Source of the DNA: Gamarada debralockiae
Taxonomy: Eukaryota > Ascomycota > Leotiomycetes > Helotiales > Hyphodiscaceae
Assembly (NCBI GenBank): GCA_002803225.1
Contig: NXFV01000050.1
Span: 1 to 64,000, forward strand
Length of the DNA: 64,000 bases
Direction: 5' to 3'
Part shown: positions 1-64,000 of the stretch, piece after piece
Numbering within the stretch: position 1 is the first letter of the stretch
How the letters are laid out: every line of letters starts with the position of its first letter
Program-made: the position numbers and the translations under genes
Notes under the pieces: generated by a model
Told to the model about the DNA's origin: nothing
The model's database searches: none
Seen by the model: only the letters and a program-made list of their open reading frames with translations

Positions 1-521
1 GGTCTGGGGGAGCCTCCTTTCAATTTAGGGACCTCAAAATTGGAAAGACTTCTGCGTAGATTATTGGGTTGGAGGGCATATGGACAGCTTCAACAGCATG
101 CATCCTCGATCGCCGATGTGTGCAGCCAGCATAGTGGGAAGAACGAGCCTCCAGAGTATTCAAACAGTTCTTCAGCCGAAAGCAGTTTGAAAAACAGCCA
201 CGAAATTCCACTTCGTATTTGTATTCGTCCATAACAACAAGCTGCATACGATATTGCATGATCCTAAGTTTCCAGCGTGTCGGCGTCCAATAACAACGCT
301 GATGCTTTACTCCCACCATGCAGCCTATTCTCCCTTTGGATTAATTGATGTAGCGACAGTTCTACTCCATGAACTGGAAATCGAGCTGAAAAAATGGTGC
401 AACCATGAAAGCGTCCGCGCTCTTCCTTCTTTTGCGTCCGACCTTCTCCAGGCTAGTCTTGTCAAATTTTAGCTTCAGCAATACTCAAAATCGTCATATC
501 TAATGATCTCGGCTGGCTGCA
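1..521. other. Upstream region of the ankyrin-CorA gene
   Basis: Only short open frames are present, with no recognisable protein similarity on either strand. The stretch just before the ATG at 522 is the likely promoter and 5' leader of the next gene. I see no RNA gene or repeat here. Confidence 0.4.
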
Positions 522-3500
522 ATGGCTTCTTCCCAGTCATTCCTCCGCGAGTCGACCGATATCGAGGCTCAACCTCAGAATTCTCCCAAGAATGTGCGAT
601 GGGGTCGAACCCACCCTCCCGTAGGCCACTCCCCTAAGATTTTCTCGCATTCAATCATTGACCAGATGACAGCAACTCTCTCAAAATTACGGCAATCTAC
701 TTCTAATTCAACCACTGTAGTTCCATCGCTGTCATCGTGGCCTGGGACCGATCTATCCGTCCTTGATTCAATCTCAATTTTGCGGGATCTAGTGCAATCA
801 GATCGCAAGGATGGAGTGGACAAGATCATAGCGTTCCTCAGAAATAAGGATATAGGAGACTCCACCTGGCCAACCATTCAAGATGTTTCGGGAAATGGTC
901 TTCTGCAGATCTCGGCTCTGAAAGGAAGCGTCGACATGACAAACCTGCTTCTGAGAAATGGCTTCGACATCAATGGTGTGGACAGTAACCACGGCACAGC
1001 CCTGCAAGCAGCCATATACATTGGCAGTAACGACGTTATAGATCTGTTGCTCAAAGACCCAAAGGTGGACATCAACACCCAGGGTGGCTACTATGGATAC
1101 GCGTTGCAAGTTGCAGCATATAAGACATCTCACGATCTACTCGAAAGATTGATAAGACATGGTGCGAATAAGAGTCTTTGTGGGGGAAAGTATGGGTCTG
1201 TGTTACAAGCTGCTGCACGAACCGGTTTGCCGGAGATGGTTAACGTCATACTAGACAACGCCACGGGGAAGGTAGACGTCAATTTCGAAGGTGGAGTTTA
1301 TGGAACAGCCCTCCAAGCTGCTGCCAAAGAGCCATATACTGGGGCAACGAAGTTTCTTCGGCACCTCTCACGAGGCCGTGTCTTACGACAGGCAACCAAA
1401 ATTCCTAGGACAATGCGCATAGCTACTCCGGACCAATATCTATTCGTCGCTCGAACACTCATCGAACATGGAGCGAAAGTGAACACAAGTGGTCCAACTC
1501 TGGAAAGTCCAGTCAACGCAGCAGCATCATCAGGGAGCTACCCTATGTTGAAGTTGCTCGTGGAGAACGATCAGTCCCGGCGTGAGGGACACTACAATCA
1601 TGCGTTGATTAGTGCCATTACACAGAAGTTTGAACCACAATCTCGTCTACCCATGGTTGAATTGTTGATCAAGAGTGGTGCCAATGCAAACTTCAGTAAA
1701 GGCAGTGGTCTTTACAACCGACCACTTACTGCTGCTGCGGCAGTCAACTCGATGCCCGTGTTGAAGTACCTCTTATCCCTGAAAGGCGATAACAAAGCAC
1801 AAATCGATTCAGAAGATGGAATTTATGGGACTCCTTTACGGGCAGCCCTTTCTGCGGAAGGCACAGAGACCGCAGAATTTCTGATAAAGAACGGCGCTGA
1901 TGTGAAGATGGGGGACGAATCATTTGGCAACGTTCTTCACATAGCAGCCTTCTCGGAGAGGATGGAGGGTGCTATGAAGCTTCTCTTAAAAGGCGGTATT
2001 GACGTTAATACAAGAGATGATTGTGGACAGACGGCACTACACGTCGCTACTTACCAAGGATTCAGTTCAATGGTGTCTATTCTCCTAGATCATGGTGCGA
2101 AAACGGATCTAGAAGATGTTTGGGGACAGAATCCCCTCGACATTGTCCAAAGTGTGATGGAGCGAGGTAGCCATCCAGGTCCGCGGCTGAAAGACCTGCA
2201 CAATATCAAGTTGCAGCTTATCGATGCATCTCTTCGAAACGACAGGCGATTCTCAAGCTCTCGTTTCCCTGGGCCAGTAATCTTCAAAATAGTACACGCC
2301 AAACAGCCGGAGGAAGGAATAGCAAAGTCAGTTTTTGTATCTCCAATTTGGAATCCTGGACTGGGTTTCAGTGCCTCTGTTGTCGATTTCCTGGAGAAAG
2401 ATTCCCACGAGTATATCCATTCCCGAACTCTATCGATTGACGACCTACTCTATCGGAAAGACGCTATCAAGGATACGATGAAAACTAGTGGAGATATCGA
2501 AGATCTTAAGACTAACCTTAGGTGGATTCATCTTCCGGTAAATAATGTGAGTAGAAGACTACTCAAGACTTACTCTTGGGCCTCCTGCTAACTGCTTCAG
2601 ATGACATGGGCAGATGTACGTTATTTCTTCTTCTGCGAAGTTAAAGCTCACATTTGCTAGATGCTGTTGAAGATCCTCTGGACTCAAAGAACACATTCTA
2701 ACGCTATATGTAAAAGCTTCTGGGGAACCGATCCTTACTACGTATCTCCAGATCTAGCACCTCATGCACGGTTCGTCACCCCTCAATGCGAGAGGCTTCT
2801 TCTAGGTAAGTTTGTTAATGGACCTTTGCAACAATATCTAATTACATATCAGAGAATGTAGTCGAGAATGATGATAAAGTCAAAACTAACAATACCCTCT
2901 TCCTCGCGGTATGTATGGTACCTTAGCAAATGGACGGGACTAATGTACAATAGATGCCGTACATTCACTGGGAAGCATATCGAGCACAACAGGCAGTTTC
3001 CGAGATACTGGATGATATCAAGGAGAAATCTTTAAAATCAACAATAATTCGAAGCGCTAAAACATGGAGAACGAGTCCGGGTGTAGGACTCAGACCTGGG
3101 AACCGAAAGTCTTTCCCTTTGAGCAAAACTGTAATCGATAGTTCAACAGAAGACACGAATGAGGATCTACCAGACAACGACGATGAACTTCTTCGCAAGT
3201 ATCTCTTCAAACGTCGGCCAATACATCTACGGCGGACCCTTGATCAATACTACTATTGTTATCTAGCAGATACAAGGACGCGAGATGGTGACCAGGTCGT
3301 TATGAGAGCTCGCAACCAGGACATACAACACACTCTTGCAGCTGCGAGATCGGTTCCAAATTTCCTAGAGAGGCACCAAGATGTTACGAACTTAGAGGAT
3401 GAGTGTATCAATAAAAAGGACATCTCTGCTACTGAATGTGCCCCAAATGAAGGTTCCCTCACGACTGATCCAGAGATAGAAGTTACTAAGGATCCGGATA

Positions 3501-4936
3501 GTCCAGTTGTGATGATCGACCAATTGTGGCTTTGGGTACTTGATGAGAGTGAGTGCATTTCCCCATGGCATTTAGGCACATACTTATGCGTTTTCTAGGT
3601 ACAATCGTAACCTGCTTCCCACGTCGAAGAGCTGACAAAGATGACGGAGATCTTGACACTGAAGACAAGACGGACCTATTAAAAACCCTGCTTAAATACC
3701 TTCGTTCAGGCAGAAGACAGCCAATTAGGAACTCTTATGACCTCTTGGAATTGATCATATCACAAAGTGTTGGCATTCTACACCGTGCGGATGTGATCCC
3801 GGACCTAGATTTTCTCAAGATTTTCGGTAGTCGGGCGAACTGGGCGGTAAGTTTCTGTTCCTGTCACGTTTCTATGCACTTACATAATTTGCAGGTGGAC
3901 ACTGTGATGGAACGCCTTACGCAGTTCGTCAAGGATTTTAAAGAATTCAAGATATGGTTGAACACACCACATCGAGATTCTGACGACTATATTCAAAAAT
4001 TCGAGGCTATTTTTAACGTGACAGAGGAGGCTCTCCTGCTGCGAGAAATTCAAGATATCAAAGATGAGCTTCACATGCTTGAAGCCGTCTTCGGCGACCA
4101 AGAGACTGTCCTGAAATCAGCTCGCGAAGCTATTAGTGACGACCGCCCCGAGTCGGACTTACAATCAAAACTCACTTTAGAGCAGCAGAGCCAGAAGCAT
4201 GGTCAACACATCACAAGAATGCATGTTCAGGCATCACAAGCTTATGATAATGTACTCTTTGTCTTGGGAATACAAGGGAATACTTCTGCTAATACTTCAC
4301 ACAGCTCAAAGATCTCCTAGACCTCAAACAACAACAAGCGAATGTACTAGAAGCAGGCGTCAGTCGAAATCAGGCCATTGCGTCTAAACAGCAGGGGAAA
4401 ACAATCATGGTCTTCACAATAGTCACGATTGTATTTGTAAGTCCTTTTCCCTCAGCCAGGCCCGAAACGAATTACGATTGACGAATGAAGCTTCCCTTAA
4501 CATTCATGACAACGGTCTTCACCCTCCCTATCATCCAACTTCCTAGAAAGGATCCTGCCAGTGGAGAACCCAACTCCACAGGCCTTCTCGAGGCCAACTA
4601 CGTCTTTGGCGTAATTGGTGAGTATATCATAATCGAATTCAATCCCCTTCTACCCTCTGGTTTATCTCTACCTGCTAATAACTCGCAATTCTAGTTGGAG
4701 TAACAATATTCCTAGCGATCCCTCTAATAATCGCCGCCTTCAAGGTCAAGAAATTAGAGCGTGTGTGGAAGTATATCAAAGAGCAGCGAAACAGCAACTT
4801 CCCACTTCACTATCGCTTTGGTGAAAAGCCTACTGATCCGAAATGGGACCCGAAGTGGGAAATATGGCGAGTGTTTTGGGGACCACGATATCCAGGAATG
4901 AGAAAACAAAAGGATCTGGTGAATAGTCTCGACTGA
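522..4936 (+). CDS. Ankyrin-repeat protein with CorA-like membrane C-terminus
   Basis: Ten exons join into one frame of about 1313 residues: 522-2546, 2601-2615, 2661-2805, 2853-2908, 2954-3548, 3599-3846, 3895-4251, 4305-4436, 4491-4617 and 4695-4936. Residues about 120-540 are degenerate ankyrin repeats (TALQAA, TALHVATYQG, LLLKGGIDVNT types). A conserved middle follows: IHLPVNN, MPYIHWE near the start of exon 5, then DQLWLWVLDE and TCFP near residues 935-950. The end has a coiled coil (LLDLKQQQANV), then two membrane segments around 1180-1205 and 1233-1255. From family knowledge this is the fungal ankyrin/CorA-like Mg2+ transporter-type architecture. The GMN loop of true CorA channels is not seen, so transport is unproven and a membrane-anchored signalling or allorecognition role is equally possible. 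A 15-nt microexon encodes MTWAD. The ATG at 522 opens the long first exon. Confidence 0.88.
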
Positions 4937-5576
4937 AAAGGGTCTTGACTTTGTTTTTGTCCGTTCAAAGAGCAATATATAGGGAGTGATATGTCTACGG
5001 AACCAAGGAAGGGCGAGTAATAAAGGAGGCAGAGGATACCGAATTGGAGCAGCACACTTTTAATTATTCCTTGATTTTTCTTTCTACATCGTTTTCTGGT
5101 CCGCACTCTAAGCCAGGAAAAGGGTTTCAACAAGGTCGTTCGATCCCTTTGGAAAACTTACGAGGTATGGTTTCTTTAGTACTCAATAATACCATAGCTA
5201 CAGTATATGGTCATAACGCCCTTTTTGGCTGCGATAATCTTAACACAAGATTGTCACAGATTATTGATTATATAATTCTTATACAAGAGTACTAAAACAC
5301 ATAAAAACACACAGTTTAATAAATCACGTTTTCTTTATTTGCGACAGCCTCTGATTTTATACTTATTACACAACACTACTACTATAGCTCTGAAAAAGGC
5401 TTGAAAATCGGCTTCAAATGCCTCTATTGAGACCTAGGGTTAGGAGTTTAATTACAATCAGGTGCTTTCTAAAGACATCCTAGAGAGTCTATCTATATTA
5501 CTAATAAATAGGCTTTAATATTAAAAGTTACCTTAGTAGTATTCTAAAGTATTACTTTCTATATACTAGTGACATG
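4937..5576. other. AT-rich intergenic region without a gene
   Basis: This is the 3' flank of the ankyrin gene, passing into AT-rich DNA with many stops in all frames. Nothing recognisable was found. It is probably RIP-affected repeat DNA, given that an LTR begins at its right edge. Confidence 0.4.
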
Positions 5577-5780
5577 TGTGACGGCAGTCGTCGTCATATG
5601 TGGCTTACTATGCGACAGCTTGGCGGTTTCGCCCGTTTCGCCTAAGGTTAGACTAGGGGTACAAGAGCTCGGCCATTCTATTCCTTTAGCACTCTCCTTT
5701 CTTCCTTAGTTTAGTATTTTGACAGACAATAAGACTTAGATCTTTGCGCTTCAGACCATTGCTTTGCTCCTGCCGTCACA
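5577..5780 (+). repeat. LTR of a Gypsy-type retrotransposon
   Basis: A 204-bp segment starts TGTGACGGCAG and ends CTGCCGTCACA, an exact 11-bp inverted repeat with TG...CA ends. A pyrimidine-rich stretch with a short CTTAGTTTAGTATTT motif precedes the right end. It is followed by a decayed gag-like frame, so it reads as the 5' LTR. The matching 3' LTR is not in this neighbourhood. A related LTR end lies at 40431-40525. Confidence 0.7.
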
Positions 5781-5879
5781 ACATGACTGCCATAGGACAA
5801 AACCATAGTTAAAGATACTACTAAGGCACTGAGCTAGGAGTGCCAGTAGTAGGAAGAACAGTTAGACTAGACACCTAAG

Positions 5880-6340
5880 TCATCTATAGGTGTCGCTGGC
5901 GAACCACAGGGAAAGGTCCAGCAGGAGATGCTATACTAGCAAGCAGATGAGGAAGGAACAGACCCCTCTTGGGAAGAGTTCCAAGATATGCCAGAGGACC
6001 CGCAGACGCTATACTAGGAAGTGCTTGAGGTAGCACAAGACCTCTATGAGCTGAGTATTTAATATTAAGACCTACGGACATAATACAAGAAGAGTAAGGC
6101 CGAAGTCCAGTGCTAAGAAGCAATAATCAAAGGTCTACTAGCTCGTTAGTAGTAGCGCCAGGATATATTAAGCAAGGCCAGCCACTTAAAGAGATCAGCT
6201 AAGATACTAGACCTACTTAAGTTCTTGGGGAAGCCTATTAATAAAGATAATATAGTTTTAAAGGACTAGTTAGTATAAGTAAAGAATAAGCTATAGGGCA
6301 ACTACAACCATTATCCTACAGAGGACGTGCGAAACAATAC
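5880..6340 (+). pseudogene. RIP-degraded gag relic of the LTR element
   Basis: Read on the plus strand with TAG stops ignored, the region gives an acidic coiled-coil-like stretch. It then has a segment of the type KILDLLKFLGKPINKDN followed by W-to-stop and NHYPTEDV. From family knowledge this resembles the N-terminal part of fungal Ty3/Gypsy gag proteins, where the same KLPDP...F.NW...HFPTE pattern recurs. Most stops are TAG where CAG would be expected, a RIP-like signature. No protease, reverse transcriptase or integrase follows, so the element is truncated. Confidence 0.5.
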
Positions 6341-6393
6341 ACAATCTCTTGGGAGTATTTCCAGAGGGTGGTCAAAAACATCATCAGTAAGTT

Positions 6394-6897
6394 CTACAAG
6401 CTATGAAGCGCACTCTTGAAGTGCATAAAAGCATCATTCCTATGTCAACTCTGCCTCAGACGTTCTGAGATGCGGTAACCATTACAAGAGCTTTGAATAT
6501 TCGCTATCCGTGGATCAACTCTTTGTGGGTTATTCAAGATTCTTCAGAAGCCTGGAGTCATGACGCTGCAAAAATGGCTGAAATCTGTCAAAACTGTCTT
6601 GTTCGTGAAGATTCGGACAACGTACAGTCATATGGAAATATTTCACAATAGGCCGCAAAGTCTTTGGTTTGGTTTGCCTTATCAGATCATAGTTATGCCG
6701 ACGAGCGCGACTGTTTCACCAAGAAATATAGGACGACAGGGGTGTGCTGGGACCGGGGCTTCGCGGATCGCTTTAAAGACGTTACAGGAGACGGTGTTGG
6801 GCCACAGATCATTAGTTACTCTAAGCGGCAAATCATTGGGACTGTCAAGCTGAGACAAGATTGGAGAGAGGAAACGAGCTTACGACCGAGGCGGTGA
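6394..6897 (+). pseudogene. HET-domain protein pseudogene (fragment)
   Basis: The frame carries the core of a heterokaryon-incompatibility domain: MSTLPQTF, stop, DAVTITRALNIRYPWINSLW, then a segment resembling IIQDSxEDW (here VIQDSSEAW) and AAKMAEICQNC. At least two in-frame stops interrupt it: a TGA where CGA (Arg) is usual, and a TAG further on. The N-terminal SYCWG part and the long C-terminal half are missing. In full-length proteins the domain acts in nonself recognition and cell death. This copy cannot encode it. Confidence 0.7.
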
Positions 6898-6905
6898 AAA
6901 AGGGA

Positions 6906-6927
6906 GATTGATTGATTGATTGATTGA
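6906..6927. repeat. Short (TTGA)n microsatellite
   Basis: About five tandem copies of a tetranucleotide GATT/ATTG unit lie just after the HET relic. It is a simple-sequence repeat with no evident role. Confidence 0.6.
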
Positions 6928-7099
6928 TCCTTTTAACGTCCTGGGTAGGGTTGCTACTTATACAGAATTTAGAAATACGATTATATAATGTAAAATAAAG
7001 AAGGATTTTATGTTACATACATAGCACATTACTAATACAGACTAACGCTATGAGATATACGTATATTGTACTCGAAACAAAGCAAGATGGGAGGAACAG

Positions 7100-7724
7100 A
7101 TGCGAAAGCAGTTGCTGCTAATTCATGCGGTTGCTCATATGTTTTTACTAGCCCATTATTCTCTTACGCTTTTGCCTGCATTAAAAGAGAGTGTTGAGAA
7201 CTGGTTACAAGATTATAGTGGTGCGGAGCTGTTGGAGCAATATTACGAATATCTCGATAAAACCGGCCCATTTCACAAAAGGGAAAAATGTTGGAAGTTG
7301 GGTGAAACGCATGTTGTCTTTTGGAGATCAATAGTAAACCTTAACCCTAACCTCTATCAGACAACACGAGCTCTACACCTCTCTGAATTAGCTCTTCGAC
7401 TCCTTAGTACCACAGCCAATAAGCGTCCCTTCTAAACGTTCCTTCTTAGTTATCAATTTCCTTCACAACAAAGCTCAAAACCGAATAGCTATCGAAACAC
7501 TCGATAAGATCGCTTTTATCTACATCAACTGTAGAGTACTCAGGCCTACTGGAAGAGAGGGAGACAAACTGACAAAAGAGGAGCTCATTTGCGTAGAAGA
7601 TGAGATGCTGGCTAATCAAAGGCTTGCCGAGACAGCGTTAATACAGGAAAGCGTTCCTTTGATAAGACTAGCCTTGGTTCAGGGGGTAGAGAAGTCAATT
7701 TCAGGAGTTTGGGAATCTAGTTAA
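7100..7724 (+). pseudogene. hAT-family transposase relic (C-terminal part)
   Basis: The first frame ends in a stretch NLYQTTRALHLSELALRLLS, and after a one-base frameshift near 7410-7420 it continues SVPSKRSFLVINFLHNKAQN and then DKIAFIYINCRVLR to a stop at 7722-7724. From family knowledge this is the C-terminal dimerisation region of fungal hAT transposases (A..LLS.PA.S...ER.FS, followed by L....L.FI..N.R). The RNase-H-like catalytic core and DNA-binding zinc finger are not visible, so this is a broken remnant. I found no terminal inverted repeats bounding it. Confidence 0.7.
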
Positions 7725-8675
7725 TTTTTATGTATGTTTACGCATAGGTTTATGCCTTATTTATACACGTATAATATATACCAAGGGGTATTTGGGGTCT
7801 AGCCTCAACGTAACCAAGATAGCCCTTCCACTCTCCCTCGCGTGCTCTGTCTCCGACATCCCAAATATCCATTCTTCCCGTAGCCGTTCGTACTGCCATG
7901 GCCCAGGTACGTTCTCGGACCCGCCTCTGCGGTGCGGTTCCTCCAAAAAAAAGGTCCCCCCAGATCTCCCTTTGCCCCTTCTTATGACATTACCCCCTAG
8001 CTACCCAGTAGAACCCGCGTTTATAATGTGTTCAGTATCGTTTTCGAGGCCTCCAGAGACATAGTGACACCCTACTGAGTACCTAATACCCAGGTGCTTT
8101 CGTGCCCCCTTGTATGAAACCTGTAACGCTACCCCAGAGGGGTCTTCCCAATCGTCGTGCTAGGCAAACGGTTCTATAAGATCTCAATCAAGGGCCTGCT
8201 CCCTACACGGGTAGTCGTTTCGATGTTCGAGTAGTCTTATCGCTCTTGTCGTTGTGGTAGCTTGGCCCTCTGTTCTGTGGTTTTCGTCGTTGTCGGAGCC
8301 TCTTCCTCCGCACCCACCGCGATAATGACAGCGACAACACCTACAGCTCTACCCGGGTTCTCTTGGCTCCCGAGACAATTTAAGCAGTGAATCCTGTCTC
8401 GTACTAACATAGGTCGCTCCGTGAAGGCAGAAACTCATTGACCGACCGACGAAACTGGGAGAGCTGAAGCGGTGGAAAAGATGTGTCAAATTAGGAAGTT
8501 TTTTGGCGGCTGAATGCATATGATATTGGTAACTATCGATATATCTAAGGAGAGAAGAGAATCAGAGAAATGACGCGATAAATGATATCTGCGGGGTTCC
8601 TGCACTAAACCCGATGCGGCTGTAAGAGCCAGTTCTCCTGTAACAACAGTACTCTTGATTCAAGCGTCTCAGGCC
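7725..8675. other. Intergenic stretch with a GC-richer island, unexplained
   Basis: Between the hAT relic and the oxidoreductase gene, about 7790-8460 is clearly richer in G and C than its surroundings. It contains short open frames on both strands but no frame with recognisable protein features. I compared it mentally with large-subunit rRNA and found no convincing match. It may be another decayed gene or repeat. Confidence 0.3.
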
Positions 8676-9627
8676 TCATGGGCTTTTTTGCTGGTCAGCC
8701 AACGCCCTTTGCCCAATCCTGATCAGATCCTCATTGAGCAGCGTGTCCTTCTCGAATCCCTTGACCGCTTGGTCCAGTAGCGTCGCCGCTATCTCGCTCA
8801 CGTCAACATTGGGAAGACCAATAATGCTGCGGCCAACCGTCTGCACGACCTTCATAACCAGCCCAGTCCGGCCGGGTGCGTCGATCAGCCCGGGCTTCGC
8901 CACACACGCGTCCACGGCACCTCTAGACTCTTTGGCATAGTCGAGGACGCGAGACTCGACTTCTCCCTGCGGGCATGTACTCAGCACTGCTATCGAGGAG
9001 AGAATTGAAGCGGGAGGACAGAGGAAGGACAGCTTACCCGCATCAAGGAGTAGTCGCCTAGCACCCAAGGCTTCTTGCTCGGGTCCCGCTCGGCTTTGGC
9101 GCCGCTGGTGTAGATAAAACGGAAGGGCTTGCCCGCTGAGTCGCGCGGCAGCTGCGAGATAGTTTCGAGGCCAGTCACCGTGTAGTCGAGGCAAATCTTC
9201 CGCACCTCGTCCCACGGTACCTCCCTCAGTCGAGACGGCGTCACGGCGATGAGCCTGTGATACGTCAGTCAACAAACTAAAAGTAGGAATTGATTGATTT
9301 GAGCGTGACTGTCTATAATTCTATGATTCATTTGGGGTAGGAGCAATGGGGAACGGGGGATTGGGAGATGCAGGGGAGAAGGCTTGTATACCAGATACAG
9401 GCATCGGCCCCAGCAAGCTCCTGTTTCATGCTCTCTGGATAGTTCTCAAAATCCTGGCAAACGACGGACTTAAGCTTCGCTACATTGGCGCCGGACCCCA
9501 CATTCTGTGGCACGGCGGTCACGCGGCGCGCGAGGGCCGCGATGGACGTGACGGCGGGATCAGAGAGGGCTTGTCGGATGACCTCAGTAGCTACAAAGCC
9601 GGTCGAGCCAGCGACGATAAGCTTCAT
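8676..9627 (-). CDS. NmrA/HTATIP2-like NAD(P)-binding protein
   Basis: Three exons on the minus strand, 9627-9392, 9254-9038 and 8966-8676, join in frame to about 247 residues. The N-terminus has a Rossmann nucleotide-binding loop (IVAGSTGFVATEVIRQAL, residues 3-20). The middle has FIYTSGAKAERDPS and a Y/K-containing DYSLMR region, and the C-terminus has AVDACVAKPGLIDAPG. Length and motifs match fungal atypical SDR proteins of the NmrA/HTATIP2-like group, which bind NAD(P)H and act as oxidoreductases or redox sensors. The substrate is unknown. The donor and acceptor sites are standard (GTATAC, GTAAGC; CAG acceptors). The gene is flanked by non-coding DNA, with no operon-like partner. Confidence 0.85.
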
Positions 9628-10708
9628 GGTGTCTGTTGCTCAAAGAAGGTGGTAGGTGGTAAGAAGGTTCAAGGGACATAACTGCATGTCAGACTGCTGC
9701 CTAATTGCCTTAGGCAGTTCCAATTACTGGACATCGTTGGCGTGAGCCGTCGAGTCCAAATTGTCATATCGCGACATCAAAAAATTTCGAAAAATTCCAA
9801 AAAAAAAAATTGGGATGTCGGAATCTAAATATTTCAGAAACAAATCTGAAAAATTCGAAATCTCGGCGCACTAATTCGCTTCTTTCCCCTAAAGTCGGCG
9901 AAAGCGAGATGTCTTGCGAAAGCGAGTTTGTCCTGTTCATCTGACTACGAGGCTCGTTCCGAAGAGGACGGGAAAGGGAGGACCTTAATTGAGATCAGGT
10001 TTGGAGCACCGCATTCGAAACCGATCTGATGCATCTGAGAGATTGCAAGACACGATCTCATGATGAATCAGAAAAGGCGAATAAGGAAAAGCAACCCCAG
10101 GGCCTTTTTAGTATGCGGAGGTCAAGGGGCTGAATACTTTCCGAACGAAGAAGGATTGCCCTCCTTAAAACGAATCTCAAGACTAATCGGAGCCCAAGAC
10201 ACCCTATTTTTCAGATACAAATCCGTTTTCTGAGTTAGGCCTCTGAAAAGGCCACCCAAAGCTCGAAATTGGCCGCTGATCGATATGGCTTCGGGGGTTT
10301 TTACCGGATTCAGTTACGTTTCTAAGAAAGGGTCAAGATTAAAAGTTATACGGCTTTTCTTCAGCAGCAAATCTTCTCTGAATTGCGCTTTTCTATAAAG
10401 ATTAATGTCTACATACTTCCTTAGTCCATTACAAGGGTCATCGTCTTGTGTAGGATTCCTACGAAAGATAGGGGTATATGACACCCTCCCAGGGGCACGC
10501 TCGCTAAAATCTAGCGCACACCCTCAACGTTTAAGCGCAACAAGCTGAAGATGCTTCCAATAGATCGCAGCGAATGAAATAGATGTACCCGATAATTGTA
10601 TAGTTGCACGTGTTGTTTCACTTTAGCTCCACGTCACTCGTCCTCATTAAGCCAAACTATCCTCAGCGCAACGCAGTCCCTCCAAACACTCAACGAGCAT
10701 ATAGGAGA
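9628..10708. other. Intergenic region, AT-rich with an A-tract
   Basis: This contains a homopolymer run of A and several short TTTCAGA/GAAATTC-like repeated words near 9780-9880, otherwise nothing recognisable. It includes the promoter of the minus-strand oxidoreductase (immediately right of 9627). Confidence 0.35.
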
Positions 10709-11093
10709 ATGGATCCCCAAATGGAGACCTACTTCCTTCGCATCTGGTATACACTCATGCAAATCCTCTACAGCATCACTTCACTAACCTATCTCGTGTT
10801 CTCCTCCAAGCCCTCTAACCCACCCCAGGTCGAGGATACCGCATCATAGTCCCTTTCCTCACCAGCTTTGCGGTATTGTGCCTCGTGACGGAGGCATACG
10901 ATCTCGCTCGTCCCGTTTATGTGTGTTTCTACCCGGTGAGAGGAGAACATCGTTTTTGAAGGAGATGAGGTTGAATATTCAATGAATGTTGAATCTTCTT
11001 GGCAACATTTCTTGCTGCTGCGGCTGGCGTGGATCATTTCGTCGAGAACTTGCTTCTGGGCGAGGGAGGGAGAATCAAGCAATTGTAGTTGGG
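10709..11093 (+). pseudogene. Possible decayed small membrane-protein gene
   Basis: From the ATG at 10709 a frame encodes MDPQMETYFLRIWYTLMQIL plus further hydrophobic residues. A one-base shift then gives IIVPFLTSFAVLCLV, and another switch gives FLATFLAAAAGVDHFVENLL. Three hydrophobic segments appear in series, but only if two frame changes are accepted, and no clean introns explain them. I do not recognise the family. The 193-residue open frame on the opposite strand (11370-10789) has no domain-like features and is probably its shadow. Either this is a dead membrane-protein gene or chance hydrophobicity. Confidence 0.25.
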
Positions 11094-11720
11094 AGCGAGG
11101 ACCGTGGGGATAAAAAGAAAAGTGGTTTGGAGTTTGGCATTGGGGGAATGGAAGTAGAGCAGGGGACAGGAAGTGGACCATTGGTGAGATTTGTGAAAGG
11201 AGATCTTGCCGGAGTGGTGTTGATGATGAGTGGGTGTGCGGTTGGGACGTGTGGGCTATGTTGGGGAAGAGCGGAGAAGGTAAATTTGGGTTTTCGAGGG
11301 GTTGGCTTTGTTCGGAAATGAACTGCGAACAGAAATGTGTCGCATTCTTCGCAAGAGGATACTTGTTCATTGAACTTGATGGTTGTATGGTCTACATTAT
11401 ATGAATTTCAAATTATACACAAGGTCTATCTAATTCCGCAGTCATTGCTATAAAATATTCTAGAACACCAAACGCCCAGCTCCAGACCATGCAAGCGCTC
11501 AAACAAAAACTTTCCTTCCTACGACTGAGATAGGTCACCCTGCACAACGTTCACGGTTACATTATTCGGTGCGGTGAAGCGGTGTTCCTGTACGGCTCAT
11601 AGCCCGTGTTGCGAGGTCATAATTGTAGAATGTGAAAGCAGCTTGACATTTAGAGAGTAGTGATCCAAGGGCTCTATATACAGCGTAGTGACTCATACCC
11701 TAGGCAACAGGGCCAAGGGG

Positions 11721-12480
11721 TTATGACTCAGATGTCACGTTCCAACAGCCCGGTCTCGACACATACGAATGTTCATACATATTGATCCTGTTCCCGTACT
11801 CATCAAACTCCCCAAGCTCACTTATATACCCGTACGTGCCCGAAATAACATCCCAAAGCCTCCATCTCCGGCTTCGAAGAATTGAACCCGCAACACACAA
11901 CACTACAAGCCCGAGGCAAACACCGGCCATAACTCCGATCTTCGTCGCAAAGGGCCACTTGTTGAATGTGTTGCCGATCGGGTTGGAGCTTCCACTTGAA
12001 GTTGTACCTCCAGTTGTGGCTGCATTGTTTGATCCAGGTCTGCCAGGCGTGGGAGTCGCCGTTGCGATTCCGATTTGAGAGACTATGTTAGCGAGCAGGG
12101 AACTAGGAATGACTTGATTGGCAGGCTCGCAAAGGCCGCCATTCTTGCCAATAGTTGGATTGACTCCCAATTCACCAGGGTTACAGCAGAAATAGCCAGA
12201 GAGGAGGTTTAGGAACATTGTTTGGTTGTCGAAGGCGCAACGAGGAAAGTTCACCACTGCTTCACTGCAGTCGGTGCCTGTTGTAGCATGTTAGGAGGGG
12301 ACTTTTGTTCGCGAGGACATAGACAATCAACGCACTGGTAGGACAGCTGTAATTCTGGAACTGGCTAGGACCCCAGACGCAGATATTGCCGCTGAGCAAT
12401 ATGTTGGATTGACATTGGTGGTTGAGCATGCTACTGAGTTGGCTGGGCATGTATCTGTTGCGGAGGTCGAGAGCCCCAGG
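11721..12480 (-). CDS. Cys-rich extracellular domain with single membrane segment, unknown
   Basis: The last exon is 12277-11721. The preceding exon ends at 12336 (donor GTGCGT), giving NYSCPTS joined to TDCSEAVVNFPRCAFDN. The product has a Cys-rich ectodomain (MLNHQCQSNIL, GNICVWG, SGYFCCNPGELG), a Ser/Thr/Gly linker and one hydrophobic helix (KIGVMAGVCLGLVVLCVAGS). A cytoplasmic tail with a basic RSRRWR start follows. This is the usual layout of fungal cell-surface sensor or wall-associated proteins. I do not recognise the ectodomain. The 5' end is unresolved: an upstream exon near 12700-12780 with YCFWKNSGCG before a GTGAGT donor is a candidate, so the start given is only approximate. Confidence 0.55.
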
Positions 12481-15092
12481 GGCCAACCACCTTGATATGG
12501 AGAGGAGCGAGGAGCGAGATATTGAATTGCTGGCTTGGCGAGAGAGCGAGCTGTTGCAATAGGTGCGAAGAAATATACGAAATGGCGAATAAACGTGAGA
12601 AAAACATAGTGAAGGAATTAGAAATGTATAATGTAGAACTGAAAATGACGCAGAAGATCCCGCGCTGGTGCTAAGTCTTATACAGATACACGATGCACTC
12701 ACTCCCGCATCCAGAGTTCTTCCAAAAGCAGTAAGAGGAAAACTGGGACGTTAGGCTCCGATGAACCCGAAAGGCTGTGTGAGACAAGCCAAATATTCAT
12801 TTTTGAGTAGGGCTGCGATTTGAATTCTGCAAAAATATCGTGGCGTCAAGAATGTGGAGCGGCTGAGTTTTTCCAGCCGTGATCTCGCTTGCGTGAGGGT
12901 GTGACGTCTCCGACCGGAAGCTACGATAATTCTGCGTTGTCTCCAGTGATACGGAGGTACATAGCAGCTAACTTCTCAGCCCCTCTCCTTTCGGTTCTAC
13001 CGGAGCTTTCCGACCGTTTTTGAGTTGGGGTCACTTCTCTCAGCAGCGTCACGCCGTTAATCTCTCTCGTCGCACACCCCTCTTTTCCGCGCAATTCCCC
13101 AACGTAGTGGTTTCCCTTTTCCGAGATTTATCCCCGATTCAACTCTCCCCAATGGCAACTTTCCCTGCGTTTTGATAACAATCAAAAGGTATTTAAACAG
13201 AGAAATTCTCAGTAGCGGGGCGGGAGTAGAGAGAACGCAAGTGGGGAGAACTGCGAGTAGGAAAATAGCGGCGGGGAATTAAATGCTGATTGATTTGAAT
13301 AGGAGAACTGAACAAATATTCTCTTAGCGACGCAGTTGTCCCCAGGATATCTCGGCCAGTCTTCGAGTTGAGGGGAACTTTCCACCTCTACGTTTATCTC
13401 ATGCCCTTCAGCAAAAGACGAAAAAGACGGACGACTGTGTGGCAACTCGTGCTCTCTCATGCAGTTGCAAAGTTGGGGTTCATAAATCAGCGTATGTGTT
13501 ATTCCCTCCCGCAGCAGGTCCGTGGGTTTCTTCGAACAATTCCTGAATAGTGATAGCAGGATCATACACCACTCTAGGAAGAGGATTTAAGCAGCGTATG
13601 GTTGGCTGCGTTCAAAGTCAACGGCCCCGGAGCACGCCGTAGAAGCTTGGTCCATTGTACTAAGGCAGCCGCAATTGAAATTCGTCCACGTCTCAGGACC
13701 ACCAAAATTTCCCAAACCTCTATGAACGCGCGAATTTATAACTAAACCAAAACTTATCAAAAACACTCTCAAGTCAAAAGCAGTACAAGAATAGAAGCAT
13801 ATCTATCTTTTGCCAGATTTTTAAAGTTCTGGAATTGTTAGTTGCATTTTAAAATCAATTGTTTTTGAGACCCTTTTTCATAGGGTCTCGCTTAAATTTC
13901 GAAGCTGGACGATTTTCAATTGCGGTGGCTTTCGTATGCAAAGCAGAAAGCGAGTCCGAGTGCAGGAATCCAGGGCCTCATATGTATCGTGAATAAGGAA
14001 GTTATTCGAATATATCGGGAGGTCTGGGACATGAGGACCGAACATTCGACAACGAGTAACGATGAAGCAGGAGATGGGGCAACTGACAATAAAGAAGACA
14101 GATTTATGGGGAGCGACGAGGAAAGCCTTACTTACCTAGTGGCGGGGAAGTGAGGAACGATCCGATTCGTGGCAGTGTCCGGATGCTTCCATTCAACCAA
14201 TCAACGTTGCACATAATCCAATATCGCTTAGAGTCATGCCCACAGCCACAGAGCTGAAACCATTCTACTTTTTCCACAAGCTCCTTTAGCGTATGATTGG
14301 TACGATAAGCATTGCCATTCAAAATATGCCCATCCAGAACCTAGTTTACTATATTTTGTGCAACCTTTACTATGCACCTCGCTCGATTTGGCCAAGAAAT
14401 CCTTGTAACTGTTTGTCTTCGCACCGTTGTCCACGAGCGTTGAACGCCACATTTCATTAAAGATCTCTCAACACGGTTAGCAGTATAGGTCTCAAGCACT
14501 GTCTCAATTGCCGCCTAATTTTCTATAACCTATTTAAACGCCACGAACTTATTCACTTTCTCTTTCAGCGCTATTTTCTATGAGGAATTCTTCTGTCGTT
14601 TAACGCCTACACATGTACAATCAAGCAACGTCACGAAACGTTGCTCTGAGCTTGGCTTCTGTGGAGCACATCCAGCTCGGGAGGAAAAATCTCTTACAGC
14701 TCACACTCTTGCATTCCCAGTTGAATTTCTCAGTCAAAGAACTCCATTCCCATTTTTCAGAGCCGATTCGACAGAAGCACAACTGTTAGCTGTCCAATTC
14801 TTCAACGAGGGCAATCGAGGTCAATTACTCTGGCCAGATAATATTCATAACGGCTGGCCTGCCTGGTCTTCAGAGCGTCCCAAGTAACTGCTTTCCCTAC
14901 CTACCATATATTTATCGCTGCCTACTAACAAACACGAGGATCCTAAGACTAGTTGCACACATACTGTCTCTCCAAGCCTTTTATAAATATCAAAAACGGT
15001 GCAAAGACAAGAAAAAACAACCGACAGAAGCTTTGGTTCCCATGGAATCCGTATGCTGCTTGTCATGGTTTCCGGTGTGTCAACTGATTTGA
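12481..15092. other. Long intergenic region without a convincing gene
   Basis: It possibly holds the 5' exons of the Cys-rich surface gene (12480-12800). From 12800 to 15090 only short frames occur. A minus-strand stretch around 14150-14660 reads as a patchy frame with TAG/TAA stops (for example VETYTANRVERSLMKCG-like), which suggests an old degraded gene I cannot name. Confidence 0.35.
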
Positions 15093-16986
15093 ATGCAGGG
15101 TACCACATCTATGCGGGAACTGAGTCCCGAGTCCCGAATACTCGTTGGTCCATCACCTCCCAAAGGAACACGGAGACGGCCTGCGAAAACCTTCAGCTCT
15201 ACAACTAGCAACTCTGCCTCCAATGGAGATACTTCAACCATGACGACCGACAACGGATCGCAACCAGAGTATGGTATCGTCTCACTCAAACCTTCGGACC
15301 TTTTTTAATATTTACTAGTACGCATATACTGGCCTCATATATCGAGCATGTAGAGTCTCTTGACCCGACAGACGACGAAAAGCCTCTTCGCGGCTTTACA
15401 CAGAAGTGGCTTTCGAGATCAACCTCCGAATGGCCCACCTCTGCCGACCCGCGAGTTCTTACCTTCATGCACATCTATCAATTCTATGATCCTGACAACC
15501 AAGGGGACCAGAAAGAACTTGCACTCATCAATTGCCTGAGACGTGACACCGAGATCGAAGAAACACCACAGCATCAACAATACACTATGCTAAAAGAACG
15601 CGTCCTGGGCCGAGTCCGTTTCCTTGCCAGTGAAATGCTCATGAATAAGTTTTTGGCTTATGAAAATGGGAAGATTCAGATGGTCAAAGCATTCAGACAG
15701 GTTTGGAAGAACAGAAAGGATTATTGGGACAAGAAAGGGAAGAATAACACTGTCCATAGCACAGCGACTCCCAAGGAAAGCGACAGCTACGACACCCTTA
15801 AGCTATATGATGATGACGAGGACGACTGTGTTCCAACTGCACTCAAAAAGAAATCAAAATCAAAAGCCAAAAAGCCAATAAATCCATCAAAGGTATTGAA
15901 GTCTACTGATGCTGTTATATCCATCACTGACGTAGCTAGAGCACGACCGTCAAGACTCCGCAGCGCAGAAAGGCTGATGATTTATCCACCTTAAATGACT
16001 ATTTTCCAAGTTACAACAGCCCTTACGCACACAAACGCGCCAGGATCGAAACATCTAACGTTGTGCCGCCTGAAAATGATGTTCGTCGTTCAACAGAGAT
16101 CGGTAGCGAACAAATGGTTACCGCTGAGGAGAGAACACATGGGGATACAACAGACGCAGAAACCGCAGAGCATATCAGGTTTGCCGAGGTTGATTTTCCC
16201 AATCTTAACACGAAACGCATAAAGCTTACAGTGCTATAGCGAGTATTGAGGTCACCCACTGTGACCGAAAGACTTTCCACCTCACAACCGACAGCTACTG
16301 CTCTTCGTTCATTAAGTCGCCCTTCGAGCATAACGCGGGACCAGCCAATGACTCCCACAAGCCCAGCTGACATGGCCGAGCCTATCACTTCGGAAGATCA
16401 AGCCACATCGCCGCCATCGCTACCAGCGAAATCCTCCAACATAACCTCAACTCGCTCAACTTCTGGCATGCCCAGAATTGTCACACCAAAGGTTCGACCT
16501 TCAGCTTTGACATCCCTAGGAAATACGTCTCCTAAGGCGATTGCTATACCTGCACTTCCTACACATTTCCCATCTCTGGCAGGGTCTCCTCGACATGGCA
16601 ATCCCGAAATATCCCTCACACTGCAAAACAGCAATAGAACATGGGACTTAGATAACAAGGTCCATGCTTCTTATCTTCGAGTCTTGGACCTGTCGGCATT
16701 CTTTGCATTCTTCTCCCATCGCTCTGGCATCCCTCTCGCTGAACTTGATTGTTTGACTTTCAAGCTCATATTTGGGGACCACCCTCAACAGATTGAAGTA
16801 ATAAATAAGGCTAGAGGGGAAGAGGAGTGGGTGAATCTAAAGGCGAAAATTAGGAAGTTCTTCAAATTTGTAAGGAATGGAAAACCTAAAGAAACAGAGT
16901 TTGACATTTGGGTTGAGATCGGGGATAAGAAGGAGGCGATATATGAAGAAGACGACTTAGATGACGACGATTTGGGTGGGTTTTGA
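15093..16986 (+). CDS. Uncharacterised fungal protein, one in-frame TAG
   Basis: Exon 1 is 15093-15268 and exon 2 is 15319 to about 15931. After a probable 41-nt intron the frame resumes at about 15973 and runs to 16986, broken only by one TAG at 16237-16239. The total is about 600 codons. The middle part (GFTQKWLSRST, IYQFYDP, MLKERVLGRVRFLASEML) looks like a folded domain. A basic/acidic low-complexity region follows (DDDEDDC, KKKSKSKAKK), then a Ser/Pro-rich linker. The C-terminal domain is compact (YLRVLDLSAFFAFFSHRSGI, then DCLTFKLIFGD and FDIWVEIGD) and ends in an acidic tail. I know similar C-terminal regions from fungal hypothetical proteins but no function. The TAG may be a real nonsense mutation (CAG to TAG), a sequencing error, or lie in a missed intron. 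Confidence 0.5.
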
Positions 16987-17052
16987 TTCCTTTAATCTGT
17001 TTTGAAAGGAAAAACTATAGGGATAGATTTCCTTTTTAAGACGGTTCTTTTT

Positions 17053-18282
17053 CTATATTACCCAGGGAAATATCTCATCGTATCCATCTTCGCCTTCGAC
17101 TGGAAATGGTGGAGGATCAAGTACAGGTTGATTCCCACCAAACCTGGTCCAGCTAAGCAACTCAGTTGTGAGCTGGTACTCCTCCTCTCTTAGAATCTTG
17201 GCCCAATGGAAAAGCTTCACCGTGTCAGGGTTCCAGTCAGCGGAAACGGTAGAGGCACAGTGAAACGCGATGTAGCTGCATTCCAGTCGACGAGTAAGGC
17301 GCCTGGAATGAATACGCGTTGAATGTCTCCAAGATGACGATCTTTAAAGTTTTCCGAAGAAAGACGCATTGCGGCGATTAATAGATCAATCCTTGCATTA
17401 GGAATCGAGGATTCGACATCCGTTCCATGAAATTAAGAATGATTCCAGTCTGTCATACAAGTCTTATACTGCTTGTTAGCATCCACTTTTGACGATCTCT
17501 TCCTCTTTTTAGAACTAGCTATATCGTCCTCGTACAGAACGAATACATTCTCATGCCAAATAATCTTATGTGAAATTCTTTGTGCATGCATATACTAGAG
17601 GGTTTCGAGGAGCTGCCTCATTATCGGATTGAAGGTAGGCAGTGATTGCAAGACTCCATCAACTGGGGGTGGAAAGAGGGTCATAAACACTTGCTCCTGT
17701 GCAAGACTATAGCTTGTCCTCCCATGCTCATCTGCTTCGAAAGTTTCGTTTTCGTTAACCCGGGAAGGGATGTTGTCGAAGGACAGATGAATTGGCGAGG
17801 TCCATTCTTTCAAGATAACCGCGTCTATGACGTAGGCTTCGCTGACAGTGGAGATAAATCGGCCGCGGATGTAAACCTAAAACTTAGCTACAATTGATAA
17901 CCTTGTTTCAGCTGATATACCTTTTGCGTCTCTTCCCGTCGAAGGGACTCTTATTCAATCGTTCATGCTTGCTAAGCCCCGCATGTATCACAGTCTCCGT
18001 CGATACCGCTGTCGACGAAGCTCAGCACTTCCTACGAAGAAGGTATTGGCACATCCATGAATAAGGGAGTCTTCTTGATTGCTGACAGCATCTGAATAAT
18101 TTACGAGAGAGATATGTGCCGCGGCTCAAGATGGGAGACCATTTGCGTTCGGCATCCCGCTCCGTAAATTTTCGACATAACCAATAATTATATATGTGAC
18201 TGTGGTATTGACTCAGAATAGCAAGGGGAGCCCGTTGCCGAAAAAATTCGAGGCAATTGATCTCATCATGGGTGTAGGTCAT
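17053..18282 (-). pseudogene. RIP-mutated kinase-like pseudogene
   Basis: Reading minus-strand frames through stops gives a long coherent protein: ISLVNYSDAVSNQED, then VPSTGRDAKGISAETRLSIV, stop, VYIRGRFISTVSEAYVIDAV, and later MRQLLETL, stop, YMHAQRISHKIIWHENVFVL. It finishes with WAKILREEEYQL and FPVEGEDGYDEIFPWVI. The QLLETL-x-YMH...ISH...EN segment looks like the alphaE-helix and catalytic-loop region of protein kinases, with HRD degraded or lost. In-frame stops at 17877-17879 (TAG), 17595-17597 (TAG) and 17433-17435 (TAA), plus TGA codons further 5' and a frameshift near 17240, make it non-functional. The 5' part near 18150-18282 (MTYTHDEINCLEFFRQRA) lies in another frame. It converges on the uncharacterised gene 15093-16986. 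Confidence 0.55.
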
Positions 18283-19618
18283 ATCCTCAAGTTCCTATCC
18301 AGATGCCGGGTCAAGGGCGTAGTGTTTCCAACTACGAAACTGCGGTCTAACGAGATCAGTTGTTAGACCGGCACAAGTGTATTTATTGAGACATTGTGGT
18401 GGTTTCATAGAACTGCGAATGCGCTTCGATAAATCGTATCTGGGTTGGAGCAGATCGTTGGCTTCGTACACTCGTAAATACGGTTCTATGATTGACTACA
18501 CAAACCCATGATGTATTAAACATGATGGAAGTTTGTGAGTATGAAGAGGTTAAGTTGAAAGTTTAATAGCATCTTGGGGGTAAGCTCTAGTCATCACCTA
18601 TTATTCATTGTTTCGTCAGTCGCTGTTTGCAGAGTAAAACCCAATTTTTGAACATGACCGAGTTTGTACTTTGAACAAAGAATTATGCATTCAAGCATTC
18701 AGCAAATTAATAAACTATATTAGACAAGTTCTCCTTCCTTTTTCGAGATGATTGTGTATGCATCAATGATAGGAGACTTCGCACGTGACGCCAACAAAGC
18801 CTTTTCCAAAGATACGGAGCTTCAAAAGGACAAAACGGCCGCCGTTCGTCAAGTTGGGCGGACTCTACTTGAGCCATAGTCTTGAACTTAAGAACACCAA
18901 TGAGGCATGAATGGTAACGGAGAGGTCATCGTCGACAGTATAGTTGACTAACTTGCCAACTTAACCTCACGAATATCCGCTAGCATAGAATAAAATACGC
19001 TTACGCGGATATGGTACTGTCGGTCAACATCCGCTGATAGTACTCTCTTTCATCTCTTCCGCTCACTAGAAAAAGCTTACCCAATTCAAAATCGGAATCT
19101 TGACATAAGTTATTCTATTTCTGTCATACCCCACAAGATTATTCATGAAGGGGTGCCTCCTATTTGTGAAGAGGAAAACTTATAGTTGGCTAACACACAG
19201 TTCCCTTGTACAAGAATCACAACTACACTAAATAACAGCCCTAATGAATTACAACGATACCGAATCAGACTACCTTTAGCCTTTTAGCAAGTCTGTAAAA
19301 CATATAAAAATCATCCTTTTGTGCAACTTATTAACCGAAATACTTAATTAGCACAACGGTAAGGCAATACTGTAATAAAATTCAATGCAACAAGAATAAT
19401 TTACCTTAGGTATTTCATATACTTCTACGTAACAAACAAAAGCGGACAAATAAACAATAACAGATTTTCAAAATGCCTCGAAGAGTGCGAGTATGGGTTT
19501 GTTGCTATAAGGTTACTCTCTAATTTCCATCCGCAATTGAGAACAAAGGAAGTTAATACAACCATCTTTATAGTGTGCAACAGGCCAAACTAAATTCAAT
19601 GCACTTGCCTGCTAGTAC

Positions 19619-19862
19619 TGTGAGGAAACTGACAGCAGGTCCTCAAATGATCACGTGACACACGTGCTTACAAGGTTCTTACAATTATAAGGACTCTCAT
19701 GTGATGCTTATCACCTGACCTAGCAACTATATATATACTCGCTGAGCTTTTGAGCCCTTCTCTTCTTCTTTACTTTCCACTGTAGCTTATATTTTCGTTA
19801 TCTCGACTTGTTAGCTAGAAAATAGAGGTTGTCCCCCCTAGACTTTGGCCAGTATCGTGACA
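19619..19862 (+). repeat. LTR-like segment (possible solo or 5' LTR)
   Basis: A 244-bp block starts TGTGAG and ends GTGACA (TG...CA, short inverted ends). It contains a TATATATATA box followed by a pyrimidine-rich CTTCTCTTCTTCTTTACTTT stretch, as in fungal LTR promoters. The DNA to its right has TAG-rich frames of RIP type. No second copy was found in the window, so this remains tentative. Confidence 0.35.
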
Positions 19863-21123
19863 CCTAAAATAGCTCCGAACTAACATATAGAGTTAGTAAT
19901 GTGTACTTGAAAGTAGTAATAGATTATATTTAAGACTTTTTTATATACCGCTATCAAATGTTTGTAGGTATAGTCATAGACCCTACAATTTAAGGAACAG
20001 GATAAGAGTCAGGCTCTTAAAAAAGGCCGGCGGTATAGGCGATAGCCTTTACTAGCGTGATAGATCACTTTTATAGTTCTCTAAATTAAGTTTTTGCTAT
20101 AGAAATCAGCCTCGATCAGCATCCTACATGTTATTAGCGACGAAATTTCTGTTCCTGAATTAGGACAATGCACTCACAATTCGAATATTAGAAGGCTGCT
20201 AGCCTCTTTTAGTGGGCTTACCAACGCTAAGGCGACTTTTGCGGATCTTCACTACCTTAACAACCCTGCGTTATCGTATCAGCAACCATAGCATGAGGTA
20301 GAGCAGTAGACTGACTATATACGAGTTTCTCCTATCTATTTTCTAAGGGACTTTTCTTGAACCTCCCTTTCCTTCCCTTCCTCGCTTTCCTCTACGATTA
20401 TGAGTTTCTGATATTCTGTCATTAATCGAATAGCTCTTAAGACTGCATTGAAGTGGTACTGCCGCTTTCCTTAGTTATTCATCTGAGCCATCGTAATTAA
20501 CAACAAAAGTCATCAGCTCGCCTTCTTCAAGCGATGAGGGTAAACCGAGACTTATTATCAGCACTACTCAAAATGATTCTCAGTAGTATCTTGCAACACA
20601 TCAGCGTTCTCTATGAGTCAGTCACGGTTTAGAGGACAAGTTTTACTGCGTGAGGAGGGTTGAAGGGTGGAGGCTTCGAAGGCTCTCGAAGGTGGATAGT
20701 GAAGTCGAGCGGCGAAGAAGCGGTGTTATTGATCTCTGGGTGTCTAGAGCCTGGCACCAAAGTTTAATAAGTCCCTTTATTGTTTGATGACTCTCAGCCT
20801 AGTATTAATTTGCACCGATAATGCTGCGTTTCGATGCGGTTTTGGGTAGAGTATTCGGGAATAGAATAAGAGGTAGGGTAATCTCTCGATGATATTCATA
20901 GGGGTTCTCGATCTGATTGAGATATTAGTAGTTGCTTTGTAGATTGTTTGGCAGGTATGCTTATAGGGCCTTCAACGTAGTCTGTGAAAAGCGCTTCAGC
21001 ATCCCTGGGAGATTATGCATTGAACTTGGTCCTCATCTAGGAGCAGATAATCGCAATGCGAAATATAGTCATCGTTTGTTTTGGCACTCTGAAATGAGTC
21101 TCACCTGTAGTGCCATTAACCTC

Positions 21124-21239
21124 GAGGGTCCACGCCCTTCTCGAGCAGCTGCTTGACGACAGCATCGTGGCCATTATTAGCAAAGCAACGGCGTAGAGAG
21201 AGAGATCGCCTTCCTCCCACGACTCATCTATAGAGCCAA
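21124..21239 (-). pseudogene. Ankyrin-repeat fragment
   Basis: A minus-strand frame reads NNGHDAVVKQLLEKGVDP, which matches the consensus second half of an ankyrin repeat (NGHEAVVKLLLEKGAD). A stop follows shortly and no neighbouring repeats are intact. It is a small relic of an ankyrin protein gene. Confidence 0.45.
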
Positions 21240-22364
21240 GTTAAGATGAGAAGAGGAGCTATGGCGATGGTTGCGACGACGCTGAGTTGGATGAGGAAGG
21301 AAGGAGGCCAATTTCTGCCAAGCAGAAATGGCCGTCCTTGTCTCATGCTGGTCTGGCGCAGAAGCAACCTCAGCACGATATTCGGCATACAAGTAGCTCT
21401 AGCCGCCAACCTCAGACACCCCTGGGGGCAGTATGCCGAGGCTCAATTGCGCTCGCTTGGCCTTTCTGCATCGGATACAGAGACGCCTGACTGACTGCTT
21501 CCGGCATCTCTACTACCCCTCCCCCGCCGGCCCGGGGGGAGGAGGGGGGTGTCAATCTAATATCAGGGGTGTGGCCTCAGATCAAAATACCGTGATCGGG
21601 TGATATTCAGGACAGGCTAATGGTCAGATTACCTCAATATGACCATAATCCTTCGATATCCCACAATTACGAGGTCATAGACCAATAAGCGGCTGCAATT
21701 TGTTGACTAAGACACAATCCTCATCCATTACAGTAGATTGAACCGGGGGGGGAGAGGGTAGTATTCCTTTGCAGCGGTGATCCAGGTCGACAAGAATACT
21801 GTTTCAAAGGCGATACGGAAGTATTAGCCCTGTTATTTATAGATGTGATTACCGGCAAGATAGGGCTACGAATAACCGTCGGTTATTGTAGACCGAGTTT
21901 GCGAGGTAAAAGAGGATTAACCGACGGTGAAGGCGACAAACTATCAATCCATATACATTCCTTTTGGCCCGGCTTTCATAGTCTATTATTTATTCATTAA
22001 TTGCCATCCTCGTATTCCCCCGCATTACGCTTCTCAGCACACTTTCCATTAATCGCATCCGCTTTCACGATTTCGCTTGGTCGAGGCTCCATAGAAAATC
22101 CTTTAATTAAATCGCCTAGGATTTTAACTGAAAGTTTCCTCTACACTAAGTCAACACGACTGCCATCTTTGCGCCAGACTGAGATTATTTTGGATTTGCA
22201 TTACTGTTAGGAGGATCGCGTGCTTGATTCTCGCTCACTGTCTCGAACTTCTACGTAACCGTTGTTACATTCATTGTGAACTGGATTTCGGGGTTTGAAT
22301 ATAAAGTACCAAGTGGCCTGCCCATTCATTCACCTCTGACAGAAACGAAGAATTGAATACAGCC

Positions 22365-24302
22365 ATGGCTGTAGAAATATCCTCAATGTCTTCTTCTGCT
22401 TCAAGGAAAAGAAGGGTCGTGCCTTTTCTTTCATCAAACGACACAAAAACATCCAACGATAAAATCAAGCGCCCAGCCGCTGATCGTGCGGATCGAACGA
22501 GCTTCTCTAGTATCAAAGAAAGTCGATCTGGGACTGTACAATCATTCATGGATTCCAAGACTTCGAGTTATTTGCGCAGACAGCTTGATTTTGAAGAAGC
22601 AATTGACGACACTTCTTCTGGAATCGCCGCACTAGAGTGTATGAAAATTGAGGGAAAGTTCCTAAGTCCATCCAACAGTTATGGTTCTGTCTGTCCCTGT
22701 GATAAATTTAGAGGCTGGAAGGAAATTTCTATCCGGGGCAAGATGGCGAGTAAGAGTTGTGAAGATCTGAGGGTTTTGGGAATGGGAGGCAGATGGGGGT
22801 GGGAAGTAAATAATGGGGAAAAGATGGATCTAGATACTGATGAAGGTTTGGAGGTTACGAGGGGAAAGGGCAAGAGCAGAAGATACCCAGCGGGACAGTC
22901 GCCATTGGAGAGCCTCCCAATGGAACTACTCACTTCCATCATTGACCAACTCCCAACTGACAGCCCGCCCGACGGCTTCACATCCCGTAACGTCGACCTA
23001 ATGTCTCTCCTCCTTACATCATATGCCATGCACGTCGCCACCCTCACCACGCTTTACTCCCAAATCACCATCCGGCATTCACGCACCTTCCGCAAATTCC
23101 TCTTGCGCATCACCTCACAACCCGCCCTCGGAACCATCGTCCGGCGCCTTGATTTCTCTCATTTCAACCCCATGGGCCAAATCCCCCGCGAACGCGCCCA
23201 AGCTCTTAATCTGATCCCGCAAACGCTCCTGCAATGTCTGTCCTTGACGCCGAATCTCAGGGAATTTCTGGCGCAGGAACATATCGACGATGATCTGTCT
23301 ACAGAAGTATTGCGCACCCTACTCTGCTCTCTCCCAAATCTTCAAGCGCTAGATTTCTGCGCATGCTCCTCAACCTCCTTCGGAGACGCGTTCAATACCA
23401 TCATCAGCACTCCTCTCCCGTCAGTACTCCCCATGACGCGGTTGAGTCTGCACGAATGCGCTGTCCTCCCATCGACGGTGTTCGAGGCCCTTCTACCGAG
23501 ACTAACGAGGCTTACCCATCTGGATGTAGCACACACGCGGATCACTGACGAGGCACTATATTTCATTCCCACTAGTGCACGACTCACGCACTTGAACTTG
23601 TCAAAATGCTCGTCCCTATCCGGCTCTTCTGTCGTGGAGTTCTTAAGCGTTCATCCAGCGGCGAAATCGCTGGTGTATCTGAATCTAGCGATGGACGTAA
23701 AGAGTCACGAGATGCTGAGTGCAGAAGATGTCACGAATCTTCTTCCAGTCCTGCCGCCTTCTCTCCGCTCACTGAATCTGAAGGGCTCGAAAATGGATGC
23801 GTCGCATATCCGCGATCTAATTCCTTTGAGCAAACATGTCGAGGAGTTGGGATTAGGGAGACATCTCACACTATGTGATATCACCCAGCTCTTCATTCCA
23901 GACCAGGAGGCAGAGTTGGAAAAGCAGATAACGTGGACTCCGCATGCGCTGAGGTATATTGACGTCTCAGACCTGTCTGCATATCAGCTTGATTTCAGCA
24001 TCCTTCTCGGAAGCAGTTCCCCTGTTCTCAAAGGCGTGGCGCACCCACTGGAAGTGTTAGAACTCAGTGCAGAAGTATTTAAGAAGTTGGACAAGAACCT
24101 AGTTGTTAAGAGGGCGGGGTGGTGCCTCAAAGAAGCAGGTAGAAGAGGTTGGCTTGTTCGAGAGAGTGGGTTTAGGGACGGGAGAAGAGATGACGGGAAG
24201 AGAGAGTGGAAATTAGGCGCAAGTTATTGGGGGATGCGAAAGGTACCGGTTGCAAGAGCAGAAGTGGGTGGTATGTATGGACATTACATGTTTAAGCGCT
24301 GA
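22365..24302 (+). CDS. F-box/LRR-like (RNI-like) protein
   Basis: A single uninterrupted exon of 645 codons starts at the ATG at 22365 (context CAGCCATGG). An earlier in-frame TTG at 22353 is not a likely start. Residues about 1-180 are disordered, rich in Ser, Lys and Arg, and carry no fold signature. Around residue 185 an F-box-like segment appears (LESLPMELLTSIIDQLP). Leucine-rich repeats of the RNI type follow (LTHLDVAHTRITDEAL, LTHLNLSKCSSLSG, LRSLNLKGSKMD). The end is basic and contains GWLVRESGFRDGRR and SYWGMRKVPVAR. Such proteins usually serve as substrate adaptors of SCF ubiquitin ligases. The substrate cannot be inferred. The 3' end is followed by AT-rich debris. Confidence 0.85.
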   Translation: MAVEISSMSSSASRKRRVVPFLSSNDTKTSNDKIKRPAADRADRTSFSSIKESRSGTVQSFMDSKTSSYLRRQLDFEEAIDDTSSGIAALECMKIEGKFLSPSNSYGSVCPCDKFRGWKEISIRGKMASKSCEDLRVLGMGGRWGWEVNNGEKMDLDTDEGLEVTRGKGKSRRYPAGQSPLESLPMELLTSIIDQLPTDSPPDGFTSRNVDLMSLLLTSYAMHVATLTTLYSQITIRHSRTFRKFLLRITSQPALGTIVRRLDFSHFNPMGQIPRERAQALNLIPQTLLQCLSLTPNLREFLAQEHIDDDLSTEVLRTLLCSLPNLQALDFCACSSTSFGDAFNTIISTPLPSVLPMTRLSLHECAVLPSTVFEALLPRLTRLTHLDVAHTRITDEALYFIPTSARLTHLNLSKCSSLSGSSVVEFLSVHPAAKSLVYLNLAMDVKSHEMLSAEDVTNLLPVLPPSLRSLNLKGSKMDASHIRDLIPLSKHVEELGLGRHLTLCDITQLFIPDQEAELEKQITWTPHALRYIDVSDLSAYQLDFSILLGSSSPVLKGVAHPLEVLELSAEVFKKLDKNLVVKRAGWCLKEAGRRGWLVRESGFRDGRRDDGKREWKLGASYWGMRKVPVARAEVGGMYGHYMFKR

Positions 24303-24480
24303 AAAGTTTATTTCTATTGTTCAATAAGGAGGGCGCCGATCCCATCATCTGACAGATTATCGATAAATCGGAGAGTCTGTGGAGAGACACAATCCCAAAT
24401 TACCAGAGAAGGGTCCCAAGTGAAGTCAGATTCGGGTTTGATATACATATCTATATGAAGACGTAGAAAAATGACTCAGG
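24303..24480. other. 3' flank of the LRR gene
   Basis: Short non-coding stretch with nothing recognisable. Confidence 0.3.
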
Positions 24481-24770
24481 ATCGTGCTAGTATGTGCATC
24501 GTTTGCCTTGACCTAGACCTCCATAAATTACATGTTGTGAGTCGGATGACTACCTCTACTCGAGAACTGTCCAACTCCTTCTCCAAGTCCAGATCAATCA
24601 ATCTTCCTTTCGGGCCTCAGTACCCGCATCAGCGACAATGATGTTGTTTTCAGAAATATCCCCGATAAAATATCTTCCCAAGCTCAAGAATTGACTTATC
24701 ACCGGCAACAACATCACGCACGCCTGTAAAAAGCTCTCTGACGACCTCGGCAGGTCTTCGCAGAACTAGT
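24481..24770 (-). pseudogene. FunK1-type protein kinase relic
   Basis: On the minus strand the fragments VVRELFTGVRDVVAGDKSIL, then DISENNIIVADAGTE and LIDLDLEKELDSSR can be read in different frames. From family knowledge fungal FunK1 kinases have ILHRDISxNNIII followed by a LIDLDLAKE block, and the order here is the same. The HRD aspartate survives within DISENN, but the frame switches at least twice and no N- or C-lobe remains. The relic cannot make a kinase. Confidence 0.6.
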
Positions 24771-25337
24771 CTTCATTGCTAACGCAGTTATCGTTAGTAG
24801 AGTAAGTTGTTTCCGAAGTTGGATACCGTCCTCAAAAGTAGGATTTTTATCACCTGTAGGAAGAAGATATTGAATGTTGAAAATACAGGGTTATAATATA
24901 CGGCGCTCTAAGCTACAAGGACCCCTTATCACCCGACCCTGAACAGAGGGAGACTCTATATTAACCAATGGAGTAGTAAGGAGAGAGAGAAACAGAGAGG
25001 AAGGAAGTAAAATAAAGAGATATATTATATCCTAATGCGCTTGATTTGTAAAATCAATCCGTGTGCATTTATATTTATAGCACAGTATAATATAACTATC
25101 CCTTTAATACCACTAGTACCAGCACAAAGAAAGAACCTTGACCAAAAAGCGCTAGCTATAGTAGTAGGAGGCCACGGCGGTGGTGACTAGTCAAATTCAT
25201 TTCAGGCCCAGCCCAATCAATCAGGGTCTAATTTTTTTCGAGAATATCCATTGGGTAATATTAGGTTCAATCAGAACACGCTACCAGAACCTTACAAAAA
25301 GAATAATAAAAAATAACTTCGCTATCAATCAGGGTCC
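24771..25337. other. AT-rich gap between kinase relic and DAAO-like gene
   Basis: No coding features were seen. The sequence is AT-rich with simple words (AGAGAGAGAAACAGAGAGG) and probably holds repeat remnants plus the 3' flank of the oxidase gene. Confidence 0.35.
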
Positions 25338-26618
25338 TTACAAGCGGCTCTGAATCTCTAGCACACGAGCAGCCGCTCCTGCTGGTTCTCCGAACAGAGT
25401 CTCTTCAATCAAAGAAGCTACCTCTTCTGCACAGCCAAAGGAAAGGCTCCATCCCGAACCACCATGGCCGTATGAATGAACAATACGGCTATACCTGGAT
25501 CTTGTCTGTCCATTCTGCGATCCGTGTCTTCTGAGCTCTCGTTCGACTCGTATGTTCTGCTCTCTGCCAGGGCGCAACCCTTGAGCTAATGGATAATCCG
25601 AATCAAGACGAGCATTCTTGATTGATGGAATGAAGGCTTCGCAGCGCTTGCGCATACGTTTCACGACCGGTGAATCGAGGGTAAGGTTCAGGCCCCATTC
25701 GTCACGTTGGGCGACGCCGCCAACCACGAGAATGTTATCATTCCTTGGAACGAGAAAAACGATTTCATTATCAGGAGCAGCATCCGCGCTGATTGACATT
25801 GCCGCAGAGATCTTTGGAAAGCTTTTGCCGTCATTGATTAATCGAATCAAAGCACCTCTAAGCGGATAACAAGTCGGGTCCCGTGCGATTTCTAGGCTGC
25901 CTAGGCCCGCTGCGTTCACAATGGCATTGGCATCGAACCGGGCGAGGAGATCGTCTTCTTGCGCAAACAAATCGCCATGGATTGTCTCGGTAATCAGTTT
26001 CGCTCCTTTGCTTTGTACCAGTTCCATTAACCATGCCATGCACCTATCTGTGTCGATTACTGGTGCAAGGTGCTCATACGCATCGACTGCGCCGTATGTA
26101 GGATCGATATTATGTTTGTGAATGAGATTCGGATCACGGCAAACGCCTCTAACTCCGCTTCTGTAGAGCTCACGCAGTTTCCCCAACTGCTTCGGATTGT
26201 CCTCGATATGGTAAGGGAAGAAAAACACAGATTCTTTCATCTGTACCCCAGCCGCAGCGGAAAGATTTGGATCAGCTGCAATAGCTTCCCACACACGGTA
26301 CGCTAACATACACCATTTCTTGGACCGGACCAGCGACACAGCATCTGTGTGTTGACCACAAACTGCAGGTGGATATTCCCATAATGCCCCCGCAATTTGT
26401 GAGGTAAGACGCTGTTCCTTGGTGTACGAGGCCCAATCCTTCGCAACGATTGTGACGTGATAGCCTCGGTCAAGCAGAACCCAGGCCGTGACGAGTCCTG
26501 TAACACCTCCGCCAATAACCAATATATTTGGCGATGAATTTGCGGGAATGATTTGGGGCTTCGGTTGGAAAGAGAAGTTGGAGCCCCAGTAGAGCCGGCT
26601 ATTTGACTTGGGAGACAT
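25338..26618 (-). CDS. FAD-dependent D-amino-acid-oxidase-like oxidoreductase
   Basis: A single 426-residue frame begins at the ATG whose first base is 26618. The N-terminal dinucleotide-binding motif is ILVIGGGVTGLVTAWVLLDR (residues about 32-51). A mid-region has TSQIAGALWEYPP. NAAGLGSLE lies near 240 and YPLRGALIRL follows. The C-terminal signature is RIVHSYGHGGSGWSLSFG, which is the DAAO family pattern (H-[NS]-Y-G-x-G-G-x-G). The enzyme should oxidatively deaminate a D-amino acid or related amine with FAD, giving an oxo acid, ammonia and hydrogen peroxide. The last three residues, SRL, form a canonical type-1 peroxisomal targeting signal, consistent with peroxisomal DAAO. It has no introns and no obvious cluster partner. 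Confidence 0.9.
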   Translation of the reverse strand: MSPKSNSRLYWGSNFSFQPKPQIIPANSSPNILVIGGGVTGLVTAWVLLDRGYHVTIVAKDWASYTKEQRLTSQIAGALWEYPPAVCGQHTDAVSLVRSKKWCMLAYRVWEAIAADPNLSAAAGVQMKESVFFFPYHIEDNPKQLGKLRELYRSGVRGVCRDPNLIHKHNIDPTYGAVDAYEHLAPVIDTDRCMAWLMELVQSKGAKLITETIHGDLFAQEDDLLARFDANAIVNAAGLGSLEIARDPTCYPLRGALIRLINDGKSFPKISAAMSISADAAPDNEIVFLVPRNDNILVVGGVAQRDEWGLNLTLDSPVVKRMRKRCEAFIPSIKNARLDSDYPLAQGLRPGREQNIRVERELRRHGSQNGQTRSRYSRIVHSYGHGGSGWSLSFGCAEEVASLIEETLFGEPAGAAARVLEIQSRL

Positions 26619-29384
26619 GATAATCGCGTGTGGAGTTTGGTGGCGGGGATATAGATTAATCAGGTATGCATGAACTGCGTGTCCGGGTGAAAGGGTTGGG
26701 GAAGCATGCTAAGTTATATAGACATGCAGGGAAATACCCAAATCTTAGGATACGCGGGGTACGATCCTTTGAAGGCAAGCCTCGGGCAGATCTGAAGCTT
26801 CATTTCATGAATCATGAATCATGAATTACAGCGACATGCAGTCATCCTCGGTGCGCCCTTGGAATGCAAAACCTGTTGTCCATTTCGGGCCAAAACTGAA
26901 CTGCTTTAAAGTTCAGTTAGGGCGCCATCTCTGATGTTCGGTCCCCTGACTAGAACAAGTAGTAAGGCGGCTCTCCTGTGGAGAGCCCCCCCTTTTTTTG
27001 AATTTGCGCCACAAACCGAGTTGAGTTAAGCACTCCACTCAGGACTTCTAGGTCAACCCCTGACTCCCCTGCTATCTTAAACCCCTATTACACAAGGAAT
27101 GCTGGTACCTTGCAGGTTGGAGGTTGTGGCGGAGGAAAGAGCAATAACGATTCTTCGCTAAAGTTTAACGAATGATGCCTCGGTCCACTATTCTCGGGAC
27201 CGACCAGCCGAGTTTCGCGGCAGAATTCAACGATATTACATAATGTGCGTATGAGCGTTCTGTAGGTATCACGACAAAGAGTAATTTCAACCAATTATTA
27301 AGAAAATCTTAGAACTGAAGGTTAGCCACATACACGTTGAATTTGTGTAACCTCGGCAGTTTCCCGTTTAAAAGGGGAAACGGACAGCTTTCACTTCATG
27401 CTTTGTCTTGAATTCTAGGCTTGATAATACTGCCCTTAATTGTAATATGCCGTATATACGAGGATACTGATTGCGATAACGATGTCGGTGGATGATGGGC
27501 AGAGACCCGACTTAGGTTATTGTCATACCCAGATACAAAGAGAGTACCGGTTTAATTGCTTTATAGGATACGCTCTTATAATCTTAACTGATACTTTCTG
27601 AAGGATTAGAACCGTTGCTTACAAGTAGAACGAGTGCTTGTACTTTGAAATTTACAGGGCTTTCAGGGCTTGCTAATATTTCAGCACAAGGATCACTAAT
27701 TTCTTCCCTTTAGAGAGAGCACTTTTACGAGTTAGCTCCATGAATCTACTGCGCCCACCTCTCTGAAATCAGTGCACGGTAATTTCCAGAAGAATTCCAC
27801 TATGAAAAGGGTCAAAATAAGGACATTTTGACCACCATTAGAAGAGCTTTATCCCCACAAGGGCCCTACTAGGTGCTTATAACTATTACATATGCCTGTG
27901 GTCCATCGAGTCGAATTAAAACTGTTGCTACAAAAAGGGAGCGCAGTTGGAAATGGTCCCTCTTAATAATTTTTTATTTATTTATTTTTTGGCGGGGCCC
28001 AAGTCGCTGATAATTAAATGTACAGTAATACAACTACGAATCCAATTACTTCGTGAATTAATTTGTTGGATAAAAGCCTTCTTATTATGTAGTATCACGA
28101 TAGAATATAAAATTTTAATAAAATTTGGATTTAATATAAATGTGCAAAAAAAGATGGAGAGTTTCGATGTTCCTCCGTTTTTCGCTTGAAAGGACGAATT
28201 TCAATTTCGCCCAGTGCTTATATAATGAACGTATCTTGTAAAGCAATTATACCGGTATATAGTGAAAGGAGGGTAAAAGTAGCATCCTTAATTTAAATAT
28301 ACTGAAGGGGAGCTCGCTTAGCCAAGTCACGCTAGTCCCGTGACCTACTCTTGCATTGCACACGTGACCGAGTTAAGTTTTTAAAGAACCTAAAAGTATA
28401 TACCGCATCACTAATAGTCTTAGGGACTGCGATCATATGAAAATATGAGTAACAAATTGAGGATGACTAAACCCTTGGGACCTTGGCCTTGTTTGACTAG
28501 AAGTATATTCTTACGATCGATAGAGCGGATGCAGGAGCATATCTTGGGTAGTGGCACGGAAGAAGGAACCCGCAATCAGAAAGCTTTATTGAGCGGGATT
28601 TAAAATAGAGACCGCCTCTATATAAAGAGCATTACCGGTACTATTTCTATCACTGCTAAAGGAAGACTTGCAGCAGCTGATACGAAGTCGGGAGAGTAAG
28701 AAGTCGTTTCATGCTAGCCTCAGCCCGAAGTATAAGTCTCAGAGCAAAGCAGGGATTATGAAACAGACCCCGGAACTAGCTGACATCGTTAGCAGATCTG
28801 CGAGATCTGGGGAATCTGGGGAAAGCGGGATTTTTGGCTTCGATTGCCGGCAGGATTAACGCCACATAACTAGCCACCGAGGCACAAGTAAACCTCGGTT
28901 CTAGGCTCTCGCTTGCGCCTTGTTCCCCTACATTGGTCAGACTTCCACGTGGCTAGTACCTGGCTTCTTGATTAAACATTAATGGCTTGATTTATTATTT
29001 GCGGCTCATTGAACTGATTACACCGCTCTGAGAGATGCATGTCCTATCTTGTAGAGCTTCAAAAAGCCAATGATCAATAGAGCCATCATTCCTCTTGTAA
29101 TATACTATTCTCACTTGTCATCTCAGCAGATATCACTTTACGTTTCTTCTCATTCTTTCACTCCTCATCCGAGGCTATATAAACAACTAAGGTAAGCATA
29201 ACCGACCGACCCAGTTGACCGAGTGAGGGGGCTTGATCTGTGGAAATTAGACCGATTCAGGGTTTCACGTGGCTGTGTGAACCCAGATCGGAAAACTGCA
29301 AGATCTATGCATCTCGGACTTTTCATACTTGAGAATGATATCTGTTAGTAAGAGAAACATTGTAAGTGGTTTCCTTCTTTTGAG
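26619..29384. other. Promoter of the oxidase gene and long AT-rich gap
   Basis: Just right of 26618 is the promoter region of the oxidase, including a short repeat of ATGAATC near 26806-26824. Beyond about 27400 the DNA is AT-rich with stops in all frames. It contains one copy of a dispersed 103-bp repeat (27546-27648). No gene is supported before 29385. Confidence 0.4.
27546..27648 (+). repeat. Dispersed repeat, copy A
   Basis: This 103-bp segment aligns end to end with 33469-33571. The shared core words are TTAATTGCTTTATA, CTTATAA, CTTA and ATTAGAACCGT, and the differences are mostly C/T and G/A. The two copies flank the glutamate dehydrogenase gene in the same orientation. They could be pieces of an LTR mutated by RIP. 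Confidence 0.6.
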
Positions 29385-32300
29385 ATGTCACAACAAGCCT
29401 CGGCGACTCCAGTGAGATTGAAAAACTGTGAAGGTATGTTAACATATACTAGAACTCATGGACTTTTCCTCATCTCCTCAGATTCTCTTGCCAGAATGGC
29501 TACCGATATCATGATTGATACAAAGCTTACACTCTGCACAAACATGGCGGAATCCCTACACAATACGTTTGCGGATCGCGTCATCAGTGCTGCCAATAGC
29601 TTGTTACCTTCACAGACACCAGGGGGGAGCCGTCATTGTCGTGCTGGAAATGGACATATGCGCTCTGCGACGGTAGGATATATTGCACCAATATTCGAGG
29701 GGAAACATGCACAGAAGGTAGAAGGTTAGTAATATGAAGGATTGCAATGTGCTCTACTTCTACGCAGTGACTGCATTAATATGATGCTGACAGTTAACAG
29801 TCAAACAGAGGATTATGGCAGCGCAGTGGATCCCCGAAGACAGGATCGACAGCCAAATCGAATGGTTCTATAGCGAATTAGGTATTGACGACGCGTATTT
29901 CCAGGCAGAGTCTGTCCAGGCTATCTCCAACCATATCACATCCCTCTACGCAGCCAAGGTTGCAGCGGTCACCCGAGAAGACCAACGGGAAGAGATTAGA
30001 CTGGATCTAGAGGCTGAGGATCACGCTGTATATATCGACACTAGCGAACCGGGCGTCAGCTGTAACGAAGGGCCCAGATATGAGCAGAGGCTACAAGCAA
30101 AATACCTTGACGGCCCTGTGGATAATAAACGTTTCAGGGTCGAGATTTTCCGGTCACCTGGCAACTTGACGGGAACCCCGAGATCGATATCAAAAGCAAC
30201 TTTGCAGTGCTACTTCGTATACCAATGCGACTTCGTCCAGCCGAATCCTGGCCCCCAGGAAACTAAATTGGAACTCATCAGCGATAGGACGTTTCTCGCC
30301 AAGGCAACCAAAAACACCTTACGGATTTATCAAGAAATTCTGGAATTAGCAGTCACCAGAACTGGCCCTATCATTGAAGCCTTTCATACGAAGAACCCAC
30401 GAGATAAGAGACTCGTGGTAGCATTCCGTCAACGGACCGCTCTAGGAATTTTCAGTGCGCTCAGTGATCTCTGTCATTATTATGGGGTCATAAGCTCGAG
30501 GAAGTACGTTGAGCAATTCTCGAACGGTATTACGATTATATCGATGTACCTGAAGCCAGTCCCCGGTCAGACACTTGACACAAAGTTTCCGCCCATTGAA
30601 CAATCAATTCACCAGATTTGTAAGGAGACCTCTCTGCTTTATTGCATTCCTCAAAACGAGTTTCAGACCTTGTTCGCAAGCAGCCGCCTGAGCTTGCAAG
30701 AAACAATCTATGGGCATTGCGTATGGGTATTTGTGCAGCATTTCTTGAATAGACTCGGTGACTCTCCCAAACTATAACTATGATGCTAATCGCTAACAAA
30801 ATTCTATAGGATCTGAATACACTTCACTGGCCTCCGTTTTGGATCCAAAAATTAGTCGTCATGCTGAGATTCTATCCAACATTAAGCGTCGCTTACGTGC
30901 CGAGACCTTCACTGCAGACTACATCAGAGAGGTCATTGGTCGATACCCTGAACTAGTCCGATTGCTGTACTCGAACTTCGCTGATATCCATTCCTATCCA
31001 ACTTACAACGAAGATGGTTTCATACTTCCTGCCCAAGCTGTCAAAGTGCTGTCCGATGCCCAGCTTAAGGATCATATTTTCAAGGCTGTAAGCAACGAGA
31101 AGGAGCAAATGGTCTGGGACGCATTCAGAATTTTTAATTCTGCTGTTCTGAAGACTAATTTCTACACCCCCACCAAGGTGGCTCTGAGTTTCCGTCTAGA
31201 TCCAAAATTCTTGCCACAGCTAGAATACCCTCAATCACCATATGGGATGTTCTTAGTGATCAGCTCAGAGTCTCGCGGCTTTCATCTCCGTTTCCGGGAT
31301 ATTGCACGAGGCGGGATTCGAATTGTCAAGTCGCGCAATCTCGAAGCATATTCAATAAATGTTCGCTCTCTGTTCGACGAAAACTATGGCCTTGCTAATA
31401 CGCAACAACGCAAGAACAAGGACATTCCTGAAGGCGGCTCGAAAGGGGTCATTCTTCTGGATGCTCAACAACAAGACAGTGGCCAAATAGCTTTCGAAAA
31501 GTATATCGATAGCATCATAGACCTCTTACTCCCTGCAACAAGTCCGGGGATCAAAGATCCTATTGTCGACCTTTATGGCAAACCCGAAATACTGTTTATG
31601 GGCCCAGATGAGTACACTGCTGATCTTGTGGACTGGGCTACTGAGCATGCTCGTAATCGTGGGGCTCCGTGGTGGAAGTCATTTTTTACCGGCAAGAGCC
31701 CCAAACTCGGCGGTATACCTCACGACATTTATGGCATGACAACCTTGTCAGTCCGGGAGTATGTGACAGGCATCTATCGGAAGCTCAATCTGGACTCATC
31801 AGCGGTCAGGAAGATGCAAACTGGCGGACCAGATGGAGACCTTGGCTCCAATGAGATCTTGTTAAGCAATGAGACATACACTTCGATTATTGATGGTTCT
31901 GGAGTTCTTGTTGATCCAAATGGTATAAACCGCCAAGAACTTATCCGTCTCGCCGAGAAACGATCTGCCATATCTGGATTCGACCTTGCGCATCTCTCCA
32001 AAGATGGCTACCGGGTTCTTGTGGATGAGAAAAATATCAAACTTCCCAGCGGCGAGGAGATTACCAGCGGAATGGCTTTTCGCAACACGTTTCATTTGCG
32101 AAATACGGGCTTAGTTGACTGCTTTGTTCCTTGCGGCGGCCGTCCAGAGTCAGTTGATCTCGTGAGCGTCAACAGGCTGATTGAAGATGGGAAATGCACT
32201 ATTCCTTATATTATAGAAGGTGCTAACCTTTTCATCACCCAGGACGCCAAACTACGCCTGGAATCAGCAGGATGCATTTTGTTCAAAGACGCCTCCGCCA

Positions 32301-33281
32301 ATAAAGGGGGCGTGACCTCGTCCTCTCTGGAAGTCTTAGCGTCCCTCGCCTTTAACAACGAAGATTTCGTCGAGAATATGTGTGTTAGCCAAGATGGCAG
32401 AGTTCCAGAATTCTACAAAGCATATGTCAAAGAAGTTCAAGAGATCATTCAACGCAATGCAAGATTAGAGTTCGAAGCCATCTGGCGCGAGCATGAGAAA
32501 ACGGGCATTCCAAGATCTACGCTGAGCGATTCGCTAAGCGTGGCGATCACCCAGTTGAACGAAGAGCTTCAGAGTTCAGAACTATGGCAAAACATGGGGT
32601 TAAGGTGGGCGGTGTTGAGGGACGCAATGCCAAAGTTGCTTTTGAAAAAGATTGGACTGGATCTGATAATGGAAAGAGTGAGTGTCAGTGTAGCAACTCA
32701 TAATTCTTTCTAATGGTGCTTTCAGGTCCCGGAAAATTACCTACGAGCCACCTTCGGTAGTTACCTTGCATCTAGGTTCTTCTATGAGTTCGGAATCAAC
32801 CCAGGCCAATTCGCTTTTTTCGAATTGTGAGCCCCATCTCATCTTCTGTTTTAATCCTTATAAGAAAGTTCTGATACGTTATAGTATGCTAAAAAGAATA
32901 CCATCCTGTGCCCACGATGCGCTAAGCTACAATCAAGGCCTGGAACTTTTGGGGGAGAATGCATCTAGCCTACCTAATAATGGCGTAAGTTTTCAAGGCA
33001 TTTCAAAGCTTAATCTCGAAATGGGCTCCCATCGTCCCAAACAACGTTCACGAAGCATTGATGGCAATCGACGACCCTTCACCAGCCCTAAACAACAATC
33101 CTGCAGCGATCTCTCCGCAACCAACCTGCAACACAACATTCATGCTTCGACTAGCCTTGACATTTCCTTCTTGCCATCGCCCGAGGTCAACGAGCATCGC
33201 AAATACTACTCTGCTCCAGAACTTATCCAAGTGACTCCAAACCTAACCAATGGCATAGGACGTCTTGACTCTTGGATCTGA
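29385..33281 (+). CDS. NAD-dependent glutamate dehydrogenase, large type
   Basis: Six exons join in frame to about 1204 residues: 29385-29433, 29482-29724, 29801-30757, 30810-32677, 32726-32826 and 32885-33281. The protein matches fungal Gdh2-type enzymes throughout: WFYSELGIDD, LEAEDHAVYIDTSEPGVS, RSPGNLTGT, ARGGIRIVKSRN (near 583), EGGSKGVILLD (near 624), MGPDEYTADLVDWA (near 680), and SSSLEVLASLAF. It converts glutamate to 2-oxoglutarate and ammonia with NAD+, for glutamate catabolism. After the usual terminal FEFMLKR-like block (near 1072) there is a further tail of about 130 Ser/Asn/Pro-rich residues not expected in the family. The 48-nt first intron is a multiple of three and has no stop, so its retention would stay in frame. 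It is probably a paralogue rather than the housekeeping copy; this is inference. Confidence 0.87.
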
Positions 33282-34314
33282 CCGTTTCTTTGGACGCCAT
33301 TATCTGAAAGTCTGGTGATATGTCCGTTCTACTGCTAGAGAGTAGGCTGAACGTGAATATGTATATTAGTAGGATGTTTGATACAGTCGTCGATGGCGAT
33401 TGGGCACAGTTGAATCGTGATGGGTTCTAGCAAGGTTTTTATTAGAGTTAGCCAAGCAGACTAGAGCTACCGTATTAATTGCTTTATAAGATATTATCTT
33501 ATAACCTTAGTTAATGTTTTAAACCTAATTAGAACCGTATCTTATAATAGGAATAGGGTCTTATACCCTGAATATCAGGCTCAAATCCGCTATAAAATTA
33601 TATCTATTATACGTGCGAACCTCTTCTACTTGAGACACGTCTCCTACGCATTATTATTGTTAATGGTCTTTAACTATTGAATCGATAATTGGAGCTTATT
33701 GTAATAGCTACAGGTAGCTAGAGGGCAACAGGAGGATCACAGTATATCAGAGAAGTAGCAGCTCAGTAAAAGGAAGAGTAAAAGTTGTATTGATAGTAGG
33801 GTTCTTGAGTACTTGTATATTATTGTTCTAAAGAATAACTTAAGCTTGCCTCCTAAACTCTATGGCACTAATAGAGCAGATGTGTGATTCCCGACTAGAA
33901 TTGGAAGTGTTCAGTGGATCTATCAGGTAAGGAAATAGTGTCGCCATTTGAATCTTGACGGCTGAGTTACTTTCAATCTCACTAGAGAGTCGACATCTTG
34001 CGTAGCCGGGCTTGTTTTCGAGGACATGGTTGAAAGGTCTTGGTCATTTCGTTGTAAGGTATTTGTACATTCCTTCGCAGATCCCGTATACAACTGTAAA
34101 TGCCACACTTGTCCTAGGCCAATGCCTCAAATGACGATGGCATTTGTCCCATATTTTGTTGCAGGAAGACTTGAATCATACCAACCAGTGCTCGGTATCG
34201 CGAGAACTCCTGTAACGCTCAAGGCCACCTCTTCAGGCCCAGAACTCTCCTATGCTGACGCTGAGCCATCAATACCATCCCTAGCACTCTAGCACCTCCG
34301 CTAGCAGCTCATAG
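33282..34314. other. AT-rich intergenic region
   Basis: This contains the second copy of the dispersed repeat and AT-rich sequence up to about 33900. The remaining stretch is the 3' flank of the antiporter gene. No gene is supported. Confidence 0.4.
33469..33571 (+). repeat. Dispersed repeat, copy B
   Basis: Partner of 27546-27648, aligned without large gaps over 103 bp. It is AT-richer than copy A, as if more heavily mutated. Confidence 0.6.
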
Positions 34315-35765
34315 TTACTCGACGGGCGTAGTCGAATGCTCGTTCTTGGGTCTGGGAAAATAGAAGGCAGCCACGGCAATAATGGCATAGACGATAACAC
34401 ACAACGCTCCTTCCAAGTAATTGGATTTCTGATCACGCAGAAAATTTCCCACGACTAAGATAGCAAGAACGAGCACGACGATATTGAAGACTTCGAAGTT
34501 CAAGTTCATTTGCTTGCCGAGACCCCAGCCAACAATGACCACCAGAGGAGCATTGAAAAGAGCGGTTTGAATTGTAGCACCGAGGACATGCGATAAAGCG
34601 AAATTCATCTGGTTGTCCCACGCTTCGTCAACAGCAGTCATGTGCTCAGCCGCCTTTTCTACAAGTGGCACGAGAATAAGGCCCATGAAGGCGTCGGATA
34701 CATTGTGGTTTTCAACAATATAAGGGATCTCTTCTACAAGGGCAATAGAGATCAAGGTGACGAGCGCAATAGAAATAGCGAGGGCGACAATGCATTCGGT
34801 AAACGTGAGTTTGTCTTTCTTCAAATCCTCAAGTCGATCGGCGTCCTTCTCTTCGTCCGCTTCGAGGATGGTATTATAGATGCTATGATGTGTCCGCATT
34901 TGAAACCAGATGAAGAAAGCGTAGGCGATCATGAGGAAGATTGATGTGATGCGCGAGACGGAAGTGACGTTGTTTTGAAGCTCTTCGACGGTTATGTCGG
35001 CGGATCCGTTGAGGGCATTGTAGAAGACGGCTGGAACGGCAAGGCCGAGTCCACTGTCCAAGGTCTTAGCCTGATATCAGTTTGTTTGGGAAAGGGGATA
35101 ACTGACGCTGTCAATAACAATCCACTGCCGACTTCACTGACTGCTTCGTCGAACTCCTGCTCATCGCGCCGCATGCCACCCGCGAAGAAACAAAGCCCCA
35201 GACATAGCAGTTGTGTGGCCAAAATGGATCCCAAGATGGCTGCTTGGATGACCGGGAATTCGTCCTTAGTCAAGAGAACCATAAACAGAATTATCTCAAC
35301 AATAGATCCAAGAGTCGTTTCCAACAAGACACCGAAAACTTTGGGAAGTTTCCTTGCCAGCTCTTGACCTGCAAACCCGATCAAATTCGCACATGGGACC
35401 ATAGCTATGTAGCTAAGAATGAAGATGGCCAAATTTTGATCCTTGCGAGCATATCGCATTGCAACTGCAGCTGGCACAGAGGGCCAAAGAACGTTGACAG
35501 CTCTTGAGGCATCACTCGACGAACGCCAGGTGATCCTGAAGAAGTGTAACGGGTGTATGCCTTTCCTTCCACTCTCTCCATCGGGTGCGATGTGTTTCGT
35601 GACTTTATGGCCGTTATGGTTGACGCGGTGGACTGGGAGGATGTTATGTTTCTCGACGGTGTGAGCTTCGGCGGGAACGGTAGGAGAGGTCGAGATCTTC
35701 ATTTCGATGTCGTTCTTTGGGGATTCGCCATCTGCGGCTTTGTGTCGATGGAAGAGGGAGGTCAT
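34315..35765 (-). CDS. CAX-family cation (Ca2+)/H+ antiporter
   Basis: Two exons on the minus strand, 35765-35107 and 35053-34315, join (GC|T codon) to 465 residues. The first ATG in the frame is used. A hydrophilic head is followed by about ten membrane segments in two homologous halves. The first half holds LLETTLGSIVEIILF and the second LVEKAAEHMTAVDEAW with FALSHVLGATIQTALF. An acidic loop (EADEEKDADRLED) lies between the halves, as in vacuolar CAX/Vcx1 exchangers. The family moves Ca2+ or Mn2+ into the vacuole or Golgi against protons. The usual GNxxE signature is changed in both halves (GSIVE and EKAAE), keeping the acidic residue. The donor GTCAGT and acceptor GGACAG were chosen because they restore TAGLGLAVPAVFY. 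Confidence 0.88.
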
Positions 35766-36757
35766 GATGGTAGGCAATCGTATTTGTGTTGGTTCCTTTG
35801 TGCTCGATCTGGTTCTGCTCTTCGTTCGTTTGTTTCCTGCCGGTCATCGGATGTATATTGTGAGTGCAATCGTGCAGGAGAACCAACCTACTGCGTTTGC
35901 TGTTGCAATTGAAAGGAAGAATGTCATCGCTAAGTGGAAGAAAACCTCCCTTTTGTTTTTACTCGCGCTGATGCTAGACATGCGCTGATGCTAGACATGC
36001 CAAGTCGCTTGAGGCCTCTTGGCCCGCTGCGCTGTACGCCTTACATTGCCTCTGATTTGGCGAGAAGAGCAACTAAAATAGACTAAGAACTGAACTTGGC
36101 GATAAAACAAGAAACCTAGAGGATCGGATCGAGGGATTGAAAGCTTGCTCTTACGCTGTTTCTAGACGGCGGTGAAGGTGTAGAAGAACAACCTCGTGGT
36201 GGATGTTGACAATGCGGAGGCCAGGGCAGGGAAATCTTTCCGCCAATTTTACCCATGCTCCCTGTGGCCTAGCGTAATCAGGGGTGTCCAAAACATCGCA
36301 ATTGCAAATTCCCATCATTGAAGTCTTCCCCATTTCGCCTTCTCGTCTACCGTTATTACCATTTCAAACATCACTCTCGTGTAGATCTCTGATAGTCTCA
36401 GAAAACTCGTTTCTCTCCGTCTGAAGCTGGTGTTGCCTGTTGTGGTCTGCGGATTTCTTGGTACTATCAGTCAGCTCTCTCTCTTTTGTGCCTCGCATTT
36501 AGTAAGCTTGCCGCTCGTGCTGAGGCGCTAATCGCTCTCGACCCACCCTCGGCTCACCCTGAGCCAGGTCCGGGGGCGTCCGCGTTATTACAAATCAGAC
36601 ATAAACTCCAACTACCCGGGAGATCGACGCTTGCAACACAACCTTCCAACTACCTTAAATTCTATTTTCCACATTTTTACGCTAAGACAGCACGGAAATC
36701 CTACAAAACCCCAGAATACCAAACAAGAGGTTGAAGGAAACCGGCTCGTCCGTGATC
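35766..36757. other. Divergent promoter region between antiporter and regulator genes
   Basis: About 1 kb lies between the two divergent starts. It contains a 17-nt unit (GCGCTGATGCTAGACAT) repeated exactly in tandem at 35965-35998. Nothing coding is evident. Confidence 0.45.
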
Positions 36758-38408
36758 ATGAAGCAGACGGGGCAGGCTCTTGAATTTGTCACGATCACGA
36801 GCCCTGATGAAATCAAGGATCCAATAAAACAAAGAACAATCCGTCGGCAGGCAAGACGTAGAGACAATGGCTCGAAGTCATTTTCCCGGAAGCCCTTTAA
36901 AATAATTATCGATCTCCCAGGCGATGACATTCACGCTGGCCCTGAACAGTTCATAATGGGACGCCAGAAGGCGGGCTCGTATTACATGCCTCCAGCGGAA
37001 CATAAGGACTTAGAATTGAATGCTGTGGTTCCTTCATTTGATTTCTTGCGGCCTATCAGCACTGGCCGAGGACTTATCTGTACATCCCCTTTTTCTCGCA
37101 TGATGAATACCCGGGTTGTACAACTCGTGAACTTCAGTAAGAATAGGTTCTGATTCTTCTTTTTCCCTCTGCCCTCTTTCCCTCAAAACAGAATCGATGA
37201 ATAGAATATAGAAACAAAAGCCGTTTCTAACATATCTACAGTACGCCAAGGAGGTGATGGGTGGAACATAGGGCAATTGGATTCAATAGCCTTCTTGGTC
37301 ACGCTCGCGAATGCATCAAGGATCATCAGCCAAAAACATCCCTTCGAACCGAAAGAGAGCCCTGAAGCTATTACATTATACACCAAATCAATTCAGTGTC
37401 TGCAAAAAAGACTCCAAACTCCTGTAGACGGATTAAGTGAAGGCGTCATCGTATCAGTCCTTGAATTCGCGTATTATGACGTAAGAAAGCTTATACTTCC
37501 CCAAGCATTAAGAGAGATATTAATCAATGGTCAAGTTTCTTGTGCAGGATCTCGCCCGGTGGCTTGTCCACATGGGTGGTCTCACAAACATCATTCGGCG
37601 TAGAGGTGGGATTGGTACTTTATATTCATCTGAGATAATCCTTCTGCTCAACTTCTGGTCTGACTCTCCATTTTCACCACTACTAGGAAATATCACCTAA
37701 CTAAGAAAGCACAGGATCGATATTTCAGGCTCCTTTATATTTGACAGATCGCCATTTTTCCCTCCACCCCACCATCTCCTCACGCAAGTCGCAAACAAAG
37801 CGCCACCCAGCCCCATTCTGCAAAAGTGGAATGCAGCCTTTCCCGGGCTTTCCGATATCACTACTTTTCTGTGTCATGCAGCAAACTTGTCAAGTTACAT
37901 TGATGAGCACGCCATTAGTCCTGAAATATGGAAAGACGATCTGTTTGTTAGCAGGACATTCAATGTAGTTGTCCACCAGCTCTTATTACTACAGCGACAC
38001 ACCGAAGCGATGGAGAAGGGCATATCTTCTCCACAGCTAGTTATGCGGGAAGCGATGCGCCGAGCATGTATAATCCTCTTTGGGCTGTTGAGAGACAAGT
38101 TCTCGGTTCATCCAAGCGGCATCTCCCAGCACAGAAATAGAGTGAAAGAGCTCCTAGTTCAGCACCCAATTGACTGGTCAGCTTTCCTAGAGCTGCGCCT
38201 GTGGGTTTTGTTAACTGCAGGTCTAGCTACTGAGGACGATGAAACTTCATGGTACATCGATGAGATAAAAGACACAATAGTACAAATGAGAATTTCTGGG
38301 TGGAATGATGGGGTAGAAGTGGTAAGAGGCATATTATGGATGGAAAAAACATTCAGAGTCAGGAGCGCCAGACTCAAAGACTTGTTCGAGTTGTCGGCAG
38401 TTCATTGA
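36758..38408 (+). CDS. Fungal transcription-factor-like protein (PF11951 type, no zinc cluster)
   Basis: Four exons give about 473 residues: 36758-37136, 37242-37480, 37548-37657 and 37715-38408. The N-terminus has EFVTITSPDEIKDPIKQR and a basic QRTIRRQARRRDN stretch, as in fungal proteins with the Fungal_trans_2/DUF3468 domain. The core blocks are DSIAFLVTLANASR, SPEAITLYTKSIQCL, LARWLVHMGGLTNIIRRRGG and WIDISGSFIFDRSPFFP. No Zn2Cys6 motif precedes the domain, so DNA binding is not shown. The protein may be a regulator or a non-DNA-binding relative. All splice sites are consensus. The exon 3/4 junction (TG|G) was picked because it restores NFWIDISGSF. Confidence 0.82.
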
Positions 38409-38494
38409 TGGGGGAAAAAGCAGCACTATTGTAGCATTGCAACATCGACTTTCAGGGAAAGGTCGCCTTAATAGCCAACTAGAGCCCCGGTGCG

Positions 38495-39396
38495 ACCTTG
38501 ATCAGCCATTACATTACAGTACTAACTCCGCTTGCAGAGATATATTGGCCGGCGATCCACCGCTCTTTCGCTGATGTAACTAGAAGCACAATATCTGCTA
38601 TGGCCTCAGTTGTTCCCACTCTGTCTACAGCTTTTTAACAACCGCGTTACAAATACCCCCGCGAATCCGGGTTCAGTCGGGACAATATCAGTCACGACTA
38701 CTCCCGGAGCGATAGAGTTCGTCGTGATACCCGTGGCTTCTGCTAAACTGTAGCTTAAGTTAGTCTTGAGTTATCTAGATGGAGACACCGGTGCTACGCT
38801 TCGTGTCTCTCCTGCCCACACAGCTGATAAGGTGTCTAGAGCGGCTTTAGAGGCGCCTCAGACATTGAAGAAACCTTGCCCTAGCTTGGAAGCAGTGGAT
38901 GATATATTAATCAATCGTCCTCCCTGAGGCAGGCGTAGAACCACTGCGCGTACCATGAAACGGGCACCTAACACTTGTCTTGGATTAGCATTGTCAGAGT
39001 AGCACGTGGAACACCGACCCCTGCGTTATTAATTAGATAATGGTTAGCATGAACCAACCCCCAAAAAGGAGAAATGATATCCAGCAAAAGGTCACTTTAG
39101 GGGCTTCAGAACAGACCGAGGATATCAATGTGGTCAGTGTAGTGGCCTTGAGTTTCTATTGAACAAAGAGTTTGCACTATCCCCGTCAACTGTTGCTTTG
39201 ACGACGGTGGCTCTGCCACCACCTGCGTGAATTTTCTTTGCAACTGCAGCAGCACGCTCGGATGAGGAGTCCAAGACATGTTGATGGTCACAGCTGCATC
39301 ATTGCGCGCGCAAGGGCGATAGCAATCCCAGAGCCGATGCCATTCTCATGTCCAGAGCCAGTGACGATAGTAACCTTTCCAGCGAGTAATAGCATT
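38495..39396 (-). pseudogene. Short-chain dehydrogenase pseudogene
   Basis: The minus strand gives AGKVTIVTGSGHENGIGSGI (nucleotide-binding loop), then after frame changes GRLINISSTASKLGQGFFNV, stop, GASKAALDTLSAVWAGE, and ATGITTNSIAPGVVVTDIVP. It ends RWIAGQYISASGV. This is the full SDR order, with the catalytic Ser region (ISST) kept. The Y of YxxxK is replaced by a stop: TGA GGC GCC TCT AAA where TAC/TAT is expected. At least three frameshifts and two stops make it dead. Its parent would have been a classical SDR reductase. Confidence 0.7.
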
Positions 39397-40430
39397 CATG
39401 ATGATTGAAGAAGTGACGTTGCTCAGGAATTACTTGTATTGCGGCAAGAATGACTCGGGGTAATGTGGTAGAGCTGAGTTCAGATGTCATTAGTTGTGGT
39501 TGTAGCTCAGAATCGGATTCACTTGCTGGAGTTTCGAGGTATTCCCAATGAGGATAATATCCTTATAATTAATAATGACGGCAAGGTAGGTCCTGTTCTG
39601 ATGAAGTCTGGTAGTACGTGGCTTTGGGTTACTAATGAGGATGGTTATCTGATATATCATTTTCAAAATATGAGTGACATCACTATATATTGTTGGTTTT
39701 ATGGCCATAACTACTAGTTATCACCATTTATTGCCAATATTAGCACTTTATGACAAAATGGCCACAAATATATAGCACCTTCGATTCTTATTGGCCGCAG
39801 AACTCGGATCTGTCGGTTGAGCTGTATTTTGGGAGGCGAAATATAGTGGCATTTCTAGACCTAGCTGATATCGAAAGAGCTGAAATACAAAGGAGGGGAA
39901 AATACAGGCTATACTCGATTAGGCAGTTCCAACCAACATGATCGTTGTAATAGGGGGGCTAGGGGAGGCTGGGGCCAGTGCCATAACCTTGAAATCTTCT
40001 GAGACGTAAGATCTACAAAAGATTATTATCCAGATTATTAGATTTTAGCGAAGCGTCCTCAGAAACACTATTTTTGTATGTGTCATGAATCCAAATTCAG
40101 GGCCTGGAAGGCAAGATAGCATATGTAACAAGAGCCTAGCTCCTGAAGTCACATGGGCGATCTCATACATGCGATTTCACATAGGCGATTGCTTGAGCCA
40201 GGCTTAGCATTGTACGCAATAAGCTGCACTGTCAGGACAGGGTCAATGGCAAAGAAAACAGACAATGTTCAATTGACGCGTTAATTTCGCGAAACATATA
40301 AACGCACCGTCAGCAAACCAACTCACGCACGGACGAAAAAGGGCAAGTCAGGCCGACTTCTCGCGAACTGTCTTTAGTAGGTCCGAAACTTCCAGGTCAC
40401 GCGACGTACAAAGGGACTTTCTCCCATCAC
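39397..40430. other. Intergenic region without supported genes
   Basis: Short frames of 60-77 codons occur on both strands around 39484-39941. They have no recognisable motifs, and those on opposite strands overlap. I assign nothing here. Confidence 0.35.
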
Positions 40431-40525
40431 TCCTTTTCTTTCCTCCTTAGCTTAGTATCTTCGAATCAAGGCAGTCTTCTACAGTATCAGGGTTTTTCTA
40501 TGACTAGATCGTACGTGCCGTCACA
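40431..40525 (+). repeat. Right end of an LTR related to 5577-5780
   Basis: The block TTTCTTTCCTCCTTAGCTTA through to GTGCCGTCACA resembles the right end of the LTR at 5695-5780 (CTTTCTTCCTTAGTTTAG... CTGCCGTCACA). The matching left end, TGTGACGGCA, is not found upstream, so the LTR is truncated or mutated. It stops 19 bp from the Rim15-derived fragment. Confidence 0.5.
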
Positions 40526-40543
40526 CCGATTGGCTTATTGAGT

Positions 40544-40842
40544 TCACTGATAAGCATTGACTGATGAAGGCTTACTCATTAGCAACACTGATGGCTCCTG
40601 CCACATTCCCGGTAGGCTTGCGCTTGCCGAGTCTTTGTAGCTTGAACCGCTGAGCGATCTCAAGCTTTCAAGACCAGATGGCATTGAATTTGCCGATGAG
40701 CCTGCAACTCCCGCTCTAGGTGAATGGCTTTGCGCAGCCATCACTTCGGCTCTGAGCTTTCGAATGACGTCCTTATTTGCTTTCTCTAAAACCGGCAAAT
40801 TCTTGAATTTAAAATTTCTGAAATCATCCTCAACTTTCAGCA
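40544..40842 (-). pseudogene. Out-of-order Rim15 linker fragment
   Basis: A minus-strand open frame reads EDDFRNFKFKNLPVLEKAN, KDVIRKLRAEVMAAQ, then a Ser-rich tail. From memory of filamentous-fungal Rim15 kinases, the block DFRxFxFKNLPVLEKANKDV lies after the kinase domain and before the receiver domain. Here it lies downstream of a receiver domain (the fusion gene ends at 40830) in a different frame, overlapping its last codons. There is no start codon of its own and no kinase domain. It looks like a leftover from a local rearrangement or tandem duplication of a RIM15 copy. Confidence 0.6.
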
Positions 40843-43339
40843 ATATGCGAGTCTCGAAATTCTGTGTCTTCCGAATTTGGTTTCCAATGGCATAGACGAC
40901 GGAGTACCTCTGTGAGCTTTGACATAGTCAGCGGTTTCTCAATCAGAGCGTCAAAGGAGTGATTCGGCTGCAAATCCCTCAGGTATCCAGTAATCGCCAC
41001 AACTGGGGTGAGAGAATTGACATTTTCGTTGTCTCTGATGATTCGTGCCACATCAGTACCATTGGATGTGGGAAGTTTGATCTCCATCATAATGATATCG
41101 AATTTGATTTCGCTCACAGCATAGCGTATCGCTTCTTCACCGCTTGAGGCTGTGATTGTGCGGCAGCGAAGCTTTTCCAAGAGCTTCTCATGGACTATCC
41201 TTGATACTGGATGATCCTCACAAATGAGCACATCAAGAGGTCTGAAGACGGGATCGCTGAGACTGATTGTAGACAAGCGCCTTGACCTTTGATGGCGTCG
41301 CTGGACGCTTGGCAGGGCTTTGGCTCCGTCTTCATCATCTGACGGTGATGGAGACATATCGAACACCTGAGTCCTTGCGTTTTGACGACGTCGTTGAACA
41401 TATGGCAGCGTATTGACTTCGTCTTCCTCTTCACCATCAGATGGTGAATGCATATCGAACTCCTGGTGCCTCTTTTCTTCCCATGTGACTCTCTTAAAGG
41501 CAGCAATCTCTGTTTCCTGGAAAGGGGCTGCTGACTGACGCATGCGGTCTGCCATCAGTCTTTTCGAAATAGCTAGGTCATTGAATAGCACAGAATGACT
41601 ATCCTCTGTTGAGGGAACCACCGCCGGCAGAGGAGTTGAGGATGTCTCATTAGCGAGATGTTGAGGATGTTTCAGAACGGAAAGATATTTCCCACATACA
41701 GGGCTATATGCTCCAGTCAGCGGTAACCTCCCTCCTCAATACAGTAAACTTACCACATGCAGGTCGATTTCGCAGTCTCAAATTCAACGCGACCAGGACA
41801 CGCAGGATCTGCACATCTTCCCTGCTGAATAGCTTTGCCATCTAACAGCATCGCCATCGTAACCTTAGACTTAGGTTGAATAACTGCTCGCCACCCTTCC
41901 CTATTGATAGGATAGTTATTATACCCATTCATCACCATAAAGCGTTCGCGGAGTACCAAAGATAGTCCAGGGGAATTTTGGAAGCTATCAAGGAGAAAAT
42001 CGTAAAATATCTGGACCGATACTATTAGCGCAGTTCAACATTCTCGAAGGTAACATGTACATTCCAATGCTGGAATTGAGCACAAGGAAGCCTTTTGACT
42101 CGCCCAATAGCATCCTCAAAGAGAAAGTGGTCATTATACTGTATGAGACGCGGAACAGTATTCCTGTAGAATATAATCATGTAAGGTACAAGTATAAATC
42201 TGATCCATGTTAGTTTAGATTGGAATCTAGGGCATGATACATACACAAGCTCGCGAATCAAAAGATGAATACTTGATAGCAGAAGCCAAATGCTCTTCAG
42301 TATATTTTGAAGAGCTCTCTCGGCCTCCGGTTTGGATATATTGGGATCCACGTTAGGTTGAACACTAGAAAGGTCTTGCAAACAATCTCGTAGAGCCCCA
42401 ATTGAAGCATCCACCTGATCAAGTTTCTTATGGAGACTTGATGAATGTGCACGACCTTCCAACGCCTGCATCTGTATCGCTGTTGCAATATCCTCACCCG
42501 TTTGTGGAACATTATAGCTGACCAGGTCGGTAGAGGTTGAATGAGGGACAGACAGATCTTTGAGCTCTTCTTGCATATTCTTAGCTCTCTCGGTATGCTC
42601 TCTTTGCGGCATGAGAACTTGGCTGAGACGCCTTTCTAGCGTTGTGGTCGCCTCGTGGTCTTCAATCACAGTCACATGCACCTGTTCTGTAGATGTTCTC
42701 ATTTCTTGAACGTTCTGATGAATCATATATGCAGAGGCTGCTTGTGCTGCTGAAAGGGCGTCGATTTTATTTCCAAGCAGTGTGGTTGCCGGCATTATCC
42801 GTGTGTCAATCGCATGTGATATGCGATCCTGCATATCTCTTGGTAGATGAAGGGTAGTTTGGCTTCAGGAATATTAGCGATAATGGACGATAGACCCATT
42901 CCCTGAGTACGCACACAATTTGGTGGCCCAGAAGGATTCCAACAGCCGCCATGGGTACTGCTACCCGGTCTTGCAATTTCTTGACCTTCTTCGACGTTGA
43001 AAGTGCCCATTGTATCTTCCGTGGAGCAGTAAATATCTTTTTCCTCTTACTGTTTACACCTAAGGCCGACTCAAACCTTCTCCCGACATCGTTAAGGAAA
43101 GCTTGCAACGGCACCCGAATGTGGTCGCATTGTTCTCGCAGATTTTCAGCGAGATCAGAATCTAGGGGCGTAAGGTGCAGCGAGTTTAGATGCTGCAGCG
43201 TTCGTGAGAGGGTTTGAAGAAAGCACAGCGTGTCTCGGAAATCGGACGACGCGCCACCTGAATCTTTCAGCGCCGCGCCGATCTGTTGCAGTAATTTCAG
43301 CGAAGCAACGATATCGCCGGCTGACCAGCCAAAGGACAT
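40830..43339 (-). CDS. Ubiquitin-like/zinc-ribbon protein fused to a Rim15-type receiver domain
   Basis: Five exons join without a break to 758 residues: 43339-42915, 42862-42245, 42163-42061, 42010-41754 and 41703-40830. Residues 1-140 (MSFGWSAGDIVASLKLLQQI, then LSTSKKVKKLQDRVAVPM) match the N-terminal module of fungal NLR-like/ubiquitin-like-domain proteins. Residues 145-330 are coiled-coil-rich. Residues about 345-440 contain the ubiquitin-like domain (FEDAIGRVKRLP, WRAVIQPKSKVTMAMLL). A small Cys cluster, CADPACPG...CMCPVCG, follows. Residues about 622-745 form a receiver domain nearly identical in style to Rim15 (LDVLICEDHPVSRIVHEKLL, FDIIMMEIKLP, IEKPLTMSKLTEVL). The phospho-acceptor position is Glu (about 675), while the acidic pair and Lys (about 724) remain. 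The two parts are joined through a consensus GTAAGT intron that restores the ribbon. Expression is untested. Confidence 0.72.
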
Positions 43340-44615
43340 CGCTGGCAAGCCTCATCAGTTGGATGTGACAAAAAGTCGTGAGAGCCGATGACAATGTCGA
43401 AGCCGGTGGGGATGGATGCGAAAGAGGACGAGGGTCATTTGACTGGTTTCACTGCAGCCTTGTTAGAATACGGTGGGCTGTTTTGACCTCCTTGGCATGA
43501 CTACGAGATAAGTCACGTGCTATTGCAGCACTGCAGCCTCTACCTTGAGAATGGTCTATACGAGGGCCTGTAGTTGTACTAGTGTGCCAGCGCCAGGCGC
43601 ACAACACAAACCCAATAGTAACAGTATCAAGGTTGTTTTTTGTAGGCTTTCTACTATAAGTCATACATAGTTACAGGCACTACACGTATGCAGCAGGTGC
43701 ACCTTCACGTATATAAGAATGCACCTGCACGTGAGAGCTAGTCACATGATAGTTGATTTGGAAAACAATGTTTGCCAAGAGATTACGCGAGGCGGAAGGC
43801 CTCTGAGAGCTCAGTCAACAAATTTTTGGTGGGTTGGTGCCTCAGCAGGGCCCACTTCGTTACTGTCGGTAGTCTTAGAACAGTAACTCTTCCACTAAGT
43901 TACTAATTTATCAGAATGATTGGTAATCTGACCCATGACCTGCTTTGATAACAGGAGCTGGCATGGCCTTTCTAAGGATTTATCTAGTTCTCATATTGCG
44001 AAAATGATACACCAGATCACGTTTAGAGAATCTAAATTATTATTTAAGCTGGATGCTAGTGATTACAACTAGGCTCACAACGGAATATCACAAACCCTAC
44101 GTGCATAATTCGTTCAAGGCACCTATAGGATATATATTTTCTAATCATAACCTTGTTATTACTGGTACTTCTTCTGCCTGAAGCGAATCCTTCAAAAGAG
44201 GTTCCACGCTGATGGTGGATTCGGCAGACAAGTGACTGTGACTAGGCCCAAAGTGGAAAATCACAAACCCTGCCTGCATAATGCGGCGAGAAATCGCGAG
44301 ACCCTGGACGCTAAAATGGATTAGCATCGAAACTCTGTGGATTTATGAGACCTTTGCTAAACTGAACTATGTTGAGGAGCAACAATGTGTGGAACCCTCG
44401 GAGTTGAACATGCTAATCGCAGGCTCTTAGCATAGCAACGGAATGCCAATTATTACAAATCGAAGAAAGCTATAGAATGCTCTTCAATCAAGAGTGAGTG
44501 GTGCAGAACTGTATAAATTGACTTGGAATTCCACGTTAATCCCCACCAAACCAATAAACTTTCATCCAAACCATTCTATCCAAACAGTTCTGTCCAAACT
44601 CTCTTCAAAATAGAT
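43340..44615. other. Intergenic promoter region (divergent genes)
   Basis: This region lies between the minus-strand fusion gene and the plus-strand SDR. It contains repeated CACGTG-like words near 43690-43740. The direct near-repeat GGCCCAAAGTGGAAAATCACAAACCCT... at about 44240 versus ...CACAACGGAATATCACAAACCCTAC at 44075 is also here. No gene is supported. Confidence 0.4.
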
Positions 44616-45663
44616 ATGCCTTCATACCTTGTAACAGGGGCGTCCCGTGGAATTGGCGTGAGATATTTCTGGATCGCCTTTCCTTCTGTACGCTAATCAA
44701 TATCTATCAGTTCGAGCTGCTTCGACAATTGTCTGAAAATCCAGATAATGTCGTAGTCGCCATTGTTCGAAACAAGACTGCTACTGATAGCAAGGTTAAT
44801 GCGGAGATCCCAGGAAGAAAAAACATATTCGTCATCCAAGGTGATCTTACCAATGTGGATTCTCTCAAGGTTAGCTCAACAAAGCCCGGGGTCTTGCAAC
44901 TCATCTTGGAAATGGAACACTTTTCTGACTATATCAGAATGCCTTTACCGAAACCAAGAAGATTACTGGAGATAGTCTCGATGTTCTCATCGCCAATGCA
45001 GGACTCATCTCTGATTATTCTCAATTTCTTTCGCTTAGTGAGCTGTAAGTATAAAGCAGCACAGTTATCAATATTATTTAATTCTAACTTGTTTTGGTAG
45101 GGGCCAAGATATTAAGGCATTGGAGGACGACCTCAACGAGTTGTTTCAGATAAACGTGGTTGGAAATATTCGACTCTTTAATATCTTCCTACCTCTTATT
45201 AAAAATGGGCAGACAAAGAAGGTTGTGACGATCTCTTCTGGAATGTCGGATGAAAAATTGGCAGTGGAATTTGAACTCTTTGAGGCTGCTCCATATTCAA
45301 TCAGCAAATTAGCTATGAACATGGTGACAGCTAAATTTCAGGCTGAATTCAAAAAGGAGGGTATTATCTTCATGGGTGTCTGCCCTGGAAACGTCAACAC
45401 TGGACACTATGATAACCGTAAGTACGCTGTCTATAAAGTTTACTACAGGATACTAAATGGAGCGCTTCCTCATAGTCACCCCGGAAAATATGCAGAAACT
45501 TATGGCCATGGGTAGAAAGTTTGCTGCGTACGCACCTCACCATAAAGGAATGGCTACGCCCGATGACGCGGCTCGCGATGTCCTGAATGTCATCCATAAA
45601 GCAACCCTGGAAGTAAACGGTGGCCAACTGGTATCTCACTTTGGAAACAAGCAGTGGCTTTGA
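44616..45663 (+). CDS. Short-chain dehydrogenase/reductase
   Basis: Five exons give 270 residues: 44616-44657, 44711-44869, 44938-45044, 45101-45417 and 45476-45663. The motifs are YLVTGASRGIG (nucleotide binding, split after exon 1), DVLIANAGLISD (NAG), VVTISSGMSD (catalytic Ser) and APYSISKLAMNMV (YxxxK). CPGNVNTGHYDN (PG) follows. This is a complete classical SDR of the sniffer/C-factor-like group, expected to reduce a carbonyl with NADPH. The substrate is unknown. All introns are 45-70 nt with GT-AG ends. It is not obviously related in sequence to the SDR pseudogene at 38495-39396. Confidence 0.87.
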
Positions 45664-46329
45664 CTGGGGAGATTCCAACTACACGATGAATGATTCTTTT
45701 GTTTGTACAGTCATTGAAATATCGTGGTTATTGTCAATTTTGATTATACGTATTCATACTGGGTGCAATAACTCGGACATTCGGTTCAATACATAGGTAT
45801 ATAGCCTAAATCTAAGAGCAGTGTTCGCAACCCGATCAAAAAGACAGATAGGCCATGAATCCTTTCGGCTACATTTAGGAAAGCGGTGATAGGGTGCCTA
45901 CCATTTTGATAGGTGGTAAGTGGACAGTACCTTGGAGCGAGCCACTTTCGTCGACGCTGCTATTGTCAACCCAAAAAGAACACGTGGCACGTTCCTGAGG
46001 GGTCGTGATTAAAAACCCATCCGTGGGCTCACACCGGGTGTTAGCTAGCTCTTAGTCAACCACCTAAGCGTTTTAGTCGGCCCAACACGTAATTTAGATA
46101 ATTTTCTCATGTCAAGAACGCGCCTAACCTTTACCCCTTCTTTATCCACTTTTATTTATCTCAAAAATCCATCAAAATGAACTGTCTTGTGTTACCTACA
46201 TCTCGATCCCCTTTTCTATTCCCATCTCTTCAGCTACCGCCTACTTTACAAGCAAACTATAGTGCAGTTCCACTTGTCTCTCTTAGCCTGACCCCAGGTG
46301 ATATTAATATAGCTCTCCCTCCCAAAGGG
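45664..46329. other. Intergenic, no gene seen
   Basis: 3' flank of the SDR followed by DNA with no clear features, leading into the Mutator-like relic. Confidence 0.35.
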
Positions 46330-47090
46330 AACTTGTAAAACTGTAGAGGCTCTTGAGAAAGCTATTACGATTTTACTAAGCCTAGTGGCTATAGTTTGGT
46401 AAAATAAAGGAGCAAGACTATGCGAGGGAGCAATCGAATTAAGACATACTTCTATTGTGTTCAGTGCTACGACTCTGGCAAAAGCAGGAGCGCTCCGCGT
46501 GGCCAGGAGTCACAGTCTCGCGCATGTGGTTGCTAGTTCTTAGTACTAGCAAGTCAGACAATCTGCAAGACTAGTTAGCAGTTGAAACATCGAGCTGAGG
46601 CTCTATATAGGCAGCACAACTATGCTCCTAGCGCTCACCCTGCTGAGTAACCTGTCTATTGCAAAATAGGCAGTCGAACCCAGGTGAGCTATTGAGCTCT
46701 TTACAATTCAGCCTTGAGTAAGGACACGTAACTGACTAGTACTAGAGAATAGGGCTCAACATATCTTTATAACCTTACCAGAACGTCTTAAATACCTCTA
46801 ATCAAATTATAATAATATCTTAATAGACAACATATATAAAAAAAAACCGGTTTCATCTACCTCTATTTGTTATAATTGGTTAGTTTTAGCTTTATCTATG
46901 CTTTATTTGATTTATTACTATTTACTAACCTTTAAATAGGTGTTGACTACTAAGGCAAAACCTTCTTTATAGGATTTGCATTCTTTTCCGGCAAATCAGA
47001 GGGAATATAAAAATGGGCTTGTAAGCAGGTCAAGGAGCTATTTGCTACGTTAAATACCAGTTTTGATTGCTAGTCCTGCAGCTATTAGCG
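46330..47090 (+). pseudogene. Mutator-like (MULE) transposase relic
   Basis: With stops ignored, the plus strand gives the FAR1-like N-terminus of fungal MULE transposases: PSGYSLVK, RIKTYFYCVQCYDSGKSRSA, RGQESQSRACGC, and QHNYAPSAHPAE (consensus HNHxPSxxPxAHP). Further on, FAFFSGKSEGI, stop, KWACKQVKELFATLNTSF corresponds to the FLxxExEExYxWALxxLxxLF part of the transposase domain. Many TAG/TAA stops and frame changes lie between, and catalytic acidic residues downstream are not seen. It is an old RIP-mutated copy. Terminal inverted repeats were not located. Confidence 0.6.
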
Positions 47091-47714
47091 CTAATTGTTA
47101 TGACAGCTCTACGCAATGGAGTCTCAGCATTGAAGATTCTACGCAGAAGGTGCTGTATTGTACAAAAGATACTAAGCTAAGGAGAGAAGGAAAAAGCTTT
47201 ACGAGTACACGACCTGATATCTCTGAAGGGCGCTCTAGTGCACTTGGCTCTTCGCGCGTTAACGCATTAAATCCAGTCGTTTCTTCTTTTTCTAATTTTT
47301 CCCCTTGATCGCAAGAGCTTTTTGGACCTTTTCCGACGGCGCCGCGGAGTACTTAGCAGCGTGATTCCATATCCGGTCTACGAAAGGGATTTACTTAAGA
47401 GCTGACAGACTGATCTTGCCCCTTTGTAGCAGGGATGAATCCCTGGCTTTGTGGATCTGCTGTACACGTGATCAGGTGATATTCGCCAGAACTGTCACAC
47501 CTTATCTATACTTACACTAGCCCAGTATGTTAAGACACAAGTGCCTTATATACTCCTAATGATATATTTGTGAAGAGTACATTAATTAGAGGTGTAGTTA
47601 TAAAATCATAAGTGATAATAATTTCTATTAAAAAGTAGTGATTTAGATAATGGTATTTTGTGAAAATAAGCGATTTGACACTACGGCTGTACGGTATTCA
47701 ACCCCTTAGCGAGA

Positions 47715-47905
47715 AAAATACCAGTCTCTGGTAGTCCGTCTATGCGGCGAACGCCAACCGCGGAGGATGCAGATGGAAGTAAAGAAAAAAAACTTTCATT
47801 ATTCCGAATACTAAGAAAGGCGAAGCGATCCCAACACACCACTATACCCTTGTTGGCATTGCTTGATCGCAGTAGGTGGGATGCTTCTGTATGGTCTTTC
47901 TTCCG
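47715..47905 (+). pseudogene. Fragment duplicated from the 3' end of a HET gene
   Basis: The block from TCTCTGGTAGTCCG through GCGAACGCCAACC to CCACTATACCCTTGTTGGC aligns with the 3' part of the HET gene at about 51706-51860 (TTTCTGGTGGTCCGGCC, GCGAACGCCAACCATGG, CCACTATACCTTTGTTGGCG). Gaps and frame loss make it non-coding. Such a fragment must come from this gene or a paralogue. It lies on the far side of the mariner element from the intact gene. Confidence 0.65.
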
Positions 47906-48424
47906 ATCTGACCATGAGTTTTACGAAGAATTGCCTAAGGTCGAGGGGACCGACTGGTGTGAGTAAGAGGCCAGTGCCTTTTGGGAAGGCACAGTGCTGG
48001 AATGAGATGAAGCCGTTTTGGAATGGGATTACGGCGTGAATATGGAGTAGCAGAACTACGGAATACGACACGGAGGAGAGCTGTTGGTTGGAATGCCGAT
48101 CCCTGCCGTATTGGGTACAGCTTGTATTTGCTTCTTCCTTTAGGATAAAGGGCGTATCCCCCCTTGACTTTTTGCGCTCCTTAGATATCTAGCTAGTCAA
48201 GAATTCTACGATACTTTGCCCGAAAACCGTCCCAACTGACAAGAGCTCGGAAGGGGCTTATGAAAGGCTTTGACTATGAAATTCTTGTAATTTCATCGCG
48301 GTCCAATGGTTGAATGTATTCAAAACGACATTCACCGTTTCAAATGGATCTGTAGCACATACATTGAAATGAAATCTTTTTATGTCCCAGATCTAGGGAG
48401 ATGTTGATAGAGACCCTGTTGTTG
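47906..48424. other. Short unassigned stretch left of the mariner element
   Basis: No coding or RNA features were recognised. It may contain further diverged HET-gene flank. Confidence 0.3.
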
Positions 48425-49910
48425 CCACCAGGGGGTGCGCTAATTCCCGCACCAGCCCAATTAGCCGAACCGTAAATATCATCATAAATTCTGGCATGTA
48501 AACAACCACTTCTACATACAATATAGCAGTCAAAACACGCTCCAATTGTTACTACACTCCTCTACCTGATAAATTCAATGTCGATATACATACTACCCGA
48601 AAGAGAGTACGTTTCTATGATACCTAGGACCACAGATCGCCGACGCATACGCTAAGGGCCTTAGAGCGAGAATTTAGGCTCACCCATCCCAATAGTCAGC
48701 GCTGGCTCGACTAACGAGCTCACTATAGCTCTCCTGCATATCGAAGGACACGTAAGCTGTCAAACAACCTTAGTCCACATCCAAAAGTCTTAGTAGAGAC
48801 CTGCAAAATGCTTGTTTCTCCGTCTAAAAACAAGGTCTGCGACTAGTAATATGAAGCCTAAATTAAGTACCACAAATTGCCAGTTAAGAAGCGCGCACTA
48901 CAAAAGAGGCTTAAGCAATACACTAATAGAGGTTAGCGGTACAAAATAGTATATATTTAGAAGAAGATTTCGTAGAAGAACAAGGGCGAGAGGATACACT
49001 ATAGCGCAGCACACCTGCAATATACTGTCTATAACTACTAGTAGTACGTCTTCTTCACAGACGAGGCGTATATAGACCCTTTATCCCAAGGCGTAGGTTA
49101 TATACTTCAGGAGCAAGGACATCGAACAGACCCCAAAAACATACAAGAACGGGGCAAGAAGATGAGTATCAAGGTTTATATTACAGGGTAGTATAATTAG
49201 TAGTCTAAATATAAGAAATTAGAATTCTACAAAGACGAAGAAGCTTATACTAAGAAGCCTAAGAAGCCTAAGAAGCCTCCTAAGCCTCATCGACGACCTA
49301 TAACTAAGACTAAGGAAGAATATACTATTAGGGTAATAGAATAGGAAGCTTCTATTAGTCACGACAAAGAGGTCAAACCCAAGGGCAATGCTATAACACA
49401 AAAGTACTACGTCGATTGCCTTCTCCCTATTTATGTCGATGCTCTCTACAAAACACGTTTATAACCTAATAGGGAGCTCAAGCCTTAGATATTTCAAGAG
49501 GATAGTGACCCTAGTCACGGGAAAAGGAAGAGGGGGTTATCACAGCTCTATTTAGAGTCCAATTGGATACTAGTCCTCCGTCACCCTCCCTAATCACCTG
49601 ATCTCAATCCAATAGAGGCTTGTTAGAATATCCTTAAGATTAAAGTACGTAAAAGGCTGTAGCATAGTCTTGAGGAGTATAAGGAGGTTATACAAGACGA
49701 ATAGAGTAAAATTACTATAGTAGAGGTTCGTGCGCGTATCGCTGAGATACCAGATAGGTGTAAGAGAGTCGTGGAATCAAGGGGAGCACCGATTAAGAGT
49801 GATTTATAGTAATATTATAGATAATTAAGAAGAATACAGACTTTGTAGTACAATTTTTAGTGTTTTCGGCTGTTTCGGGCTGGTGCGGGAATTAGCGCAC
49901 CCCCTGGTGG
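48425..49910 (+). mobile_element. Tc1/mariner-type DNA transposon with 34-bp perfect TIRs
   Basis: The left end (48425-48458, starting CCACCAGGGGGTGCGC) and right end (49877-49910) are exact reverse complements over 34 bp. The 1486-bp element carries one plus-strand transposase frame with many TAG stops. It shows a first acidic residue in YVFFTDEAYIDP, a second in FQEDSDPSHGK, and HPP, stop, SPDLNPIEACWNILK near the third, as in fungal mariner transposases with DDE catalysis. The TAG stops where CAG is expected indicate RIP, so it is not autonomous, but its intact ends could be mobilised in trans. An obvious TA target duplication is not seen at these limits. The true ends may begin at CAGGGGG. 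Confidence 0.85.
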
Positions 49911-50031
49911 GCTGTCCCAGCTGATGACAAAGCATGCATCAAACAAGCCCGCAGCCTCGCTGTCCGCTTTCTTCACTCTAACTCCACAAAGAGTAGCCAG
50001 CGGGCAGGAAGAGCGTCACCACACAGCAGCC

Positions 50032-51942
50032 ATGGACTCCTTCGATGTCGGAGCCTTCAAATACCAACCGCTCACGCATCACGATTCAATCCGACTCATT
50101 CTCCTACAGCCTGACCTTCCAGGTTCACACGTCAAGTGCAGCCTGGAGTACACCACCCTCGAAGAGTGTCGCAATGACATCTACGACCAATATACCGCGC
50201 TTTCATACGTCTGGGGTAATGCTACAGACCAGAGAGTTATTTCACTTGACGACCAGTCTTTCAACGTCACTGCAAATCTTGCGGCTGCTTTAAATGATTT
50301 AAGACACGAGAGCAAAGTTCTTCGCCTTTGGGCCGACGCAGTTTGCATTGATCAATCCAACCTACAGGAGCGAAATCAGCAAGTCACTCTTATGAGGCAA
50401 ATATACGCTCTTGCTCAACAAACAGTTATTTACTTGGGCTCCTCCAACGCGGAGGATGAGGCTGTCTTTGCAGTTCTGAGCTCATTAAAAGCTACGGAGA
50501 ATGACTTGATCACAGCGGAGTTAATCGAAGGAGCTACCAGGCGTATTCTAGCAAGCCCTTGGTTCACAAGAGTTTGGGTGTATCAAGAGCTGGTTCTGTC
50601 GAAGGAAGCGTGGGTTCAACTCGGAAGGCAGCGAGTTGAGTGGGAGCCTCTCTGTGCCAAATTGCTTGCCGATGATACACGATTGCACCCAAACGAAGCT
50701 GGGTATGAGAGACTGGAATTACTTTCACATATGCGAAACGCACGACAAAAGTTTAAGATCAGTCTGCTCGGAGGAGCGGGTCCGCCGTCTTTATTTGAGA
50801 TCCTTCTATCTAGACGTGGACTCGGAGTATGTGACTCCCGAGACATAGTATATGGCCATCTTGCGGTGGCTGACACGGCCAAATCTTGCGAGAGTGGCTT
50901 GCAGAATATTGCGATGCCCGTCGTCGATTATCAGAAAAGTCTCATTGACGTGTTCACCGACGCAACTTGCCACATTCTAGCATCTTCTGGGAGTCAGGAA
51001 GTGCTACTCTATGTGGATGTCATGGAACCTTCATGTCGAACACAAGGTCTTCCATCATGGGTGCCCGACTGGTCCTTGGGCTCTTCACACTACGCCCCTC
51101 GAATTCCTCCTAGAATCTACCATCATGGCAATGGTAAACTTTCGACGGGTGCGGTAGTAGATATCGATGGACGAGCAATGTTGGCATTTACTGGTAATGC
51201 GGTAGGAGTCGTCCAATGGGTATTCCCCGAATCTGTAGACGATCCTGACGTGACTGAACTTTATGATTCTCTGGAGTCTGCGGGATTTTTAGAAACAAAA
51301 TACGCTTTGGACATATACTGCAGGGCATATGTTTCCCATCGAGAATATGGTAGAAACATGGACAACCTCCACTTGAGTCCAGGACGAGACGGTCATGAGG
51401 TCCCCGAAGAACTTAGATACGTTTCTGCCCTGATGAATGACGTCTTGAAACAAACACCAAAATTTCGAGAACGGTATGAGAAACCAGTCGGTCTGAAATC
51501 CCTCAAGCGCCTATTATCCCCATCTCTAGACACGGTGTCGTCTGCAAGGCAAAGGGGAGGAGTAAACTTCTTCAGACGGAACAGTATCCTGCGTGGAAGA
51601 AGGATTGCGATCTTCTCCGGAGGACGAGTTGGAATAGTGCCAGCAGCAACTCTTCCAGCTGATCGCATTTATTTTCATCCCCTTGACAAGAAAGAATGCC
51701 ATTTTCTGGTGGTCCGGCCATCCCGCGAACGCCAACCATGGTGGATAGAGATGGAATTGAGAAGAAAGCTTCCATTTCTTCCGAGTACTCAACAAGGCGA
51801 AGAGATCACAATCCACCACTATACCTTTGTTGGCGTTTGCTGGATTGCAGCGAGCTGGGACATTTCTAGACGGGTATATGACCCAGACTTCAGACTTGAC
51901 GATAAGAATTTCGAAAATCTGAGCATATTTGTGCTGCACTAA
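50032..51942 (+). CDS. HET-domain (heterokaryon incompatibility) protein
   Basis: A single exon. I choose the ATG at 50032 (MDSFDVGAFKYQPL, context CAGCCATGG), giving 636 residues. An in-frame ATG at 49924 would add 36 residues, but it lies only 14 bp from the mariner end. The HET domain occupies about residues 45-190: YTALSYVWGN, ITANLAAAL-type VTANLAAALNDLR, LWADAVCIDQSNLQERNQQV and MRQIYALAQQTVIYLGSS. The W-V-YQEL block (WFTRVWVYQELVLSKEAW) follows. The rest is the variable C-terminal half with RGLGVCDSRDIVYGHLAV, typical of the family. HET proteins trigger growth arrest or cell death after nonself recognition. No STAND or other partner domain is fused. The native promoter may have been separated from the gene by the transposon. 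Confidence 0.92.
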   Translation: MDSFDVGAFKYQPLTHHDSIRLILLQPDLPGSHVKCSLEYTTLEECRNDIYDQYTALSYVWGNATDQRVISLDDQSFNVTANLAAALNDLRHESKVLRLWADAVCIDQSNLQERNQQVTLMRQIYALAQQTVIYLGSSNAEDEAVFAVLSSLKATENDLITAELIEGATRRILASPWFTRVWVYQELVLSKEAWVQLGRQRVEWEPLCAKLLADDTRLHPNEAGYERLELLSHMRNARQKFKISLLGGAGPPSLFEILLSRRGLGVCDSRDIVYGHLAVADTAKSCESGLQNIAMPVVDYQKSLIDVFTDATCHILASSGSQEVLLYVDVMEPSCRTQGLPSWVPDWSLGSSHYAPRIPPRIYHHGNGKLSTGAVVDIDGRAMLAFTGNAVGVVQWVFPESVDDPDVTELYDSLESAGFLETKYALDIYCRAYVSHREYGRNMDNLHLSPGRDGHEVPEELRYVSALMNDVLKQTPKFRERYEKPVGLKSLKRLLSPSLDTVSSARQRGGVNFFRRNSILRGRRIAIFSGGRVGIVPAATLPADRIYFHPLDKKECHFLVVRPSRERQPWWIEMELRRKLPFLPSTQQGEEITIHHYTFVGVCWIAASWDISRRVYDPDFRLDDKNFENLSIFVLH

Positions 51943-52124
51943 ATATTCAAGATCCTATTTCTTAGGAGTAGGGGTCAAAAACAGATACTAGATACCTCCA
52001 CCCAAACATTAAAGCCAGGCATGAATGTATCCTCATTCGTGCCAACAGTCTTATATCACTGCTTGCCACCGACAGCCCTCAGATCCCAACAGAGTTGGCA
52101 ACAAATCACCGTCTCCAACGAGGT

Positions 52125-53856
52125 TTAATCTCTACATCCATGCAACAATGCTGGAGAATCACTACAGCCCTGCACAAAGCTTCCAGCAACAATCGAGCTT
52201 AACCCTAGGATAGCCGTCCAAGGGTTCTTCAGCATCCCAAAATCAACTTCCACCTTTGAGTCGGTCGATGAGAGTGACCCGTGTTCGGCACCAGTATCAT
52301 TCCAGTTCTCATGGACTGTGGTCGATTGGGAAAGAGTGAAACCTGCAGCTTGCCATGTTGTTCGAAGAGCCAGCATCGTCATCGCGGCCATCAATTGAGC
52401 CACAGCGAATGTGTTCGGTCTGAGTATCATCTTGATCAAAGCATTGGAAGCCAGAGCTGCAATCGCTGCTCTCTCGAGCGTGATGTATGCGAAGCCGTAC
52501 AGAGCCAGTATCGAGATGCCAACAACTGCATTGAAGATGGCGGAGCGAAGCTGGATTGAGATTCTACTGGCGTTGTGATTTCCACAACAGCCAGCAAAGT
52601 GGCAACCAACCCGTCCAACGGCTTCTGCAACAGGAAGGGCGATAGCGAGGCAGAGAAATAGTCGGTAGCGGTCGACCAGCGGAGATATAGCGACGCTCAG
52701 AGAGATTGCGACCATAGCGCCTTGGATCCAAAGACCTGTTGCGGAGAAGATCTTTGGACTCAAAATTGCTTTGGGTCCATTCTGAGAGAGGATTGATGGG
52801 ATGCGAGCGCCAACAAAGGCAGCCAGACCAATGAACAGAAGTTGCAGATTCAACTTGGAAATATCCCCCGAGCTCAGCAGCGTTGGCGAACCTTGAATAT
52901 AGACGTTTGATGCCAGAACAGCGTCAGAGAACGAGGCAACCCCAAAAAAGAATCCGTAAAGCGAGATGTCGAATCTCTGGGCGACTCTCACATGAGCTGG
53001 CTTTGTGTCGACGAGTTTGAAAATCTCCAGACGCCTCACGACGTTGATGATGACACATTGAACCTCGTGTAAATGAACGGACACGTTGCGTTCGCCCAGA
53101 AAACGGGATCGGTAATCGAATGCATGGGCAAGAACGTCGCAGCATAGAGCGAAGGTGGGAGCCGGACGAGGACAAGGAGGAACCATTTTGTCGTCTGGAC
53201 TCTGTACGCCAGCGACGAGCTTTCGGGTTTCAGACCATGCAGCGTGACCAAAAATGCTGTATCTGAAAACAGCTCGGTGATCAGAGAAGCGTAGAATGTG
53301 TATATGATACACAGAGGCGGGCCAGCTTGGAGATGGTATATCAGATATCCAAGTGAAGCGAGAAGATGTGTGATGTATTTGCTGCTACGATGGAGGCGAT
53401 TGAACTCAGAGACCCAGAGCACACCTCGAGATGCCATGCAGGTTTGCCCTGCGGCTGAGGAGTGCGGATTTCCAAGAATATCGTTGATTTCGGAGGAATC
53501 TTGAAGTGCTTTGTAGCATGTTGGAGCTGAGGAGAGGGTGATGAAGATTCCCATCATGAAAGCGAAGTATTGAAGGTCTTTTCTGTCGCGGTAGAGCTTG
53601 TCGTAGAATTCGGGGTGGAGGCGTCGGAAGGTCTTTTTGATGAGTCGCTCGACGACGAAATAGGCAGTCAGATAAAGCAGCAATGCTGGAAAGGATAGAA
53701 GGTATATTCAGAAGCAAATATCTCCATAACTGCGACTTTCAATTACCAAAAATTTATGCGGTGAGGTGACCAGGAAGCCTGAATACGGAGGTTGTTTATC
53801 TCGAATAAACAACGGAGAGGTACAGAACTTGTACAAGTACCTTCGTTCCGGGACAT
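52125..53856 (-). CDS. Polytopic membrane protein, TLC-like plus Lgt-like halves
   Basis: Exons 53856-53841 (tentative), 53685-53085 and 53034-52125 join to about 508 residues. The first half (YLTAYFVVERLIKK, HPEFYDKLYRDRKDLQYF, CMASRGVLWVSEFNRLHRSS, ITHLLASLGYLIYHLQAGPP) resembles TRAM-LAG-CLN8 (TLC) membrane proteins. The second half has several membrane helices and ALPVAEAVGRVGCHFAGCCG near residue 350. That pattern is characteristic of prolipoprotein-diacylglyceryl-transferase-like (Lgt) sequences (GRxGCFxxGCC). TLC proteins act in lipid or membrane homeostasis. Lgt enzymes transfer diacylglycerol in bacteria, and fungi have no known lipoprotein substrate. The function is unknown. The joining intron (AC|G) keeps the frame and has a GTGTCC donor; the first mini-exon (MSRNE) is a guess. 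Confidence 0.68.
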
Positions 53857-54546
53857 AAGACGTGGTACAGCTTCCAAAGGCGGCTGCGCTGCGAAAAGTA
53901 GCCTCAATCAATCCCTAATTGCTGATTTAGTCTTGGCCCTGCGCAACTCGTACCCCTGAGCGAAGCGATGCCCACTCCGGGGTAGCGAAAATGGAGGCTT
54001 ACGAAGCACAGCTGACATCAGCTCTAAGCTCAAGATCCGATACCGATGAAGTCTTTACAGATACCCGATACATATACGAGTATTCTATACCGTGTACCCA
54101 GCCAATAATAACATGTTCTTGTCACGCTGAACTTCAAACCCACAATCAAGGCGTACAGCTTTACAATGTTGCGCTAGATTTGCCAAGTTGGGAGAGAAAG
54201 CGGCGCTGCAGCTTACATGATCTCCACAGATAAAGCCTTATTGTAACTTTAAGCTCTCTCATTTGTAATTTGAATCCGGTCCAAAGATTCATGAGTCAGT
54301 TGTTGGAAAATCGTGTCTGAAAGAGGAAATTTTCACGACTTCCAGACACTCCAGATATTTTTTCATTTCCTCCTCTCTATTGTTCGAGTGATGAGAAAGA
54401 AATCACATCGAAAATTTTAGTCGCAAGGACGAACAGGACGGAGCAAAGAATTGGATACAAAATTTGACTCTCGCCAATGAAAAGGATGCACCTTGTGCAA
54501 CAGAAATGTTGAAGTCTTGGGGATTGAATTCATCGTAAATTTTGAT
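53857..54546. other. Divergent intergenic region
   Basis: Promoter space between the minus-strand membrane protein and the plus-strand MFS relic. No gene is supported. Confidence 0.4.
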
Positions 54547-56291
54547 ATGATGGAGCCCGAGAGCAAGTGTGTTGGCTCGGAGTCTCAGAAGAATATGTTG
54601 GACGAGAAGCCTGAAGCGATCAAGGATTTCATCTCGCCGTCGATCGACTCGGTTGACTCAATCCAGTCCGACGACTTATCCGCACTTGAAAAGAACGTCT
54701 TGCCAAAGGACATAGCGGAAGGTCGACACGGAGAACCACCAACATCAGATATAACAAGAACGACCTATCTAGCATTCGCAAGAATGTGTGTCGTCGACCT
54801 GACCGAAGCACTGGACGCGACCTCAATCGCCGTTGTACTACCCGTGAGTCACCCTCCTTCCCTCCCTTCCCTCCAAACACAAACTCACACCCACAGGCAG
54901 TAGCAACAGCCCTCCACGCCTCAACAACACCCACCTTCCTACTAGCAACAACTTTCCTATTATGCTCCACAATCTTCCAATTCCTCTTCCACGCGCTCTC
55001 CGTTTCCTTCGGCCGAAAACCCATCCTTCTCCTCGCTCTCACCGTCTTCCTCCTCGGCGCCATAATTGGCGGTTGGGCGCCAACCATCCATGTCCTGCTC
55101 GCCGGTCGCATCGTGCAAGGAATTGGAGCAGCCGGGAGTATCACATTGACGGTTGTAATTGTAACGGACCTGGTGTCGTTGAGAAACAGAGCTCCTTGGC
55201 TTGCGATGCTGAATGTCATGTGGGCGTTGGGATCCGTGACTGGGCCGGTAGTGAGCGGTGAGTTTGTGAGGGTTAGTTGGCGGTGGATTTTGCGGTTGAA
55301 TATCCCACTTGTGATTACGTCTTTCACGGGTTGGTGCTGCATTCCAACATCCCATCCCAAGCTCCGGTCTCCTCAGTAAATTCTCACAACTGGATTACAT
55401 GGGTGCGGCTCTTTTTCTCATCTCCTAACAGCCTTCCTCCCCATTACCCTAGCTGGAACCATCGCACCTTGGAAATTCATTCCAATCTTGTTCCCATTCA
55501 TCCTCGGCTTCCTCGGCCTAGTCCTCTTCATCTACCACCAGAAAAACCTCTCCTCCCACTCCTCCTTCAAAACAAGCCCCCTAATCCGCCTCTCAATCTT
55601 CTCCAACCGCACAACCCTAATCGGACATTCAGGAACATTCGTCCACGGCATCCTCCTCTGGACAATGCTCTACTACCTCCCCCTCTACTACGAAGGCGTA
55701 CTCGGCTTTTCACCCCTCCAAGCAGGCGTGGCCGCTTTCCCAGAAACTTTCACTGTAGCTCCAGCCGCTATCGTTGCGGGTCTCACGATTTCCAGGACTG
55801 GAACATATGTTTGGGCTTTGAGGATGGGCTGGATTTGTACCATGTTAGGAATGGGATTGCTTTGTTTGCTTAATGTTGGTACCCAGGTTTATGCGTGGAT
55901 TCTGTTGAATTTGCTACCGGGGATAGCGTTAGGAACGCTAGTACCCGCGGGCAGGACAGCTATCCAAGCCGCGACTACCCCTGCGGATTCTGGGCATGCG
56001 ATAAGCATGTTTTATATGATTCGGGGTTGTGGACAGACGGTTGGTGTTGCAATCGGGAGTACGATTTTTAGATATCAGCTCGCTGATGTTTTGAGTTTGG
56101 GGAGTTGAGGGACCAGAGCAGAAGCAACCGTTGAGGGCTTGTTGCGGATTCTGAGATCCTTGAAGGAGAACGGTGAAGATAATAAGGAGCTGATTGAAGG
56201 TATTGTGAGGGCATTGAGGGTGGTCTGGGAAGTTGGGTGTGCGCCTGCGGGTGTGACGGCTATGGCGAGCTTTTTGGATGAGGGGGTATAG
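54547..56291 (+). pseudogene. MFS transporter (DHA type), frameshifted and stop-containing
   Basis: Exon 1 is 54547-54843 and exon 2 starts at 54897. The protein begins MMEPESKCVGSES and runs through typical MFS helices (DLTEALDATSIAVVLP, FGRKPILLLALTVFLLGAI, AGRIVQGIGAAGSITLTVV). After LVIT a GTCTTT...CAG intron gives KFSQLDYMGAALFLIS, but the next part, TAFLPITLAGTIAPWKF, is in a different frame. One base is missing near 55424-55430. Later an in-frame TGA at 56106-56108 (SLGS, stop, GTRAEATVEGLL) cuts off the last 60 residues, which continue in frame to a TAG at 56289-56291. The parent gene would be a drug or toxin exporter of about 560 residues. It could still be a sequencing error at the frameshift, but two lesions favour decay. 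Confidence 0.7.
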
Positions 56292-56662
56292 TTTGGATCG
56301 AAAAGGCAGGGCGGAAGAACTAAAAGCGGATGATGGTACCAAGATATAAATTAGAGAAACTGACAGCAATTTGGTCATTCGAATTTATTCCGTTTCAATG
56401 AAGTGTTCGCAATTACTCGATATGTGGCTGCCACTTGACAGTGCCATCTGCACAACAGGTAACTTCATACGAGAAGCGTGTCCTAGAAATGGCCTAAACA
56501 TCCAATGAACTCCAAAGGTATCTCTTGTTCTGTTAGGAATCAAATCACCATATATATCCATCGACATATAACCACATCCGGAACACCAAACACTTTGATT
56601 GCTCACATTGAAGTATCGTCTCTCAGCAGTCTCCCTGGTATTTGAGCCATGTCCTAATATCC
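56292..56662. other. Convergent 3' intergenic region
   Basis: Shared 3' flank of the MFS relic and the DUF2985 gene. No feature was recognised. Confidence 0.4.
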
Positions 56663-58973
56663 TTACATCGTGGTCGTCGGCCCCGTCGTAGTAGTCGTCG
56701 TTGTCATAGAAGTATTGTTGGGTTGGGATTGGGTCGCGGGTTGATGTTCAGGGGCCGATTCCCAACGCTCAACATCTACACCATCACCTCCCGGCACAGC
56801 TAATCCTGCTTCCTGCTTCTTTTCATTCATCGGGCCAGCAGTCGACTGATCCGCGCCCGGCACCTCCATCAACTCGTTCCGATGCTCCTCTTGTTTCCTC
56901 TTCTCTATCTTGTTCATCGCTTGAGCAGTGAGCTCTTGTCTGAACATCCTTTCTAAGACATCCTTCTTTCTTGTCTTGTGGTCTCCTACTGAGATGAGAA
57001 CTCCTGCTGTGATGTTGCAGGTAATGGAGCAGCAGAGAATGACTGTCGTGAGTGCGAATGGTCGGACGTGGTAGCTGATAGCCCATGTGCAAGTTCCTAG
57101 CGCGATCTGGAGCAGGGAATGACAATCTAGTAAGACCACAACTGCAACGAGAAGGCGGAGTGGGAAGGCAAAATGCGTGGCGGTTTCGTGGGGTTTGTAA
57201 AAGGTATGTGAGCGAGCGAATTTCTTTTGGTGGTGTACGAGACGTTTTTGTTGTTGCGGGCTGAGCACACTGTACTCTGTTTGCTTGTTTTCGGCGGCCT
57301 CTGCATCGGTATCTGGTTGTTGATCCCATGAAGGCGCCAAGCCTGGCAGATCGTTCCGGTTCTGCAGTTTCGGAAGGGATTGTTCTCTTCGGAGTCGCCA
57401 GGTTAGGTGGTGATAGTGTGCGATGAAGCACATGTGGTACGTATCGACGGCTCGGAAAGGGGCTAGACCATCTCCAATAATGGCGAAGAGAGCGACAAGA
57501 ACGTTGTCGATGACATTGACAATATAATCTTTCCGGCCTCCGATATTGATCCATCCTATTTCTGTCAGTGACAACTCGCCGACTGGGATTTGGTGCGTCT
57601 TACCGATCAAGAATAACACCCAAGCAAGACCAAAAAGTGTGATCAAAGTAGCGTATAGTGTAACAAAGAATCCAAGAGCTTATGAGCGCGTCAGCAAAGT
57701 TCCGACCCCGACATTGGATCTGGCTTACGCTTTCTCACATATTGTCCAAATCCCTTCATACTCCTCTTAAATTTCTCTTTCCTTGAATGCATCAAATGCC
57801 TAACATGGTCATTCAACTCCGCTCTATCTTCCGCTGTCCAGCCTTCCAATCTTTCGCCATGCGGCAATACTGCGAAATGCGAATCATCAAGGTGAGAGGT
57901 CATTGAGGTAATTGTGTATATCCGTTCAGCTTCCAATTCTTCCTCGATGATTTCATCCTCAATGATTTCGGCCGCTTCCTCAATTACCGGCTCTTCCTTT
58001 GTCGTCGGGGCATGCGTAGCAGTTGTGGTGTGTCGAGTAAGAGTATAGGTCGGTCTTCGATTCAAGTATCGACCCAGGTCAGGGACGAATAGTGAATTCT
58101 GGACATTCGTAAGAGTATTAAGAGTCGAAACTTCCGGATCTGCACCAAATCAGTCGTGGCCCATATTCCAAACAGCCAACTATGCTCACCGATAGTATCT
58201 AACACATCCACCATATCTGACTCGTACTGCTCCTCCTGTGACTCCGCCGGCGCAGTATTAATCGTATTTAACGTCGGGAAAAATCGAGAATATGTTTGTC
58301 CAGCAGCATTGCTCAATCGTCTCCCAATTCCAAAATATCCAGGATGATCCGGATTCGGATCCACCTCCCCCAAGTTCTCAGGCGGGAGAACCAAATTCGG
58401 CGGTCTTTGCGGTACGTTCGACGTAGCAGTCCCTTCTTCTAGGGGCGGCATGTAAGCCGATCCTCTCTGCACTCCTCTCGCCCCAGGTAACGCCTCCCAT
58501 TGCATATGCGGCGGATCCGAACTCGATCGTCTTCGTCCTGTGTGATCGCCCTCCGGTCCACTCAGCGTCCGATTCTCATGTCTTAAATATCTATTGCTCC
58601 CACTGCCGGACCTAGACCTCGTCGCAGAGGGGGCCTGAACAGTGAGATGTCCATCTGTCCCCGGCGTCGGAGGAGCCACTGCTGGTCCCGCAGCAACACT
58701 CAAATGTCGGACACCTCTATACTCGACATTACTGCCCGCTCGTGGCCTTCCCGCCGCAGCAACGCTCGCAGCTCTCGCCCTCTGAACACTCTGACTCGAC
58801 GGCAGACGTCTTATCCGAATACTCGGTCTCCGCCATGGTTCATCATCTGCAGGTTCAGAGGAGGCGGTTGATCTTGGTCTCGGATTCGATCTCGGTGTGG
58901 CTTGTGTCTGTTGTTGATTCTGTCCTTGGGTCGTATCGTCGATATTTATTGAAGGAGTCGTTGGGCGTTGCAT
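56663..58973 (-). CDS. DUF2985-type integral membrane protein
   Basis: Four exons, 58973-58190, 58139-57729, 57678-57604 and 57555-56663, join to 720 residues. The first 260 residues are a disordered Arg/Ser/Pro-rich cytosolic region (RSTASSEPADDEPWRRPSIR). An acidic stretch follows (EEPVIEEAAEIIEDEIIEEE). The membrane part (LGFFVTLYATLITLFGLAWV, DNVLVALFAIIGDGLAPFRA, VDTYHMCFIAHYHHLTW, LLQIALGTCTWAISYH, TTVILCCSITCNITAGVLIS) follows the order of fungal DUF2985 proteins. The C-terminus is a charged tail ending in a Thr run (about ten residues). The function is unknown. Family members are thought to be plasma-membrane or vacuolar proteins. All introns are consensus. Confidence 0.8.
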
Positions 58974-59622
58974 TGTCGCGTAAGTTAGAAGAACGAGGGT
59001 TAATCAGATTAGATGGAGACGAGGGAAGGGGCGTTTTTGTTGGTGAAGACCTTGGGCGCTTTTCAGGGAAGCTCGGAGGCTGGTCGCAACGCTATGTCAT
59101 CGGGGCCGCTTTTAGCTTGCTTACGAGTATACAGTAAGCAAAAGTAATGTAATCAAATCGCTAGAAGAATATTCACATGTATCCTTCTCAATAAGAATTC
59201 TGCACCAAGAAAATTTCTCAAAGCAAACTGGGTGGGAGTTTGGAATTCACATATATTTCCACGTTTGGGATGTTGTCAAACAAGCCAAGCTATTCGGTGA
59301 CTCTCCCCGAAAGGATGAACCACGTACAGGAAGATCATAAACCTGTTTGTATTAGTACAGTATTACTAAGGGTCTTTTCAAACGAAACCTTATTATTTGG
59401 GAGGGATTTAGAGAAAAAGCTTGGTCGAATTGGGCGGGCGATTTCTGAGTGGTTGGATTTGGGGAAGCCACGTGAAAGGCGGGCAAAGATATTGCTGACT
59501 ACGCAGCCACTTCTCCCTGCCAACAGAATTTTTGTCCCGATTGAGGCGGAAATCCGTTGATGGGAATTGGGTAGTTAAATGTGTATTTCTAGGGTATCTA
59601 ATACTGTCTATCCAAAAAGATG
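58974..59622. other. Intergenic region between two minus-strand genes
   Basis: Contains the promoter of the DUF2985 gene and the 3' flank of the MFS gene. Short plus-strand frames (58742-59137, 59240-59560) show no domains. Confidence 0.4.
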
Positions 59623-61252
59623 TTATCTTTCTTTCTCATCTGATCTTCTCTCTTTCCTTGCCTTCCGCCAGTTGTCGAGTCCGAAGAGGAGCGACAAAAT
59701 GACCCCTGAACCTGCCAGACCAATTCCCAAATACCATGCCCCTCGATATCCTTTTAGGATATCCCTTCCGCTATCATTCACATGTCCCTCAATGGTACCT
59801 GCGATTCCAAGAGCGAGAGAGATTGAATAGTTGACAATTGTATTGACCAAAGATGCTGAGACACCTTGATGTTCTTTCGGCATAGCGTTACTGAGTAGCA
59901 GGTTTGCTGCTGGGAAAGACATGTCCCTATGATCGTTAGCAATGATAGAAGATGTAGGAGAAACGGTTGCAAGCTTACATTCCCCAAGGCATAATAATCA
60001 ACGACACAAAAGTCTGTGCCCAATATGTCTGTCCAACAGGAGCCGTGGCGAGAAGTATGAGCCCCACCGTGAATGCAGTCAAAGCAATCATCATGATGAT
60101 GCTCCCAGGCACGCGATTCAATATGTAGCCCGTCGTAAGAGCAGCGCACAACCCACTGATAATCACAGGCGTGAACTGTGCGCTGGCGAGCAGAGGACTG
60201 ATCCCTCGCAAATTCTCGAGAAATTGCCAGAAGTAATACAACCAAACACTGTAGCTTGCCCAACCGAAGCCAACGCATGCTAATAAGAACCCAACGTCTC
60301 CATCCATGACTTCGAATGGCACCAACGGGAACTTTGCAACGCGAGTCTCGACGAATGCGAAGAGAGCGACGAAGATAAATCCCACGATGAGAAGAATATA
60401 GGTGTATGGATTCGTCCAGCCGACAACAGGAGCTTGATTCCATGCAAAGTTGACGAGGACGAGACCAGATACACCCGTGATCGAACCCAGGGCATCGATA
60501 CGGGACCACATGTTGATCGAGTTGTCGAGATGAGGTGGCGGAGTGTAAGGGATGACAAGCAAACCTATCACCATGAATAAAACACATACTATTGCTGTGA
60601 TCCAGTATGCCCACGGCCACCAAGCGAACTCAGCCAGCAAGGAGGAGAACGCTGCTCCAACAACGTAGCCACTCGGAGCTGCAGCGCCGAAGAGACCGAA
60701 CACCATTTGCTTCCGCGTCCCAGGCTGGTATGAGCGGCCCATAATTGCAATCGCATTCGGTAACGTGAATGCGGGACCAATTCCCTGGAACGCCCGGCAA
60801 CAATCGAAGAAAATCCTATTCGAGTACACACTAAACCCCGCCAGAAGCGACCAGAGCCCAAACCAGGCGAATCCCAAAATAAACAGCTTCTTGTGCCCAT
60901 ACAAATCTCCCAAACGGCCAGCAATCAAAATGAACGTTCCAACAGTTAGTGAGTATGCGGCAGGGAACCAACTCAGCTCTCCAGGATTCGTGGTCCCGAA
61001 ACTGACGCCGATAATGCGGGAGGGGGCAATGGATTGGGCGAGTGCGGCTTGTGTCATGAATTGGGCCATGCAGAGGATGAAGACGAATGCAGATTCGTGG
61101 ACAAGGTTTTGGGGTCGTTCAACGTTGCTTTGCATGAGGTACGCAGCGAAGTTTCCTCTGGACTCGTCGTCCTGCTGGGTGTTCTGCATCTCGAGGTCTG
61201 CTCCATTGTGAGTTGGTGAAGTCAGTGTGGGCTCTGACGATTCAGAAGACAT
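59623..61252 (-). CDS. MFS drug:H+ antiporter (DHA2, 14 helices)
   Basis: Two exons, 61252-59979 and 59926-59623, give 525 residues. The joint is AT|G (M-D-MSFPAAN). The N-terminal tail is acidic and Ser/Thr-rich. The motif-A loop is AGRLGDLYGHKKLFI (residues about 111-125), and the helix-5 motif-C-like block is GAAAPSGYVVGAAF. About 14 hydrophobic helices fit the DHA2/azole-resistance type of exporter. Such carriers expel drugs or secondary metabolites across the plasma membrane using the proton gradient. The gene starts 853 bp from the divergent MDR reductase gene at 62106, so shared regulation is possible. Unlike the MFS relic at 54547, no lesions are seen. Confidence 0.9.
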
Positions 61253-62105
61253 CGTTTCTGGATTCTGATCGAGAGATTGAGTTCTAGATGAGTCCTTGAA
61301 TTCGATCTTGCTGCGTTCAATTTGCGGCCGGTGTTCTCTTACAAACGGAAATGGACTCAGAGAAGAGCAGTCATCAATCTACACGAAAACGGCAGAGTTA
61401 GAGACATCTCGTGGGATCTCCTCAAGTATAAAAGCTCGTTGCCAACACGAAATAAATGAGAAAGACCTGATATGACTTCATATCGTGTCGCACAAAACCA
61501 TCTTAGTTCCCGGTGCCAGCTTTGGCATCGAGCCCAATCGATCGGTAAATGCTTAAGGGTCAGTTAATGTGCTCCATTGCTGAGGCAGCTTCCTCGGAAA
61601 ATTTATAAAATATCGTCATCGCCGCTCTGAAGAAGGTCTTTTAAGCAATGATACGCCGAAGCTGTTGAGTTGAATGTCGTTGACGAATTTTCATTGGGAC
61701 GGGAGACAAAAAATTCGATGTCAAATTTCACGGTCCGGACGGACGAAGGATAGACGCTCCACTTTTTAAGGTATTTGGCCAGATCTCCGTGAAAAGCTTA
61801 TCTGATGGGATTCTTGCTGGTGCCCTGTTGTTACGTGATGATTTCCATCGGCAGCATTGAGAGGAACGGAACGACAGTACCGGACGGGAAGACAACGCCT
61901 TCCACCTCCCGGGAACGAACTGCGAAAAGCGAGGTTCCGCAATAGCCACTCACGACCCCCACCATCCTTTGTGAATAAGTCGTTAATCAGCACAATGCAT
62001 CTCACTCATCGCCTCCAACGCCGCCGTAAAGAACACATCCATCCTGCTTATAAAATCAAGCTCCTACCGAAGTAAGCCTGCCATCAACGAATAACTCGCG
62101 CCAAA
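61253..62105. promoter_or_regulatory. Shared divergent promoter region
   Basis: The 853 bp separate two divergent start codons. The left side serves the MFS exporter and the right side the MDR reductase. It includes a CGTCCGGAC-type palindromic word near 61733-61742 (CGGTCCGGACGGACG), which resembles inverted CGG triplets bound by fungal zinc-cluster regulators. This is only suggestive. Confidence 0.4.
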
Positions 62106-63074
62106 ATGACTACCATGAAAGCCCTTCGTCTGACTCGCCAAGACGCCGCGTCACCCCCTATCCTCTCGCTTGAGACGCTCCCCAAACCAGCGCTTACCCC
62201 TGGCCATCTGCTTGTGAAAGTCCACGCTTCTGCTATTCATCCTAGCGATATTCTCAACTTGAAAGGAGTGTTCGGATTCGCGACATTTCCGCGTGTTCCT
62301 GGGCGCGATTATGCGGGGATCGTGGTAGATGGTCCGGCTGAGAGGATTGGAGAGGAGGTTTATGGCACAAGTGGATTTACGCAGGCTTTCACTGAGGATG
62401 GTGCGCAGGCCGAATTTATTCTTGTGCCCGAAGGTGCTGTTGCGCCGAAACCGAAGAATATTTCTTTTGCGCAAGCTGCTTGTATTGGTGTTCCCTTCAC
62501 GACTGCGGCTCTGACTCTGCGAAGAGCGAATATTTCGGCTGGGGATGTCGTGCTGGTTCTCGGTGCGAATGGAGCGGTTGGATCGGCTGTTGTGCAAGTT
62601 GCGAAGAGCAAAGGATGTCGAGTCTTATCGGCGACGCGAACGGACAGTGACGATGTTAATACGGCAAAGGACCCAGAACTCGGTGCCGTGGATGCGCTGA
62701 CGGAAGGCAAGGGAGTCGATGTCGTTGTTGATACTGTTGGTCAGCCAGCGCTGACAAGAGCTGCCATTTTGAAGCTTGGAAGAGGAGGGAGGCTGGCTTT
62801 CATCACAGCACCCAGAACAGGTTCTAGCGATTTGGCGCTGGAGATGTTGGATTTCTATCGCAAGGAGAAGACGGTAATCGGGTGCAATACATTGTTATAC
62901 TCGGCCGAAGAGTTTGCAGAGTTGATGAAAGGCTTGACTCCTGGTTTCGAGAAGGGCGATTTGAAGGCTGCTGATGAGGGAGAATGGACGCACGTTAAGT
63001 TGGAGGATGGTGTGGATTCTTATCAGAAAGCCCAACAGCGTGGGGCTGGAAAGTTTGTTATAGTGATGGAGTAG
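62106..63074 (+). CDS. MDR-superfamily (quinone-oxidoreductase-like) reductase
   Basis: A single exon of 322 residues starts at the ATG at 62106. The N-terminal catalytic fold has HLLVKVHASAIHPSDILNLK and FPRVPGRDYAGIVVDGP. The cofactor-binding motif is DVVLVLGANGAVGSAVVQVA (residues about 147-166), followed by GKGVDVVVDTVGQP. No zinc-ligand cysteines occur at the ADH positions, so this is the zinc-free, NADPH-dependent quinone or enone reductase branch. The substrate is unknown. It is divergently arranged with the MFS exporter at 59623-61252. Confidence 0.9.
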   Translation: MTTMKALRLTRQDAASPPILSLETLPKPALTPGHLLVKVHASAIHPSDILNLKGVFGFATFPRVPGRDYAGIVVDGPAERIGEEVYGTSGFTQAFTEDGAQAEFILVPEGAVAPKPKNISFAQAACIGVPFTTAALTLRRANISAGDVVLVLGANGAVGSAVVQVAKSKGCRVLSATRTDSDDVNTAKDPELGAVDALTEGKGVDVVVDTVGQPALTRAAILKLGRGGRLAFITAPRTGSSDLALEMLDFYRKEKTVIGCNTLLYSAEEFAELMKGLTPGFEKGDLKAADEGEWTHVKLEDGVDSYQKAQQRGAGKFVIVME

Positions 63075-63723
63075 ACGTTTTTAATGCCTACAGCTCTCGG
63101 ATAACTTCAACAAACACGGAAAACCTTTCCTCAGCAGTCTGTATCACTGTATCAAGTCGAGATCGGGGTGGGGAAACCCTGTAACTTCGGCACTGTGCCC
63201 CGGCATCATTACCCCGCACATTCAACTATTAACTTTCGACAGACAACGACATCCTCTTGGTCAAGTGACAGAGTAAGTCTGTTTCCAACTCAATGTTCAT
63301 CAATTCTTTCAGGCTGTACCATACTTTGGAATCCCCGATCTACGTTCCGTCGCAGAAAATGCTCGTTCTGGCCCGAGCAGCCGAGTGGCAGTAGAAGATC
63401 AGCCAGGAGATGCCAGATATCCAATGTGGGGCATCGCATTCTGTGGCTAATCATCTCTAAAATGATGAAGTCTCTATCTTTTTTGCGGTTAAATTCTTGT
63501 ATCTGAATTTAAGTCCACTTCTGGAGAAAGTTTGAGCTGGAAGCTTGACAAGGATCGAATATTCATATAAATCAATATTCAATATGGATACCTCCACAGA
63601 GGAAAGTTTCTTTGCATGTGAATGTAGCCTGTCAATCAAACATAAAATGGCCAATATTTCCCACTGCAATGATCCATTCTGTATCGGCTTCTGCTTGCTA
63701 GTAGACATTCAATTCCCCTCGCT
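63075..63723. other. Region before the GH7 gene, mostly unassigned
   Basis: A short plus-strand stretch at 63325-63450 reads AVPYFGIPDLRSVAENARSG with a stop after PMWGIAFCG. It might be a fragment of another gene, but I do not recognise it. The rest is the presumed promoter of the GH7 gene. Confidence 0.3.
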
Positions 63724-64000
63724 ATGGCATCAAAGTTGCTTCTCGCGGTATCCATCTTCGCGGCAATTGCAACGGCTCAGCAATCAGGAGCCTATACATC
63801 AAAAGTTCATCCAAGTCTGCTCTCCAAGAAGTGCACTGTCCATGGCTGAACAACAGTCAACAGCTCCATCGTCCTCGATGCCAACTACCGCTGGCTTCAC
63901 ATTATTGGCGGGTATTCACCCTGCGTGCCCTCTGGCTTTGATCCAGCATAGTACCCCAATGTCACAGTTTGCGGTGCAAACTGCGCACTCGAGGGAGTCG
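63724..64000 (+). pseudogene. GH7 cellulase (cellobiohydrolase/endoglucanase) gene start, with stops
   Basis: From the ATG at 63724 a signal peptide (MASKLLLAVSIFAAIATA) precedes QQSGAYTSKVHPSLLSKKCT. This matches the mature N-terminus of GH7 enzymes (QQxGTxTxExHPxLxWxKCT). The frame then hits TGA at 63847-63849, where the family has Cys in SCTTVN, and TAG at 63949-63951. Beyond them TTVNSSIVLDANYRWLH and NVTVCGANCALEGV continue the GH7 consensus. The window ends here. Intact enzymes hydrolyse cellulose outside the cell. This copy is truncated after about 41 residues unless the stops are sequencing errors. Confidence 0.75.

Follow-up and report, generated by a model that had tools for sequence, protein, structure and literature searches.

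The window analysed here is a stretch of 64,000 nucleotides from the fungus Gamarada debralockiae (contig NXFV01000050.1, positions 1 to 64,000). On its minus strand lies a gene of five exons (43339-40830) whose frame starts with MSFGWSAGD and stays open as far as the stop codon TGA (40832-40830). The coordinates, strand, exon number and single frame of 758 codons given in the original prediction are all present, and the gene has both features that it had named, the ribbon (CADPACPG...CMCPVCG) and a receiver of Rim15 type. The encoded domains are, in order, an N-terminal domain, a coiled middle, a ULD_2 domain, a zinc ribbon, the motif EIAAFKRV, a partial Rim15 linker and a Rim15 receiver. Exon 1 (42915-43339) encodes the N-terminal helical domain (MSFGWSAGDI...), which is similar to a domain in the database protein P0013. 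Exon 2 (42245-42862) encodes the coiled middle region and, by comparison with homologues, ends in a hydrophobic stretch. Exon 3 (42061-42199) contains ILVPYMIIFYR and the start of the ULD, and exon 4 (41754-42010), from Pfam and the gene model, holds the remainder of ULD_2 and the first ribbon half (CADPACPG, 41815-41792). The derived coordinates of the ULD_2 domain are 41843-42132 (Pfam E 4e-16), interrupted by the intron at 42060-42011. Exon 5 (40830-41703) contains the second ribbon half, EIAAFKRV, the Rim15 linker and receiver, and the stop.

With the last intron held fixed, 138 combinations of canonical introns within the searched intervals yield an open product. An open frame alone is therefore weak evidence, and the choice among models was made by the homologues. 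Placing intron 2 at 42244-42200 (45 nt, GTATGT...CTAAC...CAG) revises the 5' boundary of exon 3 and gives a product of 770 residues in place of the earlier 758. The longer model scores higher with all four homologues tested, P0001, P0002, P0003 and P0006 (649 versus 625, 597 versus 577, 498 versus 474 and 399 versus 380 bits), because these relatives have the hydrophobic stretch (LLAPYL...) that the earlier intron cuts out. From these comparisons we favour the 770-residue model. For the 758-residue product Pfam gives just two matches above cut-off, ULD_2 (PF22893, 59.4 bits against a cut-off of 24.5) and Response_reg (E 1e-12). The N-terminal domain, ribbon and FKRV motif of the ULD_2 family are present as in the relatives. 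The same scan gave no match to a protein kinase domain and none to NACHT, NB-ARC or any other nucleotide-binding domain, so the protein is not an NLR.

The chimeric join had been placed at the intron at 41753-41704, but this intron sits within the zinc ribbon (between CMC and PVCG) and is the scaffold's own, as its splicing restores CMCPVCGK like that of P0001 and P0003. The join lies near 41463, in exon 5 and about 80 codons past the intron, at the end of EIAAFKRVTWEEKRHQ (41463-41510), a motif that is conserved in the relatives and stands directly before the module. At this point the close likeness to P0001 fades and the likeness to Rim15 starts, with no stop in between. Since the join is within one open exon, the chimera needs no splice and cannot be explained by the merging of two gene models, and since exon 5 opens with the second ribbon half, it is scaffold-derived from its first codon. 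It also follows that RT-PCR across the 41753-41704 intron would be uninformative on the chimera. The position of the join inside one exon leads us to reject a reading as two genes. An assembly misjoin is rejected because the receiver is only 72% identical to the sole Rim15-like locus found in the genome, and chance likeness by the match of the last exon to that locus (E 7e-72). Between 38500 and 45500 there are no inverted repeats, and the only direct repeats are a 55-nt pair (44058, 44231) and a 20-nt pair in exon 5 (41630, 41655); the repeat scan of the flanks found a single short tandem array, at 44564. That the fusion of a ULD_2 scaffold and a Rim15 piece is real we regard as virtually certain.

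The module behind the join begins with a duplicated linker. The first copy (EFDMHSPSD...VQRRRQ, 41370-41462) has about 70% DNA identity to the second (QVFDMSPSPSD..., 41247-41369), which matches Rim15. The receiver domain follows at 40878-41246, as identified by the Rim15 match in the same genome, Pfam and trees. Just past the stop, in another frame, is a kinase-tail piece of Rim15 (EDDFRNFKFKNLPVLEKANKDVIRK, 40834-40727), 86% identical to Rim15 over 36 residues. The order is permuted here, since in Rim15 this piece precedes the receiver. Such an order would arise, we infer, if the 3' half of Rim15 passed through a tandem or circular form. The stretch after the tail piece was also compared with the Rim15 C-terminus and was set aside as too weak (E 7.4).

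The whole assembly (54.3 Mb, 1112 contigs) was searched for the source of the receiver. Among the best candidates scored, a single Rim15-like locus matches the last exon. It lies on contig C141, and its frame contains kinase motifs and a receiver by eye; four other matches, the window itself aside, are at 28-32%. The last 214 residues match 126 database proteins, the best 120 of which are considered here. Among the matches listed, P0102 and P0107 join the receiver to other domains and P0155 and P0156 are histidine kinases. The rest of those listed have Response_reg with or without kinase domains and many are named RIM15; the sequence of six was inspected. P0107, a JGI protein, has stretches that match Abp2 and an EH domain and one that resembles a zinc finger, then a Rim15 linker and receiver; it has no ULD match.

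Receiver phylogenies were made from 114 rows (a quick tree, 120 gathered and 6 short ones dropped) and from 38 rows hand-picked from the gathered receivers (a careful tree). In both, the window receiver falls within those of Rim15, as a long branch of uncertain exact placement. The branch length is 0.32 against a median of 0.042, about eight times the median. In the 38-row tree the receivers of the window and P0102 are sisters at 80/78, a grouping that is not secure. A single origin of the three non-Rim15 receivers (window, P0102 and P0107) was weakly disfavoured (p-AU 0.048). Rim15, a Greatwall-type kinase, has in Ascomycota a receiver that mostly bears Glu for the phosphorylated Asp, His at DD+1 and Leu at K-3, according to the part of the source available (PMC8510515). 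The same part gives the role of the Rim15 receiver itself as unstudied (PMC8510515). By eye, the window receiver shows all three marks: Glu in place of the phosphorylated Asp, a His next to the acidic pair, and a Leu three residues ahead of the Lys. The claim of a chimeric gene is upheld by the nesting of the receiver within those of Rim15 and by its Ascomycota Rim15 residues. The window protein is like Rim15 in receiver sequence and linker, and differs in having no kinase domain, in its ULD scaffold and in its long branch. The predicted structure adds little detail, with a pLDDT of 39.5 from the single sequence and a mean of 55.6, moderate only, with 36 rows; the best Foldseek matches of the latter model are receivers, none with E <= 0.001.

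Over 122 codons the window receiver differs from the Rim15 receiver of the same genome with a pS of 0.78, which is saturated, and a pN of 0.14. By codon position the differences number 18, 16 and 71 (third position 71 of 105), and there is no stop codon within the receiver. Saturated synonymous and few replacement differences indicate that the receiver is neither a misjoin nor old debris. Repeat-induced point mutation as the source of the synonymous divergence is unsupported, with 50 transitions against 55 transversions. The receiver has 46 strongly conserved columns (conservation of 97% or more across 111 reference rows), of which the window keeps 44; its 2 differences there compare with 3 each in P0102 and P0107 and with 0 or 1 in three long-branched Rim15 rows. 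The columns at which the window departs from consensus, 29 in number, are variable ones, with a mean entropy of 1.37 against 0.74 for random positions (none of 5000 draws was as high), and 8 of the 29 departing residues are absent from every reference row. The tail piece is constrained as well, with 4, 3 and 16 differences by codon position over 35 codons. Because the piece is constrained despite its position past the stop, part of the constraint at the locus may predate the present gene structure. The locus contains one continuous open gene model with a Rim15-derived receiver under coding constraint since the split from Rim15, a constraint that a pairwise comparison of window and Rim15 cannot place wholly after the capture.

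Relatives of the scaffold number, at E <= 0.001, at least 30 with the protein as query and at least 17 with an alignment as query. In both searches scoring was limited to the 7990 candidates with the most words in common, and family members may thus be missed. The named organisms among P0001-P0008 are all Helotiales. It had been supposed that proteins of this family usually end after the ribbon. This does not hold for P0001-P0008, all of which reach an FKRV-type motif, as does the window, and seven of the eight run on beyond it. P0007 ends five residues past the motif. P0010 (ATP12-ULD) was left out because it is probably a merged annotation, and P0009 and P0036 because they are distant.

What follows the motif varies among these relatives. 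P0001 (Phialocephala subalpina PAC_18061), the closest of them with 57-58% identity across 598 alignment columns, continues with SH3 and WW domains; its SH3 part is 64% identical to a gene on C861 of the G. debralockiae genome that has SH3, WW, RasGEF_N and RasGEF. P0006, whose gene model is without the second ULD half and the ribbon, continues with an FHA domain that is 54% identical to an FHA protein on C846 of that genome. The solved structures nearest to this FHA module are SLMAP and Vps64 (PDB). P0003 continues with a fragment of which pieces match a gene on C68 at 62% and 71% identity; we take fragment and gene to belong to the RfeG family. As names for the SH3-WW-RasGEF and FHA gene types we presume Cdc25 and STRIPAK, respectively. 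P0008 has a weak match of 37-38% to C948 after the motif, and the C-termini of P0002, P0004 (last 169 residues searched) and P0005 gave no origin match. The modules of the window, P0001, P0006, P0003 and P0008 match their own donor-like loci in five of five comparisons and those of the others in none of 20, where the loci lie in the window's genome and stand for donor families, not for the actual donors.

In the G. debralockiae genome PF22893 has 29 matches on 25 contigs, the window among them. The downstream DNA was inspected at 12 ULD_2 loci (11 of the 25 contigs and C806). An FKR or FKH motif is present at six of them (C716, C755, C806, C63, C352 and C779); three other loci, on C1107, C271 and C384, have an FRRV variant. 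Ankyrin repeats follow the motif at C63 by Pfam, and ankyrin-like sequence by eye at C352 and C779; at C755 no Pfam match was found after the motif. At C224, C659, C1019, C347 and C960 no such motif was seen by eye, and the C-termini are proline-, serine- or charge-rich. A second ULD_2 locus with a captured core-gene fragment was not found among the loci inspected in this genome.

Some further observations concern these loci and their surroundings. At C806 the motif (DIQAFKHVTW) is followed by sequence reminiscent of the SesB hydrolase of fungal NLRs, with no Pfam match. The ULD_2 locus on C775 (3318-5614) has, about 0.6 kb downstream, frames with a match to NPHP3_N above cut-off and one to a winged-helix model below it. 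In the window, an open frame with a HET (heterokaryon incompatibility) domain lies at 49861-51942 on the plus strand, about 6.5 kb from the fusion, and an ankyrin-repeat open frame of 694 residues at 507-2591 on the same strand. An open frame on the minus strand (52125-53384) matches LGT, prolipoprotein diacylglyceryl transferase, over cut-off (E 4e-8), a family that is unexpected in a fungus.

The strongest evidence on the relation of scaffold and module comes from two comparisons. Over ULD and ribbon the window is 72% identical to P0001, and the two have different modules; over the same part it is 28% identical to P0102, and the two have the same Rim15 linker and receiver. This contrast indicates that scaffold and module move independently. 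P0102 is a JGI protein with ULD_2 and Response_reg whose only database label is 'CheY-like chemotaxis protein'. Because the window and P0102 receivers are possible sisters, one shared capture of Rim15 is possible and a second capture is not required. The site after the motif is very probably an integration slot that has taken up pieces of different core regulators across species of the subfamily. In the literature searched (the top of longer result lists, mostly outside subscription papers and preprints) we found no description of ULD_2 proteins as integration hotspots or of this architecture. The statement that no described protein has this architecture accordingly stands for that literature, but not for the protein databases, in which P0102 has ULD_2 and the Rim15 receiver.

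Similar arrangements are known from immune receptors. In grasses, as reported in the accessible part of one study, MIC1 receptors have varied domains directly after a conserved motif of 43 residues (PMC5819176). The window protein resembles them in that foreign domains stand directly behind a conserved motif on homologous proteins; it differs in that the MIC1 proteins are plant NB-LRR receptors, whereas here no NB domain was found and a part in immunity is putative. In Sordariales, going by the portion of the report at hand, NLRs have kinase domains derived from CHK-2 as putative decoys (PMC12258605). These are likewise fungal, their C-terminal domain stems from a core gene of signalling, and a decoy role is proposed for it, but they are NACHT NLRs, whereas the window protein is without NACHT and its relatives draw on several donor families. 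Among fungal ULD_2 proteins (PF22893) the window protein shares the N-terminal domain, coiled region, ULD, zinc ribbon and FKRV-type motif; its relatives stop there or bear ankyrin or other modules, whereas it bears the Rim15 receiver. P0013, from Penicillium, matches the N-terminal part at 37%; it contains NPHP3_N above cut-off, a NACHT match slightly under it, and ankyrin repeats. The likeness of the N-terminal domain to the one before the NACHT-type domain of P0013 places the family near NLR-type proteins. Pfam SesA matches P0006 and P0031 below cut-off.

On the proposed mechanism, the N-terminal part and ULD would do the signalling in a protein of immunity or allorecognition that is NLR-like. 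The receiver would be a bait, mimicking a cell component that is bound or attacked by a factor of an invader or an incompatible partner, and contact with the bait would release the signal. The module derives from another gene, as expected for an integrated decoy, and the scaffold is presumably a receptor. The proposal of an integrated decoy is strengthened indirectly by the varied modules captured at the same site in relatives, while the decoy function itself stays conjectural. Given the slot, a bait role seems somewhat probable; the full reading, with a slot-type ULD_2 scaffold, a Rim15 linker and receiver behind the motif and the receiver as bait, we consider evenly poised. By analogy with the grass and Sordariales receptors a bait would be the most likely role, with an adaptor or competitor second and no function third.

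As an adaptor or dominant interferer, the receiver would bring the ULD scaffold to the partners of Rim15 or compete with Rim15, and so tune quiescence or stress signalling; the modules of relatives would do likewise for Ras (SH3-WW) and STRIPAK (FHA). The retention of 44 of the 46 strongly conserved columns speaks for this, as does the derivation of three modules from signalling regulators. The retained Glu, typical of Ascomycota Rim15 in the part of the source available (PMC8510515), fits binding over phosphotransfer. However, variation of the module among close scaffolds is a feature of recognition more than of a regulatory circuit that is fixed, and the N-terminal domain resembles one on an NLR-like protein. 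We consider this role unlikely, though plausible. Still less probable is a non-adaptive origin, in which a C-terminus tolerant of replacement reads into scraps of duplicated genes and the modules are idle. Several Rim15 scraps are indeed at the locus (the duplicated linker, the receiver and the displaced kinase-tail piece), the C-termini of three relatives are without matched origin, and the receiver is long-branched with its 8 private residues. Against such idleness speak the saturated synonymous sites with a low pN, the stop-free receiver with its changes at positions variable in Rim15, and the presence of the same module on two distant scaffolds. A split into two genes, or an artefact of assembly or annotation, is a negligible prospect: the displaced piece past the stop does show that the locus is rearranged, but the join lies in an exon that opens with the second ribbon half, the 72% identity to one Rim15-like locus speaks against misjoined reads, and P0102 has the same domain pair.

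More tentatively than the slot itself, the ULD_2 proteins may be a dedicated family of slot receptors outside the NLR class, a fungal parallel of the grass MIC1/CID arrangement. In such a family EIAAFKRV would mark the place where fragments of Rim15, of Cdc25-type RasGEF, of Vps64/SLMAP and of other genes are inserted again and again and swapped as baits; distant scaffolds would have acquired the Rim15 receiver or handed it on to one another. If the slot is true, motif-marked integration hotspots have arisen beyond plants and beyond the NLRs, and further ULD_2 genes are expected to end in fragments of other core regulators. To our knowledge, little is known about which core pathways of fungi are targets of fungal parasites or serve in self/non-self recognition. 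If the slot is true, the captured modules would be a readout of such pathways, with the nutrient kinase, Ras and STRIPAK among them.
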